The notes under the pieces: generated by a model
Databases searched by the model: none
What the model was told of the DNA's origin: nothing
Seen by the model: only the letters and a program-made list of their open reading frames with translations
Assembly: GCF_023715895.1 (NCBI RefSeq)
Contig: NZ_JAMBOO010000001.1
Coordinates: 248,001-312,000, forward strand
From: Domibacillus indicus
GTDB lineage: Bacteria; Bacillota; Bacilli; Bacillales; Domibacillaceae
Direction of reading: 5' to 3'
DNA: 64,000 nucleotides
Shown: positions 1 through 64,000 of the stretch, piece by piece
Layout: the number at the start of each line of letters is the position of its first letter
Position numbering within the stretch: position 1 is the stretch's first letter
Program-made: the position numbers and the translations under genes

Positions 1-497
1 CAGCCTTCCGTTGTTACGAAAATACGGACGGCAACCACTTTACGATCGTCCATCAACGTAAAGTAATGGCGCGTGTTGACCGGTACAGAAATCAAATCAC
101 CCGGCTCAAGCTCAACATTAAAGAACTGGCCGTCTTTTGCCTGGATTGCAAAAATTCCATGGCCGCTGACGATAAAACGAACTTCGTCATCTGTGTGGAT
201 ATGGATTTTTTGAAAGTTTGTTAAAAGCTCATCTAAATTAGGTGTGCTGTCAGACAGGGAAATCACATCATGCGCCTGGTAGCCGCGGCGCTCTGAAATA
301 TCACGGATTTCTTCACCGAACACCTCAAGGATTTGCTGCTTTTCTTCATCTGACAACGTATAGTTTTCACGAAGGTTTTCCGGAAGTTTGGAAATATCCC
401 ATTTTTCATAAATAACTTCCTGTGCTGCTAAAAATGCATCAATTGCGTTTTTATCGGTAATACGTTCGCCTGTTTCCTGGAATTGAATGACTGCCAT
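1..497 (-). CDS. mtnD: Acireductone dioxygenase, 3' end outside window
   Basis: Converts the acireductone dihydroxy-keto-methylthiopentene plus O2 into the 2-keto acid precursor of methionine (Fe form), the last oxidative step of methionine salvage. I translated 165 residues before the window edge. The cupin metal ligands are visible as HIHTDDE (His99, His101, Glu105) and His144 in NTRHYF. The ATG at 497 has AAAGGAAG eight bases upstream and lies five bases after the mtnB stop, so it is the last visible gene of the leftward mtnE-W-X-B-D operon. Only the C-terminal tail is missing. Confidence 0.95.
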   Translation of the reverse strand, partial: MAVIQFQETGERITDKNAIDAFLAAQEVIYEKWDISKLPENLRENYTLSDEEKQQILEVFGEEIRDISERRGYQAHDVISLSDSTPNLDELLTNFQKIHIHTDDEVRFIVSGHGIFAIQAKDGQFFNVELEPGDLISVPVNTRHYFTLMDDRKVVAVRIFVTTEG

Positions 498-501
498 TTT
501 G

Positions 502-1113
502 TTATCTTCCTTTCAACATCTGTAGTTTAATATGCCATGAAAACAAAAATTCATAGGCTTCTAAAAACTTTTTCGCTTCGAATGCATCCCTGCCCCATAC
601 TGTAATACCGTGATTACGGATCAAAACGGCACCGGCATCCTGTGTAACATAGCGGCCGAACTCTTTGGCGAGAGCCGGGATATGGGCATGATTCGGAATA
701 ATCGGTACCGTAATCGATGCATTTTCTTCCCAAATGCCAAATGCTTTAATGATTTCCTGGCCGCTGAATGTTACTGCTCCTTCTTCAGCGTACAGCTCAG
801 AGATGACATTATTGTCCACCGTGTGCACGTGGAGGCTGCAGCCGGCAGCCGTTTTCCCATACACTTCTACGTGAAGAAGTGTTTCGGCGGACGGCTTACC
901 GGCAAATCCTTCAATCGCTTGACCTTGAAGGTCTACAAGCAAAAAATCCTCATCCGTTTCTTTTCGCTTGTCTTTGCCGCTGGCTGTTACTAAAAAAGAC
1001 TCGTCGTCTACTTTAATAGATAGATTTCCACTTGTGCCGGGAAACCAATCGCGGGCAGCAAGCTCTCTTTTAACCTCCGCCAGATCATTCCATCTTAATT
1101 GTAATGCATTCAT
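502..1113 (-). CDS. mtnB: Methylthioribulose-1-phosphate dehydratase
   Basis: Zinc-dependent class II aldolase/adducin-fold enzyme that dehydrates methylthioribulose-1-phosphate to the diketo compound. The protein has 203 residues. Metal-binding histidines are seen in LHVHT (His95, His97) and RNHG (His168), the usual pattern for the fold. I chose the ATG at 1113 (MNALQLRW) because GAGGTAG sits seven bases upstream. The open frame extends 12 codons further, but those overlap mtnX and have no ribosome binding site. The start overlaps the mtnX stop by four bases (ATGA), which indicates translational coupling. Confidence 0.95.
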
Positions 1114-1763
1114 TTTACTACCTCTTTCACATGGTCGATAACATCCCAAAACGTTTCAAATGGCTTGTGAGGAAGGCCCAGCTCTTCGCTTTTTTGCAGC
1201 AGCAAATCTCTGGCAATCACAAAGCTGGCAAGCTTGGCTGCTTCAAGGTCGGTCACGGAGTCCCCGATCACAATCATCTCCTGCCCCGGTGCAATATGAC
1301 GGACAATCGACGGTTTGCAGCAGCCGCACTCGTTTGTACAATGCTCGTCACAGGAATGCGGCCATTTAATATGAATATGGCTGCCTGAGAAATCAGCTTC
1401 ATTGCAGTAAATATGGTCTTCCGGCACAAGGCCCTGTAAAATTGGTTTCACGAAAAAGTCCATTCCGCCGCTGACTACGTAAAGCGGAATACCTGCCTCT
1501 TTTGTATACGCGACAAACTCAGCAAATCCTTCCCGAATTTTTGCATCTGCCAGAATAAACTCTGTAATTTCACTTCTTTGAGAAGACGGAAGCAATGAAA
1601 ACATTCGGCCGACGCCTTCCTTAATCGAGATTTTCTGGGAAAGGACGCCGTCTTTCAGCGCATTCCATTCTGGAGGAGCGAATTTCTTCATGATGGCAAT
1701 AATATTGTCATTCTTTGTAATAGTGCCATCAAAGTCACAAATAATAACGGGGTTTTGCATCAT
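1110..1763 (-). CDS. mtnX: HK-MTPenyl-1-P phosphatase
   Basis: HAD-superfamily phosphatase that dephosphorylates 2-hydroxy-3-keto-5-methylthiopentenyl-1-phosphate to the acireductone. Together with MtnW it replaces the fused MtnC enolase-phosphatase of other bacteria. The 217-residue protein begins with the HAD motif I signature DFDGTIT (Asp10, Asp12) and has motif IV IGDSVTD near residue 175. A cysteine-rich stretch ([14 protein letters not shown], about residues 137-150) may bind a metal. It directly follows mtnW: the mtnW TAA is immediately followed by this ATG. Confidence 0.95.
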
Positions 1764-2960
1764 TTATTTGCTCCCCCATAAATCAAGTGCCACACGCAGC
1801 TCTTCATTTTCTTCTGCTGCCTGCTCAAGAGCCCGGCCGGCTAAAACCGCATCAATGGCCTGGCGGAATGCACGCCCGCCGCCTTCTGCACCACTCGGGT
1901 GGCCGTGAACTCCGCCTCCTGCATTAATGATCGAATCTTTTCCAAAGTCATCATACAGAACAGGAACAAGCCCTGGATGAATGCCTGCTGATGGAACCGG
2001 AAAAGTGGGCTTATGCACACTTGTCTGGAGCGCCATTTCTGCTGTTTTAAGCGCTGCTGATCGCTCAAGTGCCACCGATCCATATGGAGATGGAAACAGT
2101 GTAAAATCAGCTCCCGCCATCCGTACAAGCTTGCCAAGCATAAGCTCAGTTGAAAAGCCGTGATACGGTGCAGATGTGAAGGCGCCTGAGACAGCAGGGT
2201 GCGCCATGATCGGTACGCTGATCTTTGGATCCTCAGCGAGCTCCTGCAGCACATCAAGTCCATAAGCAAATACATTAAACAAAAACGCTGAAGCGCCAAG
2301 CTCAATGCCCCGATACGCTTTTTCTTTCAATTCGCTTGTACGTCCTGACAGGTTTACGGCATACAGCGCTTTTCGGCCGCTTTGTTCAATAACCCGTTTT
2401 CCAAGCTTTACACGCTCTTCAAACGGTGTCAGCGGGTTATCAAATAAAATTTCATCATCTTTGACGATATCAATACCGCCGGCGATTTGCGCTCGCAGCT
2501 GTTCTTCCATATACGCCATATCGCGGCCAATCACACCTTTGAAAATACTCATGAGAAGCGGACGCTCGAAAGCACCGGTCTGTTCGCGAATTCCTTCCAC
2601 GCCAAACTTTGGCCCCGGGAAACGACGGGCAAGATCATCTGAAAGGGATAAATCGACCAGTTGAACCGCACCGTCAAGTGACAGTTTGCCAAACACCGTC
2701 ACGAGAATCGCCGGCAAATCCGCGCTGAAGTTTGCAGCAGGATAGGCAATTTCCACTTCTGCCCCGCGCCCATAAACCGTTTCTTCTCCAGTTTCCTGAA
2801 CAGACAGAACACGCCCTTTATGCTGCTTTAGCTGCTCCTGTTCCAGAAGCGGCAAATCGGTCCAAGAACCAATCGTTAAACCAAGTGCGATTCCTTCTGC
2901 TTTTTTTTCAAAAGCGCCTTTTTGATCAAACAGGCGGTACGTTGCGATCACTTCGTTCAT
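1764..2960 (-). CDS. mtnW: 2,3-diketo-5-methylthiopentyl-1-P enolase (RuBisCO-like)
   Basis: Type IV RuBisCO-like protein that enolises 2,3-diketo-5-methylthiopentyl-1-phosphate and does not fix CO2. The metal-binding motif IVKDDE (carbamylated Lys, Asp, Glu) lies near residue 170, and conserved blocks [18 protein letters not shown] and HPAVSGAF are present. The frame is open to 2975, but I place the start at ATG 2960 (MNEVIATY): GGAG stands nine bases upstream, and the B. subtilis protein, as I recall it, starts at the same point. That gives 398 residues. It lies 84 bases downstream of mtnE in the same operon. The gap has no room for a riboswitch. Confidence 0.94.
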
Positions 2961-3044
2961 ATAGCTTTTCTCCATTCTAAATGCCTACTAGTTTACTAGG
3001 ATTGTGTCATTTTTGAGTTAATTTGTCAATGAAGCGAACCTTCA

Positions 3045-4226
3045 TTAAAGAGCGGAAAATAAGCCAAGCCGGCCAATACGCCGGATGGCTTCTTGCAGCC
3101 GCGCTTCCTCCGTCAGCAGTCCAACACGGACATAGCCTTCCCCATGGGCACCAAATCCAATACCCGGCGCTGTGACAACATGTGCTTTTTCCAACAGTAA
3201 ATCGGAAAACTGAACGGATGTGTAAGGCTTTGGCACTGGGAGCCAGGCGAAAAATGAGCCAGCCGGAGCCGTCACATCCCAGCCGATTGACCGGCAGGCA
3301 TCAACAAGTGCGTTACGGCGCTTCTCGTACCGGTTTGATAATTCCCGCACACAATCCTGCGGCCCTGAAAGTGCAGTCGCTGCAGCCTGCTGAATGGCAC
3401 TGAAAAGACTTACATACATATGATCCTGCAGCAGGTTGACCGCAGAAATCACACTTGGATTCCCCGCTAAAAATGCGACCCGCCAGCCGGCCATATTATA
3501 GGTTTTCGACAATGTGTACAGCTCTACGCCAACTTCTTTCGCGCCTTGTGACTGCAGAAAACTTGGCGGCTTCTGTCCATCAAAACCAATTCCTCCATAC
3601 GCAAAGTCGTGTACCACACAAATATTATGCTCATACGCAAGAGCAACGGTTTCATCAAAAAATGCCCGGGTCGCCTGTGCACCAGTCGGATTGTTTGGAT
3701 AGTTCAGCAAAAGCATTTTTGCCCGTTCGAGCCGAGCTTTCCCGATATCCCCGTAATCCGGCAAAAAGCGGTTTTCTTCCACAAGCGGCATGTAATCCAT
3801 TTGAACGCCGGCAAGCGCTGCTCCCGACCAATAATCCGGATAGCCAGGGTCAGGCACGAGCATATATTCACCTGGATTCATTAAACACATTGGCAGCTCA
3901 ACGAGTCCCGCTTTGCCGCCGAATAAAATAGCGATTTCCGTCTGCGGGTCCAGATCTACATCATACTCCCGCTTATAAAAGCCGGCCGCTGCTTCCTTTA
4001 AGAAATTCTGTCCTTGAAACGGCGGGTATTTATGAAAATCCGGCCGTTCTGCTGCTTCTTTTAAAGACGCTACAATATGCTCCGGAGTCGGCTGGTCTGG
4101 ATTGCCTTGTCCTAGATTAATAACATCGTGTCCGGCGCTGACATATTGGGCGGCTTTTTTGGTAAGTGCCGCAAAAAATTGGTCGGGCAGCCCGGATAAC
4201 AGCTGTGATTGTTTAAATTGCTTCAT
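3045..4226 (-). CDS. mtnE: Methionine salvage aminotransferase
   Basis: Class I PLP-dependent aminotransferase. It transaminates 2-keto-4-methylthiobutyrate to methionine, the last step of the pathway. The 393-residue protein carries the PLP lysine in the motif SKTYNMAGWR (Lys241), plus NYPNNPTG near 175-182 and the N-terminal NLGQGNPDQPTP. AAGTAGGTGA precedes the ATG at a normal distance. It is the first gene of the leftward mtnE-W-X-B-D operon and diverges from mtnK. Other aminotransferases share this fold; the assignment rests on sequence resemblance to YkrV and on the operon. Confidence 0.93.
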   Translation of the reverse strand: MKQFKQSQLLSGLPDQFFAALTKKAAQYVSAGHDVINLGQGNPDQPTPEHIVASLKEAAERPDFHKYPPFQGQNFLKEAAAGFYKREYDVDLDPQTEIAILFGGKAGLVELPMCLMNPGEYMLVPDPGYPDYWSGAALAGVQMDYMPLVEENRFLPDYGDIGKARLERAKMLLLNYPNNPTGAQATRAFFDETVALAYEHNICVVHDFAYGGIGFDGQKPPSFLQSQGAKEVGVELYTLSKTYNMAGWRVAFLAGNPSVISAVNLLQDHMYVSLFSAIQQAAATALSGPQDCVRELSNRYEKRRNALVDACRSIGWDVTAPAGSFFAWLPVPKPYTSVQFSDLLLEKAHVVTAPGIGFGAHGEGYVRVGLLTEEARLQEAIRRIGRLGLFSAL

Positions 4227-4249
4227 TCGTTCACCTACTTAAAATTTTC

Positions 4250-4295
4250 TTGCAATTTCAGTCATAAATATATATATTATTGAACAAATTGTAAA
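4250..4295. promoter_or_regulatory. Abutting divergent sigma-A promoters for mtnK and mtnE
   Basis: Rightward promoter: -35 TTGCAA at 4250-4255, 17-bp spacer, -10 TATATT at 4273-4278. Leftward promoter, read on the minus strand: -35 TTTACA at 4290-4295, 17-bp spacer, -10 TATATT at 4267-4272. The two -10 boxes touch end to end, so two polymerases could not bind at once. The whole region between the start codons is only about 88 bp and contains no S-box, T-box or terminator. Confidence 0.6.
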
Positions 4296-4314
4296 TATAT
4301 TTGGAGGAATGACC

Positions 4315-5484
4315 ATGTCTTCATATGAACCCTTAACGATAGATTCTGCGGTTGCCCTCGTTAAAAAGCTTGGTTTGCTCGCGGAAACCGACACCGTTTC
4401 TGCAAATGAAATCGGAGATGGCAATTTAAATTACGTGTTTCATATAAAAGGAACAGAAAAAAGTCTTATTGTTAAACAAGCCCTTCCTTATGCAAAAGTA
4501 GTAGGAGAAAGCTGGCCGCTGACGCTTGAACGGGCTGATATCGAAAACCGTGCCCTGCGCCTGCAAGGAACATTTGCGCCTGACTATGCCCCTAAAGTCT
4601 ACTATTCTGATAAAGATTTAGCGATTACGATCATGGAAGATCTGTCTCATCTGACCATTGCCCGGACAGGCCTGATTCATGGAGAAGATTATCCGCTGAT
4701 TGCCCGCCATACCGGTGAATTTATTGCACGCACGCTATACGGAACCTCGGATTTCGCACTCGGTCCGCAGGAGAAAAAGAAGCTGCAGCACACATTCAGC
4801 AATCCTGAGCTATGCGATATTACAGAAGGACTTGTGTTTACCGATCCGTTTTTTAATGCAGAGACGAATGATTTCGAAGAGAGCTTGCGTGCCGATGTGG
4901 AAAAGCTTTGGCAGGACGATGAACTGAAACTTCATGCTGCCCAGTTGAAGCGCTTGTTTTTAACAGCGGGTGATGCGCTTCTGCATGGAGATCTGCACAC
5001 AGGAAGCATTTTTGCGAGCCCTGCTGAAACTAAAATCATCGATCCGGAATTTGCTTTCTATGGGCCATTCGGATTTGATATTGCTCACTTTACAGCGAAC
5101 CTGTTTATGAATGTTCTATCCCGCGAAGAGGGTCGTCGCGAGCCGCTTTACGAGCATATTGTGACTGTTTGGGATGTTTTTAACCGTGAGTTCAGCCGTC
5201 TTTGGAACGAACAAAATACGGAAGCATTCGCAAAAACAGAAGGCTATTTAGAGTGGCTGCTAGCGGATATTTTTGAACAGGCTGCCGGCTTTATGGGACT
5301 TGAAATGATTCGCCGGACAATTGGACTTGCTCACGTAAAAGATTTGGATGGCATCGTGGATGATCAGCAGCGCCTGCAGGCGAAACGCCACTCTCTGTCG
5401 CTTGGTGCTCACTTTGTTAAAGAGCGGGCTTCCTATTCATCTGCCGATCAGTTAGTTGCAGCTGTAAAGGAGGCACTTCAATGA
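4315..5484 (+). CDS. mtnK: Methylthioribose kinase
   Basis: ATP-dependent kinase that phosphorylates S-methyl-5-thioribose at C1, feeding MtnA. The aminoglycoside-phosphotransferase fold is seen from the catalytic-loop motif HGDLHTGS (near residue 228) and the metal-binding IIDPEF that follows. Conserved blocks [11 protein letters not shown] and KVVGESWPL match the family. An ATG at 4309 is in frame, but ATG 4315 (MSSYEP) is better placed: GGAGG lies seven bases upstream, against one base for 4309. This gives 389 residues. The stop overlaps the mtnA start by four bases. Confidence 0.95.
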
Positions 5485-6512
5485 ATATTCCACAATCCGT
5501 CTTCTGGGAGAACGATGCGATTCAACTGCTTGACCAGCGAAAATTGCCTCATGTAACTGAATATTTAACGTTAGAAACGGTTCCGGCTGTGTTTGACGCA
5601 ATCAAGTCTCTCGCTGTCCGCGGGGCGCCGGCTATTGGAATTGCGGCTGCTTTTGGTGTCGCATTGTCGGCACTCCGTCACCCATCTGATGACCTTGATG
5701 AACTAAAGGAACAAGTATTAATCGACAGCGGCTATCTTTCACAGTCCCGCCCAACAGCTGTTAATTTATTTTGGGCATTAAATCGGATGAATGACGTGGT
5801 CGTTAAATCTGAGACAGCCGCCGCACTGCGCGAAAACGCGCTTGCTGAAGCACTTGCTATTCAAAAAGAAGACGAAGATGTGTGCCGGGCGATTGGCGAA
5901 CACGCTCTTCCTCTTTTCAACAACGGTGACCATGTCATGACCATTTGTAATGCAGGCTCTATTGCAACTGCGAAATATGGAACGGCGCTTGCCCCTTTCT
6001 TTCTTTCAAAAGAGCATGGAATCAACTTGTCCGTTTTTGCTTGTGAAACACGCCCTGTGTTCCAGGGAGCCCGCCTCACTACGTGGGAACTTATGCAGGC
6101 CGGTGTAGATGTCACACTGATTACGGACAGTATGGCAGCACACACGATGAAAACGAAAAATATTTCAGCAGTGATTACAGGAGCCGACCGTGTAGCAGCG
6201 AACGGGGACTCTGCTAATAAAATCGGAACCTTTGGCCTTGCTGTTTTAGCCAAATCATTTGGCATTCCGTTTTATATTGCCGCTCCCCTGTCGACCTTTG
6301 ATTTGGATACGCCAAATGGCGATGCCATTCCGATTGAAGAGCGGGATCCTGCCGAAGTTACCGAAGTGAATGGCATGCGCATTGCACCAGAAGGCATTTC
6401 TGTTTTCAACCCAGCTTTTGATGTAGCGCCAGCCGAATTGATTACAGGCATCATTACTGAAAAAGGAATTGTAAAACCGAACAAAGAGGCCATTGCGGCA
6501 CTGTTTGTATAA
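5481..6512 (+). CDS. mtnA: Methylthioribose-1-phosphate isomerase
   Basis: Aldose-ketose isomerase converting methylthioribose-1-phosphate to methylthioribulose-1-phosphate, the substrate of MtnB. It is homologous to the eIF2B alpha family. The 343-residue protein shows the catalytic cysteine in ICNAGS (Cys156) and the catalytic aspartate in TGADRV (Asp236), four positions offset from the B. subtilis enzyme. The N-terminal RGAPAIG block is present. It is translationally coupled to mtnK (ATGA overlap) with GGAGG upstream. The transcript ends at the strong hairpin directly after the stop. Confidence 0.96.
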
Positions 6513-6551
6513 AAAAAACGAGCTTCGTTCGAAACGAAGCTCGTTTTTTTT
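6513..6551. terminator. Bidirectional terminator mtnA / yufK
   Basis: Twelve-bp perfect stem ACGAGCTTCGTT/AACGAAGCTCGT with a CGA loop, flanked by A8 on the left and T7 on the right. It can therefore end both the mtnKA transcript and the convergent yufK transcript. Confidence 0.9.
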
Positions 6552-7113
6552 AAAGTGGTATAGCAGCCAGCAGGCCATTGTATAACTTCATAAAAATAAG
6601 AGCGAGCAATAAGCCGAAGAAAATCCAGAAGACCGCTTCAAACACAATAATTCCAATCATTTGCGGCGTTGAAATATGCGGGCTCAGCTTATAAACAAAG
6701 TACACAACATACACTACAGACGTCACAAGAAAAATAATGATCGTCCCGACAGCAGAAGAAAAGCTGACCAATGAAACCAGTCCGCCCAGAAAATAGATCA
6801 CTGCGCCAAAGCGAGTTTTGTTCAGCAGCTCTCCTTCTGCATCTTTAGAGAAAAAAAGCAGCGCCAGCTCGTTTGCTGTATTCGCCAGCAGCTTGAGCGT
6901 GGCAAAAATCATAGTGAATACAACCATCAACCCGCCGATTACGACGAGATTTACTTCTGTTTTGGTAAAGATATCGAGCATGGTATTATACAAGTTTGCT
7001 TTTTTCAGCATATCTACAATAAAGGCTTGTCCAAACATCGAAAGTGATAAGCTGAATAATAAGATGGATAAGAGCGGCATATAGCCGGTTAAATACGAGT
7101 TTTTCATCAACAT
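6550..7113 (-). CDS. yufK: Integral membrane protein, YufK/DUF5366 family
   Basis: Function unknown. The 187-residue protein is highly hydrophobic with about five membrane segments (roughly residues 12-32, 52-75, 103-122, 123-143 and 155-180). A polar stretch FFSKDAEGE near 87-95 resembles B. subtilis YufK, which is likewise a neighbour of the mrp operon. It is transcribed away from mrpA. The start is uncertain: GGGGAG stands four bases before the ATG at 7113 and ten bases before the in-frame ATG at 7107. No enzymatic motif is visible. Confidence 0.75.
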   Translation of the reverse strand: MLMKNSYLTGYMPLLSILLFSLSLSMFGQAFIVDMLKKANLYNTMLDIFTKTEVNLVVIGGLMVVFTMIFATLKLLANTANELALLFFSKDAEGELLNKTRFGAVIYFLGGLVSLVSFSSAVGTIIIFLVTSVVYVVYFVYKLSPHISTPQMIGIIVFEAVFWIFFGLLLALIFMKLYNGLLAAIPL

Positions 7114-7392
7114 AATTCTCCCCTGTCACAATCAGTCACTGTTCATTATGCAAGAGGTTGTTTGTTATGACAAGTCATTTCCAATCTTTTTTTGGAAAAA
7201 CCCCACAATTTCTGTCAAAATCCGCATAGTTCTTTTGTCGAATTTTTATTTTTTTCGTTCAGAAAATACCGTTACTCTTCATATTTATTACGAGAAGGAG
7301 CAGTTCGATTGTTCTCCCGTTTTGGGCAATGCACGAACATTTTTTTTACGTTATAATTTGAATTATGCATAAAAATATGGGGAGGGATTTAT

Positions 7393-9810
7393 TTGTCTTT
7401 GCTTCACTGGGCCATTCTCGCTCCTTTTTTGATGGCTGTATTCGTTCCGCTTATTCATAAAAGAGCAGCGTCCATCCATACTGGGTGGTTTGTACTGATT
7501 CTGCCCGTTCTTTTGTTCGGGATGTTTCTGCAATATCTTCCCGTCACAAAAGAGAACAGTTCTATTACCGAAACAGCTTCCTGGATTCCATCACTTGGAA
7601 TCAACTTTACCGCATACATAGATGGCTTAAGCCTCCTGTTTGCCCTCTTGATTACCGGGATTGGCTCGCTGGTTGTGCTGTATTCTGTTTTTTACTTGTC
7701 TCAATCAAAGGAAAAACTAGGTCACTTTTATGTATATTTACTCATGTTTATGGGTGCGATGCTTGGCGTTGTCCTGTCTGACAATGTGATCACGCTGTAT
7801 ATGTTTTGGGAATTTACGTCTATTTCTTCTTTCCTGCTGATCGCGTACTGGTATGACCGCGAACGCTCCCGTTACGGGGCTTTAAAGTCGATGCTCATTA
7901 CCGTATTCGGCGGATTGATGATGCTTGGCGGGTTTCTCGTTTTATCGCTTATGGGTGATACATTCAGCATTCGTGAATTGGCGGCTCAGGCTCTGGAGTT
8001 AAATGAAGACCCGCTTTTTGGACTTGCGATGATTCTTGTTCTGCTCGGCGCTTTTACAAAGTCCGCACAGTTCCCATTCTACATCTGGCTTCCAGATGCG
8101 ATGGAAGCACCAACGCCGGTTAGTGCGTATCTGCACTCGGCTACAATGGTCAAAGCTGGGATTTACCTTGTTGCCCGTTTCAGTCCGATCTTTGCCTTTT
8201 CCGGCTACTGGTTCTGGATTGTTGGAGCCGTCGGATTATTCACCATGACATGGGCTTCCTTTAATGCCGTAAAACAAACCGATTTAAAAGGAATTTTAGC
8301 GTTCTCAACGGTCAGTCAGCTTGGCTTAATCATGTCGCTGCTGGGCATAGGGGCAGCAGCGCTTCATGTTGAATCGCTGGATGACAATGTATTTACCGCA
8401 GCGGTTATTGCAGCTGTGTTTCATTTAATTAACCATGCAACCTTCAAAGGAAGTTTATTTATGGCGGTCGGTATTATTGACCATGAAACAGGCACGCGGG
8501 ATATCCGCAAGCTTGGCGGATTAATGAGCTTAATGCCGGTTACCTTTACGCTGTCTGTAATCGGTGCTTTTTCAATGGCTGGTCTGCCGCCATTTAACGG
8601 TTTTTTAAGCAAGGAAATGTTTTTGGCTTCTATGGTTCATTTACTCAAACTGGATTTGTACCAGATGGATACATGGGCAATCCTTTTCCCGGTTATGGCC
8701 TGGATTGGCAGTGTGTTCACATTTATTTACAGCATGATAATTGTGTTTAAGGTCTTTACGGGTCCCTTCCAGCCGGAAAAACTCGAGAAAAAACCGCATG
8801 AAGCACCTATTGGCATGCTTGTTTCACCAATTATTTTAGCCGCTCTTGTCGTGGTATTCGGCTTGTTTCCGAATTTGCTTTCCTACAGCTTGATTCAGCC
8901 GGCTGCGGCCGCTATTGTACCATCCATTCTGCCGCCGGGCGGTCAGCTCGACGTTCATATTTCCTTTTGGCACGGCTTTAAGCCTGAGCTCTTTATGACC
9001 ATCGGAGTGATTGTCATTGGCATTCTACTCTATAAACTCATGCCAAAATGGATCAAAATGTATGACTATATGCCTGGAAAGGTTACTCTGAATCAGTTTT
9101 ACAATGCCAGCTTGTACGCAGCAGAACGCGGCTCAAATGCGATTACAAATGCGTATATGACCGGCTTTATCCGCAGCTATCTCTTGTACATTTTTGTGTT
9201 TTTTATCGGAATTCTCGGCTTCACCATGTGGGCGAAAGAAGCGTTTCGCTATAATGCTTCTGCTGCTGCGCCGATCGGATTGTATGAAGTAAGCTTAATC
9301 ATCGTTCTGGTTATTGCGACTGCCACCATTTTACTGGCAAAATCACGTTTAACGTCCATTATTGCGCTTGGCGGGGTTGGCTATACCGTGTCGCTGTTTT
9401 TTGTTATTTTCCGCGCACCGGATTTGGCTTTGACGCAGCTTGTAATTGAAACAGTCTCAACAGCCTTGTTTCTGCTTTGCTTTTACCACCTTCCAAAATT
9501 ATCGCGTCATGAAGAAAAACGGCGCTTTCAGGCAGGTAATGCCCTTGTTGCAGCCGGTGTCGGTATCATGGTGACACTGCTTGGCATATCCGCTCACAGC
9601 TCGAAGTTTTTCACTTCTATTAATGACTATTACGTTGAGAACACATATGAAAAAGCCGGCGGCGAAAATATGGTCAATGTAATCCTCGTTGACTTCCGCG
9701 GTTTTGATACGCTGTTTGAGATTGCTGTGCTGGCTGTTGCGGCACTTGGTATTTACGGACTGATTAAACTAAGGCTTGAGAAAGGCGGCGAAACAAATGA
9801 AAACAAATGA
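7393..9810 (+). CDS. mrpA: Mrp Na+/H+ antiporter subunit A
   Basis: Largest subunit of the seven-part Mrp antiporter, homologous to respiratory complex I subunit NuoL, with a C-terminal MrpB-like region. The complex extrudes Na+ in exchange for protons and supports pH and salt tolerance. The 805-residue protein has about 20 membrane segments; the proton-channel helix region LPDAMEAPTPVSAYLHSATMVK-type block lies near residues 235-260 (about 20 residues shown by its ends LPDAMEAP and ATMVKAG). Translation starts at TTG 7393, preceded by GGAGGG. The 279 bp upstream hold no other credible gene. Confidence 0.96.
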   Translation: MSLLHWAILAPFLMAVFVPLIHKRAASIHTGWFVLILPVLLFGMFLQYLPVTKENSSITETASWIPSLGINFTAYIDGLSLLFALLITGIGSLVVLYSVFYLSQSKEKLGHFYVYLLMFMGAMLGVVLSDNVITLYMFWEFTSISSFLLIAYWYDRERSRYGALKSMLITVFGGLMMLGGFLVLSLMGDTFSIRELAAQALELNEDPLFGLAMILVLLGAFTKSAQFPFYIWLPDAMEAPTPVSAYLHSATMVKAGIYLVARFSPIFAFSGYWFWIVGAVGLFTMTWASFNAVKQTDLKGILAFSTVSQLGLIMSLLGIGAAALHVESLDDNVFTAAVIAAVFHLINHATFKGSLFMAVGIIDHETGTRDIRKLGGLMSLMPVTFTLSVIGAFSMAGLPPFNGFLSKEMFLASMVHLLKLDLYQMDTWAILFPVMAWIGSVFTFIYSMIIVFKVFTGPFQPEKLEKKPHEAPIGMLVSPIILAALVVVFGLFPNLLSYSLIQPAAAAIVPSILPPGGQLDVHISFWHGFKPELFMTIGVIVIGILLYKLMPKWIKMYDYMPGKVTLNQFYNASLYAAERGSNAITNAYMTGFIRSYLLYIFVFFIGILGFTMWAKEAFRYNASAAAPIGLYEVSLIIVLVIATATILLAKSRLTSIIALGGVGYTVSLFFVIFRAPDLALTQLVIETVSTALFLLCFYHLPKLSRHEEKRRFQAGNALVAAGVGIMVTLLGISAHSSKFFTSINDYYVENTYEKAGGENMVNVILVDFRGFDTLFEIAVLAVAALGIYGLIKLRLEKGGETNENK

Positions 9811-10219
9811 TGTGATTTTCCAAACCGTCGCCAAAGTCGTTTTTTTCATGATTATCTTTTTTGCGGTTCACTTGTTTTTTGCCGGACATTATTATCCGGG
9901 CGGCGGTTTCGTAGGCGGCCTGCTTACATCCGGCGCGATTGTTCTTTTGCTTTTAGCTTTTGATATTAAAACGGTACGGCACGGGTTTCCGCTTGACTTC
10001 AAATGGCTGATCGGCCTTGGCCTCCTTTTTTCAGTCGGAACCGCTGCCGGATCTCTGCTTTTCAATGTACCGTTTTTCACTCACGCTTATGATTATTTTC
10101 AACTGCCGCTGTTCGGCAAAACATCGCTCCACACTGCGATGTTGTTTGATTTAGGCGTGTACCTCGTTGTCATTGGTGTAACCATGACCATTATTCAAAC
10201 GATTGGAGAGAGTGAATAA
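9797..10219 (+). CDS. mrpB: Mrp Na+/H+ antiporter subunit B
   Basis: Membrane subunit of the Mrp complex. The 140-residue protein has four predicted membrane segments and the family block HYYPGGGFVGGL near residues 30-42. The frame is open from 9776, but the ATG at 9797 (MKTNDVIF) is the sensible start: AAAGGCGG precedes it and the family N-terminus matches. It overlaps the end of mrpA by 14 bases, as is usual in this operon. Confidence 0.95.
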   Translation: MKTNDVIFQTVAKVVFFMIIFFAVHLFFAGHYYPGGGFVGGLLTSGAIVLLLLAFDIKTVRHGFPLDFKWLIGLGLLFSVGTAAGSLLFNVPFFTHAYDYFQLPLFGKTSLHTAMLFDLGVYLVVIGVTMTIIQTIGESE

Positions 10220-10560
10220 TGGAAATTTTAATGTGTATCATTGCCGGCCTGCTTTTTGCAGCGGCGGTTTACTTAATGCTTTCGAAAAGCCTGCTTCGGA
10301 TTATTATCGGCACCGGGCTTCTCAGCCACGGAACCCATTTAATGCTTTTGACGATGGGCGGGCTGAAGACTGGAGCCGTGCCGGTTCTCGGGGAACATGC
10401 CTCCGCTTATACAGACCCGATTCCGCAGGCACTTATTTTAACGGCTATTGTCATTAGTTTTGGTGTTACAGCCGTGTTTCTTGTAATCGCTTATCGTGCG
10501 TACCAAGAGATTGGCACAGATAATATGGAGCAAATGAGAGGAATGGAAACGGATGATTAA
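10219..10560 (+). CDS. mrpC: Mrp Na+/H+ antiporter subunit C
   Basis: NuoK-like membrane subunit with three transmembrane helices in 113 residues. The conserved block GTGLLSHGTHLMLL lies near residues 31-45, and ALILTAIVISFG near 72-84 is the usual helix 3. The start ATG shares one base with the mrpB stop (TAATG) and the end overlaps mrpD by eight bases, so these cistrons are translationally coupled. Confidence 0.95.
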   Translation: MEILMCIIAGLLFAAAVYLMLSKSLLRIIIGTGLLSHGTHLMLLTMGGLKTGAVPVLGEHASAYTDPIPQALILTAIVISFGVTAVFLVIAYRAYQEIGTDNMEQMRGMETDD

Positions 10561-12034
10561 TTTACCTATTTTGCCAATCCTGATCCCTCTTGTTTCCGCT
10601 GTGTTACTCCTGTTTTTATCAAAGCGTATCTATGCCCAGCGAGTGGTATCTGTGGCTGCTTCTTTTGCTACGGTTATTGCAGCGGCTGTTGTTTTAATGA
10701 AAGTGAAGACGGATGGGATTCAAACGGTTGACATGGGCAGCTGGCCGGCTCCATTTGGTATTACGCTTGTCTCAGATATGCTGAGTATCCTGCTCGTTTT
10801 AACGTCTTCTGTCATTACGCTTTGTGTGGTCATTTACTCATTCCGCTCCATTGGCAGCGGCCGGGAAGCATTTTATTACTACCCAATTGTCCAATTTTTG
10901 CTTGTTGGCGTAAATGGGTCATTTACAACGGGTGATATTTTTAACCTGTTTGTTTTCTTTGAAATTATGTTGATGTCGTCATATGTGCTGATTGTGATCG
11001 GCGGAACAAAAGTACAGCTGCAGGAATCTATTAAATATATTTTGATTAATGTGATTTCCTCCGCTATTTTTGTTATCGCGGTTGGATTTTTGTACTCGGT
11101 TACCGGCTCGCTGAATATGGCGCACATTTCCGCCCGTCTTACTGACATTGGCGGCGAGCCCATTGTCACCGTGCTGGCGCTTCTTTTCTTGATTGTGTTC
11201 GGTTTAAAAGGCGGTATTTTCCCGCTTTACTTTTGGCTGCCGGGTTCGTACGCGGCACCGCCTGCACCTGTTTTGGCCCTGTTCGGTGCCCTGCTTACAA
11301 AAGTAGGCGTATACGCCATCTTACGAACTTACACGCTATTTTTCTATCATGACCAGCCATTTACACATGATATTTTATCCCTGCTGGCTCTCTTGACCAT
11401 GGTTGCAGGTTCGATTGGCGCTCTTGCATACAAGGATGTAAAACAAATTCTGATCTATAACATTGTGATAGCGGTTGGCGTTCTATTATTCGGCATTGCC
11501 ATTATGACGGAGGAATCGATCGCCGGCACCCTCTTTTATTTTATTCATGACATGATTATCAAAGCGGCTCTGTTTATGCTGGGCGGCATCATGATTTGGA
11601 TTACAGGTACGTCAAAGATGGATAAGATGGGCGGGCTGATCCGCCAATACCCGGCACTTGGCTGGACCTTTCTTACAGCATCTTTTGCGCTCGCCGGCAT
11701 TCCGCCGCTGTCTGGTTTTATCGGCAAATTATTGATTGTCCGGGCAGGATTTGAAGCGGGTGAATATGTTGGAGCCATCGTTGTGCTTCTGTCGAGTCTG
11801 GCTGTGTTGTATTCGGTTGTTACGTTATTTATGGAGGTTTTTTGGAAAAAGCCAAAATTGCCGCAGCTTCATGTAAAAAAACAAACATCCTCCTTGTTCC
11901 TTCCGGCTGCAGCTCTTGTTGTTCTTTCTGTTTTATACGGTGTCGGAACAGAAGCGGTTTATCCTTATGTGATGCAGGCTGTTGAAGCGCTCATCCATCC
12001 GGAAATCTACATTGACGCCGTATTAAAGGAGTAG
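10553..12034 (+). CDS. mrpD: Mrp Na+/H+ antiporter subunit D
   Basis: NuoM/NuoN-like proton-channel subunit of the Mrp complex, 493 residues with about 14 membrane helices. Conserved features include the glutamate helix FVFFEIMLMSSYVL (near 133-146), the block FPLYFWLPGSYAAPPAPVLA-type channel lining near 223-242, and the lysine in LLTKVGVYAI. It shares ancestry with MrpA. The start overlaps mrpC by eight bases and mrpE begins five bases after the stop. Confidence 0.96.
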   Translation: MINLPILPILIPLVSAVLLLFLSKRIYAQRVVSVAASFATVIAAAVVLMKVKTDGIQTVDMGSWPAPFGITLVSDMLSILLVLTSSVITLCVVIYSFRSIGSGREAFYYYPIVQFLLVGVNGSFTTGDIFNLFVFFEIMLMSSYVLIVIGGTKVQLQESIKYILINVISSAIFVIAVGFLYSVTGSLNMAHISARLTDIGGEPIVTVLALLFLIVFGLKGGIFPLYFWLPGSYAAPPAPVLALFGALLTKVGVYAILRTYTLFFYHDQPFTHDILSLLALLTMVAGSIGALAYKDVKQILIYNIVIAVGVLLFGIAIMTEESIAGTLFYFIHDMIIKAALFMLGGIMIWITGTSKMDKMGGLIRQYPALGWTFLTASFALAGIPPLSGFIGKLLIVRAGFEAGEYVGAIVVLLSSLAVLYSVVTLFMEVFWKKPKLPQLHVKKQTSSLFLPAAALVVLSVLYGVGTEAVYPYVMQAVEALIHPEIYIDAVLKE

Positions 12035-12039
12035 ATCGT

Positions 12040-12519
12040 ATGGCTTTTCAAATTTTACTCAATGTGTTTCTCGCATTTCTTTGGATGTTTTTGCAGGTGT
12101 CTTTCAGTGCACGGACCTTTATTATTGGATACCTGCTTGGATTGATTGTGATGGCTGGAATGCGCCGCTTTTTTAAAAGCCGCTTTTATCTGCATCGTGT
12201 CTGGGCCGTGATCTATTTGTTTCTGCTGTTTTTAAAAGAGTTAATTAAAGCGAATTTTGACGTGTTAAAGCTGGTGCTCCGTCCCAAACTGAACATTCGT
12301 CCGGGTATCTTCGCACTTGAAACTGAACTGAAGTCGGATTGGGAAGTCACCCTGCTGTCGAATTTAATTACGCTGACTCCCGGTACACTTGTGGTGGATG
12401 TATCGGATGATAATAAAACTCTTTACATTCACGCTATTGATATTGAAGATGTGTCAGAAGCAGTAGACAGCATTAAAAATTCGTTTGAAAAAGCCATTAT
12501 GGAGGTGAGCCGCGGATGA
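12040..12519 (+). CDS. mrpE: Mrp Na+/H+ antiporter subunit E
   Basis: 159-residue subunit needed for assembly of the Mrp complex. Membrane helices occupy roughly residues 5-45 and 55-75. The C-terminal half is a soluble domain with the family blocks SNLITLTPGTLVVDVSDD (near 107-124) and LYIHAID. AAAGGAGTAGATCGT precedes the ATG. The start of mrpF overlaps its last codons. Confidence 0.94.
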   Translation: MAFQILLNVFLAFLWMFLQVSFSARTFIIGYLLGLIVMAGMRRFFKSRFYLHRVWAVIYLFLLFLKELIKANFDVLKLVLRPKLNIRPGIFALETELKSDWEVTLLSNLITLTPGTLVVDVSDDNKTLYIHAIDIEDVSEAVDSIKNSFEKAIMEVSRG

Positions 12520-12800
12520 TTGAGACTGTTTTGCAGATTTCTCTTTTACTGCTGGCCGTTTCTATGATTGGCCTCGTTTACCGGCTTGTGAAAGGGCCAA
12601 CCGTTCCAGACCGTGTTGTCGCCCTCGATGCAATGGGCGTCAATCTTGTGTCGATTACCGCCGTTTTGTCTATGCTGCTTGATACGCATAATTATCTCGA
12701 TGTTATTCTCTTGATTGGTATTTTGGCATTTATCGGAACCGTTGCTTTTGCCAAGTTTTTAGAAAAAGGCGAGGTGATTGAATATGACCGTGATCAGTGA
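12516..12800 (+). CDS. mrpF: Mrp Na+/H+ antiporter subunit F
   Basis: Small membrane subunit, 94 residues and three helices, with the family motif GPTVPDRVVALDAMG near residues 28-42. The ATGA overlap with mrpE and the GGAGGTGAG site eight bases upstream fix the start. The end overlaps mrpG. Confidence 0.94.
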   Translation: MIETVLQISLLLLAVSMIGLVYRLVKGPTVPDRVVALDAMGVNLVSITAVLSMLLDTHNYLDVILLIGILAFIGTVAFAKFLEKGEVIEYDRDQ

Positions 12801-13137
12801 AGCTGTTATTGCCGTTTTATTGCTTCTAGGAGCGTTTTTAACCCTTGTCGCAGCATTCGGGCTGATCCGCCTTCCAGACGTTTATACACGCAATCACGCC
12901 GCCTCTAAAAGCGCAACACTCGGAGTGATGTGCATTCTGCTGGCAACGTTTGTTTACTTTTTTGCGAAGGACGGATTTTTCAGCTCACGGCTCCTGCTCG
13001 GTATTGCTTTCTTTTTTATTACTGCACCTGTTGCAGGCCATTTAATCAGCCGTGCCGCCTACAATTCCGGCGTGAAAATGTGGGATCAAAGCGTGCGTGA
13101 TGACTTAAAGACTAAACAGGCACAAAAAAAGAACTAA
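12784..13137 (+). CDS. mrpG: Mrp Na+/H+ antiporter subunit G
   Basis: Last subunit of the Mrp complex, 117 residues with three membrane helices and the family block GLIRLPDVYTRNHAASKS near 23-40. The frame opens at TTG 12778, but ATG 12784 (MTVISEAV) has GAGGTG seven bases upstream and is preferred. A terminator follows the stop codon immediately, closing the mrpABCDEFG operon. Confidence 0.95.
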   Translation: MTVISEAVIAVLLLLGAFLTLVAAFGLIRLPDVYTRNHAASKSATLGVMCILLATFVYFFAKDGFFSSRLLLGIAFFFITAPVAGHLISRAAYNSGVKMWDQSVRDDLKTKQAQKKN

Positions 13138-13168
13138 AAAAGCTGTCCGCAACTGGACAGCTTTTTTT
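13137..13168. terminator. Terminator of mrp operon, bidirectional
   Basis: Stem AAAGCTGTCC/GGACAGCTTT with loop GCAACT, T7 on the right and A-run on the left. It separates mrpG from the convergent ChaB/DUF2188 gene. Confidence 0.9.
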
Positions 13169-13532
13169 ATTCATACAGCGTTTGGGCCTTCTCACCATTT
13201 TCCTGATAAATCGTAAGAATTCCTTCGTGCTGTTTCACATATTCTTTCGCTTCCTCTAAAAGCGCCTGTTTTGTGCCCTCTGAACGGATGGCCCGTTTGC
13301 CATTTTCTTTTTTCAGTACCCAACGCTCTTCTTCATGCTTTACTTCATAACGCGGCCGTCCTTCATCCTTTTTTCCTTCTGCGCTTCTCGCACGGTCAAT
13401 GGCAATGGCAATAGAACGCCCTTCCTCATACCCTTCACCCAAGAGCGCATTGGCAATTTCGATCGCTTTATCGCGTATATGATCCGGCAGATTTTTCATC
13501 GAAGCCGGGTACTCATTTTTGTTCCAAGGCAT
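13167..13532 (-). CDS. ChaB-like / DUF2188 protein
   Basis: Small soluble charged protein of 121 residues. The N-terminal half (NLPDHIRDKAIEIANALL, about 14-31) resembles ChaB-type domains. The C-terminal half (VKHEEERWVLKKENGKRAIR, about 64-83, then TKQALLEEAKEYV) looks like DUF2188, an arrangement I associate with B. subtilis YdaT, a general-stress protein. I cannot assign a biochemical role. The start at ATG 13532 (MPWNKNEY) is favoured by AAGGAG eight bases upstream; the in-frame GTG at 13541 overlaps that site. Confidence 0.8.
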   Translation of the reverse strand: MPWNKNEYPASMKNLPDHIRDKAIEIANALLGEGYEEGRSIAIAIDRARSAEGKKDEGRPRYEVKHEEERWVLKKENGKRAIRSEGTKQALLEEAKEYVKQHEGILTIYQENGEKAQTLYE

Positions 13533-13583
13533 GAAAACCACTCCTTTTCCAAAAATATTCCCGCCCTACGAAAAAATCAAACG

Positions 13584-13973
13584 TCACTTTTTCGCTTTCA
13601 CAGCAATCGTACATCGTGAAAGACAAATCAGCTCCCCGTTTTCGTCCTTTATTTCAATAGACCATACCATTGTTGACTTTCCACGGTGAACGATTAGAGC
13701 GGTAGCCGTCACAATCCCATCTCTTTTCGATTTGATGTGGTTGGCATTGATTTCAAGGCCAAAGCAGACCTCCGTGTCCAAGTCAATCATCGCTGCAGCG
13801 CCAATACTTGCCGCGGTTTCCGCAAGGGCAACAGAAGCGCCTCCGTGCAGAAATCCGAACGGCTGGCGCGTGCGTTCATCCACAGGCATTGTCATCACTA
13901 CACGGCCCGTTTCAATCGTCACTACTTCCATTCCGAGTGCGGCAAGCAGTGTATGATCGGTTTGAATGTTCAT
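13584..13973 (-). CDS. yuxO: Hotdog-fold thioesterase YuxO
   Basis: PaaI/YuxO-type hotdog thioesterase, 129 residues, likely hydrolysing an acyl- or aryl-CoA. Substrate is unknown. The family signature FGFLHGGASVALAETAAS spans about residues 40-57, with the catalytic Asp/Glu region at the alpha-helix. AAAGGAGAGG lies five bases before the ATG. Position after mrp matches B. subtilis, where yuxO sits between mrpG and the competence regulators; those regulators are absent here. Confidence 0.88.
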   Translation of the reverse strand: MNIQTDHTLLAALGMEVVTIETGRVVMTMPVDERTRQPFGFLHGGASVALAETAASIGAAAMIDLDTEVCFGLEINANHIKSKRDGIVTATALIVHRGKSTMVWSIEIKDENGELICLSRCTIAVKAKK

Positions 13974-13987
13974 AAAATCCTCTCCTT

Positions 13988-14022
13988 TAAAAAAAGGTGC
14001 CTCTTAAAGAGGCACCTTTTTA
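13988..14022 (-). terminator. Terminator of yuiF
   Basis: Stem AAAGGTGCCTCTT/AAGAGGCACCTTT with a short loop and T-run, immediately after the yuiF stop on the minus strand. It lies in the yuxO upstream region. Confidence 0.88.
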
Positions 14023-15351
14023 TTATAACGTCATGGCTGCAATCCAGCCGAAAATAATAACAGGGATATTATAGTGAAGAAATGTCGGCACAACTGTATC
14101 CCAAATATGGTCGTGCTGTCCGTCTGCGTTTAATCCGGACGTTGGACCGAGCGTACTGTCCGAAGCAGGTGAACCAGCGTCACCAAGCGCGCCGGCTGTT
14201 CCCACAAGCGCAATCGTTGCCAGCGGGCTGAAGCCAAGTTCCAAAGCAAGCGGTACGAAAATGGTCGCAATGATCGGAACCGTTGAAAAAGATGAACCGA
14301 TACCCATTGTAACAAGCAGCCCGACTACAAGCATCAGCAGGGCACCAAGCGCCTTGTTTCCACCGATTGCTGCAGCAGAGTTTTGCACTAATGTTTCTAC
14401 ATCACCTGTAGCTCCCATAACACTGGCAAATCCGGAAGCAGCAATCATGACAAAGCCGATAAAGGCCATCATGCGCATACCGTTTGTCAGCAGTTGGTCT
14501 GCCTCACTCCAGCGAACCGCCCGAAACACATACAGGATCACAATTCCGGCGAGCGCGCCAAATACCATAGAGTCTGTTAATAGCTGTGCAGCCAGGGCAG
14601 CGACGATAGAAATGCCTGCCGTAATCAACCCAGAAGTTGTATAAAGGGGGCCGCTGACCTCTGATTCTTCTGAAGTTGACAACTTGGATTCTGCATATTC
14701 CCGCGGCTTCCGGTACGTAAAAAAGACCGCGATGAGTAAACCGACAAGCATGCCGGCAGCTGGCAGCATCATCGCTCTTGGCACCTGGTCGATAGCCACT
14801 TCAAGTCCGCTGTCAGTCATATTGGTTGCAATAATCTCGTGGAAAATCTGTCCGAAACCGACTGGCAACAGCATGTACGGCGTTACAAGACCGAATGTTA
14901 GTACAGATGCTGTCAGGCGCCGGTCAATCCGCAGTTCATTCATGATTTTTAACAAAGGTGGAATCAAAAGCGGAATAAACGCAATATGAACAGGGATCAC
15001 GTTCTGTGAAAAGCAGGCCATAATTAAGATCACAAATAAAATAAGAGCTTTCGGCAGCTTTTTCGAACGTGCTTCCTCTTTATTTCCAATAAACTTTAAT
15101 ACAAATGCAACAAGTGCTTCTGGAAGCCCCGTGCTTGAAACCGCAACGGCGAATCCGCCAAGCATTGCATAGCTGAGCGCGACATTTGCACCGCCCCCGA
15201 CTCCTTCAGAAAACGCCGCAATGGTCCCATCCATTCCAAGTCCGCCTATTAACCCGCCGACAAGAGCACCCGTAATAAGGGAAAATACAACATTGACGCG
15301 GAGCAGGCTGAGGATGAGCATTACAATGACAGCAAAAACAACTGCATTCAT
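14023..15351 (-). CDS. yuiF: NhaC/YuiF-type transporter
   Basis: Integral membrane protein of 442 residues with about 12 membrane segments. It belongs to the Na+/H+ antiporter NhaC-related group and is close to B. subtilis YuiF, annotated there as a putative amino acid transporter. Conserved blocks [21 protein letters not shown] (near 111-130) and [23 protein letters not shown] (C-terminal, near 390-412) are typical. Substrate cannot be read from sequence. It neighbours pepA, as in B. subtilis, which may hint at amino acid or peptide metabolism. Confidence 0.85.
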
Positions 15352-15464
15352 CTCTTCTTATACCTCCAACACTTTAATCTGCTAAATTACTAAAGAACCG
15401 CTTAAAGATAGCAAATTGCCTGCCCGCTTGTCAATATACTTTTCTAATATAGTTAATAAACAAA

Positions 15465-16934
15465 TTATTCAGACTGATCTGACAGCGCCAAAATTGCTAG
15501 TGTCCGTGTCATGACTCCCGGTGTCAGCTCTGCACTGCCGGCGATGTCGAGGTGCACCCAAGGCGTGCTTTCTGCAAATTCGCCGATAAAGCCGCCTCCC
15601 ATAATGGCATGGCCTTCCCGTCCCGGAGAATTGTTTAAATCCGCCACATCGCTTGTTCGAATTCTTTTTTTATCGTATTCAGTCAGCGGAAGCTGCCAGA
15701 TCATTTCCCCCGCTTCGTGTGATGCTTCAAGCACCTGCTCAAAAAACGGTTCATTGTTGGTGATCGCACCTGTTTTATCTTTTCCAAGCGCAATGATCAC
15801 TCCGCCTGTCAGTGTGGCCACGTCCACAATTTTACCGGCACGCTGCTGTTTGGCATACGTGATCGCATCTGCTAACACAAGGCGGCCTTCTGCATCTGTA
15901 TTTTTTACTTCGATCGTTTTTCCTGACAAAGAGGTAATGACATCATCTGGTTTAAAAGCATTGGCGCTAATCACATTGTCTGTCGCGGGAATCACAGCCA
16001 TAACCGGCTGATCCGGCTGCAGCTCTCCAATAATCTCCATCGCACCAAGCACAGCCGCTGCGCCGCCCATATCTGTTTTCATGCCGACAATGCCATCTTT
16101 CGGCTTGATAGAGTAGCCGCCTGTATCAAAAGTGACTCCTTTTCCGACAAATGTCAGTACATCCTCCCAGCTATCTGCAGGGTTGTATTTGAGCGTAATC
16201 ATTTTAGGCGGTTCAGCCGATCCTTGGGCAACGGCTAAAAAAGCACCCATGCCGATTTTCTCCATATCTTCCCGTTCCAGCACTTCCAGTTCAAAGCCAT
16301 ACCGCTCGGCCAATTTCTCCGCATGAAGGGCAAGATCACTGGCTGTCATCATATTCGGCGGAGTAGCGGTTAAACGAATCGCTGTGTTCGTGCCATCTGC
16401 CATCGTTTTTCCTACTTTACATGCCGCCTGGATTTCGTCCGGATCTGCCTCTGTATATACGGCAACTGTCGTTAACTGCTTTTCCGGCTCGTTACCCGGC
16501 GTGCGGTATCCCGTGTATTCAAAGCGCGCTAAAAACAGGGCTTCTGTTAAAGCCTCTGCCGCTTCAACGGCTGTCACGTTCTCTGTGACAAAGGAATCAA
16601 GTACAATGGCAATCGATTCCAGACCGTATGGCCTGGACTGCTTGGCTGCTTTTTGGACAGCTCGGTGAATGGCATGAAAATCCGCTTCTTTTTCTTTGCC
16701 AAGCCCAACTGTGACCATTCGCTTAGCTGGAATATGGCCAAGAGCTGGAATAACAGAGGTATGTTCTTCTTTCGCGGAAAGATCACCGTTTTTCACTAGT
16801 TCTGTCAGCTGTCCGGAAAAAGCTTGATCGAGCGGTTCGAGCACTCCCTCAAATTTCAATGGCTTATCAAACAGGCCGATAAGGAGTACATCTGCTTCAG
16901 TTTCCAAAAAGGGTTCGTTTTTGATTACAAACAT
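15465..16934 (-). CDS. pepA: Cytosol (leucyl) aminopeptidase
   Basis: M17-family metallo-aminopeptidase that removes N-terminal residues from peptides in the cytosol as a hexamer with two divalent metals per subunit. The family signature NTDAEGRLVLADA is present in the C-terminal catalytic half, and the metal/lysine block VGKGVTFDTGGYSIKPKDG precedes it. I prefer ATG 16934 (MFVIKNEP), where an extended Shine-Dalgarno GAGGTGAT is correctly spaced. ATG 16940 and GTG 16943 in frame overlap this site. Length about 489 residues, normal for the family. Corresponds to YuiE. Confidence 0.93.
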   Translation of the reverse strand: MFVIKNEPFLETEADVLLIGLFDKPLKFEGVLEPLDQAFSGQLTELVKNGDLSAKEEHTSVIPALGHIPAKRMVTVGLGKEKEADFHAIHRAVQKAAKQSRPYGLESIAIVLDSFVTENVTAVEAAEALTEALFLARFEYTGYRTPGNEPEKQLTTVAVYTEADPDEIQAACKVGKTMADGTNTAIRLTATPPNMMTASDLALHAEKLAERYGFELEVLEREDMEKIGMGAFLAVAQGSAEPPKMITLKYNPADSWEDVLTFVGKGVTFDTGGYSIKPKDGIVGMKTDMGGAAAVLGAMEIIGELQPDQPVMAVIPATDNVISANAFKPDDVITSLSGKTIEVKNTDAEGRLVLADAITYAKQQRAGKIVDVATLTGGVIIALGKDKTGAITNNEPFFEQVLEASHEAGEMIWQLPLTEYDKKRIRTSDVADLNNSPGREGHAIMGGGFIGEFAESTPWVHLDIAGSAELTPGVMTRTLAILALSDQSE

Positions 16935-16984
16935 TTTCATCACCTCACGTGCTATTATAGGGGAAAATGGATAGGAGTGTTGGA

Positions 16985-17737
16985 ATGAGGATTGTATCGC
17001 TTTGCCCTAGCAATACAGAAGTGTGCCAGTATCTTGGTCTGGAAGAGCAAATTGTCGGTGTAGACGACTTTTCCGACTTAGAACGAACCAGGCTCGGACC
17101 TGATTTAGCGATTGATATGAAGAAGCTGGCCGCTCTTCAGCCGGATATGGTGCTGGCATCGCTCAGTGTACCAGGAATGGAGAAAAATATAGAAGCACTG
17201 GATCAGCTTGGCATTCCGTATATCGTGACAAATCCCCATTCACTTGACGATATCGGGCATTCCATTGAGCAAATTGCCGAAGCTTGTAGAACAGATGGAA
17301 GAGAAGCTCGAAGCAAGTGGATGCGGGCACTCCAGCCGTACAGGTCACGTGAATGGACAGACCGTGTGCGTCTTTATTGGGAATGGTGGCCGAAGCCATT
17401 GTTTACACCCGGAGGCACCAATTGGCTCACCGAAATCAGTACGCTGTGCGGCGGAATCAATGTATTTGAAGATAGATTAATGCCAAGCTTACAAACCGAT
17501 TGGGAAACGGTTCTGGAAAAAAAGCCGGATGTCATCCTGCTGGCGTGGGTAGGAGTAATGACCAGCAAAGTAAATATCGATATCATTAGAAAACGGCCTG
17601 GGTACGAAGAAACGCCCGTTTTCATTCTGGAAGAAAAATACTTTTGCCGGCCATCGCCAAACCTGCTTAAAGGAATTGAAACATTGGACAAGCTTTTACA
17701 AAACAAAAAAACGACCTTAAAGAGGCCGCTTCCTTAA
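16985..17737 (+). CDS. Cobalamin-binding/BtuF-like solute-binding-fold protein without signal peptide
   Basis: The 250-residue protein has the fold of class III periplasmic binding proteins (BtuF/FepB type): N-terminal RIVSLCPSNTEV, middle GGTNWLTEISTLCGGINVF (near 137-155) and C-terminal DVILLAWVG. The start at ATG 16985 is fixed by ATAGGAG seven bases upstream. No signal peptide or lipobox is visible and no ABC permease or ATPase is adjacent, so a classical uptake role is doubtful. It may be a cytosolic binding protein. The family name is by resemblance; the ligand is unknown. Confidence 0.72.
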   Translation: MRIVSLCPSNTEVCQYLGLEEQIVGVDDFSDLERTRLGPDLAIDMKKLAALQPDMVLASLSVPGMEKNIEALDQLGIPYIVTNPHSLDDIGHSIEQIAEACRTDGREARSKWMRALQPYRSREWTDRVRLYWEWWPKPLFTPGGTNWLTEISTLCGGINVFEDRLMPSLQTDWETVLEKKPDVILLAWVGVMTSKVNIDIIRKRPGYEETPVFILEEKYFCRPSPNLLKGIETLDKLLQNKKTTLKRPLP

Positions 17738-18051
17738 AACATTTGATAGCCTTTTGCACGCAGCAGCCGCATGACGAATCCGCTTCCAATAGCGCCTAAA
17801 AAGCCGCATGATAGAATGGTAATATCGACCGGCTGAAGCCCGATCACCCGCCCGCTGAGAATACCGAATGATTCTCCCGGCTGAAACAAGTAATCAAGCG
17901 TGCTGATATTGTCCACAATGGCGATCGTCACAAGCGGATAAATAAAAGCCATAATCCACGTCATGCGCAGCAGCATGTTTAAAATAAACCCAATGCCAAA
18001 AAACAGAACAAAAAACAGCAAGGCAGATACAAGTACAACGGCAATATGCAT
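17734..18051 (-). CDS. yuiB: Membrane protein YuiB
   Basis: Small integral membrane protein of 105 residues with three hydrophobic segments (about 2-24, 27-48 and 75-95). The ATG at 18051 (MHIAVVLV) follows GGGGGA at eight bases; an in-frame extension to 18078 has no support. The location between pepA and yumB matches B. subtilis yuiB. Function unknown. Its end overlaps the convergent solute-binding gene by four bases. Confidence 0.75.
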   Translation of the reverse strand: MHIAVVLVSALLFFVLFFGIGFILNMLLRMTWIMAFIYPLVTIAIVDNISTLDYLFQPGESFGILSGRVIGLQPVDITILSCGFLGAIGSGFVMRLLRAKGYQMF

Positions 18052-18173
18052 GGAGCCATTCCCCCTATTTGTATACATTTAAGTGTACTGAACCGCTCTC
18101 AAAAGGTCAATGAGCGAAAAACAGAGAAAACCCGGCATGTTGCACTTTTAGCCGGACAGGTAGTCTTCCACAC

Positions 18174-18215
18174 AAAAAAGCACTGGATACGAGGGGGACG
18201 CGTACCCAGTGCTTT
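18174..18215 (-). terminator. Terminator downstream of NUDIX gene
   Basis: On the minus strand, AAAGCACTGG pairs with CCAGTGCTTT across a 19-nt loop and is followed by a T6 tract. It would end the NUDIX transcript about 80 bp past its stop. Confidence 0.75.
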
Positions 18216-18222
18216 ATAGAAG

Positions 18223-18245
18223 TATTTCCTTTTGAAAAGGAAATA
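18223..18245. repeat. Perfect 23-bp palindrome
   Basis: TATTTCCTTTT and AAAAGGAAATA are exact reverse complements around a single G. It lies between the NUDIX stop and its terminator, upstream of yuiB. It could be an operator or part of an mRNA hairpin. No poly-T follows. Confidence 0.6.
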
Positions 18246-18297
18246 AACTTTCCCGGTTTAGTATAACCATTTTCCTTCTTTTTATTCCCTCATCCTC

Positions 18298-18777
18298 TTA
18301 CCCAAAAAAGCGGTATGCTGTATAGCCAAACTGCGGACCTGGATCTGAGATATCGAGAGAAGTTAAACCTGGCGCCTCAAATGATTCAATGATGCGGCGC
18401 AAAAGCACGGACGTATCGGAACTTTCTTGCAGTTCCGATACGTCCATCCAGCGCGCAGCGAGTAATTCTCTCCCGCATGCTTCGGGCTCCTTTTCTTCTG
18501 CCGGCATCATATGAAAAACGACCATGGTATCACTGACATCATGTTGAATGACGCCAGACCGAATACCGGCCACCCCGCACACGGATGCTTCAATTCCTGT
18601 TTCCTCACGCACCTCTCGGACAGCGGCTTCATCTACTGTTTCGCCCGCATCCACAAATCCGGCCGGCAGTGACCATTGTCCCTTCAGCCCGCCATATGCT
18701 TTTTTCACAACAAGCCAGCGCCCGCTGCTGTCAATAACCAGACCGGCTGCCGCCAGCCATACCTTTCCCCTTTTCAT
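18298..18777 (-). CDS. NUDIX hydrolase
   Basis: Pyrophosphohydrolase of 159 residues with a complete NUDIX box from Gly40 (GFVDAGE, then REVREETGI near 54-62), matching GX5EX7REUXEEXGU. The N-terminal strand begins [12 protein letters not shown]. Substrates of this group are nucleoside-diphosphate derivatives such as NADH, ADP-ribose or oxidised dNTPs; the sequence does not say which. AAGGAAG lies seven bases before the ATG. It is downstream of yumB in the same direction but separated by a terminator. Confidence 0.88.
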
Positions 18778-18800
18778 CCAAACGCTTCCTTTCTTTCCAT

Positions 18801-18834
18801 AAAAAAAGAGCCTCTTTTAAAGAGGGCTCTTTTG
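18801..18834 (-). terminator. Terminator of yumB
   Basis: Stem AAAAGAGCC(C)TCTTT/AAAGAGGCTCTTTT-type hairpin with T7 on the minus strand, a few bases after the yumB stop. Confidence 0.85.
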
Positions 18835-18838
18835 CTTT

Positions 18839-20062
18839 TTACAGGACGTTGAATTTCCCTTTTTTCAAGACAAGTGAAGGGCCGCCAACCATAAATAGCG
18901 CGCGGTTATCAATCATTTTCTTCATGAATGAAGCTTTTGTGCCTTTAAGCTTTTTGTCGAACACGACACCGATTGCATCGTTATCGCCAAGTGAGCACAC
19001 TGTACCTTTAATGTTCGGTGTGAAGGATTCAAGGTTCCCTTCGCCCTTCACTAACTTCACAAGGTTTTTCGCAACCGTTTCCCCTTGCTGCATTGCGATT
19101 TGCGCCGTTGGCGGGTACGGACGGTTGATTTCCTCGTTGATCACAAGTGAACAGTCACCTAAAATGAAGATTTCGTCATGGCCAGGAGCGCGAAGTTCAG
19201 GCGTTACTTTTACGCGTGCACGCATGTTTTCAATGCCTGATTTTTCGATGATACTGCTGCCGCGGACACCTGCTGCCCAAACCACTGTGCCTGCTTTGAT
19301 TTCCTCTGTTTCGTTTTCGCCTTTTGCCACGATAATGCCGTCAGCTGTTGCACCTTTGATCGGTGTGCCGATTTTGAACTCAACACCTTTTTTCTCAAGC
19401 TGTGCAACCGCATATTTAACAAGCTCAGGGTCAAAACCAGGAAGAACCATAGGTGCTGCTTCTACGCAGTACATACGCACTTTTGAAAAATCAATATCAT
19501 ATTCTTTGCAAAGCTCAGGAACACGGTTTGCAAGCTCACCAAGGAACTCGATACCTGTAAAGCCGGCACCGCCGACAACAAATGTTAAACGCTCATCATT
19601 TTTTTCTTCTTCATTTGCATAAGTTGCAAACTGGAATTCAATATGATCACGCAATTGACGGGATGTGTTTACATTCGAAATGGTGAAAGCGTGTTCTTTT
19701 AGTCCTTCGATTCCGAATGTTTCAGATTCTCCGCCAAGGGCGATCACAAGGTAGTCATACTCTACTTCGCCTGTATCTAAAATGACTTTCTTTTCATCTG
19801 TTTTAATATCTTCTACTTCCGCGCGAATAAATTCTACTTTGCTGCGGTTGATGACTGCATCGATATCGTAGCGCACACGATCGTGGTGCATAGTGCCCGC
19901 TGATGCCTCATGAAGCCATGTTGTTTCATAGTGGTAATCATTTTTGTTGATGAGCACAATATTTGCTTCATCTACAGATAATGCTTTTTGAAGACGTGTT
20001 ACAGTAATAAGACCGCCATAGCCGGCGCCTAGTACTACAATTTTCGGCTTTCTCACTGTCAT
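18839..20062 (-). CDS. yumB: Type II NADH dehydrogenase-like YumB
   Basis: FAD-dependent NAD(P)H oxidoreductase of 407 residues, resembling NDH-2, which passes electrons from NADH to quinone at the membrane face without pumping protons. The FAD dinucleotide motif GAGYGG (residues 12-17), the NAD motif [11 protein letters not shown] (near 162-172) and the C-terminal ILGDCS and PYPPTAQIA blocks are all present. GAGGTGG precedes the ATG. It diverges from yumC. The promoter carries a possible redox-sensor site (see 20099-20116). Confidence 0.92.
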
Positions 20063-20098
20063 CTTTATCCACCTCTACTAAAAATATTCACGCGAAGA

Positions 20099-20116
20099 AT
20101 GTGATAATCTTCACGT
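20099..20116. promoter_or_regulatory. Rex-like operator on yumB promoter
   Basis: ATGTGATAATCTTCACGT is an imperfect dyad with the core TGTGA-N6-TCAC of the Rex (NADH/NAD+ sensing repressor) consensus TTGTGAaatatTTCACAA. It lies directly downstream of the predicted yumB -10 box, over the transcription start. The two outer positions on each side deviate, so this is a candidate only. Confidence 0.45.
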
Positions 20117-20119
20117 ATA

Positions 20120-20149
20120 AGTATAAAAAAATACCTCTTACTTTGTCAC
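20120..20149 (-). promoter_or_regulatory. yumB: yumB promoter
   Basis: On the minus strand: -35 GTGACA (20144-20149), spacer 17-18 bp, -10 TTATAC/TATACT (20120-20126). It lies about 60 bp upstream of the yumB start codon. Confidence 0.5.
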
Positions 20150-20328
20150 AAAATGTTAACAATGTGCATAACTAGTTTTATCATAGACGCTTTGACTGCT
20201 TTTTTCAAGTTATTTGGACAAGAAATTTGAAATGAGACTTCCCTTATGGAATTTTGTAAAATAAGACATAATAAAGCAAAGATAGCATATACATCAATCT
20301 TATGGCTTTTTAAAAAGGGGGATTATGA

Positions 20329-21282
20329 GTGAAAGACATTACGATTATCGGGGCAGGTCCTACCGGCCTGTTTGCCGCCTTTTACGCAGGAATGCGCGGT
20401 GCTTCTGTTAAAATTATCGAAAGCCTGCCGCAGCCGGGAGGACAGTTATCCGCTCTTTACCCAGAAAAGTTTATTTACGATGTAGCTGCTTTTCCGGCAG
20501 TACGGGCGCAGGAGCTGGTTGACCGGCTTGTCGAACAAATGAATCGTTTTCCAGTTGAACTTTGTCTGGAGGAGGCCGTTCAGTCCCTCGAAAAAAATCC
20601 AGACGGCAGTATTGTTCTTGGAACGGATAAGGGAAAGCATGAAACCAAAGCGGTAATTATTACCGCGGGCAACGGTGCTTTTCAGCCGAGGCGGCTTGAG
20701 CTTGATGGCGCAGATGCTTTGCCGAACGTTCATTATTTTGTCAATGACCTTTCCTCTTTTTCAGGCCGGCGTGTCGCGGTTCTAGGAGGCGGTGATTCTG
20801 CGGTTGACTGGGCCATGATGCTTGAAAAAACCGCAAAAGAAGTGACCATTATTCACCGGCGTGACAAATTTCGCGCCCACGAACACAGTGTGGACTTGCT
20901 TCACAAATCAGATATCCAGATTATGACGCCATTTGTTCCTGTATCCTTTGACGGGCAGACTCTTGCGCTTGAGGAAGTGAAAGGCGACCAAAAGAAATCG
21001 CTAGAGATCGATGACCTCCTTGTAAACTACGGGTTTATTTCTTCACTTGGCCCGATGAAAAATTGGGGGCTTAACATTGAGAAAAACTCGATTGTGGTCA
21101 ATTCACGTATGGAGACAAATATCCCAGGTGTGTATGCAGCCGGTGATGTGGCAACATACGCAGGTAAAGTAAAGCTAATTGCCACTGGATTTGGAGAAGC
21201 GCCGACGGCCGTTAACAATGCAAAATCCTATATTGATCCGGATGCAAAAGTCCAGCCGCTGCACAGCACGTCCTTGTTTTAA
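20329..21282 (+). CDS. yumC: Ferredoxin/flavodoxin-NADP+ reductase
   Basis: Thioredoxin-reductase-like ferredoxin-NADP+ reductase of 317 residues, lacking the redox CXXC of thioredoxin reductase. FAD motif GAGPTG at residues 7-12, NADPH motif [10 protein letters not shown] near 152-161, and C-terminal [16 protein letters not shown] near 268-290. The start is GTG 20329, seven bases after GGGGG; the nearby ATG is out of frame. The protein supplies reduced ferredoxin or flavodoxin to cytosolic enzymes. Close to B. subtilis YumC. Confidence 0.94.
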
Positions 21283-21334
21283 TCCTTTAATAGCGGGTAA
21301 AGGAATAAGAAACGGAAAAAAAGGGTGGTTCACT

Positions 21335-21976
21335 ATGCATGTACTTGTGATCGGTGCAGCCGGTACAACCGGCCGCCTCGTTGTCCAAAGTCTGGCTGAA
21401 AATATTCAGCATCACGTTAAAGCAATGGTTCGAAAAACCGACCAGATGGCAGACATGGAACAGCTTGGTGCCAGACCGGTTTTGGCCGACCTGGAGCAGG
21501 ACTTTAGTTATGCAATGAATGATGTGAACGCGGTTATTTTTGCAGCCGGCTCCGGCTCAGCAACCGGCCCTCACAAAACTACGGCTGTTGACCGCGATGG
21601 AGCAATCAAAGCCATTGACCTGGCCGTTTCACATGGTATTGAGCGTTTTGTCATGCTCAGTTCAATGGGAGCAGACCGGCCGGATGCAGGTCCTGAGGCT
21701 CTGCAGCATTATCTTCGGGCCAAGCATGAAGCAGATGCTCATTTAATGATGAGCGGTCTTACTTATACGATCGTTCGTCCCGGTGCCCTTTCAAATGAAG
21801 CCGGCAGCGGAAAAATTGAAGCAGCTCCCCAAGTTGCGAATCGAATGGAGTCTATTACACGGGCTGATGTTGCCGAAGTACTTGTTCAAAGCCTGCTCGC
21901 CCCCCAAACAGAGGGCCGGATCTTTGAAATTGTCGAAGGCACTGTCCCGATTGCCGAAGCCTTAAAAGCCTTATAA
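21335..21976 (+). CDS. NAD(P)-binding atypical SDR, YhfK-like
   Basis: 213-residue Rossmann-fold protein of the atypical short-chain dehydrogenase/NAD(P)H-binding family. The nucleotide motif GAAGTTGR lies at residues 7-14, and VMLSSMGAD and YLRAKHEAD (YxxxK-like) follow near 107-135. B. subtilis YhfK is very similar over its length. Substrate unknown; an epimerase or oxidoreductase is possible. The open frame extends back into yumC, but ATG 21335 has AAAGGGTGG and matches the family start. It may be cotranscribed with yumC, 52 bp upstream. Confidence 0.85.
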   Translation: MHVLVIGAAGTTGRLVVQSLAENIQHHVKAMVRKTDQMADMEQLGARPVLADLEQDFSYAMNDVNAVIFAAGSGSATGPHKTTAVDRDGAIKAIDLAVSHGIERFVMLSSMGADRPDAGPEALQHYLRAKHEADAHLMMSGLTYTIVRPGALSNEAGSGKIEAAPQVANRMESITRADVAEVLVQSLLAPQTEGRIFEIVEGTVPIAEALKAL

Positions 21977-21987
21977 TTAATATAGAA

Positions 21988-22022
21988 AAAAACCGGCATG
22001 CCCCTGGTATGCCGGCTTTTTT
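21988..22022 (+). terminator. Terminator of yumC/yhfK-like unit
   Basis: Stem AGCCGGCATACC-type (plus strand AACCGGCATGCC/GGTATGCCGGCTT) closed by a short loop and T6. Confidence 0.88.
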
Positions 22023-22042
22023 GCTGCAGATGTTTCATCACA

Positions 22043-22071
22043 AAAAACCGCCTGGCAGCGGCCGGGCGGTT
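22043..22071 (-). terminator. Terminator of secreted nuclease gene
   Basis: On the minus strand ACCGCCCGGCC pairs with GGCAGGCGGT-type sequence and is followed by T6, just after the nuclease stop codon. Confidence 0.8.
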
Positions 22072-22078
22072 GTACTGC

Positions 22079-25000
22079 TTAAGAAGCAGCCGTTTTTTTT
22101 GTTTTCTTTCCTCGTAAATCTGTCCATTTCTTTACGTTGTCAGCCCCTATAATCTCCACTTCCTGCTTCGTATCGATTTGAACTTCTTTCACTTCTGCAT
22201 CTCGCAAATCAATAACCTGCCCTTTTTTCGGCGTGGAAACGATAACGGTATTATACTTTAACCCTTCTCCTTCCAGTACAGCTGAACGCTTTACGATAAT
22301 GCCTTTACTGAAACGGGCGCCTTCATCAAACTCCAGATGAATCCCCGGCTGTGCAGCCACAAACTGTTTTTTCTCCATCGCCGGCACATAAACGATTTCT
22401 GCTTCTGGAGTATCTTCCGCAAAGGTCGTGCGAATGATTACTGGATCGTGGTCGCTCGCCCGTCCATGCTCCTCCATAAATTGTGAATTGGTATGAACAA
22501 TATCCACTTCAGTAGAAGCGGCCATATTATTCGTGACCAGGATATGGTCGAGCACCTGTGCATTTCCTTGATAGGAATACGTGAACCGCTCTTCTGCCGG
22601 TACTCTTTCAATCATGTTGGTCAGCTCATCCCCTTTTACAATAGAAAGAGTCTCGGTAAATTCAAAATCGTTAAAATCACCTAAAAGCACCAGATTCGCA
22701 TTTGGATCCGCTGACTTTACATCTTCAACAAAGCCATTTACAATCGCAGCAATTTGCTTGCGCTGGATTTCACTCTCTAAATAAGGAGGCTGATTTTTTC
22801 CGAATAACGGCTCATCTCCGCCTTTTGAATTAAAATGATTGGCCACTACAATGACCTTTTCACCTTTAAATATAAATTGAGCAGCCAGCGGCTTGCGGCT
22901 ATTTTCAAACGCTTCGTTTTCCGGATCAATCCGGCCAGGATTAGCGGTCAATTTCCCATCTACATAGGCAACCGCTTCTGTCGCGCTTCCTTTTGTTCCT
23001 TCCGCAAGACTAACACGTTCAGGATTGTACAAGAAGCCAACACGAATGTTACCGCCCGGCTGTCCGCCGTCTTCTTTATTGACCGGTGCCACATCCGTGT
23101 ACTCATAAGCCGGTCCGCCCAGCTCTTTTATAGCTTCAATCAGTACGGCGGCGCTTTGAGATGCGTCCGTTGTGCCAGAATCTGCTGGCCCGTCATTGTC
23201 CTGTACTTCTGTTACACCGATGATATCCGGCGACTTCATTCCATTTACAATTCCCATGGCAAGGCGTCTTGTTTTCTCTTCGCCTGAAACCGTTGAAAAG
23301 TTTTCGAGATTGTAAGAAGCGATCGTTAGTCCATCTTTCGTTGATGTAAGGGTTGTTTCTTCTGCTTTTAACCCTCCGTCAATCACTTCAGGCACTTCGT
23401 CCGCCAGCACTTTAAAGTTACTGTAGCCGTAGCTGACGACACCCGTGACAGGACCGGCAAATGAGTCGCCTGTTTTTGCCACAAAGTCTTCATTATCCAA
23501 ATCAAGATGAATACGTTCTGGGTTGTAGTCGTCTGCTTCAATCCGAAGACCCCCCGCTGTTGTATTGGTTTCTATATTTTCCGGCACAACCACTACTTCT
23601 CCGTATCTCTGCGGAGCGATGATTTTCGGGTTCTTCACTTGAACGCGCATGCCTTCCATGCTTTCAAAAAAGTCAATGCCGTCCTGCTGTGGATCGAATA
23701 TGCCAAATTGGTCGTTATCAATCACTTTCATTGGCATCATGCGATCTTTATTCAACACAACCGGTGCCGGCAGCGGCTGTCCGGATGCTTTTTTACTGAC
23801 AGTACCCGCACTAATTTCCGTTACGGGGAGATCTGTTTGCAGCTTTTCCGCATATCCATCAAGCACCCATTCTTTTACCGTACCATCAACAAAGACAAGA
23901 TCTCCTTGCGACAACCCGTGGCTCCGCTTATAAACGAGAATACCTTCTGACGTATTTTCATCCTCATCTGCTTCTACGCTCTGCATATAAAAGTTACTGC
24001 TGTCAACGATATGGGTAACGATTCCTTCTACATCTCCAACAGCTAAACCATTATACGGAGAAGTGTGCCCAGCTCCTTGAATATCATGGATGCGAATGTT
24101 TTCTTTTTCTATAACGTATGAAAAAGAGGAAACGGCACTGTCATTTAAGCCTTCTTTAAATGCTGCTGCTTGAATCGTTTTGTTTTCATTAATCACGATC
24201 GGTTCTGTATAAAGCGCGCTTTCTTTTGTCGGCTGAGAGCCATCCAGCGTATAACGAATGTCGGCACCCTCTGTTGGCGAAGACAGTGTAACACTCGTTC
24301 CTGCTTTAACAACGCCCGCTGCCGGATTGGCCGTTACCGCTCCAGCCGTAGAAGAGTCAGGTTCAATATCCGCTGCATGGCGCGGAATTAATTGATAGGC
24401 GTTGTTGTAAGAGCCGACAACCCCTGTTACCGAATCGTATTTGGTGTTTATGGCAAGAAGTGATGCATCCTGCGGCCTGATTTGAAAGGTATTTCCTTCT
24501 CCGTCCTTTGCTGTGTAATTGCCGCCTGAAAAACTGGAAATAGAAACGTTGTTGATTGTAACAAGCTCCCCTTCCACTTCTTCTGTGAATTGATCAGCCC
24601 TTACGGTTAACGGTGCCGGCACACCAGCCTGGCCGGTCACAGTTACACTGCCGGATGATACGTTAATCTCCAAAAGAGAATTGTAGTCATCAATGCTTCC
24701 CTTCACATCTACAACATCACCTATTTTTACATTCATACCGGAACCATATAAAACAATACCGGCGGTTTCATCCTGAATATACACCGTGCTTCCGAAAACA
24801 GCCGTTACTGTGCCAGACGTCCACACCTTCGTGTTTTCTGCTTTTTGGCGCACGTCGGAAATCGGTTCTTTTATAAGGTTTGACGGCTCCTCAGGCACTT
24901 CTGGTTCTTCGGTTCCGTTATCCAAAAGTTCAATCGACGTTGGTGATTTCAAGCCAGGAACTGTAAAATACACTTCAAGAGAGCCTGTCACCCGCACTTT

Positions 25001-25327
25001 TTTGCCGAGATTCCCTGGATGATCCTTTAAATTAATACCCTGCCGGAAACTTGTCGTTAATTGCACTGGTAATATTTTAGCTGGATCTGTCTCTCCTGCT
25101 TCATCCGCTATACCAATATTTGTATTTTGATAACGTGCAGGATCTGTTGTATAACTACTTCCTGATAGTGCGTAGCCAACGATATAGCCTTCGACGGTCG
25201 CTGTACCCGAGTTGTTAGCAATGGCATCCGCCACCGTGATCGATGCGGCGCTCGCCGGGATTTGAAACGGAAGCAATGTGCCAATGACGAGTACAAGAGC
25301 AAATAAAGCCTGTCCAATTTTTCTCAT
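22079..25327 (-). CDS. Large secreted nuclease (ExeM/YhcR-like, EEP domain)
   Basis: 1082 residues. Order of parts: signal peptide (1-28, cleavage after PASA); a DUF6359-like N-terminal domain (about 29-135); two OB-fold-like modules (about 145-330); a chitobiase/FN3-type TLDGSQPT module (about 335-410); an ExeM/NucH-type region starting IHDIQGAGHTSPY (about 415-650); and an endonuclease/exonuclease/phosphatase domain (about 670-1000) with GDFND and SDHDPV catalytic motifs. The tail is basic (KKTKKTAAS) and has no LPXTG anchor. It probably degrades extracellular DNA for phosphate or nucleotides. The metal-dependent nuclease role is inferred from family. Confidence 0.88.
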   Translation of the reverse strand: MRKIGQALFALVLVIGTLLPFQIPASAASITVADAIANNSGTATVEGYIVGYALSGSSYTTDPARYQNTNIGIADEAGETDPAKILPVQLTTSFRQGINLKDHPGNLGKKVRVTGSLEVYFTVPGLKSPTSIELLDNGTEEPEVPEEPSNLIKEPISDVRQKAENTKVWTSGTVTAVFGSTVYIQDETAGIVLYGSGMNVKIGDVVDVKGSIDDYNSLLEINVSSGSVTVTGQAGVPAPLTVRADQFTEEVEGELVTINNVSISSFSGGNYTAKDGEGNTFQIRPQDASLLAINTKYDSVTGVVGSYNNAYQLIPRHAADIEPDSSTAGAVTANPAAGVVKAGTSVTLSSPTEGADIRYTLDGSQPTKESALYTEPIVINENKTIQAAAFKEGLNDSAVSSFSYVIEKENIRIHDIQGAGHTSPYNGLAVGDVEGIVTHIVDSSNFYMQSVEADEDENTSEGILVYKRSHGLSQGDLVFVDGTVKEWVLDGYAEKLQTDLPVTEISAGTVSKKASGQPLPAPVVLNKDRMMPMKVIDNDQFGIFDPQQDGIDFFESMEGMRVQVKNPKIIAPQRYGEVVVVPENIETNTTAGGLRIEADDYNPERIHLDLDNEDFVAKTGDSFAGPVTGVVSYGYSNFKVLADEVPEVIDGGLKAEETTLTSTKDGLTIASYNLENFSTVSGEEKTRRLAMGIVNGMKSPDIIGVTEVQDNDGPADSGTTDASQSAAVLIEAIKELGGPAYEYTDVAPVNKEDGGQPGGNIRVGFLYNPERVSLAEGTKGSATEAVAYVDGKLTANPGRIDPENEAFENSRKPLAAQFIFKGEKVIVVANHFNSKGGDEPLFGKNQPPYLESEIQRKQIAAIVNGFVEDVKSADPNANLVLLGDFNDFEFTETLSIVKGDELTNMIERVPAEERFTYSYQGNAQVLDHILVTNNMAASTEVDIVHTNSQFMEEHGRASDHDPVIIRTTFAEDTPEAEIVYVPAMEKKQFVAAQPGIHLEFDEGARFSKGIIVKRSAVLEGEGLKYNTVIVSTPKKGQVIDLRDAEVKEVQIDTKQEVEIIGADNVKKWTDLRGKKTKKTAAS

Positions 25328-25574
25328 TTAAAAACTCCTCTCTCATGTAATGGCTCGTTCGACAAAAACCACCTTCATTGTAATCTACTTTTTATTTTAA
25401 AATATAACCTTTACAGATAATTTAAAAAACTTTAATAAATAGAAAAAACAGGAATAATTTCCTCCTTATTATTGTCCGTTTGATTCATTCTATTTCCTTT
25501 TATGTAAGCCTTTTTGTATAAGAATCTTCCTGCTGTCCCATATTAAAGGTAAAAAACTTTTAGGAGGCAGCAGC

Positions 25575-25688
25575 TTGTATAATGATTATTGGCTTTTACA
25601 ATTAATCTTTGCCTTGTTTATTCTGTTCTTCGTTATCATTCCGCTTGTATCGGTTTGGTTTACGCGAAAAAAGAAATCAAGCCAATAA
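25575..25688 (+). CDS. Single-pass 37-aa membrane protein
   Basis: TTG start at 25575 with a perfect AGGAGG seven bases upstream. The product has 37 residues: short N-terminus YNDYW, one membrane span (about residues 7-29) and a basic tail TRKKKSSQ, so the C-terminus should face the cytosol. A bidirectional terminator begins within its stop codon. By position (between the yumC and yutM groups) it could correspond to B. subtilis yuzG, but I cannot confirm that from memory of the sequence. Function unknown. Confidence 0.7.
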   Translation: MYNDYWLLQLIFALFILFFVIIPLVSVWFTRKKKSSQ

Positions 25689-25730
25689 AAAAGCCTGGCT
25701 GCATCCGTAGATACAGCCAGGCTTTTTTAT
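25686..25730. terminator. Bidirectional terminator small ORF / yutM
   Basis: Stem AAAAAGCCTGGCTG/CAGCCAGGCTTTTT, 14 bp, with a 12-nt loop and A6/T6 flanks. It serves the 37-aa gene and the convergent yutM gene. Confidence 0.92.
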
Positions 25731-25732
25731 TA

Positions 25733-26101
25733 TTAGCAGTTTTCCGGTGTTCCGGTTTCTGTTGCTGTCCGGAAAGAAGACCCGCAGCCGCAGGACGCGA
25801 TGGCATTTGGATTATCAATCGTAAATCCGCCGCCCATTAGCGACTGCTTGTAGTCCACTATCGTTCCCTTCAAAATCGGGGCATCCTTTTTGGCTACCAC
25901 AATCGGGATACCGTGCTGAAGAAGTTCCATATCGCCTTCTTCTGCTTCAGGCGTAAAACCCATCCCGTATGATAATCCACTGCATCCGCCACCATGAACA
26001 GCTACCCGCAAAAATGAACCTTCTTCTTCGTTTTGCTTCATCATATCTTTTATCTGAAAAGCCGCAGCTTCCGTAATTGTAACAACTTGTTGATCCGCCA
26101 A
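25733..26101 (-). CDS. yutM: HesB/IscA-type Fe-S carrier
   Basis: A-type iron-sulfur carrier of 122 residues, delivering Fe-S clusters from the SUF machinery to apo-enzymes. The three conserved cysteines are seen in GGGCSGLSYG (near residue 41) and the C-terminal CGCGSSF (near 106-112). The start is TTG 26101 (MADQQVVTI), seven bases after AAAGGAG; the upstream in-frame ATG covers that site. Its partner system sufCDSUB lies at 50656-55925. Confidence 0.93.
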   Translation of the reverse strand: MADQQVVTITEAAAFQIKDMMKQNEEEGSFLRVAVHGGGCSGLSYGMGFTPEAEEGDMELLQHGIPIVVAKKDAPILKGTIVDYKQSLMGGGFTIDNPNAIASCGCGSSFRTATETGTPENC

Positions 26102-26265
26102 AGGAATCGCTCCTTTCATTTTCTTTTAGTATACGAGGAATAGAACAAATCCTCAACTGAACCGCTCATTGATTTTTTTATTCAAATTAATTCTTTTTAC
26201 CTCCAATTCCTGTATAATAAAATAAGTAAAAAGACCTTTATTTCAGAAAAAAAGGAGGTTTTATC

Positions 26266-26952
26266 ATGTCTGATGCCCCATTAATTTATCATAAAATGAT
26301 GAAGTGCCCTCATTGCCAGCAGTCCTTTAGCACAACGAAAGTTCGTAAAAGTGCTGTTAAAGTCATTGGCCAGGATACGGACTTAAAACCGCTTTATGAA
26401 GCGGGAGGGATAAATCCTCTTTTTTACAATGTGCATGTTTGTATGCATTGCGGCTATTCATTTACAGAGGATTTTACTTCTTATTTTGCACCAGGAACAG
26501 CAGAAGTATTAAAGGCTTCGGTATCCGATCACTGGGTCGAGCAGGATTTCAGCGGTGAGCGTTCGCCAGCTAAAGCGATTAAAAGCTATAAGCTCGCTCT
26601 TTATTCTGGCGTACTGAAAAAAGAAGAGCATTTAACTTTGGCAGGTCTTGCCCTTCGCACGGCATGGATCTATCGGGACATGGGCCGCAACAAAGAAGAA
26701 AAGCGATTTTTGTCTATCGCTGCCCGTGAGTATGAGGAAGCTTTTTCTGTGGAGGATGTAGCACAGAAAATGTCTGAAATTAAAGTGCTCTATCTCCTTG
26801 GTGAACTGAATCGAAAGCTGGGACGCACGGAAAAAGCCGTTTCCTATTTTTCAAAAGTGATTGAACGGCAGCGCCAGTCAAACGAAAAACAAATTGTGGA
26901 AATGGCGCGTGACCGCTGGCATGAATTACGCGAGCAAATGAAAACGACTTAA
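26266..26952 (+). CDS. DUF2225 protein, Zn-ribbon plus TPR-like
   Basis: 228-residue soluble protein of the DUF2225 family. Two CXXC pairs (Cys14/Cys17 in CPHC and Cys59/Cys62 in CMHC) make a likely zinc ribbon. The C-terminal two thirds are helical with TPR-like repeats (AGLALRTAWIYRDMG near 126-140; LYLLGELNRKLGRTEKAVSYFSKV-type block near 170-190). No catalytic motif is visible. AAAGGAGG precedes the ATG. Function unknown. It stands alone, divergent from yutM. Confidence 0.82.
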   Translation: MSDAPLIYHKMMKCPHCQQSFSTTKVRKSAVKVIGQDTDLKPLYEAGGINPLFYNVHVCMHCGYSFTEDFTSYFAPGTAEVLKASVSDHWVEQDFSGERSPAKAIKSYKLALYSGVLKKEEHLTLAGLALRTAWIYRDMGRNKEEKRFLSIAAREYEEAFSVEDVAQKMSEIKVLYLLGELNRKLGRTEKAVSYFSKVIERQRQSNEKQIVEMARDRWHELREQMKTT

Positions 26953-26963
26953 AGTGTACATAA

Positions 26964-26999
26964 GAAAAACCGGCTGCCTTGGACAGCATCCGGTTTTTT
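26964..26999. terminator. Terminator DUF2225 gene / yuzB
   Basis: Stem AAACCGG..CCGGTTT with an inner CTG/CAG pair and T6 to the right. A5 on the left allows use by the convergent yuzB as well. Confidence 0.82.
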
Positions 27000-27004
27000 G
27001 ATGT

Positions 27005-27241
27005 TTAAAACAGCCACGTTTGGTCAATATGTGTATATATATTCGAAACAAGCTCGTCAGGCGTCGCTCCATCGACAACTTCTCCATTCACAAGCGCAAA
27101 TGGAGATTCCGAGCAGCGTGTGCAGTAGCTTAAGCAGCCATATTCGATCACATCCAAGTTCGGATCCCGTTCCAATTTTTCAAATGCTTCCTGGGAACCG
27201 CTTGCTAAGTTGCTGACGCAAAACTCAATAATTGGCTTCAT
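27005..27241 (-). CDS. yuzB: YuzB, DUF1450 cysteine-rich protein
   Basis: 78-residue protein with four conserved cysteines (Cys8 in IEFC, Cys36, Cys40 and Cys43 in CLSYCTRC). This thioredoxin/ferredoxin-like small-protein family has no assigned activity; redox or metal binding is plausible. ATG 27241 is preferred over the in-frame GTG at 27253 because GAGGTG overlaps the latter. It is convergent with the DUF2225 gene and divergent from yutJ, as in B. subtilis where yuzB and yutJ adjoin. Confidence 0.87.
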
Positions 27242-27400
27242 TTTATCTTTCACCTCACCCGCTTATTGTACTATCATTTACGTGCAGAAAAAAGCGTGAA
27301 GTTTCGCGAAGTCTGTTGAATAATAGGGCTATCTTCGTTATACTCGGATATGAATAAATGAATACTGTACATATGAATACGAAGCAGAGGGGTCATACAT

Positions 27401-28468
27401 ATGAGACATTTAGTTTTGCTTGGAGGCGGATATGGCAATATGCGTGTTTTGCTCAGGCTGTTGCCCAATCATTTGCCGGATGACGTAACGATTACACTGG
27501 TTGATAAAGTGCCATATCATTGCTTGAAAACGGAGTACTATGCACTGGCGGCTGGAACCGCTTCCGATCATGAGGTCCGTGTATCTTTCCCGGAGCATGA
27601 AAAACTAAATATTATTTACGACGAAATTACAGCTATTCACTTAGATCGAAAAGAAGTTGAGTTAAAAGCAAAAGGCGCTCTTGCTTACGACGACCTTGTT
27701 ATTGGCCTTGGCTGTGAGGATAAATATCACGGCGTGCCAGGGGCTGAAGAGTATACATACAGCATTCAGTCCATCCAAAAATCGCGTGCCACGTATGAAA
27801 AGCTGAACAACATGCCGGCTGGTTCAAAAGTTGGTATTGTAGGTGCAGGCCTTTCCGGAATTGAATTGGCGAGTGAACTTCGTGAAAGCCGTCCGGATCT
27901 TGATATTAAATTGTTTGACCGCGGACCGCGTATCTTAAAAGACTTCCCGCAGCGTTTAAGCCGTTATATTGAGAAATGGTTTACCGACCACGGCGTGGAA
28001 GTAGTGAGAGATGCAAACATTACCCGTGTTGAGCCTGACCGTATTTACAACCGTGAAGACGAATATCAAATGGACGCTGTTGTATGGACCGCAGGCATTC
28101 AGCCGAGCCTTGTTGTCCGGCAGATGAATGTGGAAAAAGACCGCTCTGACCGCGTTGTATTGACACCTCATCATAATCTGCCCGGCAATGAACATGTTTA
28201 TGTAGTCGGAGACTGCGCAAGCCTTCCTCATGCACCGAGCGCACAGCTTGCGGAAGAACAAGCAGAACAGATTGTCGATGTTCTTCAAAAGCGCTGGAGA
28301 AATGAGCCGCTTCCGGAAAAAATGCCGGAAATGAAACTTAAAGGTGTACTTGGTTCTCTTGGCAAAAAACAGGGCTTTGGTTTTGTAGCAGACCGGGCTA
28401 TTACCGGACGCGTTGCCCGCTTCTTGAAATCAGGCGTTTTATGGATGTACAAATATCACAACGGATAA
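27401..28468 (+). CDS. yutJ: NADH dehydrogenase-like YutJ
   Basis: FAD/NAD(P)-binding oxidoreductase of 355 residues from the NDH-2-like group. The FAD motif GGGYGN is at residues 8-13, the NAD motif GAGLSGIE near 149-156, and the C-terminal VVGDCASLPH near 267-276. The protein is shorter than YumB and lacks an obvious membrane-binding C-terminal helix. AGAGGGG precedes the ATG. Electron acceptor and physiological role are not established. This is the second such enzyme in the window, after yumB. Confidence 0.9.
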   Translation: MRHLVLLGGGYGNMRVLLRLLPNHLPDDVTITLVDKVPYHCLKTEYYALAAGTASDHEVRVSFPEHEKLNIIYDEITAIHLDRKEVELKAKGALAYDDLVIGLGCEDKYHGVPGAEEYTYSIQSIQKSRATYEKLNNMPAGSKVGIVGAGLSGIELASELRESRPDLDIKLFDRGPRILKDFPQRLSRYIEKWFTDHGVEVVRDANITRVEPDRIYNREDEYQMDAVVWTAGIQPSLVVRQMNVEKDRSDRVVLTPHHNLPGNEHVYVVGDCASLPHAPSAQLAEEQAEQIVDVLQKRWRNEPLPEKMPEMKLKGVLGSLGKKQGFGFVADRAITGRVARFLKSGVLWMYKYHNG

Positions 28469-28469
28469 T

Positions 28470-28502
28470 AAAAAAAACCGGCTTCTTCAGCCGGTTTTTT
28501 TA
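28470..28502. terminator. Bidirectional terminator yutJ / gabD
   Basis: Stem AAAACCGGCT/AGCCGGTTTT, loop TCTTC, with A8 and T8 flanks. Confidence 0.92.
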
Positions 28503-28504
28503 TT

Positions 28505-29917
28505 TTACAATCCAAGCGAAATATATTTAACTTCTAAAAATTCTTCCATGCCGTGATGGCCGCCCTCGCGTCCAAGCCCGCTCTCTTTAAAGCCTCCAAA
28601 TGGTGCCTGGGCCACAGATGGAAGTCCATCATTCAACCCGACAATGCCATATTCTAGCCCTTCGCTTATCGCAATAGCTTCTGAAATATTTTCCGAGAAC
28701 ACATAAGCCGCCAGGCCAAATGGTGTGTTGTTCGCGCGTTCTATCACTTCTTCGGTTGTACGGTACGTGGCAATCGGTGCCAGTGGACCGAATGTTTCCT
28801 CAACCATACATTCCATATCATCTGTCACGTTCGTTAGAACAGCAGGCGTAATAAAGTTTCCGTCCGCTTCACCGCCCATTTGAATGACTGCCCCTTTTTC
28901 TTTCGCATCTTTTAACTGGTTTTGTACTTTTTCAACTGCATCCGCATCAATAAGCGGGCCGATCGTTACGCCTTCTTCCATTCCATTCCCGACACGTAAT
29001 TTCGCCACTTCTGCTTTAAACGCCTCCGTAAATTCCTGCTCAATGGATTCATGAACGTATACACGGTTAGCGCACACACAGGTTTGGCCGGCGTTACGGA
29101 ATTTTGAGCCGATCAAGCCTTTGGCTGCTTTTTGGATATCTGCATTGGCTGTAACAATAAATGGCGCATGGCCGCCAAGCTCAAGCGATACTTTTTTCAT
29201 TGTATCTGCTGCCTGCTTCATGAGCACTTTGCCAATTTCCGTTGAACCGGTAAAAGTCACTTTGCGCACACGGCTGTCTTCCATCCAGGAACCAGCCACT
29301 GATTTTGAATCACCGGTTACAACATTCAGTACTCCTTTTGGGATACCCGCTTCATGAGCGAGTTCAACAAGCTTCAGCGCTGTAAGAGGAGTGGAAGAAG
29401 CCGGCTTTACTACAGCCGTACAGCCGGATGCCAGTGCTGGTCCGACTTTGCGCGTAATCATGGCTGCCGGGAAATTCCATGGTGTAATGGCTGCGACAAC
29501 GCCTACTGGCTGACGTGAAACAAACAGGCGCTTTTTCGGATCTGAGGCTGGAATCGTTTCTCCGTACACCCGCTTTCCTTCTTCTGCATACCATAAAATG
29601 AAGCTGTTCGCATAATTCACTTCGCCAATTGCTTCCTGGAGCGGCTTCCCCTGTTCCTCCGTCATAATCCGGCCAATTTCTTCTTTGTGCTCGTCAATGA
29701 GGCGATGCCAATTTCGTAATAATTCGGATCGCTCACCGGCCGTTTTTTGGGACCATGTGCGAAATGCTTCATAAGCTGCATCTACAGCTTGCTTCGCCTC
29801 CACAGCGCCGCCTTTGGGTACGGATGCAAAGGTTTCGCCTGTTGCCGGATTCACGACTTGAATTTGTTCATCCGCTGTTACCCATTCACCGTTTATGTAC
29901 ATTTTCCATTCTTTCAA
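28505..29917 (-). CDS. gabD: Succinate-semialdehyde dehydrogenase family (ALDH)
   Basis: Aldehyde dehydrogenase of 470 residues, oxidising succinate semialdehyde or a related aldehyde with NAD(P)+. Catalytic glutamate lies in LELGGHAP and the nucleophilic cysteine in GQTCVCANR (near residue 280); the paired C-V-C is typical of GabD. Cofactor block TPWNFPAAM is near 148-156. The start is TTG 29917 after AAGGAGAGG; the next in-frame ATG lies five codons in and has poor spacing. No GABA transaminase gene is adjacent, so the exact substrate is inferred. Confidence 0.87.
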   Translation of the reverse strand: MKEWKMYINGEWVTADEQIQVVNPATGETFASVPKGGAVEAKQAVDAAYEAFRTWSQKTAGERSELLRNWHRLIDEHKEEIGRIMTEEQGKPLQEAIGEVNYANSFILWYAEEGKRVYGETIPASDPKKRLFVSRQPVGVVAAITPWNFPAAMITRKVGPALASGCTAVVKPASSTPLTALKLVELAHEAGIPKGVLNVVTGDSKSVAGSWMEDSRVRKVTFTGSTEIGKVLMKQAADTMKKVSLELGGHAPFIVTANADIQKAAKGLIGSKFRNAGQTCVCANRVYVHESIEQEFTEAFKAEVAKLRVGNGMEEGVTIGPLIDADAVEKVQNQLKDAKEKGAVIQMGGEADGNFITPAVLTNVTDDMECMVEETFGPLAPIATYRTTEEVIERANNTPFGLAAYVFSENISEAIAISEGLEYGIVGLNDGLPSVAQAPFGGFKESGLGREGGHHGMEEFLEVKYISLGL

Positions 29918-30104
29918 GCTAATCCTCTCCTTATTTATACGTATAGTGTTCTATTGCCCTGACGATCTTTTTTAAACACTTTTTCATTCTATATAGGGGT
30001 GCTGAGAATAAAACATCCTTTTTCCCTTTCCGTAAAGGAGAAATTGCATTTTCAATTTAAAATCATTATAATATATGTATCGAATCGAAAGGAGCCGATG
30101 ATTC

Positions 30105-30347
30105 ATGCAAGCACAAGAACAACAAATGTTCAGTGAAGTACAGGAAGTACTTGATAAATTACGTCCATTCCTGCTTCGCGACGGCGGCGACTGCGAACTC
30201 GTTGATATTGAAGACGGGATCGTAAAACTTCGTCTGCTTGGCGCGTGCGGCAGCTGCCCTAGTTCTACTATTACACTCAAAGCAGGAATTGAGCGCGCAT
30301 TGCTCGAAGAAGTTCCTGGTGTTGTAGAAGTTGAACAAGTGTTTTAA
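30105..30347 (+). CDS. yutI: NifU C-terminal-domain Fe-S protein YutI
   Basis: Nfu-type scaffold or carrier of 80 residues. It holds the characteristic CXXC in [10 protein letters not shown] (cysteines near 49 and 52), which binds a [4Fe-4S] cluster across a dimer. The N-terminal half has the family block [15 protein letters not shown]. It is shorter at the N-terminus than YutI of B. subtilis (about 110 residues by memory). AAAGGAG lies ten bases before the ATG. Likely client: the Fe-S enzymes served by SUF, such as LipA. Confidence 0.92.
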
Positions 30348-30351
30348 TGAT

Positions 30352-30384
30352 GAGAGCTGATCTTTATAAGATCAGCTCTTTTTT
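30352..30384. terminator. Bidirectional terminator yutI / hydroxyacid dehydrogenase
   Basis: Stem AGAGCTGATCTT/AAGATCAGCTCT with a TAT loop and T6 on the right; 12 bp perfect. Confidence 0.9.
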
Positions 30385-31363
30385 AAAATTGTAATACATC
30401 TTTGTTCACAAGCGTTTTGGGCGGACGTTCATCAAATACCGCTTCAATATTGTCACAGCATGTCTGCATCATAGCCAGCCTTGTCTCTCTTGATGCGCTG
30501 CCGATATGCGGAAGTGCCACTACATTTTTCATCGATAAAAACGGATGATCAGCGGAAATCGGCTCGCTGTCGAATACATCCAGCCCTGCTGCTGCAATGT
30601 CACCGGCTTCGAGTGCCTCTATTAGTGCCTGTTCATTGATAATCGGTCCCCGGCTTGCATTGATAAAGATCGCATCTTTTTTCATTTTTTGAAAGTGTTC
30701 CCGCTGAAACATGCCCCGTGTATCATCGTTCAGCGGAGCCAGGCAAACGACGAAATCCGCTTCCTCTAAAAGCTCGTCCAAGCTGCGGTACTGGGCACCC
30801 AGCATTTCTTCTGCTACTTCATGGCGGCTGCGGTTATGATATAAAATATCCATATCAAAGCCGGCTGCTCTTTTGGCTACAGCGGTTCCGATCTTACCCA
30901 TTCCAACAATGCCGATTTTTTTATGATGCACATCCGTTCCAACCAGCATCATCGGCGCCCAGCTTGTCCATTTTCCTTCTTTCACAAACTCAGACGCTTC
31001 TGTTACCCGGCGTGCTGTTGCTAAAAGAAGCGCGAAGGTCAAATCTGCCGTTGTATCCGTTAATACATCCGGCGTGTTGCAAATAGCCACACCATGGCGG
31101 CTGGCCGCATCCAAATCAATATTATCAAAGCCAACGGCCATATTTGCGACCACTTTTAATCGTTCAGCCTGTGAAAGCAATTCCTCATCCACTGTATCTG
31201 AAATTACGGTTAACAATGCATGAGCGGAGGCTGCTTTTTCGAGCAGAATTTCCCGCGGCACAGCTCTGTCCTCTTCTGTCCATGTTTCCACCTGGTAAGA
31301 AGCCGACAACCTCGCTGTTATTTCATCCGGCACTTTTCTCGTTACGTACACATACGGCTTCAC
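30383..31363 (-). CDS. D-2-hydroxyacid dehydrogenase (GyaR-like)
   Basis: NAD(P)H-dependent dehydrogenase of 326 residues, most like glyoxylate/hydroxypyruvate reductases. The nucleotide motif GMGKIG is near 153-158. Catalytic residues are seen in NASRGPIINE (Arg near 234), in the SEPISADHP glutamate region, and as the histidine in LPHIGSA (near 286). Start is GTG 31363 after GGGGGA at six bases. The substrate (glyoxylate, hydroxypyruvate or other) is not certain. It is convergent with yutI and divergent from yutG. Confidence 0.87.
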   Translation of the reverse strand: MKPYVYVTRKVPDEITARLSASYQVETWTEEDRAVPREILLEKAASAHALLTVISDTVDEELLSQAERLKVVANMAVGFDNIDLDAASRHGVAICNTPDVLTDTTADLTFALLLATARRVTEASEFVKEGKWTSWAPMMLVGTDVHHKKIGIVGMGKIGTAVAKRAAGFDMDILYHNRSRHEVAEEMLGAQYRSLDELLEEADFVVCLAPLNDDTRGMFQREHFQKMKKDAIFINASRGPIINEQALIEALEAGDIAAAGLDVFDSEPISADHPFLSMKNVVALPHIGSASRETRLAMMQTCCDNIEAVFDERPPKTLVNKDVLQF

Positions 31364-31485
31364 ACAGCGTCCCCCATTTCCGATTATTCTGTCTTATTGT
31401 ATCATTTTCATCTTGAGTATGTCACAATGAAAACGGGTATAGGAACAGCAGTAATACATATAATGATAAAAAAGGTGTGTGGAAG

Positions 31486-31992
31486 ATGAGTATTGAAAAG
31501 AAACGCGTCATGAGCATGTCTGAACAAACGGCCCGCCGCTGGATTGCCGAGCGCGGCGTTAAAGTGGATGATATTGCGGAGCTTGTTTTATATTTACAAA
31601 AACCTTATCATCCTAATTTGAAGCTGGAAGAAGCAGCAGAGCATGTAGAAGCTGTACTGCGTAAGCGTGAAGTACAAAACGCGATCCTGACCGGCATTCA
31701 GCTTGATATGCTGGCGGAGAAAAACCAGCTGGCGGAACCGCTTCAATCCATTATTAAAACGGATGAAGGACTGTATGGCCTTGATGAAACGATTGCCACT
31801 GCTATTATTAATGTTTATGGAACAATTGGCTTAACAAGCTACGGCTATATTGATAAGCAAAAGCCAGGTATTCTGGAGTTTTTAAATGACAAATCAACCG
31901 GACAGGTACACACATTTTTAGATGATATTGTCGGCGCCCTTGCTGCTGCTGCAGCGAGCCGTCTTGCCCACCGTGCTGCCCATACCGAATAA
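31486..31992 (+). CDS. yutG: PgpA-family protein YutG
   Basis: 168-residue protein of the phosphatidylglycerophosphatase A / low-temperature-requirement family. The pattern LDETIATAIINVYGTIGLTSYGYIDKQK-like region (near 95-122) and FLDDIVGALAAA near 144-155 are typical of Bacillus YutG, a soluble PgpA relative. The phosphatase activity is inferred from family. I chose ATG 31486 (MSIEKK): AAGGTG is upstream, while the in-frame GTG at 31477 overlaps it. Confidence 0.83.
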   Translation: MSIEKKRVMSMSEQTARRWIAERGVKVDDIAELVLYLQKPYHPNLKLEEAAEHVEAVLRKREVQNAILTGIQLDMLAEKNQLAEPLQSIIKTDEGLYGLDETIATAIINVYGTIGLTSYGYIDKQKPGILEFLNDKSTGQVHTFLDDIVGALAAAAASRLAHRAAHTE

Positions 31993-32018
31993 GCTGCCTT
32001 TTACAGGCGGCTTTTTTA
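31990..32018 (+). terminator. Terminator of yutG
   Basis: Stem AAGCTGCCT/AGGCGGCTT with loop TTTAC and T7, starting in the stop codon. Confidence 0.82.
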
Positions 32019-33521
32019 TTTCTTTTTCAATGGCTGAACAGCCGGCCCTTCCAGCACTTTGCCGTCATAAGAAAATCTAGAGCCATGGCATGGACAGTCC
32101 CATGAGCGTTCGGCATCATTCCAGGCTGTTTCACATCCCATATGCGTACACGTTATATCGACAAAATGGCACTTGCCCTGTTCATCCTTGTACGCTCCGG
32201 TTTTTTCACCGTCTAAGGTTACGATGCCTCCTTCACCAGGCTGTAGAGAGTCGGCCGTTTTGTCTGCTCCTTTTAACTTTCCGCTGATCAGTTCTTTTGC
32301 AACGGCTGCGTTTTGAGAAATGAATGTTTTAATATCGGTCGGTTTCACTTTGGCACGCTTCGGATCGTAAACGTCGGCATACCGGCTGCTGCCCCGTATA
32401 ATCAAATCGGTTAGCAGCGCGGCGGCCACTGTTCCGCTCGTCATTCCCCACTTGGCGTATCCGGTTGCCAAATAGACTTTTTCATGTATCTGCCCGATAT
32501 AAGGAACTTGATCCAGTGTGATTAAGTCTTGTGCGGACCACCGATAAAGGATTTCTTCAGCTCCAAAATGCTTTTTGGCAAACGCAGCCAGCTCTTCGTA
32601 ATGATGAGTCGTCTCCTGTTTGCTGCGCCCGGCTGGATGATTTTCCCCGCCAATAATAAGCAGCTGCTCTCCATTTTCCATTCGCGTATATCGGACAGAG
32701 CGCGATGGCTGATCCTGGCTGATATACATGCCGCTCTGGAGCGTGTGATCCCCTTTTACCCCAATAGCATAGGACCGTTCCGGATGCAGCTTGGCAAAAT
32801 AAGCACCGTCAAAATCATTAAACGGATAATGCGAAGCCACAACAACATGATCCCCGGTAATGAAATGTCCGTCTGTTGTTTTAACCGTCCGTCCATCTAT
32901 GGACTCTGCCCGTGTATCTTCAAAAATGTGAACCTGCCCCTCCATCTCTCTCACAAGCGCTTCTAAAAACTTTACGGGATGAAATTGTGCCTGCTCTCTT
33001 ATGACGAGCGCTTCTTCCACATGAAAAGGCAGGTTCATCCCTGCAGAGGCACCGGCCAAGCCTCCATTTATGCCGAGCTTTTGGTAAGCGGCTGCTTCTT
33101 TTTCAAGCGCCGGAAGCATTTCATCGGTTGTAATATACGTGTAAGCATCCTGTTTTGAAAACCCGCACTCAATATCCAGCTCTTTGACCGTCTTCTCTAT
33201 AAAAGCGATTGCTTCCTCGTTTGCTTCGTAATAAAGTCTCGCTTTTTCTTCTCCGAAGGTGCGAATCAGCTTATCATAAATAAGACTGTGCTGAGCGGTA
33301 ATTTTGGCGGTTGTAAACCCGGTTGTCCCGTCGGTTAATTTTCCTGCCTCAATCAGAACTGCTTTTTTTCCTTCTTTAGCCAGCTTCCATGCCGTTAAAA
33401 TGCCGGTAATCCCACCGCCGACAATGACAACCTCTGCTGTTAAATCGGTTTGCAGCGGAATAAATGACCGTGGTGCTTCATGGTCTTTCCAATAAGATAT
33501 GGATTTTTTCGGAATGTTCAT
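32016..33521 (-). CDS. FAD oxidoreductase with C-terminal Rieske domain (YhfW-like)
   Basis: 501-residue two-domain protein. N-terminal DAO-type FAD domain (VVIVGGGITGILTAW near residues 31-45; GTTGFTTAKITAQHS) and C-terminal Rieske [2Fe-2S] domain (about 410-500) with CTHMGC and CPCHGS ligand motifs. B. subtilis YhfW has the same arrangement. Substrate unknown. I prefer ATG 33521 (MNIPKKSI), five bases after AGGGAGG; the eight extra codons upstream lack support. It depends on the Fe-S machinery encoded in this window. Confidence 0.88.
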   Translation of the reverse strand: MNIPKKSISYWKDHEAPRSFIPLQTDLTAEVVIVGGGITGILTAWKLAKEGKKAVLIEAGKLTDGTTGFTTAKITAQHSLIYDKLIRTFGEEKARLYYEANEEAIAFIEKTVKELDIECGFSKQDAYTYITTDEMLPALEKEAAAYQKLGINGGLAGASAGMNLPFHVEEALVIREQAQFHPVKFLEALVREMEGQVHIFEDTRAESIDGRTVKTTDGHFITGDHVVVASHYPFNDFDGAYFAKLHPERSYAIGVKGDHTLQSGMYISQDQPSRSVRYTRMENGEQLLIIGGENHPAGRSKQETTHHYEELAAFAKKHFGAEEILYRWSAQDLITLDQVPYIGQIHEKVYLATGYAKWGMTSGTVAAALLTDLIIRGSSRYADVYDPKRAKVKPTDIKTFISQNAAVAKELISGKLKGADKTADSLQPGEGGIVTLDGEKTGAYKDEQGKCHFVDITCTHMGCETAWNDAERSWDCPCHGSRFSYDGKVLEGPAVQPLKKK

Positions 33522-33580
33522 AAGAGCCTCCCTAAAACTAGTCATATGGACTCCATACCCTTATGTGCTCATTTTTACCC

Positions 33581-33610
33581 AAAAAAAGAAACAGCAATGT
33601 GCTGTTTCTT
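33581..33610 (-). terminator. Terminator of yutF
   Basis: On the minus strand AAGAAACAGC/GCTGTTTCTT, loop ACATT, followed by T7; starts right after the yutF stop. Confidence 0.88.
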
Positions 33611-34376
33611 ATAATTCCCACTCATTTAAATTTTTTCGTGTGTAAGTCGGCTGGATGTCATACCGCTCCAAAAACTCCGGCTGCGTTACACCCGTATGCA
33701 CAAGCAGTGTATCGATTCCAATGTTTATACCGGCCAGGATATCTGTATCATAATAATCCCCGATCATAATCGTTTCTTCTTTTGACGTGCCAAGAACTTC
33801 CATAGCCTGTTCCATAATAATCGGCTCCGGCTTTCCAATAAAGACCGGCTCTGTTTCAGTTGAAACAGACACCACCGATGTCAGCGAGCCATTTCCAGGC
33901 AGAAAGCCACGTTCTGATGGAATAGCAATATCGCCGTTTGTCGAAATAAAGCGGGCGCCGTTACGCACAGCCAAGCAGGCACCTGCCAGCTTTTCATATG
34001 TAATACCACGGTCAATTCCTGTAACGACGTAATCAGGGTGTTCATGCGTCACAACTTCAAGGCCTTGCTCTGCAAGCGCCTGCAGGATTCCATCTTCTCC
34101 GATCACATACACCGTTGCTCCCGGTTTTTCATCATGGATAAATTGCGCCGTTGCACGCGAAGTGGTAAATACATTTTCCGGCCGTGTATGAATACCCATT
34201 TTCACTAGTTTGTCCGCCACCTGTTCCGGTGTACGGGATGAGTTGTTCGTCACAAACAAATAAGGAAGGCCCGCAGCATTCAGGCGGTCAACAAACTCTG
34301 CTGCTCCCGGAATAATTTGTGTGCCGGCGTACATTGTGCCGTCTAAATCGATTAAATAGCCTTTATAACGTGTCAT
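33609..34376 (-). CDS. yutF: HAD-IIA phosphatase YutF
   Basis: 255-residue HAD hydrolase of the NagD/p-nitrophenyl phosphatase subgroup. Motif I is DLDGTMYAG (near 10-18), motif II VTNNSS (near 42-47) and motifs III/IV GKPEP (near 190) and GDYYDTDI (near 213-220). Physiological substrate is unknown; sugar phosphates or nucleotides are usual for the group. Its ATG overlaps the yutE stop by four bases, so the two are coupled, as in B. subtilis. Confidence 0.92.
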   Translation of the reverse strand: MTRYKGYLIDLDGTMYAGTQIIPGAAEFVDRLNAAGLPYLFVTNNSSRTPEQVADKLVKMGIHTRPENVFTTSRATAQFIHDEKPGATVYVIGEDGILQALAEQGLEVVTHEHPDYVVTGIDRGITYEKLAGACLAVRNGARFISTNGDIAIPSERGFLPGNGSLTSVVSVSTETEPVFIGKPEPIIMEQAMEVLGTSKEETIMIGDYYDTDILAGINIGIDTLLVHTGVTQPEFLERYDIQPTYTRKNLNEWEL

Positions 34377-34828
34377 TTCTTTTCTCCTTCTTCCGGTAAA
34401 AATGCAGAAACAGGTCCAAGCTCATGTTCCAAATAAGCACGGACACGGTTTGGAAAATCAGCCAATTCTTTTTTATTGGCGATAAATACCGCCGCCAGCT
34501 CATCATGCGAAATAGAGATATATTCGCGGACAAGCATTTTCCGAAGAGCGATTACATCTTTTAAAGGAGCAGATTGTTCTGGCAGAATGACGTTTTCATC
34601 GTCCAGAATATCAATAATGTCATCGTAACTTCCTGGATCACGCATAATAAAGCCGTCGATCATTGCATTGCCAACGTCAATGATCGATTCCACAACCGTT
34701 TGGGCAATTCTCTCCAGTGCCGCTCTTTCAATGACTGTTCCCCAGGCTGGCTGAGAGTGGAACAAATCGAGCTGCTGCTCCATAAAGCGAAGTGTTGCTT
34801 CTATTTTCTTACGGTCAATAAAATACAC
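34373..34828 (-). CDS. yutE: HepT/DUF86-like protein YutE
   Basis: 151-residue all-helical protein of the DUF86/HEPN (HepT-like) superfamily. HepT toxins are RNases with an RX4HXY motif. Here the corresponding stretch is Arg96-KMLV-Arg101-E-Tyr103, with the histidine replaced by arginine. No MNT nucleotidyltransferase antitoxin gene is adjacent, so a toxin role is unlikely. The conserved block GNAMIDGFIMRDPGSYDD (near 53-70) is shared with Bacillus YutE. It is translationally coupled to yutF. Confidence 0.85.
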   Translation of the reverse strand: MYFIDRKKIEATLRFMEQQLDLFHSQPAWGTVIERAALERIAQTVVESIIDVGNAMIDGFIMRDPGSYDDIIDILDDENVILPEQSAPLKDVIALRKMLVREYISISHDELAAVFIANKKELADFPNRVRAYLEHELGPVSAFLPEEGEKK

Positions 34829-34901
34829 AGGCCATCCATCCTTTCCGCTTCTATTGTATCATGTGGTACAATGGTTGAAAATGTAGAGCGGAGGACAGCA
34901 C

Positions 34902-35168
34902 ATGAGTGAACGTTTTTTTCTTTATGACGAAAAAGATACGACGGTAACGCGATTTGTTAGCTTTGCCGGCGAACACAGCCGATACGACCTGGCCCTTATG
35001 CAGACGGACCGCTATTACGGCAAATCGGTCGTTTTAAACCTGCAGGGAAATACATATGCCATTATCGGCCGCGATGACCTGGAAGAGCCGGGCTATATTG
35101 AATATGCGTTTAATATGGGTGAAGAAGAAGCGGCGGAGTTAAAAGAATTTTTATATGAAGTGATTTAA
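34902..35168 (+). CDS. DUF3055 protein
   Basis: 88-residue soluble protein, likely of the DUF3055 family, which is confined to Bacillales and functionally uncharacterised. Sequence features: LYDEKDTTVTRFVSF near the start, QTDRYYGKSVVLN near 34-46, and a C-terminal acidic helix. No catalytic motif. GGAGGACAGCAC immediately precedes the ATG. It is divergent from yutE and convergent with yutD. Confidence 0.75.
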   Translation: MSERFFLYDEKDTTVTRFVSFAGEHSRYDLALMQTDRYYGKSVVLNLQGNTYAIIGRDDLEEPGYIEYAFNMGEEEAAELKEFLYEVI

Positions 35169-35181
35169 CGCTTAAAACAAC

Positions 35182-35210
35182 ATGGCGCGATTCATATTGA
35201 ATCGCGCCAT
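35182..35210. repeat. Perfect hairpin between convergent genes, no T-tract
   Basis: ATGGCGCGATTCA and TGAATCGCGCCAT pair over 13 bp around a TAT loop. Neither side is followed by a T-run. It could slow transcription between the convergent DUF3055 gene and yutD, or protect an mRNA 3' end. Confidence 0.6.
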
Positions 35211-35234
35211 ACAAATAGGCAAACACGCCGCCTG

Positions 35235-35549
35235 TTATTTTCCTTGAGACTCAGCTGGTTTTTTCGGTGCTGCCGCAACAGGCAGCTTTTTTAAAATAAA
35301 ATAGCCGCATCCGAAGTTGCAGTATTCCAGCAAATAATCACGTATAGTCGAAAACTTGTTGTCGTAGGAGGCTTTTTTGTTGTCATCTTCGAAAAACCCT
35401 TTGAGCCGAAGCTGTCCATATCCCCAGTCGCCGACAATATAATCATACTTTGCCAAAATATCGCTGTAGCGGGCCCGAAAGGCTTCTTCATTAAATCCTT
35501 CTGTCCGCTCCTCAACAATTTCATAGTTTTCATTTTGAATCGTAATCAT
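35235..35549 (-). CDS. yutD: YutD, DUF1027 protein
   Basis: 104-residue protein of the YutD/DUF1027 family, of unknown function. Conserved block RYSDILAKYDYIVGDWGYGQLRLKGF runs from about 26 to 51 (only its ends RYSDILAKYDY and LRLKGF are quoted as landmarks), followed by CNFGCGYFILK. Its ATG immediately follows the lipA stop (TAAATG), so it is cotranscribed with lipA. The C-terminus is proline/lysine-rich and disordered. Confidence 0.87.
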   Translation of the reverse strand: MITIQNENYEIVEERTEGFNEEAFRARYSDILAKYDYIVGDWGYGQLRLKGFFEDDNKKASYDNKFSTIRDYLLEYCNFGCGYFILKKLPVAAAPKKPAESQGK

Positions 35550-36464
35550 TTATTGGGCCGCCTGTGCTTCGCCCTCGGCGTGTTTCGCTTTTGCCGCAGC
35601 ATTAACCTGCTCATCCGCATGGTAGGAAGAACGGACCATTGGACCCGCTTCGCAGTGGCTGAACCCTTTTGACATGGCAATTTCACGCAGCTCGGCAAAT
35701 TCGTCTGGATGGTAATATTTTTGTACCTTTAAGTGTTTTTTCGATGGCTGCAAGTATTGCCCAATTGTCATGATATCTACGTTGTTCGCACGAAGGTCGT
35801 CCATCACTTCAATAATCTCTTCTTTTGTTTCCCCGAGACCAACCATTAAGCTTGATTTTGTCGGGATATCCGGCTGCATTTCTTTCGCACGGCGTAAAAA
35901 CTCAAGCGAGCGGTCATACTTTGCACGCGCACGAACACGCGGCGTTAAGCGGCGGACCGTTTCGATGTTATGATTTAAAATATCAGGCTTGGCATCCATT
36001 AGCATTTGTAAGTTTTCTTCAATCCCGCCCATATCAGAAGGAAGTACTTCAATCGATGTGAATGGATTTTTCCGGCGAATGGCCCGAACCGTTTCAGCAA
36101 ATACATAAGCACCGCCGTCTTTTAAATCATCGCGCGCAACAGCTGTAACAACGACGTGTTTTAAATTCATTTGTACAACCGAATCCGCTACGCGTTCCGG
36201 CTCCTGCAGGTCAAGCTCTGTCGGAAGACCTGTTTTTACAGCACAGAAACGGCAGGCACGTGTGCAGACGCTGCCAAGAATCATAAATGTCGCTGTACGG
36301 CGGACAGCCCAGCACTCGTGAATGTTTGGGCACTTGGCTTCTTCACAAACCGTATGAAGCTGCTTTTCGCGCATCATTTTCTTTAATCCTGTGTAATTCT
36401 CGTTTGTATTTAGCTTTATTTTCAACCATTCTGGTTTACGCAAGTATTCCTCTTTCGTACTCAT
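35550..36464 (-). CDS. lipA: Lipoyl synthase
   Basis: Radical-SAM enzyme that inserts two sulfurs into octanoyl groups on carrier proteins such as GcvH and 2-oxoacid dehydrogenase E2. The 304-residue protein has the auxiliary-cluster motif [12 protein letters not shown] (near 40-51), the radical-SAM motif CTRACRFC (near 67-74) and the C-terminal cluster ligand motif RSSYHA. GGAGATGG precedes the ATG. The auxiliary cluster is consumed in each turnover, so the Fe-S repair genes in this window are relevant. GcvH, a likely target, is at 60246. Confidence 0.96.
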
Positions 36465-36585
36465 TTTTCCATCTCCAATCGGCTTACACTATACCGCTAC
36501 TTTATCATAATTATCAAGTGCTCGCAAAAGGTGATTTCTTCAAAGCAGGAGAAAATACGGCCGGCTGTTAAAATAGAAATAAACG

Positions 36586-36628
36586 AAAAAGCTGCATCCC
36601 TTATGTTAACAGGGATGCAGCTTTTTCT
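36586..36628 (-). terminator. Terminator of yitC-yitD
   Basis: Stem AAAGCTGCATCCC/GGGATGCAGCTTT, 13 bp, loop of 11, followed by T-rich sequence on either strand; adjacent to the yitD stop. Confidence 0.9.
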
Positions 36629-37459
36629 TTATATGAAGAAATCGATACTGTCAGAAGAAACCTTATTTATCTTATACTCTTTTGTCATTATACATCGCTC
36701 GTTTAAAGAAAATGTATCGGACCGCAGTCCAAGCCGTAATGTTTCAAGCGGGATCGCATCAGAAAACGGAATATTAGCAAGGTTCACATTCGGGCCGGCT
36801 ATTTGGATAAAAGCGGTCTGTAATTTTTTTGAGGGTGCTTCAAAAATCATTTTTTGCAGATCCATTCCCGTTTCTAGTATTTTATCCACGATTTCCATGC
36901 GCATTTCCCCATTACTCCGGCAAATTCCGCTTGTGCCGCTTTCACGCGCTTCGGTGATCACTTTGGTTGAGCCGGCTTCAATATCTTCAAGAATCCATTC
37001 GACCCATTGAGATGCATTTTGATGCAGAGATTTGTCACTGTCTTTGGCTCCTACTTCACTAAACACAGTAAAGTCCTTAGCAAACCCTTTTATATAAGCT
37101 GCTTTTTCCCTGTTGGTCATGTCGATTGTGCCGTTCGAGATTTCGATGTACTGGCATCCATGCTTTTGGATAAATTTCTCAAAATCACTCAATTTCTTCT
37201 GGCTGACAAACTTCTCAAATAACGTTCCGCCAAAAAAGAAGTTCACTCCATTTTCCTGCAGGCAGGCAATTTTCTCTTCGAGGTGCTTTGTGACAAGCGC
37301 TGTTCCCCATCCAAATTTCACAAAATCAATATATGCTTCTGAACTATTGATCGTGTCTTGAAAAAGCTGCAATGGAACCCCGTTATCGATCAGAACGGTG
37401 AGCCCATTTCCTCTTGGTTTACTGCTTCTTTTCGGCAGGTTCAGCCCTGTGTCCCTCAT
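36629..37459 (-). CDS. yitD: Phosphosulfolactate synthase (ComA family)
   Basis: TIM-barrel enzyme adding sulfite to phosphoenolpyruvate to form (2R)-phospho-3-sulfolactate. The 276-residue protein carries family blocks DFVKFGWGTAL (near 45-55), FFGGTLFE (near 74-81), EISNGTIDM, FSEVGAKD (near 132-139) and TEARESGTSGI (near 168-178). It overlaps yitC by four bases. Coenzyme M genes beyond these two are absent, so the end product is expected to be 3-sulfolactate, a known component of Bacillus spores. Not to be confused with the competence regulator ComA. Confidence 0.93.
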   Translation of the reverse strand: MRDTGLNLPKRSSKPRGNGLTVLIDNGVPLQLFQDTINSSEAYIDFVKFGWGTALVTKHLEEKIACLQENGVNFFFGGTLFEKFVSQKKLSDFEKFIQKHGCQYIEISNGTIDMTNREKAAYIKGFAKDFTVFSEVGAKDSDKSLHQNASQWVEWILEDIEAGSTKVITEARESGTSGICRSNGEMRMEIVDKILETGMDLQKMIFEAPSKKLQTAFIQIAGPNVNLANIPFSDAIPLETLRLGLRSDTFSLNERCIMTKEYKINKVSSDSIDFFI

Positions 37460-38145
37460 ACATTCACCCTCACAATTCTTGGTAAATTATTTTTCTGGTT
37501 TACTTCCATCACAAAACCAGTGTCCAGCTCTTTCACACACAGGGCAATATCAGCACTTTTAAATTCTGGCCGGTTATCATCAAAAAACTTTTGTGCCGGC
37601 TCTGCTTCTCTAATTCTCGAAACTGTTTCAAACGCGGAGCAGCCTTTCTCTCCTTCGATAATAGCTTTCATGTATTCGGCACAGGCAAGATCCTCATCGC
37701 CACTCGGATGAGAAGCGATTATATTAATGTCCGCGTTTTTCCCGACGAGCTGGCGAATGTATTGAGCGGTTGTTTTCGCATTGGAAAAGCCCGTTACAAA
37801 TACATGGCTGGCGTTTAATGCATGTAACGCTGCTCTTACTCCATTGGTCGTTTTTTGAACGAGAATTTTCCCCTCCATGTTGTTCGCTTCAAGAAGGCTG
37901 GCTGGAGAGTTATCAAGGTCAAATCCAGGGATGTAGAGCCCCTTCTCTTCACCAGCCAGCATGTATGTGGGATTTTTTTCTTTTGTTTGAAGTGCAGAAT
38001 TGATTGTTTCTGCCAGTAAAATTTCCTCTGCCCCTTTTATAAACGCGTAGTGGGCAAAAGTGAACGCACGAATGACGTCAATCACAACATTCACATCGGC
38101 ACAGCTCAGCTGGTGAGAGTGGCCTTGATAAATTCGGACTGCCAT
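37456..38145 (-). CDS. yitC: 2-phosphosulfolactate phosphatase (ComB family)
   Basis: Mg2+-dependent phosphatase of 229 residues converting phosphosulfolactate to sulfolactate. Family features: VVIDVIRAFTFA near 20-31, LAGEEKG near 63-69, FDLDNSPA near 75-82, TTNGVRAALHA near 99-109 and the late block EDLACAEYMK (near 149-158). GGAGAGGAG precedes the ATG. It is the first gene of the two-gene operon with yitD and diverges from a CysP-type permease. Coupling to yitD by a four-base overlap supports a joint role. Confidence 0.93.
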   Translation of the reverse strand: MAVRIYQGHSHQLSCADVNVVIDVIRAFTFAHYAFIKGAEEILLAETINSALQTKEKNPTYMLAGEEKGLYIPGFDLDNSPASLLEANNMEGKILVQKTTNGVRAALHALNASHVFVTGFSNAKTTAQYIRQLVGKNADINIIASHPSGDEDLACAEYMKAIIEGEKGCSAFETVSRIREAEPAQKFFDDNRPEFKSADIALCVKELDTGFVMEVNQKNNLPRIVRVNV

Positions 38146-38504
38146 TATCTGCTCCTCTCCTTTTAACGTTTTCCCTGCCTGCTGACAAACCGCTTATGTT
38201 AGCATTCATTTGTCTCTCACCTTATCAGCATATAGCTAATTTATTCGTCTATTTTTCAGATGGTTCTTGATTTTTGCTTCTTTGGGCATTTGCTCAGCCT
38301 GCTTTTTTCCATTCGAACTCTTTTTCTAAATGCTGAATAAACTGCTTTTAGGAATTCACCTATTTATTGGTTTTGTTTGTTTCAGGAAGGAGTGCAGCCA
38401 GCTGCAGCACAGCTGCTTGTTTAGGAATAACCCGTACAAGATGCCAGTCCAGTGAGAAAATAGAAGGCGGGCGTTACCCGAATGGATAGGAGCGGAACAG
38501 GAAA
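38146..38504. promoter_or_regulatory. Divergent yitC/cysP intergenic region with structured cysP leader
   Basis: 359 bp without a gene. The part nearest cysP (about 38390-38485) can fold into several hairpins: GCAGC (38394-38398) with GCTGC (38411-38415), CTTGT with ACAAG (38416-38440), and CGGG/CCCG (38468-38480). No S-box signature (the CTTATCAAGAG and GGTGGAGGGA-type blocks) is seen, unlike at metN. No clear intrinsic terminator precedes cysP. The part nearest yitC is AT-rich and shows nothing I can name. Confidence 0.45.
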
Positions 38505-39584
38505 ATGATTACCTTATTGGCTTTTCTGGCAGCCCTTTTCTTTGCACTCAATATCGGTGCAAGCGGAGCCGCTGCCTCCATGGGCATTGCCTATGGTTCT
38601 GGAGCGTTAAAAAACAGGCGGATGGCATTGGTTATTTGCGGAATCGGCGTTTTGCTCGGAGCGGCTTTAGGCGGCGGCGAAGTAGCTAAAACCCTTGGTT
38701 CAGGGATTATTCCACAAGAATTGATCAGCATTCACATTTCCTTGATCATTCTTTGCTCGGCCGCTATTTCACTTTTTATCGCCAATATTTCCGGGATCCC
38801 GCTTTCCACAAGTGAAGTGACGGTAGGAGCGATTGTTGGCGTTGGGGTGGCGTACAAACAAGTATTTATCAGTACGCTGTTGACGATTATGATGTATTGG
38901 ATTCTTATTCCGATTGTAGCCTTTTTTTTCGCCTGGCTTTTAAATAAAGGAGTAAAACAAGCAGAAGCCCGGCTGTTGTTTTTAAAAAAGCCGAAATGGA
39001 TCAAAATTTTGTCCGTATTAGTGATCTGCACAGGATTTTTGGAAGCTTTTTCAGCCGGTATGAACAATGTCGCCAACTCGATCGGTCCGCTCGCTGCTTC
39101 CGGGCTGATCTCTATCCAAAACGGGATTGTGATCGGCGGACTATTTACTGCAGCGGGCGCGCTGCTGCTCGGCGCAAAAGTGATCGAAACAAATGGGAAA
39201 AAGCTGACCGACCTGAGTCTGCTTCAAGGAAGTGCGGTTTCAGGTCTCGGCGGGACACTCGTGATTATTGCTTCTCTATTCGGCATTCCTGTTCCACAAA
39301 CCCAGGTGACCACATGCAGTATTCTCGGTATAGGCTTTTCGGAAGAAGGCGCAAAAATATTTCAAAAAGGCATTATCAGCAGGCTGCTGAAAGTATGGCT
39401 CGTGTCCCCGCTTTTTTCTCTGGTTATTTCCTACAACCTCGTTAAGCTGTTTTTGGATTTTGATCTTTATGCCGTCATCGTGGGTGCTTCTGTTTTTGCA
39501 GCTACGATTGGCTCGATCAGCTTGATTAAACCGATCGGCCTTGCAAAGCCTGCTTTCCTAAAAGAAGGAAATAAAGTTAAATAA
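38505..39584 (+). CDS. cysP: Sulfate permease of the PiT family (CysP-like)
   Basis: Secondary transporter of 359 residues and about 11 membrane helices. It belongs to the inorganic phosphate transporter (PiT) family but is closer to B. subtilis CysP, a sulfate permease, than to PitA. The duplicated signature appears as NIGASGAAASMGIAYGSGA (about 16-34) and GMNNVANSIGPLAA (about 185-198). The position next to the sulfolactate genes favours sulfate over phosphate. The start has AGGAAA close by and AGGAG at 14 bases, a weak arrangement. Confidence 0.88.
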   Translation: MITLLAFLAALFFALNIGASGAAASMGIAYGSGALKNRRMALVICGIGVLLGAALGGGEVAKTLGSGIIPQELISIHISLIILCSAAISLFIANISGIPLSTSEVTVGAIVGVGVAYKQVFISTLLTIMMYWILIPIVAFFFAWLLNKGVKQAEARLLFLKKPKWIKILSVLVICTGFLEAFSAGMNNVANSIGPLAASGLISIQNGIVIGGLFTAAGALLLGAKVIETNGKKLTDLSLLQGSAVSGLGGTLVIIASLFGIPVPQTQVTTCSILGIGFSEEGAKIFQKGIISRLLKVWLVSPLFSLVISYNLVKLFLDFDLYAVIVGASVFAATIGSISLIKPIGLAKPAFLKEGNKVK

Positions 39585-39606
39585 GCTGGATCGTTCAAAA
39601 ATAAAG

Positions 39607-39640
39607 AAAGGACCGGAACACATATAGATCGTCCGGTCCT
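39607..39640. terminator. Hairpin terminator between cysP and yitG
   Basis: AGGACCGGA/TCCGGTCCT, 9 bp, with a 14-nt loop. On the minus strand it is followed by TTTCTTTATTTTT, suitable for ending yitG. A second small stem, CCTGTC/GACAGG, overlaps its right edge. Confidence 0.7.
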
Positions 39641-39659
39641 GTCAAGACAGGGAAAGTCT

Positions 39660-40913
39660 TCAGTTTTCGATTTCCTTTACCTGAATAAATTTCATGACCA
39701 CAAATAGCATAATCAGTCCCAGTACGCCTGCTGTAATATACCCTCCATTTAAAAATTTTGCCATCACGATAGACATCAAAGGCGGCCCTGCTGCTACCCC
39801 GGCAAACCGGGCTGCACTGTAAAAAGAGGTAATAGTGCCTCTTTCTTCTTTTTTGATGTTCTCTGTAATAATGGCATCCAGTACAGGCATAACAGCTCCA
39901 ATCGACGTTCCCAGGATGCTGGTCACTACCAAAAGAAGGATCAGCTGCTTGCTGACAAAACCAACAAATACCACACTAATAGATGTAATAATCAAACAAA
40001 CAATAAGGATTTTCCTCATAGTTGGCAAATTCCCTTTGATTTTGCGCCCGACTGTAAACGCCACAATACAAAGCAGGAAAAGCGGAATTGCTAATATAAA
40101 ACCTTTTTTGATGTCAAAAATTTGATGTACTTTCTCCAAAATGTCCGATAGGTAAAATAACACACTGAATAATACCAAAAACACATAAAATCCCAAAAGA
40201 AAAACGGTAAAAAGCCATTTCCCTTCTTTTTTAAGGGTCTTTTTCGTATTATTTAAAAATTCCTTGAATTTTTTAGGCTTTCCCTGTTTTTCCGGTTCTT
40301 TAACAAAGAAAAAAATCAATGCGATTGAAATCAAACTGAAAACAGAAATAGCGAAAAAGGGCACAAACCATAAAAAGGCGGCCAGTATAGATCCGAGGAT
40401 CGGGCTTAACGCTTTTCCAAATGTATTCGACGTTTCAATGGTCCCTAAACAGGCACTTGTTTTTTCCGCATTGTCCTTGTAAAGATCTCCCACCAGCGGC
40501 AGGATAACAGGCATCGCTCCCGCTGAACCAAACCCCTGCAGAATCCGGCCGATAATAATCCAGGCATAGGGATCGGCCATTTTCCAGGAGGCAAACCCGG
40601 CAATGAGTCCTCCAATGAGGGCGAGAATCAAGCTGGGCAAAATGATTTTTTTTCGTCCAAGCCGATCCGATAAATATCCCGCAAGCGGAATTAAAAGAAC
40701 AGCCGCAACCGAGTAACTTGTGATAATCATACTGGACTGAAAAGGGGAAATGCCCACCTTTTTTTCCATGATCGGCAAAACCGGTATCAGCATAGAATTT
40801 CCTAACGTCATGATGAGCGGAATGGAAGCCATACTTACAACACACCATATACTTACTTTCTCAGCCTGTTTCCCCACATGCACACCCCGTTTAATGTTTT
40901 TGTGACAGCTCAT
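39660..40913 (-). CDS. yitG: MFS transporter YitG-like
   Basis: Major facilitator of about 417 residues with 12 membrane helices. The MFS motif A, GYLSDRLGRKK, is clear (about residue 76 of this form) and RILQGFGSAGAMPV follows. It resembles B. subtilis YitG, annotated as a putative efflux transporter; the neighbourhood suggests a sulfolactate exporter, but that is inference. The start is uncertain: ATG 40913 has AAGGAG at 12 bases, while GTG 40877 has GGGGTG at five bases and would remove 12 residues. The frame is open to 40988. Confidence 0.83.
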   Translation of the reverse strand: MSCHKNIKRGVHVGKQAEKVSIWCVVSMASIPLIMTLGNSMLIPVLPIMEKKVGISPFQSSMIITSYSVAAVLLIPLAGYLSDRLGRKKIILPSLILALIGGLIAGFASWKMADPYAWIIIGRILQGFGSAGAMPVILPLVGDLYKDNAEKTSACLGTIETSNTFGKALSPILGSILAAFLWFVPFFAISVFSLISIALIFFFVKEPEKQGKPKKFKEFLNNTKKTLKKEGKWLFTVFLLGFYVFLVLFSVLFYLSDILEKVHQIFDIKKGFILAIPLFLLCIVAFTVGRKIKGNLPTMRKILIVCLIITSISVVFVGFVSKQLILLLVVTSILGTSIGAVMPVLDAIITENIKKEERGTITSFYSAARFAGVAAGPPLMSIVMAKFLNGGYITAGVLGLIMLFVVMKFIQVKEIEN

Positions 40914-41015
40914 TAAATGTATGGTCTCCTTGCGTATTCTTTTTATACAGTGCCGCATACACTTTAAAAAGAAGGACGAGCACGCCATTTTATATGTAAT
41001 TGGGGATGATTTTTT

Positions 41016-41672
41016 CTGAAAACCAACAATAAAAGTTATGCTCCATTGACCTTCCGCGCTTTAGTCAGAAAGTATTTTTTAGTCAGTGTGGGAGCGGTTA
41101 TGCAGGGCTTCGCTATGGGCGTGTTTTTATTCCCTAACTTTATTCCTTCCGGCGGCGGCGCCGGGCTGACTGTACTGCTGAATTACTGGCTGGATATTCC
41201 AATAAGCATTGCGCTGTGGCTTGTTAATTCTTCTATGCTTTTGTTCGCTGTTCACTATTTAGGAGGCATGAGTGCTTTAGGTACACTGCTCGGCATTACG
41301 ATTACCTCTATTTCGGTCAACATCTTTAACGTATACCTAGAATCACCATTTTCAAATGTATGGATTGATTTGTTTTTTGGCTCCCTCTTTTTTGGTACAG
41401 GCGTATCCATTTTATTAAGGCAGGGAGTATCAAACGGAGGAGTTGGCGTCATCGCTTTAATTATTGCCAAGTACAGGCATGTGAATCCCAGTAAACCGCT
41501 TTTTTGGATTAATGGTTTTATTTTCCTGATCACAGCTTATGCCATCGCTTGGGAAATTGTCGTCCAAGCTCTTATTTGCCAATGGATGTCCACAAGAACC
41601 ATTGGCTGGCTGTATACCGTTCCCCGCCCTAAAAACATTCTGACTTTTGATTTTATCTGGCGTAAAAAATAA
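41016..41672 (+). CDS. yitE: YitT/UPF0750 membrane protein YitE-like
   Basis: Membrane protein of 208-218 residues with five to six helices, matching the YitT/UPF0750 family core (FLFPNFIPSGGGAGLTVLLNY near the N-terminus, a block of about 21 residues cited only by its ends FLFPN and VLLNY). It lacks the C-terminal DUF2179 domain of longer members, as does B. subtilis YitE as I recall it. There is no ATG. TTG 41046 has no ribosome site; CTG 41016 has GGGGAT eight bases upstream and gives a natural N-terminus. I tentatively use CTG. Confidence 0.72.
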   Translation: MKTNNKSYAPLTFRALVRKYFLVSVGAVMQGFAMGVFLFPNFIPSGGGAGLTVLLNYWLDIPISIALWLVNSSMLLFAVHYLGGMSALGTLLGITITSISVNIFNVYLESPFSNVWIDLFFGSLFFGTGVSILLRQGVSNGGVGVIALIIAKYRHVNPSKPLFWINGFIFLITAYAIAWEIVVQALICQWMSTRTIGWLYTVPRPKNILTFDFIWRKK

Positions 41673-41724
41673 ATCATTCCCCATGAAAATAGGAATGGTT
41701 CGCTGTTTACTGTAAATAATATAA

Positions 41725-41757
41725 AAAGCCGGATTACCTTATCGGTAATCCAGCTTT
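41725..41757 (-). terminator. Terminator of NSS/metS operon
   Basis: On the minus strand GCTGGATTACC/GGTAATCCGGC, loop GATAA, followed by T5; about 50 bp after the metS stop. Confidence 0.85.
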
Positions 41758-41807
41758 GATTTTGCAAAGTATTCAGCAGAGCAGCGTTTAAATCCGCTTT
41801 TTTGCTA

Positions 41808-41921
41808 TTATGAATGTTTGTTTTCTTTTGCTTTTTTTACTGCGTGACCAATGCTGGCACCAAGGCCGCCCCAAATGATCACAACCCCAATGACCATCAT
41901 CACAATTGCACTTGTATCCAT
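41808..41921 (-). CDS. metS: MetS-type small subunit of NSS transporter
   Basis: 37-residue single-span protein. The hydrophobic helix IVMMVIGVVIIWGGLGASIG (about 6-25) is followed by a basic tail KKAKENK. It fits the MetS family, the small partner of NSS methionine/alanine importers first described in Corynebacterium. ATG 41921 shares one base with the stop codon of the large subunit and has AGGAGG seven bases upstream. Its tiny size and coupling to the NSS gene make the assignment firm. No catalytic role is expected; it likely stabilises or activates the permease. Confidence 0.85.
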   Translation of the reverse strand: MDTSAIVMMVIGVVIIWGGLGASIGHAVKKAKENKHS

Positions 41922-43414
41922 TATAGCCCCTCCTTGCTGTTCCGGCTTAAAGGCTTAATAAACATAAAGACTACCCCAATGATAATGGCAAGTGCTGCCG
42001 TACCCCAGCCGTAGGTAATCAGGAATGAAAGCGGGTAATCCTCATATGGAGTAGACAAGTCCTGACGAATGTTATCAAACATCATATAAGCCAGCACGAT
42101 AGGCGTTAAAATCATTAAGCAGAATTTCCACCATGCACCCAGCTTTATGTCAGAAACGGCATCCGCATGCTGTTTCAACGAATCCAATTCTTTAAATACC
42201 CAGGCAACAAGAATAACTTCAACGAACCCAGCGAACACAATTCCATACAAGTTGATAAAATGATCTACCGTGTCTAAAAAGAAAAGACCGCCTTTTGTGG
42301 CGTATAAAAGTGAAATTAACGCTGAAAGGCCTCCCCCTACTGCTACAGATACTGTTCGGGAAATATTAAATTTCTCCTGCAGTCCTGCCACAAACGTTTC
42401 AATAATGGAGATAAGCGATGTTAACCCTGCAAGCGTAAGCGAGATAAAAAATAAGAATCCAAAAAATCCACTTGCTACTGGAAACTCATTAATAATTTGC
42501 GGGAAGACGGCAAAAGCTAAAATGATTCCGCTTGATACAACTTCTTCTACCGCTACACCCTGTTGCTGTGCCATAAACCCAAGAGCGGCAAAAACACCAA
42601 AGCCAGCAAGCAACTCAAATGAGGAATTTGCAAAAGCTGTAATAAAAGCATTATTCGTAATATCTGCTTTTTTCGGCAGATAGCTGGAGTAAGTAATCAT
42701 GATAGCAAACCCGACTGACAAACTAAAGAAAATTTGGCCGTAAGCTGCAATCCATACTTTACCATCCGAAATTTTAGACCAATCCGGCTGGAAAAAGGCA
42801 TTTAAGCCTTCAACAGCTCCTGGCAAAGTCAACGCGCGTACTACAACAATAAAGAATAAAATAACAAGAAGCGGAAGCATAAATTTCGTAGCTGCTTCAA
42901 TTCCTTTTTTAACACCTGAAAACATAATGCCCAATGTTACAATCCACACAAGCAATAACGGAAGAAGAACACCACCTGCAAACCCGCCAAGCTGGCCCGG
43001 TTCACCTACTTGTAAATATTCTCCCAGCAAAAAGTCCTGCGGGGCGTTACCCCATGATTTTGTAAATGAGAAAAATGAATACGATGTAGCCCATGCAATA
43101 ATAACAGAATAATACGTTGCAATGAAAAAAGAAATTGCTAGCTGCCACCAGCCAAGCCACTCTGACTTTCTATTAATTCTTGTCATTGTCAGCGGTGCAG
43201 AACCGCGATACTTGTGACCCATTGTAAATTCCATAATAAGCAGTGGGATTCCGGCTGTTAATAAAGCGAACAAATAGGGAAGGAAAAAAGCACCTCCGCC
43301 ATTTTCATACGCTACTGCGGGGAAACGCCAAATGTTTCCGAGTCCGACTGCCGAGCCAACCGCTGCCATAATAAATCCAGCGCGGGACCCCCATTGTGGA
43401 CGATTTTGTTCCAT
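41921..43414 (-). CDS. Na+-dependent NSS amino acid transporter (MetP type)
   Basis: Neurotransmitter:sodium symporter family protein, 497 residues with 12 membrane helices. The signature RAGFIMAAVGSAVGLGNIWRFP (about 22 residues, cited by its ends RAGFIM and NIWRFP) forms helix 1 with the Na+ and substrate sites. With MetS downstream, import of methionine or alanine is likely. ATG 43414 (MEQNRPQW) is chosen because AAGGAGG lies nine bases upstream; the frame extends 20 codons further without support. Confidence 0.88.
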   Translation of the reverse strand: MEQNRPQWGSRAGFIMAAVGSAVGLGNIWRFPAVAYENGGGAFFLPYLFALLTAGIPLLIMEFTMGHKYRGSAPLTMTRINRKSEWLGWWQLAISFFIATYYSVIIAWATSYSFFSFTKSWGNAPQDFLLGEYLQVGEPGQLGGFAGGVLLPLLLVWIVTLGIMFSGVKKGIEAATKFMLPLLVILFFIVVVRALTLPGAVEGLNAFFQPDWSKISDGKVWIAAYGQIFFSLSVGFAIMITYSSYLPKKADITNNAFITAFANSSFELLAGFGVFAALGFMAQQQGVAVEEVVSSGIILAFAVFPQIINEFPVASGFFGFLFFISLTLAGLTSLISIIETFVAGLQEKFNISRTVSVAVGGGLSALISLLYATKGGLFFLDTVDHFINLYGIVFAGFVEVILVAWVFKELDSLKQHADAVSDIKLGAWWKFCLMILTPIVLAYMMFDNIRQDLSTPYEDYPLSFLITYGWGTAALAIIIGVVFMFIKPLSRNSKEGL

Positions 43415-43478
43415 ATATATGGACCTCCTTGAATGTTCAAAATTTTGTATTTTCAGATAATTTCCGAAGACCATCTTT

Positions 43479-43507
43479 ATTATAATCTTCTTTAAAATAT
43501 TCGTAAA
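43479..43507 (-). promoter_or_regulatory. Promoter of NSS/metS operon
   Basis: Minus strand: -35 TTTACG (43502-43507), 17-bp spacer, -10 TATAAT (43479-43484), about 60 bp before the start codon. Confidence 0.6.
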
Positions 43508-43569
43508 TATCTTTTTTATTATTTTTTTAGAATAATTCAGTTAATTATCTATGAATCCGCTTACCCAAC

Positions 43570-43610
43570 AAAAAAGACCTGTATATTTTCCATATACAGG
43601 TCTTTTTTTC
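43570..43610 (-). terminator. Terminator of nhaC-type gene
   Basis: Stem AAAGACCTGTATAT/ATATACAGGTCTTT, 14 bp, loop of five, with T-runs on both sides; ends the antiporter transcript, whose stop codon is at 43620. Confidence 0.92.
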
Positions 43611-43619
43611 TAAAAAATT

Positions 43620-45188
43620 TTACTTTGTTCTTTTTAAAATAAAAGCCAATATAACTAGTAAAAGAATCGTCACGACAAGCCCAAGAAACATATTTTCCGT
43701 AAAACCGAGCACAAGATAACCCGCCGCTGCCACTAAAGCGGATACGAGCGCATAAGGAATTTGTGTTATCACATGGTCCATGTGGTTGCTTCCTGCCCCG
43801 GTTGATGAAAGAATCGTTGTATCTGAAATCGGCGAGCAGTGGTCTCCGAATACAGCACCCGCTAAAACGGCTGCCAAAGCCGGCAGTAAAAGCGAAATAT
43901 CTGTTGCTGCTGCGATTTCACCGGCAATCGGAAGAAGAATCCCAAACGATCCCCAGCTTGTTCCAGTTGCAAAAGCCATAATACCGGCTGTCACAAATAA
44001 AATCATCGGTAAAAAGCCAATGTTCAAGTCAGATTTTTCTACAAGGCCGGCTAAATACGTGCCTGTTCCAAGCTCACCAATCAATGCTACGATCGTCCAC
44101 GCTAAAAATAAAATATACACTGCGGGAAGCATGGATTTAATGCCTTCGACTATCCCTTTCCCTAATACAGCACCGGCTCCCTCAGGGAACACAGCGGCCT
44201 GTCGTGCAAAAACCACCAATGCTGTAATAAGCCCGATGACTCCACCAATAAACAATGATTTTGCTACATCTGTGTTTTCAAAAATAGCAAAAATGTCTGC
44301 GCCTTCTCCTGCCGCTTTGGAGCCCGTAAAAAGCATAGCTGCGACCGTACCGATAATCAATGCTACAATCGGCCAGACAAGTCCTCCGATCGTGCCGCGG
44401 TCACTCACCGGCAAATCTTCTTTTAGCTCACCAGGGATTTCACGGCCGCTGAATACCACTTCTCCTGTTTGAATAGCATGATTTTCATGCTTTTTCATTG
44501 GTCCAAACTCCCTGTTTAATACCGCAACAAGAAAGACCATTCCGAGTGCCGCCCAAACGTAGTAATTCATAGGAATCATTTGCATAAACGCTGAGAAAGC
44601 GGTGATATCCGTTACTTGGTGAGCAGTTAAAATGGTGCCAATCAATCCTATGATGTAAGCGCCCCAGCTTGATACCGGTGCTACTACGCAAACCGGAGCA
44701 GATGTCGAGTCAATGATATAAGCAAGCTTGGCACGTGAAATACGATGGCGGTCAGTAATAGGCCGTGATACCTGGCCTACTGCAAGTGCATTAAAATAGT
44801 CATCAATAAAGATCAAAATACCAAGTAAAGCTGCCATTATTTGAGCACCGGTGCGTGACTTTACACGTGTAACAGCCCATTCCCCGAAAGCGCGGCTGCC
44901 ACCGGAAATAGTAATAAACGCTGTAATGATACCTAGAATCAGCAAAAAGAAAATAATATATAAATTCCATTCACTCCATTCAAATGCTCCATCTGTTCTT
45001 GTGTACACATTAGCAGATAATGCTCCCCAAGCGATCGAGAAGGTTTTCCCAATTTCAAAATCAGCAAGCAAAAAAGCTGCCGCTATAATCCCAACACCAA
45101 GCGACAAAAGCACACGGCGTGTTAAAACCACCATTACAATCGCCAGGACCGGCGGTAAAAGTGAAAAAATTGTATTTTCCAAAAGCAT
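43620..45188 (-). CDS. Na+/H+ antiporter NhaC family
   Basis: Antiporter of 522 residues with about 13 membrane segments. Typical family blocks are LIFIDDYFNALAVGQVSRPITD (near 123-144; ends quoted as LIFIDDYF and SRPITD) and GDHCSPISDTTILSSTGAG (near 444-462), which includes the conserved DHCSPISDT. Likely exchanges Na+ for H+ across the membrane, adding to Mrp. ATG 45188 (MLLENTIF) has GGAGG four bases upstream; a longer in-frame start at 45221 is unsupported and would overlap the preceding terminator. Confidence 0.9.
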   Translation of the reverse strand: MLLENTIFSLLPPVLAIVMVVLTRRVLLSLGVGIIAAAFLLADFEIGKTFSIAWGALSANVYTRTDGAFEWSEWNLYIIFFLLILGIITAFITISGGSRAFGEWAVTRVKSRTGAQIMAALLGILIFIDDYFNALAVGQVSRPITDRHRISRAKLAYIIDSTSAPVCVVAPVSSWGAYIIGLIGTILTAHQVTDITAFSAFMQMIPMNYYVWAALGMVFLVAVLNREFGPMKKHENHAIQTGEVVFSGREIPGELKEDLPVSDRGTIGGLVWPIVALIIGTVAAMLFTGSKAAGEGADIFAIFENTDVAKSLFIGGVIGLITALVVFARQAAVFPEGAGAVLGKGIVEGIKSMLPAVYILFLAWTIVALIGELGTGTYLAGLVEKSDLNIGFLPMILFVTAGIMAFATGTSWGSFGILLPIAGEIAAATDISLLLPALAAVLAGAVFGDHCSPISDTTILSSTGAGSNHMDHVITQIPYALVSALVAAAGYLVLGFTENMFLGLVVTILLLVILAFILKRTK

Positions 45189-45209
45189 TTCTCCTCCATT
45201 TTGTGCAAT

Positions 45210-45241
45210 AAAAAAAAGCAATGGCTTATTGGCTGCATTGC
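45210..45241 (-). terminator. Terminator of yunB overlapping the nhaC promoter region
   Basis: On the minus strand GCAATG (45236-45241) pairs with CATTGC (45218-45223) and T8 follows (45210-45217). The hairpin ends 22 bases before the antiporter start codon. Confidence 0.65.
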
Positions 45242-45243
45242 CT

Positions 45244-45273
45244 TTATAATTTATTTCTTTAACATCGTATCAA
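45244..45273 (-). promoter_or_regulatory. Candidate promoter of nhaC-type gene
   Basis: Minus strand: -35 TTGATA (45268-45273), spacer 17-18 bp, -10 ATTATA/TTATAA (45244-45250). The start of transcription would fall inside the 5' arm of the yunB terminator. Confidence 0.45.
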
Positions 45274-45298
45274 AAAATACAGACCTTTTCTATGCTTT

Positions 45299-46030
45299 TT
45301 ATTTTGACGGTACATTGATGGCATCTGGATTATAGTAATTTGGCACCGTTCCATGAACAAGCCCCATCGCTACAGGAAGTGTTTGTTTGACGACTGTTGT
45401 ATCCACCGCAAATGGAACGATAACTTCTACGCTGACTTCAAGTTCAATGTATACTTCTACATAAGCAGAGTTAATACCGAACGGCTCCACTTTTGTTTTG
45501 ACATTCGATGTAACGTCCCCGATGGCATGAAAGCGAATCGGAATACGCGGTCCAAGATTGCCAAGAATAGCGTTATTTGTAATTTGTCCGAGCGGGATCG
45601 TGTAAGCAATCCCCTGCGCCCGTGCTGTTTCTTCCGTATCAATTTCGACACCTGAGATCTCTTCAAGTTCCGTTAAATTACCCGCTTCCGCTTTGTCCAG
45701 GTTTTCTTCGGCAAGATCGGTCACTTCGGCAAGCACCCTGTTGATCACTTCCGCATTAAACGTCGTCGACCCTCCATCGCCTTTTTCGGTCGTCATGATA
45801 TCTTTTATATCAAGATTTTCGGTAATTTCCTCACTGATCGCTTTTTGCAGAACCATTGAAGCAATTTTGTTCGTCTGCGCCTCAGCGAAGTTTAAAATGA
45901 CTGGCTGAATATTCCGGTTGATCAGCCAAAGAACAAAAATAATGCCGGCAATAAACAAAATAACAACAGTTAAAAAGCGGCGGCGGCCCGATGATGAAGC
46001 ACGGCTTTTCCATTTCCTGCGCCTGCGCAT
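45299..46030 (-). CDS. yunB: Sporulation protein YunB
   Basis: 243-residue membrane-anchored protein. A very basic N-terminus (MRRRRKWKSR) is followed by one membrane span (about 19-40) and an extracytoplasmic domain. In B. subtilis YunB belongs to the mother-cell sporulation regulon; its exact role is unknown. Family blocks: KAISEEI, NAEVINRVLAEV and a late PFAVDTTVVKQTLPVAMGLVHG-type stretch near 207-228. ATG 46030 has AAGGAGG seven bases upstream, inside a terminator stem. Confidence 0.88.
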   Translation of the reverse strand: MRRRRKWKSRASSSGRRRFLTVVILFIAGIIFVLWLINRNIQPVILNFAEAQTNKIASMVLQKAISEEITENLDIKDIMTTEKGDGGSTTFNAEVINRVLAEVTDLAEENLDKAEAGNLTELEEISGVEIDTEETARAQGIAYTIPLGQITNNAILGNLGPRIPIRFHAIGDVTSNVKTKVEPFGINSAYVEVYIELEVSVEVIVPFAVDTTVVKQTLPVAMGLVHGTVPNYYNPDAINVPSK

Positions 46031-46070
46031 AAAAAAACCTCCTTTTCCGCATTGTATGCGGGAAAGAAGG
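46031..46070 (-). terminator. Terminator of yunD, stem containing the yunB Shine-Dalgarno
   Basis: On the minus strand the stem pairs 46056-46070 with 46038-46052 (15 positions, one mismatch, one G-U) around a 3-nt loop, then T7 (46031-46037). The yunD stop is 46072-46074. The 3' arm is the AAGGAGG of yunB and the T7 is the spacer to the yunB ATG. Confidence 0.75.
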
Positions 46071-46071
46071 C

Positions 46072-47427
46072 TTATAGTTGCAGAAGCTTCCATTCCATAA
46101 TATCGCGTAAAAATTCGGGCATGAAATACCGTTTTGATGAAGCACGATGCAGTTCCACAAAGTAATGACCGTATGTAAACATATCAAGGGTTGCAACCTT
46201 GTACGTCCGCTTTATATCGATCGGCTCACCGTTAATGAAAATGTTTGGCTTATCGATCTCGATGCGGTCATATACAAATCGGCCCATGACGCTTCCACGA
46301 AAACCGAGCCCTTTAATTTGCAGATGCGGCCATTTTTCATCACATGTCTGCCGGATGACTTCTGCCAGCTCCGCCCCTGTCAATTCGATTAAACAAGGGT
46401 TTATAGGATGAGGCAGCAGTTTATGCAGGTCGTATTTTGTGATATCCCCTGCCGGCAAATTCCCCAATACGACGCCTGCATTTAAAAAGGAGCAGTCGGC
46501 TCTGCACCACTCTGTAAGTGCTTCGGTCAGCATTTGAGGAAGCGGAGACGGCTTAAACCAATCACTCCAAAGCTCTTTTTGAAGCCGTACAACCGGCACA
46601 GACAGGGCTTGTTTCCCCTTCTCTTCAAAGAGCGCCTGCTGCTTCTTTTCATCTGGCGGAGGTGTAAGCGACCGGTTTGTTTCATATACACGGGCCCGTT
46701 TCCCAGCTATGCGGCCGGCTTTATCGATATCTACCTCTACGTGGCCGGTAAAATAGCCATATTTGCCGGCTGCCGCCATCAATGTTCCATTTACTTCTTT
46801 TCCTTCATGAAACGTATGATGGGTATGTCCGCCTAGAATAATATCCGCTTCTGTTTCTTCCGCCAGCTTTTCATCATCGTACATCCCAAGATGAGAAAGC
46901 ACGATTACAATATCTGCTCTTCTTTTCAGCATCGCAATTTGCTTTTTCAGCTCATCAATAGGAAGAGTGACGCACCAGTCCAGAAGCTCATAAAAAGCGG
47001 TGTACTGTGCAGTCGCAGACGTAACGGCAATCGTGGTGCTGCCTGCTTGAAAAAAAGTATGCGGTACAACCCAGTCCGGCCGCCTCTCTCCGTTTTTTTC
47101 AAACAAGTTGGCGCAAACAACCGGAAAGCGGGCTTGCTCGTACAGAGCGTTCAGCGCTTCTCTTGGCATCGTAATTCCTTCATTGTTACCGATCGCAGCC
47201 GCATCAAACCGAGATGAATTCAGCAGTTCAATGTTGAAGGTGCCGAGCGTTCCTTCTGTTAACGGATGGGCCCGATCCACATGATCGCCAATATCAAAAG
47301 CGAAAACGAACTCTCCGGCCGATTCATGCAGTTCCCGCTTTTCCTTTAAAAAGTGGGCAATTCTCGGCCAATTTTCAAAATGGCTGTGTAAATCGTTTGT
47401 ATGGTAAATATGTATCGTTTTTTCCAT
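46072..47427 (-). CDS. yunD: 5'-nucleotidase-family metallophosphoesterase YunD
   Basis: Metallophosphoesterase of 451 residues without signal peptide, so cytosolic. Motifs: HTNDLHSHFEN (near 8-18), FDIGDHVDR (near 44-52), GNNEG (a variant of GNHE, near 81-85), LSHLGM (near 173-178) and GGHTHHTF (near 194-201), followed by a 5'-nucleotidase C-terminal domain (about 285-430). Substrate is presumably a nucleotide or similar phosphoester. ATG 47427 has AAAGGTGG seven bases upstream; ATG 47433 is too close to it. Confidence 0.9.
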   Translation of the reverse strand: MEKTIHIYHTNDLHSHFENWPRIAHFLKEKRELHESAGEFVFAFDIGDHVDRAHPLTEGTLGTFNIELLNSSRFDAAAIGNNEGITMPREALNALYEQARFPVVCANLFEKNGERRPDWVVPHTFFQAGSTTIAVTSATAQYTAFYELLDWCVTLPIDELKKQIAMLKRRADIVIVLSHLGMYDDEKLAEETEADIILGGHTHHTFHEGKEVNGTLMAAAGKYGYFTGHVEVDIDKAGRIAGKRARVYETNRSLTPPPDEKKQQALFEEKGKQALSVPVVRLQKELWSDWFKPSPLPQMLTEALTEWCRADCSFLNAGVVLGNLPAGDITKYDLHKLLPHPINPCLIELTGAELAEVIRQTCDEKWPHLQIKGLGFRGSVMGRFVYDRIEIDKPNIFINGEPIDIKRTYKVATLDMFTYGHYFVELHRASSKRYFMPEFLRDIMEWKLLQL

Positions 47428-47440
47428 GTTCATTCCACCT

Positions 47441-48250
47441 TTAATAAATGCCCTGCCAAATCAAGCGGACACCAACCAAAATCAAAACGAGACGAAGCAT
47501 TATCACAACGGTTTTTGACGCCAGGCGGGCATTCAGCCAGGCCCCCATTTGTGCCCCGAACCAGGCTCCGGGCACGAGCGCTGCTGCATAAAGCCAGTTT
47601 ACGTTTCCAAGAAATACGTGTGTCACACTCGATACGCCTGCTGATAAAAAAATAAGCAGCATCGATGTAGCAACAGCTACATGCGGGGGAACCGCAAACA
47701 GCATTATCATGGCAGGCACCATTAGTGAGCCGCCGCCGATGCCGAATAAACCGCCTAAAAAGCCGACCACAAATGAAGCGATCGTTCCGGTAATCGGCTC
47801 AATGGAATATGTATGAGTTCCTTCGTTATCGGTAAATGTCCGGGTGAAGCCGCGCGAGGCAAACAGCGGTTTTGCACGATTTTTCAACATAAGTACAAAT
47901 GACATAAACACCATGAACAAGCCAAAAAACAAGCTGAACTGCTCCATGTTCAGCCCTTTATTGGCCCAAGCCCCAAGCAGGCTTCCCGGCGCGCTGCCAA
48001 TAAATAAAAGAAAGCCCAATTTATAATCCACTTTTTTCTGCTTCATGTAAGCAAGGGTTGAAGACAAGCCGGTAATAATTAAGATAACCGACGACGTACC
48101 TACTGCTACTTGTGGGGAAACAGGGTCGAGCAGGGCCGTTCCGCCTAAAAAAAGCAGTGCCGGCACAATGATAATCCCGCCTCCAAGTCCGACGAGGGCA
48201 CCGATTGCTGCTGCGAGCAGGCCGATGCCGAGTAAAAGAATCCATTCCAT
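47441..48250 (-). CDS. yunE: TauE/SafE-family transporter YunE
   Basis: Eight-helix membrane protein of 269 residues from the sulfite/organosulfonate exporter family. The duplicated pattern is visible as ALVGLGGGIIIVPAL (near 18-32) and GLFGIGGGSLMVPAM (near 163-177). Substrate is unknown; sulfite or sulfoacetate export is known for relatives, which would fit the sulfur theme of this window, but that is inference. The only in-frame ATG is 48250, and AGGAGG lies 13 bases upstream, a rather long spacing. Confidence 0.87.
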   Translation of the reverse strand: MEWILLLGIGLLAAAIGALVGLGGGIIIVPALLFLGGTALLDPVSPQVAVGTSSVILIITGLSSTLAYMKQKKVDYKLGFLLFIGSAPGSLLGAWANKGLNMEQFSLFFGLFMVFMSFVLMLKNRAKPLFASRGFTRTFTDNEGTHTYSIEPITGTIASFVVGFLGGLFGIGGGSLMVPAMIMLFAVPPHVAVATSMLLIFLSAGVSSVTHVFLGNVNWLYAAALVPGAWFGAQMGAWLNARLASKTVVIMLRLVLILVGVRLIWQGIY

Positions 48251-48267
48251 TCTACATTACTAGCCTC

Positions 48268-49113
48268 CTAAAACAAATCGAGCTGGCGCGAAGCTAAATT
48301 GTCATATTGAATATCAGCTAAATGTAAGAATTGCTTCGCATTATCTGCCGCATCGCCGCCGGAATTATTGTTAAACAGCACGAAGACATCTTTTGACTGT
48401 TTATGGAGTTCATTCGTAAAATCAACCCACTGCCGTAATTCATGCTCATTGTAGCGATACAGATAGCGCACCTTGCGCCAGTTTTTCTGACCGTTTTTCT
48501 GCCAGCCTGCCCGGTTGCGTCCATGCAGGCGGACCAGCGTTTTTTCCTTGTTCGTTGCTTGAAGCACAATAGGAATTGAGCCTTCACCGGCCTGCGGCTC
48601 ATCGCACACCGTATGAATCCAGTTCTCCTGTTCTAAGAAAGAAATCGTTTTATCAAAATACTTGGCTTCATACCAGGTTTGATTCCGAAATTCAATGGCA
48701 AGCGGGATATTCCCCATTTTTTCCCGGCAATACCGAATATACATCACGTTTTCACGTGTGCAGTCGAACCAGGGCGGAAACTGAAATAACACCATGGCGA
48801 GCTTTCCTGTTTCGATCATTGGTGTGAGCGATAAGTTAAATGCGTGAAACATCTCTTCTTTCGAGTCAAACGGAATTTCGCCCCGTTCATGGCCGGTCAT
48901 TCCCTGGTATGCTTTCACTACAAATCGAAAGCCGTCCGGCGTATCTTCTGTCCATTTCCGCATGTTGCGCTCCGGCTGTACAGCATAAAAGCTGGAGTCA
49001 AGTTCAACGGTCGGGAAATGCGCTGCGTACTCGGTTAATTTATCGCGGGAAGCGACTCCTTGCGTGTAAAGTGTGTCATGATCTCCCCAGCCGGTTACCC
49101 CTGTATAAATCAT
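48268..49113 (-). CDS. yunF: DUF72 protein YunF
   Basis: 281-residue TIM-barrel-like protein of the DUF72/YecE family. Sequence starts IYTGVTGWGDHDTLY; typical blocks are LDSSFYAVQ (near 38-46), FQFPPWF (near 110-116), IAEFRNQTWY-like LAIEFRNQTW (near 138-147) and VRLHGRNR (near 193-200). Function uncharacterised. GAGGTGATACGAG precedes the ATG. It heads the leftward yunF-yunE-yunD group; yunE begins 17 bases after its stop. Confidence 0.9.
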   Translation of the reverse strand: MIYTGVTGWGDHDTLYTQGVASRDKLTEYAAHFPTVELDSSFYAVQPERNMRKWTEDTPDGFRFVVKAYQGMTGHERGEIPFDSKEEMFHAFNLSLTPMIETGKLAMVLFQFPPWFDCTRENVMYIRYCREKMGNIPLAIEFRNQTWYEAKYFDKTISFLEQENWIHTVCDEPQAGEGSIPIVLQATNKEKTLVRLHGRNRAGWQKNGQKNWRKVRYLYRYNEHELRQWVDFTNELHKQSKDVFVLFNNNSGGDAADNAKQFLHLADIQYDNLASRQLDLF

Positions 49114-49598
49114 CTCGTATCACCTCGTAGTAAGAGTGTAGCATAAGTAGGAAGGGCTGTGAATTTCAAGCATCTCAAATACCAGCTCTTTATTTTACTT
49201 TTCTTTCTCAAAAAGAAGATGGCATTCCCCAAAGATACACTTCGTAAATCCAGCCTCTCTTTCCTTCTTCAAAAAGCAGCTTGCAGTATGGTTTCTTATT
49301 ACCCTTTCTCCTTCTCATTGACTCCTCATTACTTTTTTCATTATTTGTAAATACTTTCATTTTACCCCGGCAATCAAAAAAACCAAACCACGCAGGTGGT
49401 CTGGTCTTGGAACAGCTGTGATACACTGTTTAACCGAATGAATGTAAGCATCGTACCAAGCCCTGGCAAGCATCGAATTCAACAACTTAAAAATCCATCC
49501 GTACCCCAGCCTCTTTATTCATTCATTCCTTATTAAATACTATTTTACTTCAATAAAGGGCAGCAAAGGTCCCCCTCGACTTTCCATCCATGTTTCCT
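49114..49598. other. Gene-free 485-bp region
   Basis: I see no convincing gene. The part near 49114 should hold the promoter of yunFED. A minus-strand terminator-like hairpin is at 49376-49404. A 72-codon minus-strand frame (49208-49426) crosses that hairpin and has no ribosome site, so I do not call it. Confidence 0.5.
49376..49404 (-). terminator. Distant terminator downstream of DUF1904 gene
   Basis: On the minus strand CCAGACCAC/GTGGTTTGG (one G-U), loop CTGC, followed by T7. The nearest upstream gene on this strand ends at 49599, about 195 bp away. Confidence 0.7.
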
Positions 49599-49931
49599 TT
49601 AGTCCCCGACTCTTTCGCCATTAATATAATAAGCAGGCTCGGAGAAAGGAATAAACACAACTTCTATTTCATCAGCACCTGTTGACATAATATGTCTGGT
49701 AACGGACTGGGCGAATCGATCGCGAGCTTCCTGCCCGCGTTCAAACCATTTTACTTCAATAAGCGGGAAAGCCGGAATCTCTTCCCCATCAAATACAAAC
49801 GTGGAATGAGGCACTTCGAACGTAAAATTATCCATCCCACATTCACAAATTTCTGCAAGTTCATCTACTAATGGCTTGCTGATTCTTTTCATCTCCTCAA
49901 TCGATACCCCTCGAATCACTAAGTGCGGCAC
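49599..49931 (-). CDS. DUF1904 protein
   Basis: 110-residue protein of the DUF1904 family, distantly like tautomerases. The product begins MPHLVIRGVS; a proline directly after the start is common in this superfamily, where it can be catalytic. The start is GTG 49931, seven bases after GGAGGG. The ATG at 49946 lies just upstream of that site and is less likely. A conserved block WFERGQEARDRFAQSVTRHI (near 64-83) is seen. Function unknown. Confidence 0.78.
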   Translation of the reverse strand: MPHLVIRGVSIEEMKRISKPLVDELAEICECGMDNFTFEVPHSTFVFDGEEIPAFPLIEVKWFERGQEARDRFAQSVTRHIMSTGADEIEVVFIPFSEPAYYINGERVGD

Positions 49932-50123
49932 TTGTATTCCCTCCATTATGTATGATCATTTGTTAGCTCTCTGCTGAAAAGTTTATATCAAATCTTTCTA
50001 TAATCAAAGTCTTTCCTTCTGTTCCATATTGCAGAGGCGAACCAAAGTGATCGGTTAGTAGAACTCCACTAATCCCTGCCTGTTATTTTGGTTTTATTAA
50101 GATCGCAGCTTTCTTGATGAAAA

Positions 50124-50404
50124 ATGACTGCCTGTATAGGACCTGATAAGATTATGGTCGATAAACAAATAAGAAGAGATGATCAAAATACTGTCATCCT
50201 GACAACATTAAAAAATTCTTTTTATCGCTCAAATAAAACAGACCCTCACTTAGTACGTGAATGGGAAAGATTTAAACTGAAGATGGTATCATTTCCTGAA
50301 ATTATCATGATCTAACTGCTTCTCTTATTCGCGAAACAATGCAAGATTATTTCAAAAAAGCCGGCGTTGAATATAGCAAAAGCACTCATGATTTAAATAT
50401 ATAG
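50124..50404 (+). pseudogene. Possible frameshifted gene remnant
   Basis: Two consecutive open pieces in different frames read like parts of one helical protein. The first runs 50124-50315 (63 codons, including NTVILTTLKNSFYRSNK and VREWERFK). The second runs about 50306-50404 (HDLTASLIRETMQDYFKK, then a stop). Neither has a ribosome binding site. I do not recognise the parent family; the call rests only on protein-like composition and abrupt frame change. Confidence 0.3.
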
Positions 50405-50625
50405 ACGTGGTTCTATTAATTAAAACAGGGGTAAGCCTTAAATATACCTTAAATCGCTTGGAGCATAAGACCTTTAAGACAAGATCGAATACTTACCCTC
50501 GATACTATAAAAAAATAAAAAAGACGAACTGGATAAGTCCGCCGAACACCCTTCAGAATGAAATCCAATTGAACTTGGTACATTCTTGTGGTATGCGGCT
50601 GATTTATCACAGTTCGCCTTCTATT

Positions 50626-50650
50626 AAAAGCCTTATGAATAAGGGTTTTT
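50626..50650 (-). terminator. Weak terminator of suf operon
   Basis: AAACCCTTAT/ATAAGGCTTT-like stem (CCTTAT/ATAAGG core), loop TC, then TTTTAAT on the minus strand, six bases after the sufB stop. Confidence 0.5.
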
Positions 50651-50655
50651 CGATA

Positions 50656-52053
50656 TTAACCGATAGAACCTTCCATCTCAAATTTAATGAGGCGGTTCAT
50701 TTCAACGGCATATTCCATTGGCAATTCTTTTGTGAACGGCTCGATGAAGCCCATAACGATCATTTCTGTTGCTTCTTCTTCAGAAATACCGCGGCTCATC
50801 AAGTAGAACAACTGCTCTTCAGACACTTTCGATACCTTCGCTTCGTGCTCAAGAGAAATGTTGTCGTTTAAAATTTCATTGTATGGAATTGTATCCGACG
50901 TTGATTTGTTATCCATAATAAGTGTATCGCACTCGATATTTGAACGGGCGCCTTCTGCTTTACGGCCAAAGTGAACGATACCACGGTACGTTACTTTTCC
51001 GCCTTGTTTCGAGATTGATTTAGAAACGATTGTAGATGATGTGTTTGGTGCAAGGTGAATCATTTTTGCCCCTGCATCCTGATGCTGTCCTTTACCGGCA
51101 AGAGCGATCGAAAGCGTCATACCGCGCGCCCCTTCGCCTTTTAGGATAACAGCTGGATATTTCATTGTCAGTTTAGAGCCGATGTTTCCATCTACCCATT
51201 CCATTGTTGCGTTTGCTTCACAAACGGCACGCTTCGTTACCAGGTTGAATACGTTATTCGCCCAGTTTTGAATCGTTGTATAACGGCAGTATCCCCCCGC
51301 TTCAATCGCAATTTCTACAACCGCTGAGTGAAGTGAGTTTGTTGTGTAAACAGGAGCTGTACAGCCTTCAACGTAATGTACACTTGCATCTTTATCAACG
51401 ATGATTAATGTACGCTCAAACTGGCCCATATTTTCTGAGTTGATACGGAAGTACGCCTGAAGCGGCGTATCCACTTTCACGCCCGGCGGAACATAGATGA
51501 ATGAGCCGCCTGACCAAACAGCCGAATTTAGTGCAGCAAATTTGTTGTCTGTCGGCGGAATGATTTTCGCCCAGTACTTGCGGAAAATGTCTTCGTTCTC
51601 TTTCAAAGCAGAATCCGTATCTTTAAAGACGATTCCAAGCTCTTCCAAATCTTCTTTCATGTTGTGGTATACAACTTCAGATTCATACTGTGCTGAAACC
51701 CCTGCAAGATATTTTTGTTCCGCTTCCGGAATTCCAAGCTTGTCAAACGTTTGCTTGATTTCGTCCGGTACTTCATCCCATGATTTCTCTGAGCGTTCAG
51801 ACGGTTTTACATAATACGTAATTTCATCAAAGTTAAGAGACGCCATATCGCCTCCCCATTGAGGCATTGGCATATTATAAAAATACTCTAATGATTTCAA
51901 ACGGAAATCGAGCATCCATTGTGGTTCATCTTTCATTTTTGAAATTTCTTTTACGATTTCAGGCGTTAATCCACGTTCTGAGCGGAAAATTGATACGTCA
52001 CGGTCATGGAAGCCATATTTGTAATCGCCAATTTCAGGGGCTTTTTTAGCCAT
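50656..52053 (-). CDS. sufB: Fe-S scaffold subunit SufB
   Basis: 465-residue SufB, which with SufC and SufD forms the SufBC2D scaffold where [4Fe-4S] clusters are built. Its right-handed beta-helix core includes conserved [10 protein letters not shown] (near 230-239) and the late [10 protein letters not shown] block. The C-terminal sequence [14 protein letters not shown] is shared with SufD. AGGAGGAATGCAGC precedes the ATG. It is the last gene of sufCDSUB; a structured 115-bp gap separates it from sufU. Confidence 0.97.
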
Positions 52054-52076
52054 GCTGCATTCCTCCTGTTGTTATG

Positions 52077-52142
52077 GCAGGCTGACGATAAACGCTCGCT
52101 TTCAGAGGTATCTGACGTTAGCGGCGTGATTCCTCAGCCTGC
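52077..52142. repeat. 66-nt structured stem-loop between sufU and sufB
   Basis: Outer stem of 9 bp, GCAGGCTGA (52077-52085) with TCAGCCTGC (52134-52142). Inside, in mRNA orientation, ACGCCGCT pairs with AGCG-A-GCGT and TCAGA with TCTGA around a TACC loop. T6 follows on the plus strand only, so it is not a terminator for the suf transcript. Total about 22 base pairs. Confidence 0.7.
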
Positions 52143-52168
52143 TTTTTTATTTGTTCGTTATTTATCGT

Positions 52169-55129
<2,961 letters not shown>

Positions 55130-55148
55130 GTTTGCTCCTCCTATACGA

Positions 55149-55925
55149 TTACTGTACCGTTTCGTCTTCGATGCCAAGTTCCTGCTTGATCCAGTCATAT
55201 CCTTCTGCTTCAAGGCGTTCCGCTAGTTCCGCTCCACCGGATTTCACGATTTTACCCTGCATCATAACATGAACATAATCAGGTGTAATGTAGTTCAGAA
55301 GACGCTGGTAGTGCGTAATCATAAGGCAGCCAAAATCTTCGCCGCGCATTTTATTGATTCCTTTTGAAACCACTTTTAATGCATCGATATCAAGACCGGA
55401 GTCAATTTCGTCAAGGATCGCAATTTTCGGCTGAATTGTCATTAATTGAAGAATTTCGTTGCGCTTTTTCTCACCGCCGGAGAATCCTTCGTTTAAGTAA
55501 CGCTGTGCCATATCCTGGTCCATTTCAAGAACGTCCATGTTTGCATCCATTTGGCGGATAAATTTCATGAGGGAAATTTCATCGCCTTCTTCACGGCGCG
55601 CGTTTACAGCTGAACGAAGAAACTCAGCGTTTGTAACACCTGTAATTTCACTTGGGTACTGCATCGCAAGGAAAAGACCTGCACGTCCGCGCTCATCTAC
55701 TTCCATCTCAAGCACGTCTTCACCATCAAACGTGATCGAACCTTCTGTTACTTCATATTTAGGGTGGCCCATGATTGCAGACGAAAGAGTGGATTTACCT
55801 GTTCCGTTCGGTCCCATGATCGCATGGAACTCGCCGCCTTTGATTTCAAGGTTGACCCCTTTTAAAATTTCTTTTCCGTCGATTGAGACGTGAAGATTTT
55901 TGATTGTTAACGTTGATTGTGACAT
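55149..55925 (-). CDS. sufC: SUF ATPase SufC
   Basis: ABC-type ATPase of 258 residues that drives conformational change in SufBD during cluster assembly. Walker A GPNGTGKS (near 38-45), ABC signature FSGGEKKR (near 150-157), Walker B IAILDEIDSGLD (near 170-181). AGGGTAAAAG precedes the ATG at 55925. First gene of the leftward sufC-D-S-U-B operon. The order is the standard one for Bacillales. Confidence 0.97.
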   Translation of the reverse strand: MSQSTLTIKNLHVSIDGKEILKGVNLEIKGGEFHAIMGPNGTGKSTLSSAIMGHPKYEVTEGSITFDGEDVLEMEVDERGRAGLFLAMQYPSEITGVTNAEFLRSAVNARREEGDEISLMKFIRQMDANMDVLEMDQDMAQRYLNEGFSGGEKKRNEILQLMTIQPKIAILDEIDSGLDIDALKVVSKGINKMRGEDFGCLMITHYQRLLNYITPDYVHVMMQGKIVKSGGAELAERLEAEGYDWIKQELGIEDETVQ

Positions 55926-56060
55926 CTTTTACCCTCCGTATTCATCGGCCGAGAAAACCGATTGTGTCTATTCTCAATTTATTCTCATTACAATCTTATA
56001 ACAAATGAAATTTATATTCAACTTAGGAAAACGATTAAATAAAGTATTCTCAAATAAAAG

Positions 56061-56092
56061 CAGAAAAACCGGTTTTACAACCGGTTTTTCTG
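56061..56092. terminator. Bidirectional terminator after 59-aa gene
   Basis: Stem GCAGAAAAACCGGTT/AACCGGTTTTTCTGC, 15 bp perfect with a 2-3 nt loop; A/T runs lie inside the stem ends. Confidence 0.85.
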
Positions 56093-56100
56093 CTTATTCA

Positions 56101-56280
56101 TTAGGAAAGGTGATTGGTAAATTTACGATTAAAGTCAGCAACCATGCGTCTTGACTGTTGATAGTCTTCCTCACGGTTCTGCTCAATATCCATTCTCACT
56201 TCATGCTTCTGATTGTACTCTGCATAGCCGACACCATGCGATGCATGCATGGCTTTTTCCATACCTTCTGTGTACTTCAT
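56101..56280 (-). CDS. Hypothetical 59-aa acidic/basic helical protein
   Basis: Short frame ending just before a strong terminator. The product is charged and helical (MKYTEGMEKAMHASHGVG, later RMDIEQNREEDYQQ), with no signal peptide or membrane span. ATG 56280 has no ribosome binding site. An AUU codon at 56298, ten bases after AAAAGGA, would give six more residues (MSNSLD). A family is not recognised. About 210 bp upstream (to the metQ terminator) hold no gene, only two small hairpins at 56379-56392 and 56403-56417. Confidence 0.6.
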   Translation of the reverse strand: MKYTEGMEKAMHASHGVGYAEYNQKHEVRMDIEQNREEDYQQSRRMVADFNRKFTNHLS

Positions 56281-56509
56281 ATCAAGTGAGTTACTAATGG
56301 GGAATCAATCCTTTTCGTTTTTTTTGAAGACCTGGCTTTCGTTCTCTATCCTACCAGAGTCTTGCCAGGAGGCACAAAAGCCGTATGGCTTCTTCCAGCC
56401 TTCTCACACTCGGTGAGCTTCGTTACACTCCTTTATATAACCGCTATCTCCGAATATAAACCTTTTACGCCCAAATTCTAAATTGCCAGAAAATAAAACA
56501 GGTAAAAAA

Positions 56510-56539
56510 AAGCGCCTGGCTGCATACCAGGCGCTTTTT
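56510..56539 (-). terminator. Terminator of metNPQ operon
   Basis: On the minus strand AAGCGCCTGG/CCAGGCGCTT, 10 bp, loop TATGCAG, followed by T8, three bases after the metQ stop. Confidence 0.9.
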
Positions 56540-56541
56540 CA

Positions 56542-57396
56542 TTATTCTGTAACCGGAACGACTGCTCCGTTCCATTCTTTTGTAATGAAGTCTTGAATTT
56601 CTTTTGATTTCAATACTTCAACCAATGCTTTGATTTTCTCTGAATTTTCATCACCCGTACGTGTAACAATTAAGTTTGCATATGGTGAATCTGTACTTTC
56701 AATCGCAACAGAATCTTTTGTCGGGCTGATGCCGGCATCAATAGCATAGTTGGAGTTAATCACAACTGCATCGCCTTCTTCGTTATTGAAAATTTGCGGA
56801 AGAAGTGCTGGCTCGTAATCGTAGTCAAACTTAAGATCTTTTGGATTTTCAGCAATATCCTCAAGTGAAGCTTGGGTCTTATCGATGCCATCTTTGATTT
56901 TGATTAAACCTTCTTTTTCTAAAAGCATCAATACACGGCCATGCTCAGCAACTGAGTTACTTAGGATGATCGTAGCACCTTTTGGAAGGTCTTTCAGGCT
57001 TTTATATTTTTTTGAGTAAACAGCCATTGGCTCAAGGTGAATAGCGCCGGCATTTGCAAAGTCATATCCTTGTTCCTTCTCTTGAAGCTCAAGGTATGGG
57101 GTGTGCTGGAAGTAGTTTGCATCTAAATCGCCTTCTTCAAGCGCTGTGTTTGGAAGTACATAGTCCTGGAACGTTTCAATTTGCAGGTCGTAGCCTTGTT
57201 CTTTTAAGATTGGCTTTGCCTGCTCCAAAATAACTGCGTGCGGTGTGTTAGATGCTCCGACAACAATTGTTTTATCGTCTTCAGATGAACCGCCTGAAGC
57301 TGATTCCTTATCTTCCGCTTTGTCCCCGCCGCCGCAAGCTGCAAGCACAAGCATAATGGCAGCTGTTAACAAGCCTAGAAGCCATTTTTTATTCAT
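56542..57396 (-). CDS. metQ: Methionine ABC transporter substrate-binding lipoprotein
   Basis: NlpA/MetQ-type lipoprotein of 284 residues that captures methionine outside the membrane. Signal peptide with lipobox LAAC (Cys near 21) followed by a GGG/Ser-rich linker; the mature domain begins IVVGASNTPHAVIL. Blocks EEGDLDANYFQHTPYLE and PYANLIVTR are typical. ATG 57396 has AGGAGGAATGTAACC; an extension to 57444 overlaps metP without support. Confidence 0.95.
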   Translation of the reverse strand: MNKKWLLGLLTAAIMLVLAACGGGDKAEDKESASGGSSEDDKTIVVGASNTPHAVILEQAKPILKEQGYDLQIETFQDYVLPNTALEEGDLDANYFQHTPYLELQEKEQGYDFANAGAIHLEPMAVYSKKYKSLKDLPKGATIILSNSVAEHGRVLMLLEKEGLIKIKDGIDKTQASLEDIAENPKDLKFDYDYEPALLPQIFNNEEGDAVVINSNYAIDAGISPTKDSVAIESTDSPYANLIVTRTGDENSEKIKALVEVLKSKEIQDFITKEWNGAVVPVTE

Positions 57397-57430
57397 GGTT
57401 ACATTCCTCCTAAAAAATAAATATATTTTA

Positions 57431-58099
57431 TTAGCGTTTATCAAGCTTACGGACAGCCGTATCGCCGATAAACTGGATAATAAACACGATAACTAAAATC
57501 ACAATCGTTGCCATTAAAGTCACATCACTGCGGCTGCGCTGGAAACCATCCAAGAAAGCAAGGTTCCCAAGGCCCCCTGCCCCAATCACACCTGCCATTG
57601 CCGTATAGCCGACAAGAGCGATGGCTGTGACCGTTAAGCCAGATATAAGAGCCGGCAGTGATTCTGGGATCAGCACTTTGCGGATGATCGTCCAAGTGGA
57701 CGCTCCCATTGCGCGGGCTGCTTCAATAACGCCCCGGTCAATTTCGCGAAGGGCAATCTCAACCATACGAGCGTAAAACGGTGCTGCTCCAATAATTAAA
57801 GCAGGCAGTGCCGCGTTTTCACCAATGATCGTTCCTAATAATGCTTTTGTAAATGGAATCAGCAATACGATCAGTATAATAAATGGAATCGAACGGAACA
57901 CATTGACAATGACGGCGGTGATGCTATACACTGCTTTGTTCTGCCAGAGCTGTCCTTTTGATGTTAAAAACAACAGCAGTCCAAGTAGTATTCCTAAAAC
58001 AAAGGTAATCACAACAGAAATACTGGTCATATAAAGTGTTTCATAGGTTGCTTCCCACATTTTTTCCCAGTCAACATTCGGAAACCATTGTTCAATCAT
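57431..58099 (-). CDS. metP: Methionine ABC transporter permease
   Basis: MetI-type inner-membrane permease, 222 residues with five membrane segments. The EAA coupling motif is seen as EAARAMGASTWTIIRKVLIP (near 133-152, here EAA-x3-G). ATG 58099 (MIEQWFPN) has GGAGG nine bases upstream; TTG 58105 is a less likely start. It overlaps the 3' end of metN by eight bases. Confidence 0.95.
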   Translation of the reverse strand: MIEQWFPNVDWEKMWEATYETLYMTSISVVITFVLGILLGLLLFLTSKGQLWQNKAVYSITAVIVNVFRSIPFIILIVLLIPFTKALLGTIIGENAALPALIIGAAPFYARMVEIALREIDRGVIEAARAMGASTWTIIRKVLIPESLPALISGLTVTAIALVGYTAMAGVIGAGGLGNLAFLDGFQRSRSDVTLMATIVILVIVFIIQFIGDTAVRKLDKR

Positions 58100-59117
58100 A
58101 CTCAATCACCTCCGAATCAACTTGCTGGGCATCCAAAAAGGCGACTGCCTTGTCCACTTCAGACGAATCGCCCGTAATTTGAACAAACAACGTTCCATAC
58201 GCGCCATTTTGTGTTTGAGAAATTTTCCCCTGCAAAATGTTTACCCCGACATTAAACGAACGAATCAATTCCGTTACAACCGGCTGTTCCACTGAAACGC
58301 CTACAAATGTCAGCTTGACGATTTTTCCTTCCGGATGCTCGGTAAGGAGGTGCTGAATCGTTTCTTTTGATTCCTCTGGTTCGGTGATCTGCTGAACGAA
58401 CCGCTTCGTAATTGGCTGCTCCGGACGACGGAACACATCGAGTACCGGACCAAGTTCCACGATATTACCATTTTCCATTACGGCTACCCGGTGGCAGATT
58501 TTTCGAATAACGTGCATTTCGTGCGTGATAAGCACAATCGTTAATCCAAGACGCTGGTTGATATCGACAAGAAGCTCTAAAATAGAGTCCGTTGTCTGTG
58601 GATCGAGAGCTGATGTTGCTTCATCGCAAAGAAGCACTTTTGGATTGTTCGCAAGTGCCCGTGCAATGCCGACCCGCTGTTTTTGACCGCCGGAGAGCTG
58701 TGACGGGTATGAGTCGCCACGGCCTTGAAGGCCAACGAGCTCAATTAATTCATCCACACGCTTAGTGCGTTCTGCTTTGCTAACGCCCGCAATTTCAAGA
58801 GGAAATGCAATATTCTCCCGTACGGTGCGTGACCAAAGTAAGTTGAAATGCTGAAAGATCATGCCGATTTCCTGGCGTGCTTTCCGAAGTTCAGATCCTT
58901 TGATCGTTGAGATCTTCCGCCCCGCTACGGTTACGGATCCTTCCGTCGGTGTTTCAAGCCCGTTCAACATGCGGATCAGTGTACTTTTACCTGCGCCACT
59001 GTAGCCAATCATGCCAAAAATCTCGCCTTCCTGGATGGATAAATTTATATTATCGACCGCTTTAACCGGACCATTCTTCGTTTGAAATATTTTTTTTGCC
59101 TGCTCAATAAAAATCAC
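58092..59117 (-). CDS. metN: Methionine ABC transporter ATPase
   Basis: ABC ATPase of 341 residues energising methionine uptake. Walker A GYSGAGKST (near 38-46), signature LSGGQKQR (near 140-147), Walker B VLLCDEATSALD (near 160-171), and a C-terminal NIL domain (about 265-341) that senses cytosolic methionine. The start is GTG 59117 (MIFIEQAK), nine bases after AAGGA. A longer frame to 59432 is only the S-box leader read as protein. The operon is controlled by the S-box just upstream. Confidence 0.95.
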   Translation of the reverse strand: MIFIEQAKKIFQTKNGPVKAVDNINLSIQEGEIFGMIGYSGAGKSTLIRMLNGLETPTEGSVTVAGRKISTIKGSELRKARQEIGMIFQHFNLLWSRTVRENIAFPLEIAGVSKAERTKRVDELIELVGLQGRGDSYPSQLSGGQKQRVGIARALANNPKVLLCDEATSALDPQTTDSILELLVDINQRLGLTIVLITHEMHVIRKICHRVAVMENGNIVELGPVLDVFRRPEQPITKRFVQQITEPEESKETIQHLLTEHPEGKIVKLTFVGVSVEQPVVTELIRSFNVGVNILQGKISQTQNGAYGTLFVQITGDSSEVDKAVAFLDAQQVDSEVIEYD

Positions 59118-59135
59118 GGGATCACTTCCTTTCCA

Positions 59136-59297
59136 CAAAAAAAGCCTGACTGTCATAATGACAGAAAGGCGTTTTTGACGTTTCCTTTCTCTCATCTTCC
59201 GAAACATGCTGCTTCGTGTGATTTGGCACCTTTTCCTGTAAAGACGGTTGCCGGGCGTCATCGGGCACATTCCCTCAGCCACTCTTGATAAGAGTTG
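59136..59297 (-). promoter_or_regulatory. S-box (SAM-I) riboswitch with terminator
   Basis: In mRNA orientation the leader carries the S-box consensus: P1 strand CTCTTATC (paired over 8 bp with GATGAGAG at 59189-59196), CAAGAGTGGCTGAGGGA, GATGACGCCCGGCAACC and AGGTGCCAAATC. It ends in a terminator hairpin (GCCT..CTGTCAT/ATGACAG..AGGC at 59143-59170) followed by T7 (59136-59142). Binding of S-adenosylmethionine is expected to favour termination and so turn off metNPQ when methionine is plentiful. Confidence 0.95.
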
Positions 59298-59314
59298 TTT
59301 TAATTTATGAATGG

Positions 59315-59344
59315 ATTTTACCACCGTCTGAATACATATGTCAA
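59315..59344 (-). promoter_or_regulatory. Promoter of metNPQ
   Basis: Minus strand: -35 TTGACA (59339-59344), 18-bp spacer, extended -10 TGGTAAAAT with hexamer TAAAAT at 59315-59320. It lies some 20 bp upstream of the S-box aptamer. Confidence 0.75.
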
Positions 59345-59382
59345 CAAAACATTCTGTAATTCCGACAATATTCGACGGCCTC

Positions 59383-59679
59383 TTAAAGTGACCGTATTTC
59401 TTCATATATATATGGAACTGACTGAAAAGCATAAATTTTCTTTTTTAATACACCCTGCTCAAATAAAAGAAGACACGGAACGCTCTCGATCTCAAAACGA
59501 TGAGCGATTTCTTCGTAATAGTTTATATTGATGCGTTGGAGCGGTACATCTGTATTCATCGCTTCAACAACATCAAGCATTTTCCCTGCTACCTGGCATG
59601 TACCGCACATCGATGTATACACATAAAGAGCCGATTTAGGCTTGGCTGTATATTCCAGGATTGATTCAGCTGTTTTCAT
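59383..59679 (-). CDS. yusE: Thioredoxin-fold protein YusE
   Basis: 98-residue thioredoxin-like protein with the active-site motif CGTC in YTSMCGTCQVAGK (near 23-35) and the cis-proline in ESVPCLLLF (near 68-76). A cytosolic thiol-disulfide role is inferred. ATG 59679 is used although AAGGAA lies some 12 bases upstream; the frame extends to 59727 through yusF. It begins one base after the yusF stop, as in the B. subtilis yusF-yusE arrangement. Confidence 0.82.
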   Translation of the reverse strand: MKTAESILEYTAKPKSALYVYTSMCGTCQVAGKMLDVVEAMNTDVPLQRININYYEEIAHRFEIESVPCLLLFEQGVLKKKIYAFQSVPYIYEEIRSL

Positions 59680-59680
59680 T

Positions 59681-60040
59681 TTAATGATGTGTTCCTTCCT
59701 GCTGTAAATACTCACCGCGCACGTCAATATCAGCCCCCATTAGGAGAGCCGCTAAATAACGGTGCGGCGCCGCAGCCACTTCTTTGTACCCGCGGTCAAT
59801 GTAAAGGTGCCGGGCATGAGGAAGCTCGCGCTTAAACTGCTGGCGCAGCTTTTCTCCTGATGCATCGGCATCGACTAAAATGTATACGTCCCGCTCGAAT
59901 AATTGCTCTACCAATTCATCAAGACGCGCGACACCGATTGTTCCATTGGTGCAAATAATATCTACCGGTTCTTTTACAATTTCAGCCACCCGTTTCCGAT
60001 CAGATGACCCTTCGACGATAATCGTTTTTTCTACCATCAT
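59681..60040 (-). CDS. yusF: Toprim-domain protein YusF
   Basis: 119-residue Toprim protein related to the small primase-like/RNase M5 family. Motifs IIVEGSSDR (conserved Glu, near 8-16) and DADASG (near 57-62). Most of the protein is the Toprim fold alone, without any other domain. Activity unproven; nucleic acid phosphotransfer is the family norm. Of several in-frame starts, ATG 60040 fits GGGG nine bases upstream best. Followed directly by yusE. Confidence 0.85.
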   Translation of the reverse strand: MMVEKTIIVEGSSDRKRVAEIVKEPVDIICTNGTIGVARLDELVEQLFERDVYILVDADASGEKLRQQFKRELPHARHLYIDRGYKEVAAAPHRYLAALLMGADIDVRGEYLQQEGTHH

Positions 60041-60061
60041 CACCAATCACCCCGCTGCACA

Positions 60062-60240
60062 TTATACTTCTATTGTGGCGCGTTTTCGCTCAAAATGCAA
60101 AAAAGAAGGAGGCTCGGCGGCTAATAATATGGAATAAAAGCGACATCCTTCCACTTGTGCTTTTATTTCCCGTGACGTATAAGCCCCTCGCGCTGCCTGG
60201 TGCCAGCCAAAAGCAAAAAGACCGGCACGTTGCCGGTCCC
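60062..60240 (-). other. Open frame without start in the yusG position
   Basis: Between gcvH and yusF, where B. subtilis has yusG, I can read an uninterrupted minus-strand frame of about 60 codons ending at TAA 60062-60064 (RGAYTSREIKAQVEGC..., then PPSFLHFERKR). It begins inside the gcvH terminator and has only a late GTG with no ribosome site. It may be a remnant or chance. A perfect TATAAT box overlaps its end and could drive yusF. Confidence 0.25.
60215..60240 (-). terminator. Terminator of gcvH
   Basis: On the minus strand GACCGGCA/TGCCGGTC, loop ACG, then T5; directly after the gcvH stop at 60246. Confidence 0.88.
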
Positions 60241-60245
60241 CATGT

Positions 60246-60629
60246 TTAATCTTCTTTTGTCATTTCTGCGTATTGCTCTGCTGTCATTAAAGCATCAATT
60301 TGAGAAGCATCAGAAGGTTCGACAACAATCATCCATGCTTTTTCATATGGTGATTCATTCACAAATTCAGGATTGTCATCAAGCTCTTCGTTAATTTCTA
60401 CCACTGTACCGCTGACAGGTGCATACAACTCAGAAACCGTTTTAACAGATTCTACGCTGCCGAATGGTTCGTTAACTGTTACTGTATCGCCAACAGACGG
60501 AAGCTCAACAAAAACAATATCACCAAGTTCTGCTTGAGCAAAATGAGTAATACCGACCCGCACTTTCCCGTCTTCTTGTTTTACCCACTCATGTTCTTCA
60601 GAATAACGCAGCTCTTTAGGTAAGCTCAT
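60246..60629 (-). CDS. gcvH: Glycine cleavage H protein
   Basis: Lipoyl-bearing carrier of the glycine cleavage system; in Bacillus also the hub for lipoyl relay to 2-oxoacid dehydrogenases. The 127-residue protein has the lipoylated lysine in [12 protein letters not shown] (Lys63) and the conserved [12 protein letters not shown] (near 88-99). GGAGGTACATACAC precedes the ATG. No other gcv gene is adjacent, as in B. subtilis. LipA at 35550 supplies its cofactor sulfur. Confidence 0.96.
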
Positions 60630-60699
60630 GTGTATGTACCTCCAGATAAGAATAATTTCACTTTACACTTTACTGATTATGAAGATGGAAAGCAAGAAA

Positions 60700-61050
60700 T
60701 CACTGCCATTTTTGTGCATAGTCCTCTTCTTTAAAACCTACTGTTACCTTATCATTGTCTATAGCAAGCGGGCGCTTAATGAGCATGCCATCGGAAGCAA
60801 GCAAATCAAGCAGCTCATCATCATCTGCTGTTGCGACTATTTCTTTTAAACCAAGCTCACGGTATTTTTGGCCGCTTGTATTAAAAAACTTTTTCAGTGG
60901 AAGACCGCTTTTTTCGTACGCATCTTTTAATTCTGCTTTTGACGGCGGCGATTCCACAATATGAATGGCTTCATATGAAATATTATGCGCGTCCAGCCAC
61001 TTTTTTGCATTGCGGCATGTACCGCATTTTGGATACCAGTAAAACTTCAT
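60700..61050 (-). CDS. yusI: ArsC/Spx-family protein YusI
   Basis: 116-residue thioredoxin-fold protein of the ArsC/Spx family. The redox pair CGTC is at Cys9 and Cys12 and the family RPLAID block near 93-98. Spx-type transcriptional activators and arsenate-reductase-like proteins share this fold; the sequence resembles YusI/YffB more than Spx. Function unproven. GAGGTGATAG precedes the ATG. The 390-bp upstream region is unusual. Confidence 0.87.
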   Translation of the reverse strand: MKFYWYPKCGTCRNAKKWLDAHNISYEAIHIVESPPSKAELKDAYEKSGLPLKKFFNTSGQKYRELGLKEIVATADDDELLDLLASDGMLIKRPLAIDNDKVTVGFKEEDYAQKWQ

Positions 61051-61136
61051 TTCCTATCACCTCATCACATCCATTTCGACATAAGCGCCCAAAATCCTTT
61101 TTCAAAGAAAGGGATTCCGGAGGCTGGCCGCAGAAA

Positions 61137-61158
61137 GCTGCCTCAGTGTGTAGACAAA
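61137..61158 (-). repeat. Copy B of TTTGTCTACA-nn-CTG motif plus hairpin
   Basis: Minus strand reads TTTGTCTACACACTGAGGCAGC. GGCAGC can pair with GCGGCC at 61126-61131 (one mismatch) across TTTCT. It matches copy A (61383-61404) at 18 of 22 positions in inverted orientation. Confidence 0.6.
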
Positions 61159-61291
61159 GTCTTTCGCTTTTAAAAAAGGGCCGATAAGTGGTGTTGCAGA
61201 TCAATAATCAAAGAACGAATAGACATTTTCTCTTTTTTAAACAGAAAGATACGACCTTATCAGCTCTATACCATCTTGTCGCAAGCCACTT

Positions 61292-61346
61292 GGCGGCGTC
61301 CAGGCAACGCCTGCCCCATCGAAAGCGGCGCTGCCTGGACGCCGCC
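61292..61346. repeat. GC-rich hairpin, 15-bp perfect stem
   Basis: GGCGGCGTCCAGGCA (61292-61306) and TGCCTGGACGCCGCC (61332-61346) are exact reverse complements, with an inner CGCC/GGCG pair. No T-tract follows. The stem is far richer in GC than the flanks. Confidence 0.75.
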
Positions 61347-61382
61347 GATCCATCCCATCCATGTGCACGATCATCCATATCA

Positions 61383-61404
61383 TTTGTCTACAGTCTGCGG
61401 CGGC
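61383..61404 (+). repeat. Copy A of TTTGTCTACA-nn-CTG motif plus hairpin
   Basis: Plus strand reads TTTGTCTACAGTCTGCGGCGGC. GGCGGC pairs with GCCGCC at 61410-61415 across A5, mutually exclusive with the fadE terminator stem that uses the same GCCGCC. Confidence 0.6.
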
Positions 61405-61434
61405 AAAAAGCCGCCTCTCTTTAAAAGGAGGCGG
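61405..61434 (-). terminator. Terminator of fadE
   Basis: On the minus strand GCCGCCTC/GAGGCGGC, loop CTTTTAAAGA-like, followed by T5; ten bases after the fadE stop. Confidence 0.85.
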
Positions 61435-61443
61435 CCGCATTTG

Positions 61444-63210
61444 TTACACCGTATATTTTAGGGATAAATTCAGCCTGTCGGCAGCTTCACGCTTTTTGGC
61501 AATAACATTGACGGGGGTATGGCGGCTGAGCTTGCGCAGGGCAGACAACATCATGCGTAAAGCGTCTCCGGATTCGACAGCAGTGAGCGTTTCTTTTGCA
61601 TGGGCTTCTATTTCATTGAATGCTTCCTGGCAAAAAATTTCGGTATAAAGCACTTTTTGTTTGTTTTTTTCTTCGCCCGACACACTGATCGCTTTTTCTG
61701 TCCGCAGCACGGCCGACTCCATCGCATACACCAGGTTTGTCAGATCTGCAATGTTGGCGAGCACTTCCTGCTGAGATTCGAGCGATGTACCATACGTTTT
61801 AGCTGCAAGCCCAGCAGCGAGCAGCGTTATTTTTTTAGCCCTTTTCACAAGCATTTTTTGTTGGTCGAGCACCTCATCTCCCGGCTCTTCCGGCAGTAGC
61901 ATCATGATTTCGTCCTGCAACTCTCTAGCTCGTTCAAAAAGCGGCAGTTCCCCTTTTATCGCTCTTTTAATCAGTGTACCTGGCACAAGCAGCCTGTTAA
62001 TTTCATTCGTCCCTTCAAAAATCCGGTTAATGCGGGAGTCCCGGTACATGCGGGCAATTTCATATTCCTCCATAAACCCGTATCCGCCGTGAATCTGCAC
62101 ACCTTCGTCCACCATGTAATCCAGCACCTCTGAGCCGAAAACCTTGCCAAGAGAGCATTCGACCGCGTATTCAGCGATAGAGGAAGCGACTGCTTTTCCG
62201 TTCTTTTGTTCCTCAGCCGTTAAGCCGCTCATCCGCTCTTCAAAAAGACCAACCGTCCGGTAAATGGCACTTTCCGCGGCATACAGTTTAGCAGCCATCG
62301 TACCGAACTTTTCTTTCATGAGAGGAAACTCGGCAATAGGCGTTTTAAATTGTTTTCGTTCCGCGGCATATTTCAAAGAAATATCAAGTGCCCGCTTGGC
62401 GCTTCCAACAGCGCCGACACCAAGCTTATAACGGCCAATGTTTAAAATATTAAAGGCAATGACATGCCCGCGTCCTGCTTCACCGAGCAGGTTTTGGACC
62501 GGCACCTGTGCATCTGACAAAATAAGGGTTCTCGTTGAAGAGCTTTTAATGCCCATTTTATCTTCTTCCGCTCCGGTCGATACACCTGGATATTGCTTTT
62601 CAACGATAAAAGCTGAAAAGTGTTCGCCATCAATTTTTGCATACACAATAAATACGTCTGCAAAAGCAGAATTGGTAATCCACTGCTTCTCGCCATTTAA
62701 AATATAGTGAGTTCCGGCTTCATTCAGCCGGGCAGTCGCTTTCGCCCCAAGAGCATCTGATCCAGATCCGGGTTCAGTAAGCGCATAGGCGGCAAAGCGG
62801 GTGCCGGCAGCCAGGTCCGGGAGATACGCTTTTTTTTGATCTTCATTGCCAAACAACACGATCGGCAGCGAGCCGATACCGACATGCGCTCCGTGTGAGA
62901 TCGAAAATCCGCCGGCAGCGGCCAGTTTTTCTGCGATTAACGCTGAGCTTATTTTATCAAGACTTAAGCCTCCGTATTCTTCCGGTACATCTGCGGCAAG
63001 GAGCCCAAGTTCTCCTGCTTCCTGCAGCAGTTTTACCGACCGGTCAAATTCATGATTTTCAAGAAAGGGCACCTGCGGCATGACGCTGTTTAGCACAAAT
63101 TCTTCTGTTGTTTTAGCAATCATTTTCTGTTCGTCTGAAAATTCTTCCGGGGTAAATACTGCGCTGCATGGAACGTCTTCGATTAAAAAGGAACCACCTT
63201 TTGCTGCCAT
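61444..63210 (-). CDS. fadE: Acyl-CoA dehydrogenase
   Basis: FAD-dependent enzyme of 588 residues that makes the first double bond in fatty acid beta-oxidation. Family signatures are [12 protein letters not shown] (near 140-151) and [20 protein letters not shown] (near 371-390), the latter containing the catalytic glutamate region. An extra C-terminal helical part (about 430-588) makes it longer than the 380-residue short-chain type, as in B. subtilis FadE (YusJ). AAGGGGG precedes the ATG. It lies 14 bp after fadA, in the same direction. Confidence 0.95.
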
Positions 63211-63224
63211 ACCTTTTCCCCCTT

Positions 63225-64000
63225 TTACGTAATCCGTTCAAATACACCAGCGGCTCCCATGCCACCGCCAATACACATTGTGACTACGCCGAACTGCCCG
63301 CCGCGCCGTCCTAATTCATGGATAAGCGTTAATGTCAGCTTCGTGCCTGTACAGCCAAGCGGATGGCCAAGGGCAATCGCGCCCCCGTTTACATTCACTT
63401 TATCCATATCAAGGCCTAGCGTCTGTATGACGCCAAGCGCCTGGGAAGCAAAGGCTTCGTTTAATTCAAACAAGTCAATATCTTTAAGATGAAGCCCTGC
63501 CATTTTCAAGGCTTTTGGTATAGCGGCGACTGGGCCAATGCCCATCACTTCCGGCGGTACACCTGCGACCGCAAAGGAACGAAACTTGGCAAGTGGTTTT
63601 AAGCCAAGGGCATCCGCCTGCTCCCGCTCCATGACCATGACCGCCGCGGCTCCGTCAGATGTCTGGGACGCGTTCCCTGCTGTAACAGATCCAGCGGCAG
63701 AAAAAGCAGGACGAAGCTTGGCGAGTGCTTCCATAGATGTTTCGCGGCGCACACCTTCATCCATTGAAAAAGTGACTTGCTCTTCCTGTATGCGCAAACC
63801 CTCTCCTATGTGCCGGAATGTAACGCCCACCGGTACAATTTCGTCGTTAAATTTTCCTTCGGCAATGGCGCGGCCGGCTTTTTTATGGCTTTCAACAGCA
63901 AAGGCATCCTGATCTTTACGGGAAACGCCATACTTTTTGGCGACTTCTTCTGCAGTATGGCCCATGGACATATAGTACTGGGGCATTTCTTCGGCGATTT
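63225..64000 (-). CDS. fadA: 3-ketoacyl-CoA thiolase, 5' part outside window
   Basis: C-terminal 257 residues of an acetyl-CoA acyltransferase that cleaves 3-ketoacyl-CoA in beta-oxidation. The catalytic histidine is in [16 protein letters not shown] and the second cysteine in [11 protein letters not shown] near the end. The N-terminal part with the nucleophilic cysteine is beyond the window edge. It precedes fadE in the leftward fad operon, as in yusL-yusK-yusJ of B. subtilis. The first internal ATG is not a start; reading continues to the edge. Confidence 0.95.

Follow-up and report, generated by a model that had tools for sequence, protein, structure and literature searches.

A Domibacillus indicus locus at positions 36629-41672 of the window, i.e., of the whole stretch of 64,000 nucleotides analyzed here, is probably the Domibacillus form of a sporulation sulfolactate locus, a gene set with which many spore formers probably produce the sulfolactate of their spores. 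Its gene identities, the conservation of the linkage, the CysP tree and the promoter-like sites are established. All five open frames that had been named in a sequence-only reading of this DNA were confirmed, and the locus contains the following features:

36629..37459, minus strand: comA (yitD), phosphosulfolactate synthase of the ComB-partnered type (Pfam PF02679, 276 bits; 1u83; place in the ComA tree)
37456..38145, minus strand: comB (yitC), 2-phosphosulfolactate phosphatase (Pfam PF04029, 135 bits; solved relatives 2z0j and 1vr0)
38237..38264, minus strand: candidate sigma-K-like promoter of comB (AC-N17-AATAAATTA, 7 of 8 consensus positions)
38317..38344, plus strand: weak sigma-K-like element upstream of cysP (6 of 8 positions, below threshold, low confidence)
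38505..39584, plus strand: cysP, PiT-family sulfate permease (NCBIfam equivalog SulfPermCysPBac)
39660..40988, minus strand: YitG-type MFS carrier, proposed sulfolactate carrier, start uncertain (Pfam MFS_1)
40935..40963, plus strand: sigma-E-like element upstream of the YitT-family gene (-10 CATACACT)
41016..41672, plus strand, start at 41016 (CTG) or 41046 (TTG): YitE-type membrane protein of the YitT family (Pfam YitT_membrane, 114 bits)

The gene names given earlier hold on the Pfam and NCBIfam matches and on a search with the YitG-type protein of locus L057. The best solved relative of ComA is 1u83, a phosphosulfolactate synthase (E 2.7e-104). Window ComA does not reach the cut-off set for TIGR03849, the archaeal equivalog (NCBIfam). 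It is of the B. subtilis YitD type and lies on that side of the ComA tree where the B. subtilis-like loci are found. We take B. subtilis to be the organism of 1u83; the label B. subtilis-like is used here for L057 and L063 because of a ComA near-identical to the start of 1u83 and because of their gene order. The comB gene adjoins comA on the same strand with an overlap of 4 bases, and ComB passes the PF04029 cut-off but falls under the NCBIfam equivalog cut-offs. For the MFS carrier, the best NCBIfam match was BcbE with 493 bits versus a cut-off of 600; when the YitG-type protein of L057 was searched in this genome, the window carrier was the best match at 318 bits, the next reaching 53. The YitT-family protein matched its L057 counterpart at 46% in a one-way search. 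Its translation probably begins upstream of the called start (TTG at 41046), since no stop interrupts the frame up to a CTG at 41016 that follows GGGGATGAT.

CysP of the window reached 506 bits on SulfPermCysPBac (cut-off 400), and since it lies above the cut-off of a sulfate permease equivalog we assign it to sulfate rather than phosphate. Its motifs GASGAAAS and GMNNVANS, read by eye against what we presume to be the exact form of the PiT motif, lack the PiT aspartates. According to the accessible part of PMC5840216, phosphate-binding aspartates separate PiT phosphate carriers from sulfate CysP. Transport of phosphate instead of sulfate, which the sequence-only reading had considered as a counter-argument, is hence rejected for this protein; a separate PiT-family protein exists in the genome and reached only 98 bits on SulfPermCysPBac. 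Likewise, window CysP is not the sole gate for sulfate, as L041 of the same genome is another CysP and the cys operon includes a gene for a TSUP permease.

The neighborhoods of yitC/yitD were surveyed across the order. ComA was searched in a family sample of 24 genomes and an order sample of 397 genomes; it was present in 12 and, above cut-off, in 68 genomes, respectively, and 73 distinct loci above cut-off were fetched. For the count of loci, we excluded three weak matches that did not reach the Pfam cut-off (G385, G254 and the second match of G182) and, for G295, where the match is split, its second piece. No comA was found in five of the 13 Domibacillus genomes, among them one with a completeness of just 77%. 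In all eight comA-bearing Domibacillus loci, the genes for ComA, ComB, MFS carrier and YitT protein followed the same order, and intact cysP was present at five of them (G000, G011, G013, G015, G016). In G012 it is broken into two frames that overlap, and in G018 a C-terminal fragment is left; the comA locus of G010 gave no cysP match. Outside the genus, cysP was linked to comA in four genomes of two other families, i.e., at L055 (ComB type) and at L093, L108 and L111 (clade A of the ComA tree, one family), and about the first 126 residues of cysP are kept at L053.

The linkage is hence no peculiarity of this genome, a possibility that had been raised against it, and recurs with cysP within six genes of comA at 10 of 73 loci (one copy frame-split). 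In the order sample, eight of the 68 comA genomes had an intact cysP at most ~10 kb from comA, compared with ~0.3 expected from a simple estimate with one copy per 4.2 Mb placed at random. These eight genomes represent about three lineages and therefore not eight independent events; the cysP-comA linkage is beyond chance. Within the same six genes, MFS carriers were found at 53/73 and YitT proteins at 55/73 loci. They are the more constant partners, and of the whole gene set cysP is linked least firmly.

The other sulfate assimilation genes of this genome are found elsewhere. Its cysH-sat-cysC genes lie on another contig (C115), i.e., the one Sat with its adjoining CysH, and a second CysH is encoded at a further place; only cysP is divergent from comB, an orientation that the earlier reading had correctly described. 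Sat was present in 13/13 Domibacillus genomes. Four Domibacillus sulfate operons (this genome, G013, G010, G018) have the order cysH-sat-cysC, lack cysP, and contain a TSUP/TauE permease gene further downstream, identified by Pfam TauE in this genome and by relatives with 80–83% identity in the other three. This TSUP permease could supply sulfate. Near comA, cysH-sat-cysC was absent in 23 of 27 ComB-type loci and is not constant in the family. With cysH-sat-cysC on another contig, together with another candidate permease, the proposal of a self-contained system had to be given up.

These distributions bear on the view that CysP takes up sulfate for the cell in general, lies beside comBA by coincidence and feeds all sulfur assimilation. 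We consider this rather unlikely. In its favor, the four Domibacillus cysH-sat-cysC operons lack cysP, and the matches listed (best 150, down to 423 bits; cut-off 400) include no CysP of G013 other than the linked one. The same operons, however, contain the TSUP permease gene, and this genome, G016 and G011 have a second CysP elsewhere. Moreover, G010 and G018 keep sat without a CysP over the cut-off among the matches listed, and cysP joins comA in two other families too. As G010 and G018 also have comA, the permease is dispensable. The linked permease is hence a real, recurrent and dispensable extra.

For the origin of the linked copy we calculated a CysP tree of 45 proteins, i.e., nine of the ten linked copies and 36 from unlinked regions (35 hand-picked among the 150 matches listed, plus L041); frame-split L044 was omitted because neither piece reached 300 residues. 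Linked CysP of Domibacillus, linked CysP of L055 and L164 formed one supported clade (100/98). L041, the second CysP of this genome, stood separately in a clade of copies standing alone, and the deepest fork of the tree was weak. At L055 (G344), a cysH-cysP-sat-cysC set is divergent from comB-comA, and at L057 and L063 cysH-sat-cysC without cysP occupies the divergent place beside comB. This suggests that Domibacillus cysP may be a remnant of a cysH-cysP-sat-cysC set divergent from comBA that is intact in one relative, which is the simplest reading given this relative (L055), one CysP tree and the divergent position. L164, a long-branched CysP beside sat and cysC, belongs to the same clade yet comes from a genome without a ComA match (G131), which is partly against the comA link as ancestral to the clade.

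Partners within six genes of comA were counted for 27 ComB-type and 42 clade-A loci, with four distant ComA loci (L068, L075, L076, L086) counted apart. In the ComA tree of 73 rows, clade A (42 rows) was supported (100/97) and stood apart from the ComB-type rows; it is the only supported group in a tree whose bootstrap had not settled and whose root is a drawing choice, and ComB-type denotes the remainder. L076 and L086, distant loci with ComB nearby, join the tree beside clade A through a long branch. ComB-type loci contained ComB (26), YitT (16), a glyoxalase-family protein (14), MFS (13), CysP (7) and cysH-sat-cysC (4). Clade-A loci contained MFS (40), YitT (39), a histidine phosphatase (39), CysH (38), Sat (29), CysC (29) and CysP (3). 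ComB occurred at two of the four distant loci, and the other partners at none of the four.

The partner counts make it very improbable that cysP, MFS and YitT are functionally unrelated to comBA and lie there by chance or as a positional leftover. A leftover would agree with the decay of cysP in three of eight Domibacillus loci, and also with the ComB-type loci, only 13 of which have MFS and only 16 YitT nearby. Against this, clade-A loci keep both partners within six genes at nearly all positions (40/42 and 39/42) with a ComA only ~40% identical, and cysP is linked in far more genomes than the random estimate gives (8/68 versus about 0.3).

The phosphatase partner follows the split in the ComA tree. 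In clade A it belongs to the histidine-phosphatase superfamily (PF00300, 102 and 83 bits for two members), and six aligned members share an invariant RHLPT-x-WN start and a GHG motif. Three members tested stayed below every NCBIfam cut-off, and solved phosphatases are only distant relatives (best E 9.5e-18). A profile built from the six members matched 37 of 397 order genomes with at least 220 bits, the next match reaching 74 bits. Of these 37 strong matches, 36 were in clade-A ComA genomes and adjoined comA, and G032 had the phosphatase gene without a ComA match; conversely, a His_Phos_1 protein adjoined comA in 36/39 clade-A genomes. The ComB family PF04029 was absent from 26 of these 39 genomes and present once in 13, and ComB was hence rejected as the phosphatase of clade-A loci. 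Neither phosphatase was found in G207, G353 and G390 (clade A) or in G404 (ComB-type), and dephosphorylation there may therefore use other enzymes. We predict from this distribution that the clade-A histidine phosphatase is a second, unrelated phosphosulfolactate phosphatase; given its strict pairing with clade-A ComA, a so far unnamed protein family would gain a predicted function. Among the papers listed in a literature search, with most subscription journals outside its reach, none was seen to describe a histidine phosphatase in sulfolactate synthesis.

This phosphatase is encoded outside the window, and we found it more surprising than the window locus itself. As a further observation, 144 of the 185 genomes carrying PF04029 proteins had no ComA, and we suspect that the PF04029 proteins of such genomes may be misnamed as phosphosulfolactate phosphatases.

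Upstream regions were scored for sporulation promoters with consensus sequences, i.e., sigma-K-like at 7 or more of 8 positions within 200 bases and sigma-E-like at 12 or more of 14. Regions with a gap of less than 60 bases to the next frame were omitted; the counts therefore do not cover MFS and YitT of the window, L044, L047 and L048. For sigma-K-like sites, the fractions were 36/45 for first-in-line comA and 14/25 for comB, versus 158/738 for the remaining genes at these loci. Sigma-E-like sites preceded YitT in 35/50 and MFS in 17/52 cases versus 63/738. Counted by family group, as the genomes are related and not independent, the sigma-K-like fractions were 10/13 for comA and 5/11 for comB, and the sigma-E-like fractions 12/15 for YitT and 6/16 for MFS. 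No sporulation promoter was found for cysP at threshold (0/6); a weak sigma-K-like element (6/8) is similarly placed below threshold in six Domibacillus cysP loci.

The sigma-K-like site of window comB has 7/8 positions in a block kept across Domibacillus (8/8 in L052, 6/8 in L045). Upstream of YitT, CATACA(C/T)T is kept in seven of eight Domibacillus rows, six of them with exactly CATACACT. The comB genes of L057 and L063 reached 6/8, under the sigma-K threshold, perhaps from a comB start codon called too far upstream. The sigma-K gene of this genome was above cut-off. Sigma-E- and sigma-K-like sites would fit mother-cell expression. In B. subtilis, according to the accessible part of PMC517825, yitCD is under mainly sigma-K and weakly sigma-E control, with a yitC start site mapped for both in a supplementary figure legend. 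The same source describes late expression of yitCD and yitBA-yisZ with an inferred role in phosphosulfolactate synthesis in the mother cell, SpoIIID binding upstream of yitE, and a SpoIIID-dependent, perhaps indirect, rise of cysH, cysP, sat and cysC.

In B. subtilis spores, sulfolactate makes up about 5% of dry weight, but those of B. megaterium and B. cereus are reported to lack it (both from the accessible part of PMC517825); it is therefore not a general spore need. These sulfolactate-free spores, an MFS carrier that resembles exporters, and two comA genes of the order that cluster with NeuB and an ATP-grasp enzyme (at L113 also FliD) would agree with sulfolactate made for a non-spore use, e.g., as exported osmolyte or cell-surface decoration. 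We judge such a use unlikely in Domibacillus. Sporulation-type promoter sites lie at comB/comA and YitT, the locus resembles the B. subtilis sporulation locus, and among nine neighbors examined by Pfam none was a glycan gene.

Spore loading, as the sequence-only reading had proposed, is hence upheld as the best reading of the locus, based on its likeness to the B. subtilis sporulation locus and on the promoter-like sites. From gene content and position we infer product, spore use, cysP origin and transport direction as follows. Late in sporulation, a sigma-K-type promoter would drive comBA in the mother cell. ComA would join sulfite and phosphoenolpyruvate, and ComB would then strip the phosphate to give (R)-sulfolactate. 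Sulfite would come from sulfate via CysH, Sat and CysC encoded on the other contig, and CysP, divergent from comBA, would add sulfate uptake for sulfolactate synthesis, its gene presumably being a leftover of the older divergent cysH-cysP-sat-cysC set that is being lost in the genus. MFS carrier and YitT-family protein would most likely carry sulfolactate from the mother cell towards the forespore. Among the ideas that the window raises, we rank this transport role first. The YitG-type MFS carrier and the YitE-type protein are direct candidates for the sulfolactate route to the spore. Among the papers listed in the same literature search, i.e., with most subscription journals outside reach, we found none on how sulfolactate reaches the spore, nor any measurements of sulfolactate, expression or transport in Domibacillus.

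More tentatively, and with less than even confidence, sulfolactate may be loaded into Bacillales spores by two systems in parallel, both routing it from mother cell to forespore through a YitG-type carrier and a YitE-type membrane protein, one with ComB, with or without a sulfate permease of its own, and one with the unrelated histidine phosphatase. Like the window, clade-A loci combine ComA, a YitG-type MFS carrier, a YitT protein, sulfate genes and sporulation-type promoter sites. They are arranged as comA-histidine phosphatase-cysH-(sat-cysC or cysP) with MFS and YitT flanking. This is in contrast to the window in three respects, i.e., their ComA is ~40% identical, a His_Phos_1 protein replaces ComB, and a further 94-residue protein is found next to the MFS carrier.

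Closer to the window is L055 (G344), whose CysP belongs to the same supported clade as that of Domibacillus and is encoded at the same divergent place. Only cysP of its four sulfate genes remains in Domibacillus; L055, unlike Domibacillus, has no MFS or YitT within six genes, and the cysP of L053 (G080) is truncated. B. subtilis CysP, encoded in the cysH operon, belongs to the same NCBIfam equivalog and the same PiT branch as window CysP. The earlier statement that cysP sits with the cysH operon in B. subtilis was borne out at the B. subtilis-like loci L134 and L135. In contrast, window cysP lies outside the cysH operon, and its product stands apart from the cys-operon copies of B. subtilis-like genomes in a tree with a weak deepest fork.

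The core of the system is not undescribed, as had been suggested, since it was already inferred for yitCD with yitBA-yisZ in B. subtilis (PMC517825, accessible part). The B. subtilis-like locus (yitCD and yitBA-yisZ with yitE, yitF and yitG; L057, L063) shares with the window the comB-comA pair, YitE- and YitG-type membrane proteins nearby, and sulfate genes divergent from comB, and may also share a promoter of mother-cell type. The place divergent from comB is held by cysP in Domibacillus and by cysH-sat-cysC in L057 and L063. The MFS and YitT genes of Domibacillus are found beyond cysP on the comB side, whereas those of L057 are on the comA side with a 371-residue gene in between. Hence, of the earlier statement that yitE and yitG flank yitDC in B. 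subtilis, the nearness stands, but a placement on either side does not, as both lie on the comA side in L057. The addition of cysP is a recurring variation on this arrangement known from B. subtilis.

In the supported ComA clade (clade A; 42 loci in 39 genomes), comA is apparently served by a dedicated histidine phosphatase (PF00300-type) in place of ComB, as judged from gene content. This gene adjoins comA in 36 of the 39 clade-A genomes of the order sample (397 genomes), and its profile scores there break sharply, i.e., members reach at least 220 bits and the next match only 74 bits. Genome G032 carries the histidine phosphatase and no ComA match.

L043:10753-11286, histidine phosphatase gene beside clade-A comA (example)
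L180:8376-8930, histidine phosphatase gene without ComA partner, genome G032

Proteins of the ComB family PF04029 were found in 185 genomes of the order sample, 144 of which lack ComA. Many PF04029 proteins of these ComA-less genomes outscore the comA-linked ones and may be wrongly named phosphosulfolactate phosphatases.

Further neighbours were counted within six genes of comA. In 38 of the 42 clade-A loci, a gene for a 94-residue protein lies close to the MFS gene; Pfam gave no match for two members of this family, and NCBIfam none for one. A TauE/SafE-family permease occurs in 12 of the 42. Among the 27 ComB-type loci, 14 have comA adjoined by a gene for a roughly 132-residue protein of the glyoxalase family, and none of these 14 is from Domibacillus.

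L097:12161-12445, 94-residue protein gene near the MFS gene, clade A (example)
L043:7330-8106, TauE/SafE-family permease gene, clade A (example)
L053:10448-10846, glyoxalase-family protein gene beside comA, ComB-type (example)

The window genome has a second CysP, which adjoins apparent teichoic-acid export genes (judged by eye) and falls in a separate clade of lone copies in the tree of 45 CysP proteins. In G012, the second genome of this species, cysP is apparently split into two overlapping frames, a break that may be real or due to a sequencing error.

L041:8837-9916, second CysP of the window genome, contig C158
L044:7510-8590, apparently split cysP, genome G012

Two comA clusters contain NeuB and an ATP-grasp enzyme; the one with comB additionally holds an aminotransferase, a cytidylyltransferase and FliD.

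L113:5978-18489, comA cluster with NeuB and ATP-grasp enzyme, comB included
L103:6651-16503, comA cluster with NeuB and ATP-grasp enzyme, histidine phosphatase included

The make-up of these NeuB-type clusters suggests a possible nonulosonic acid bearing sulfolactate, on flagellin.
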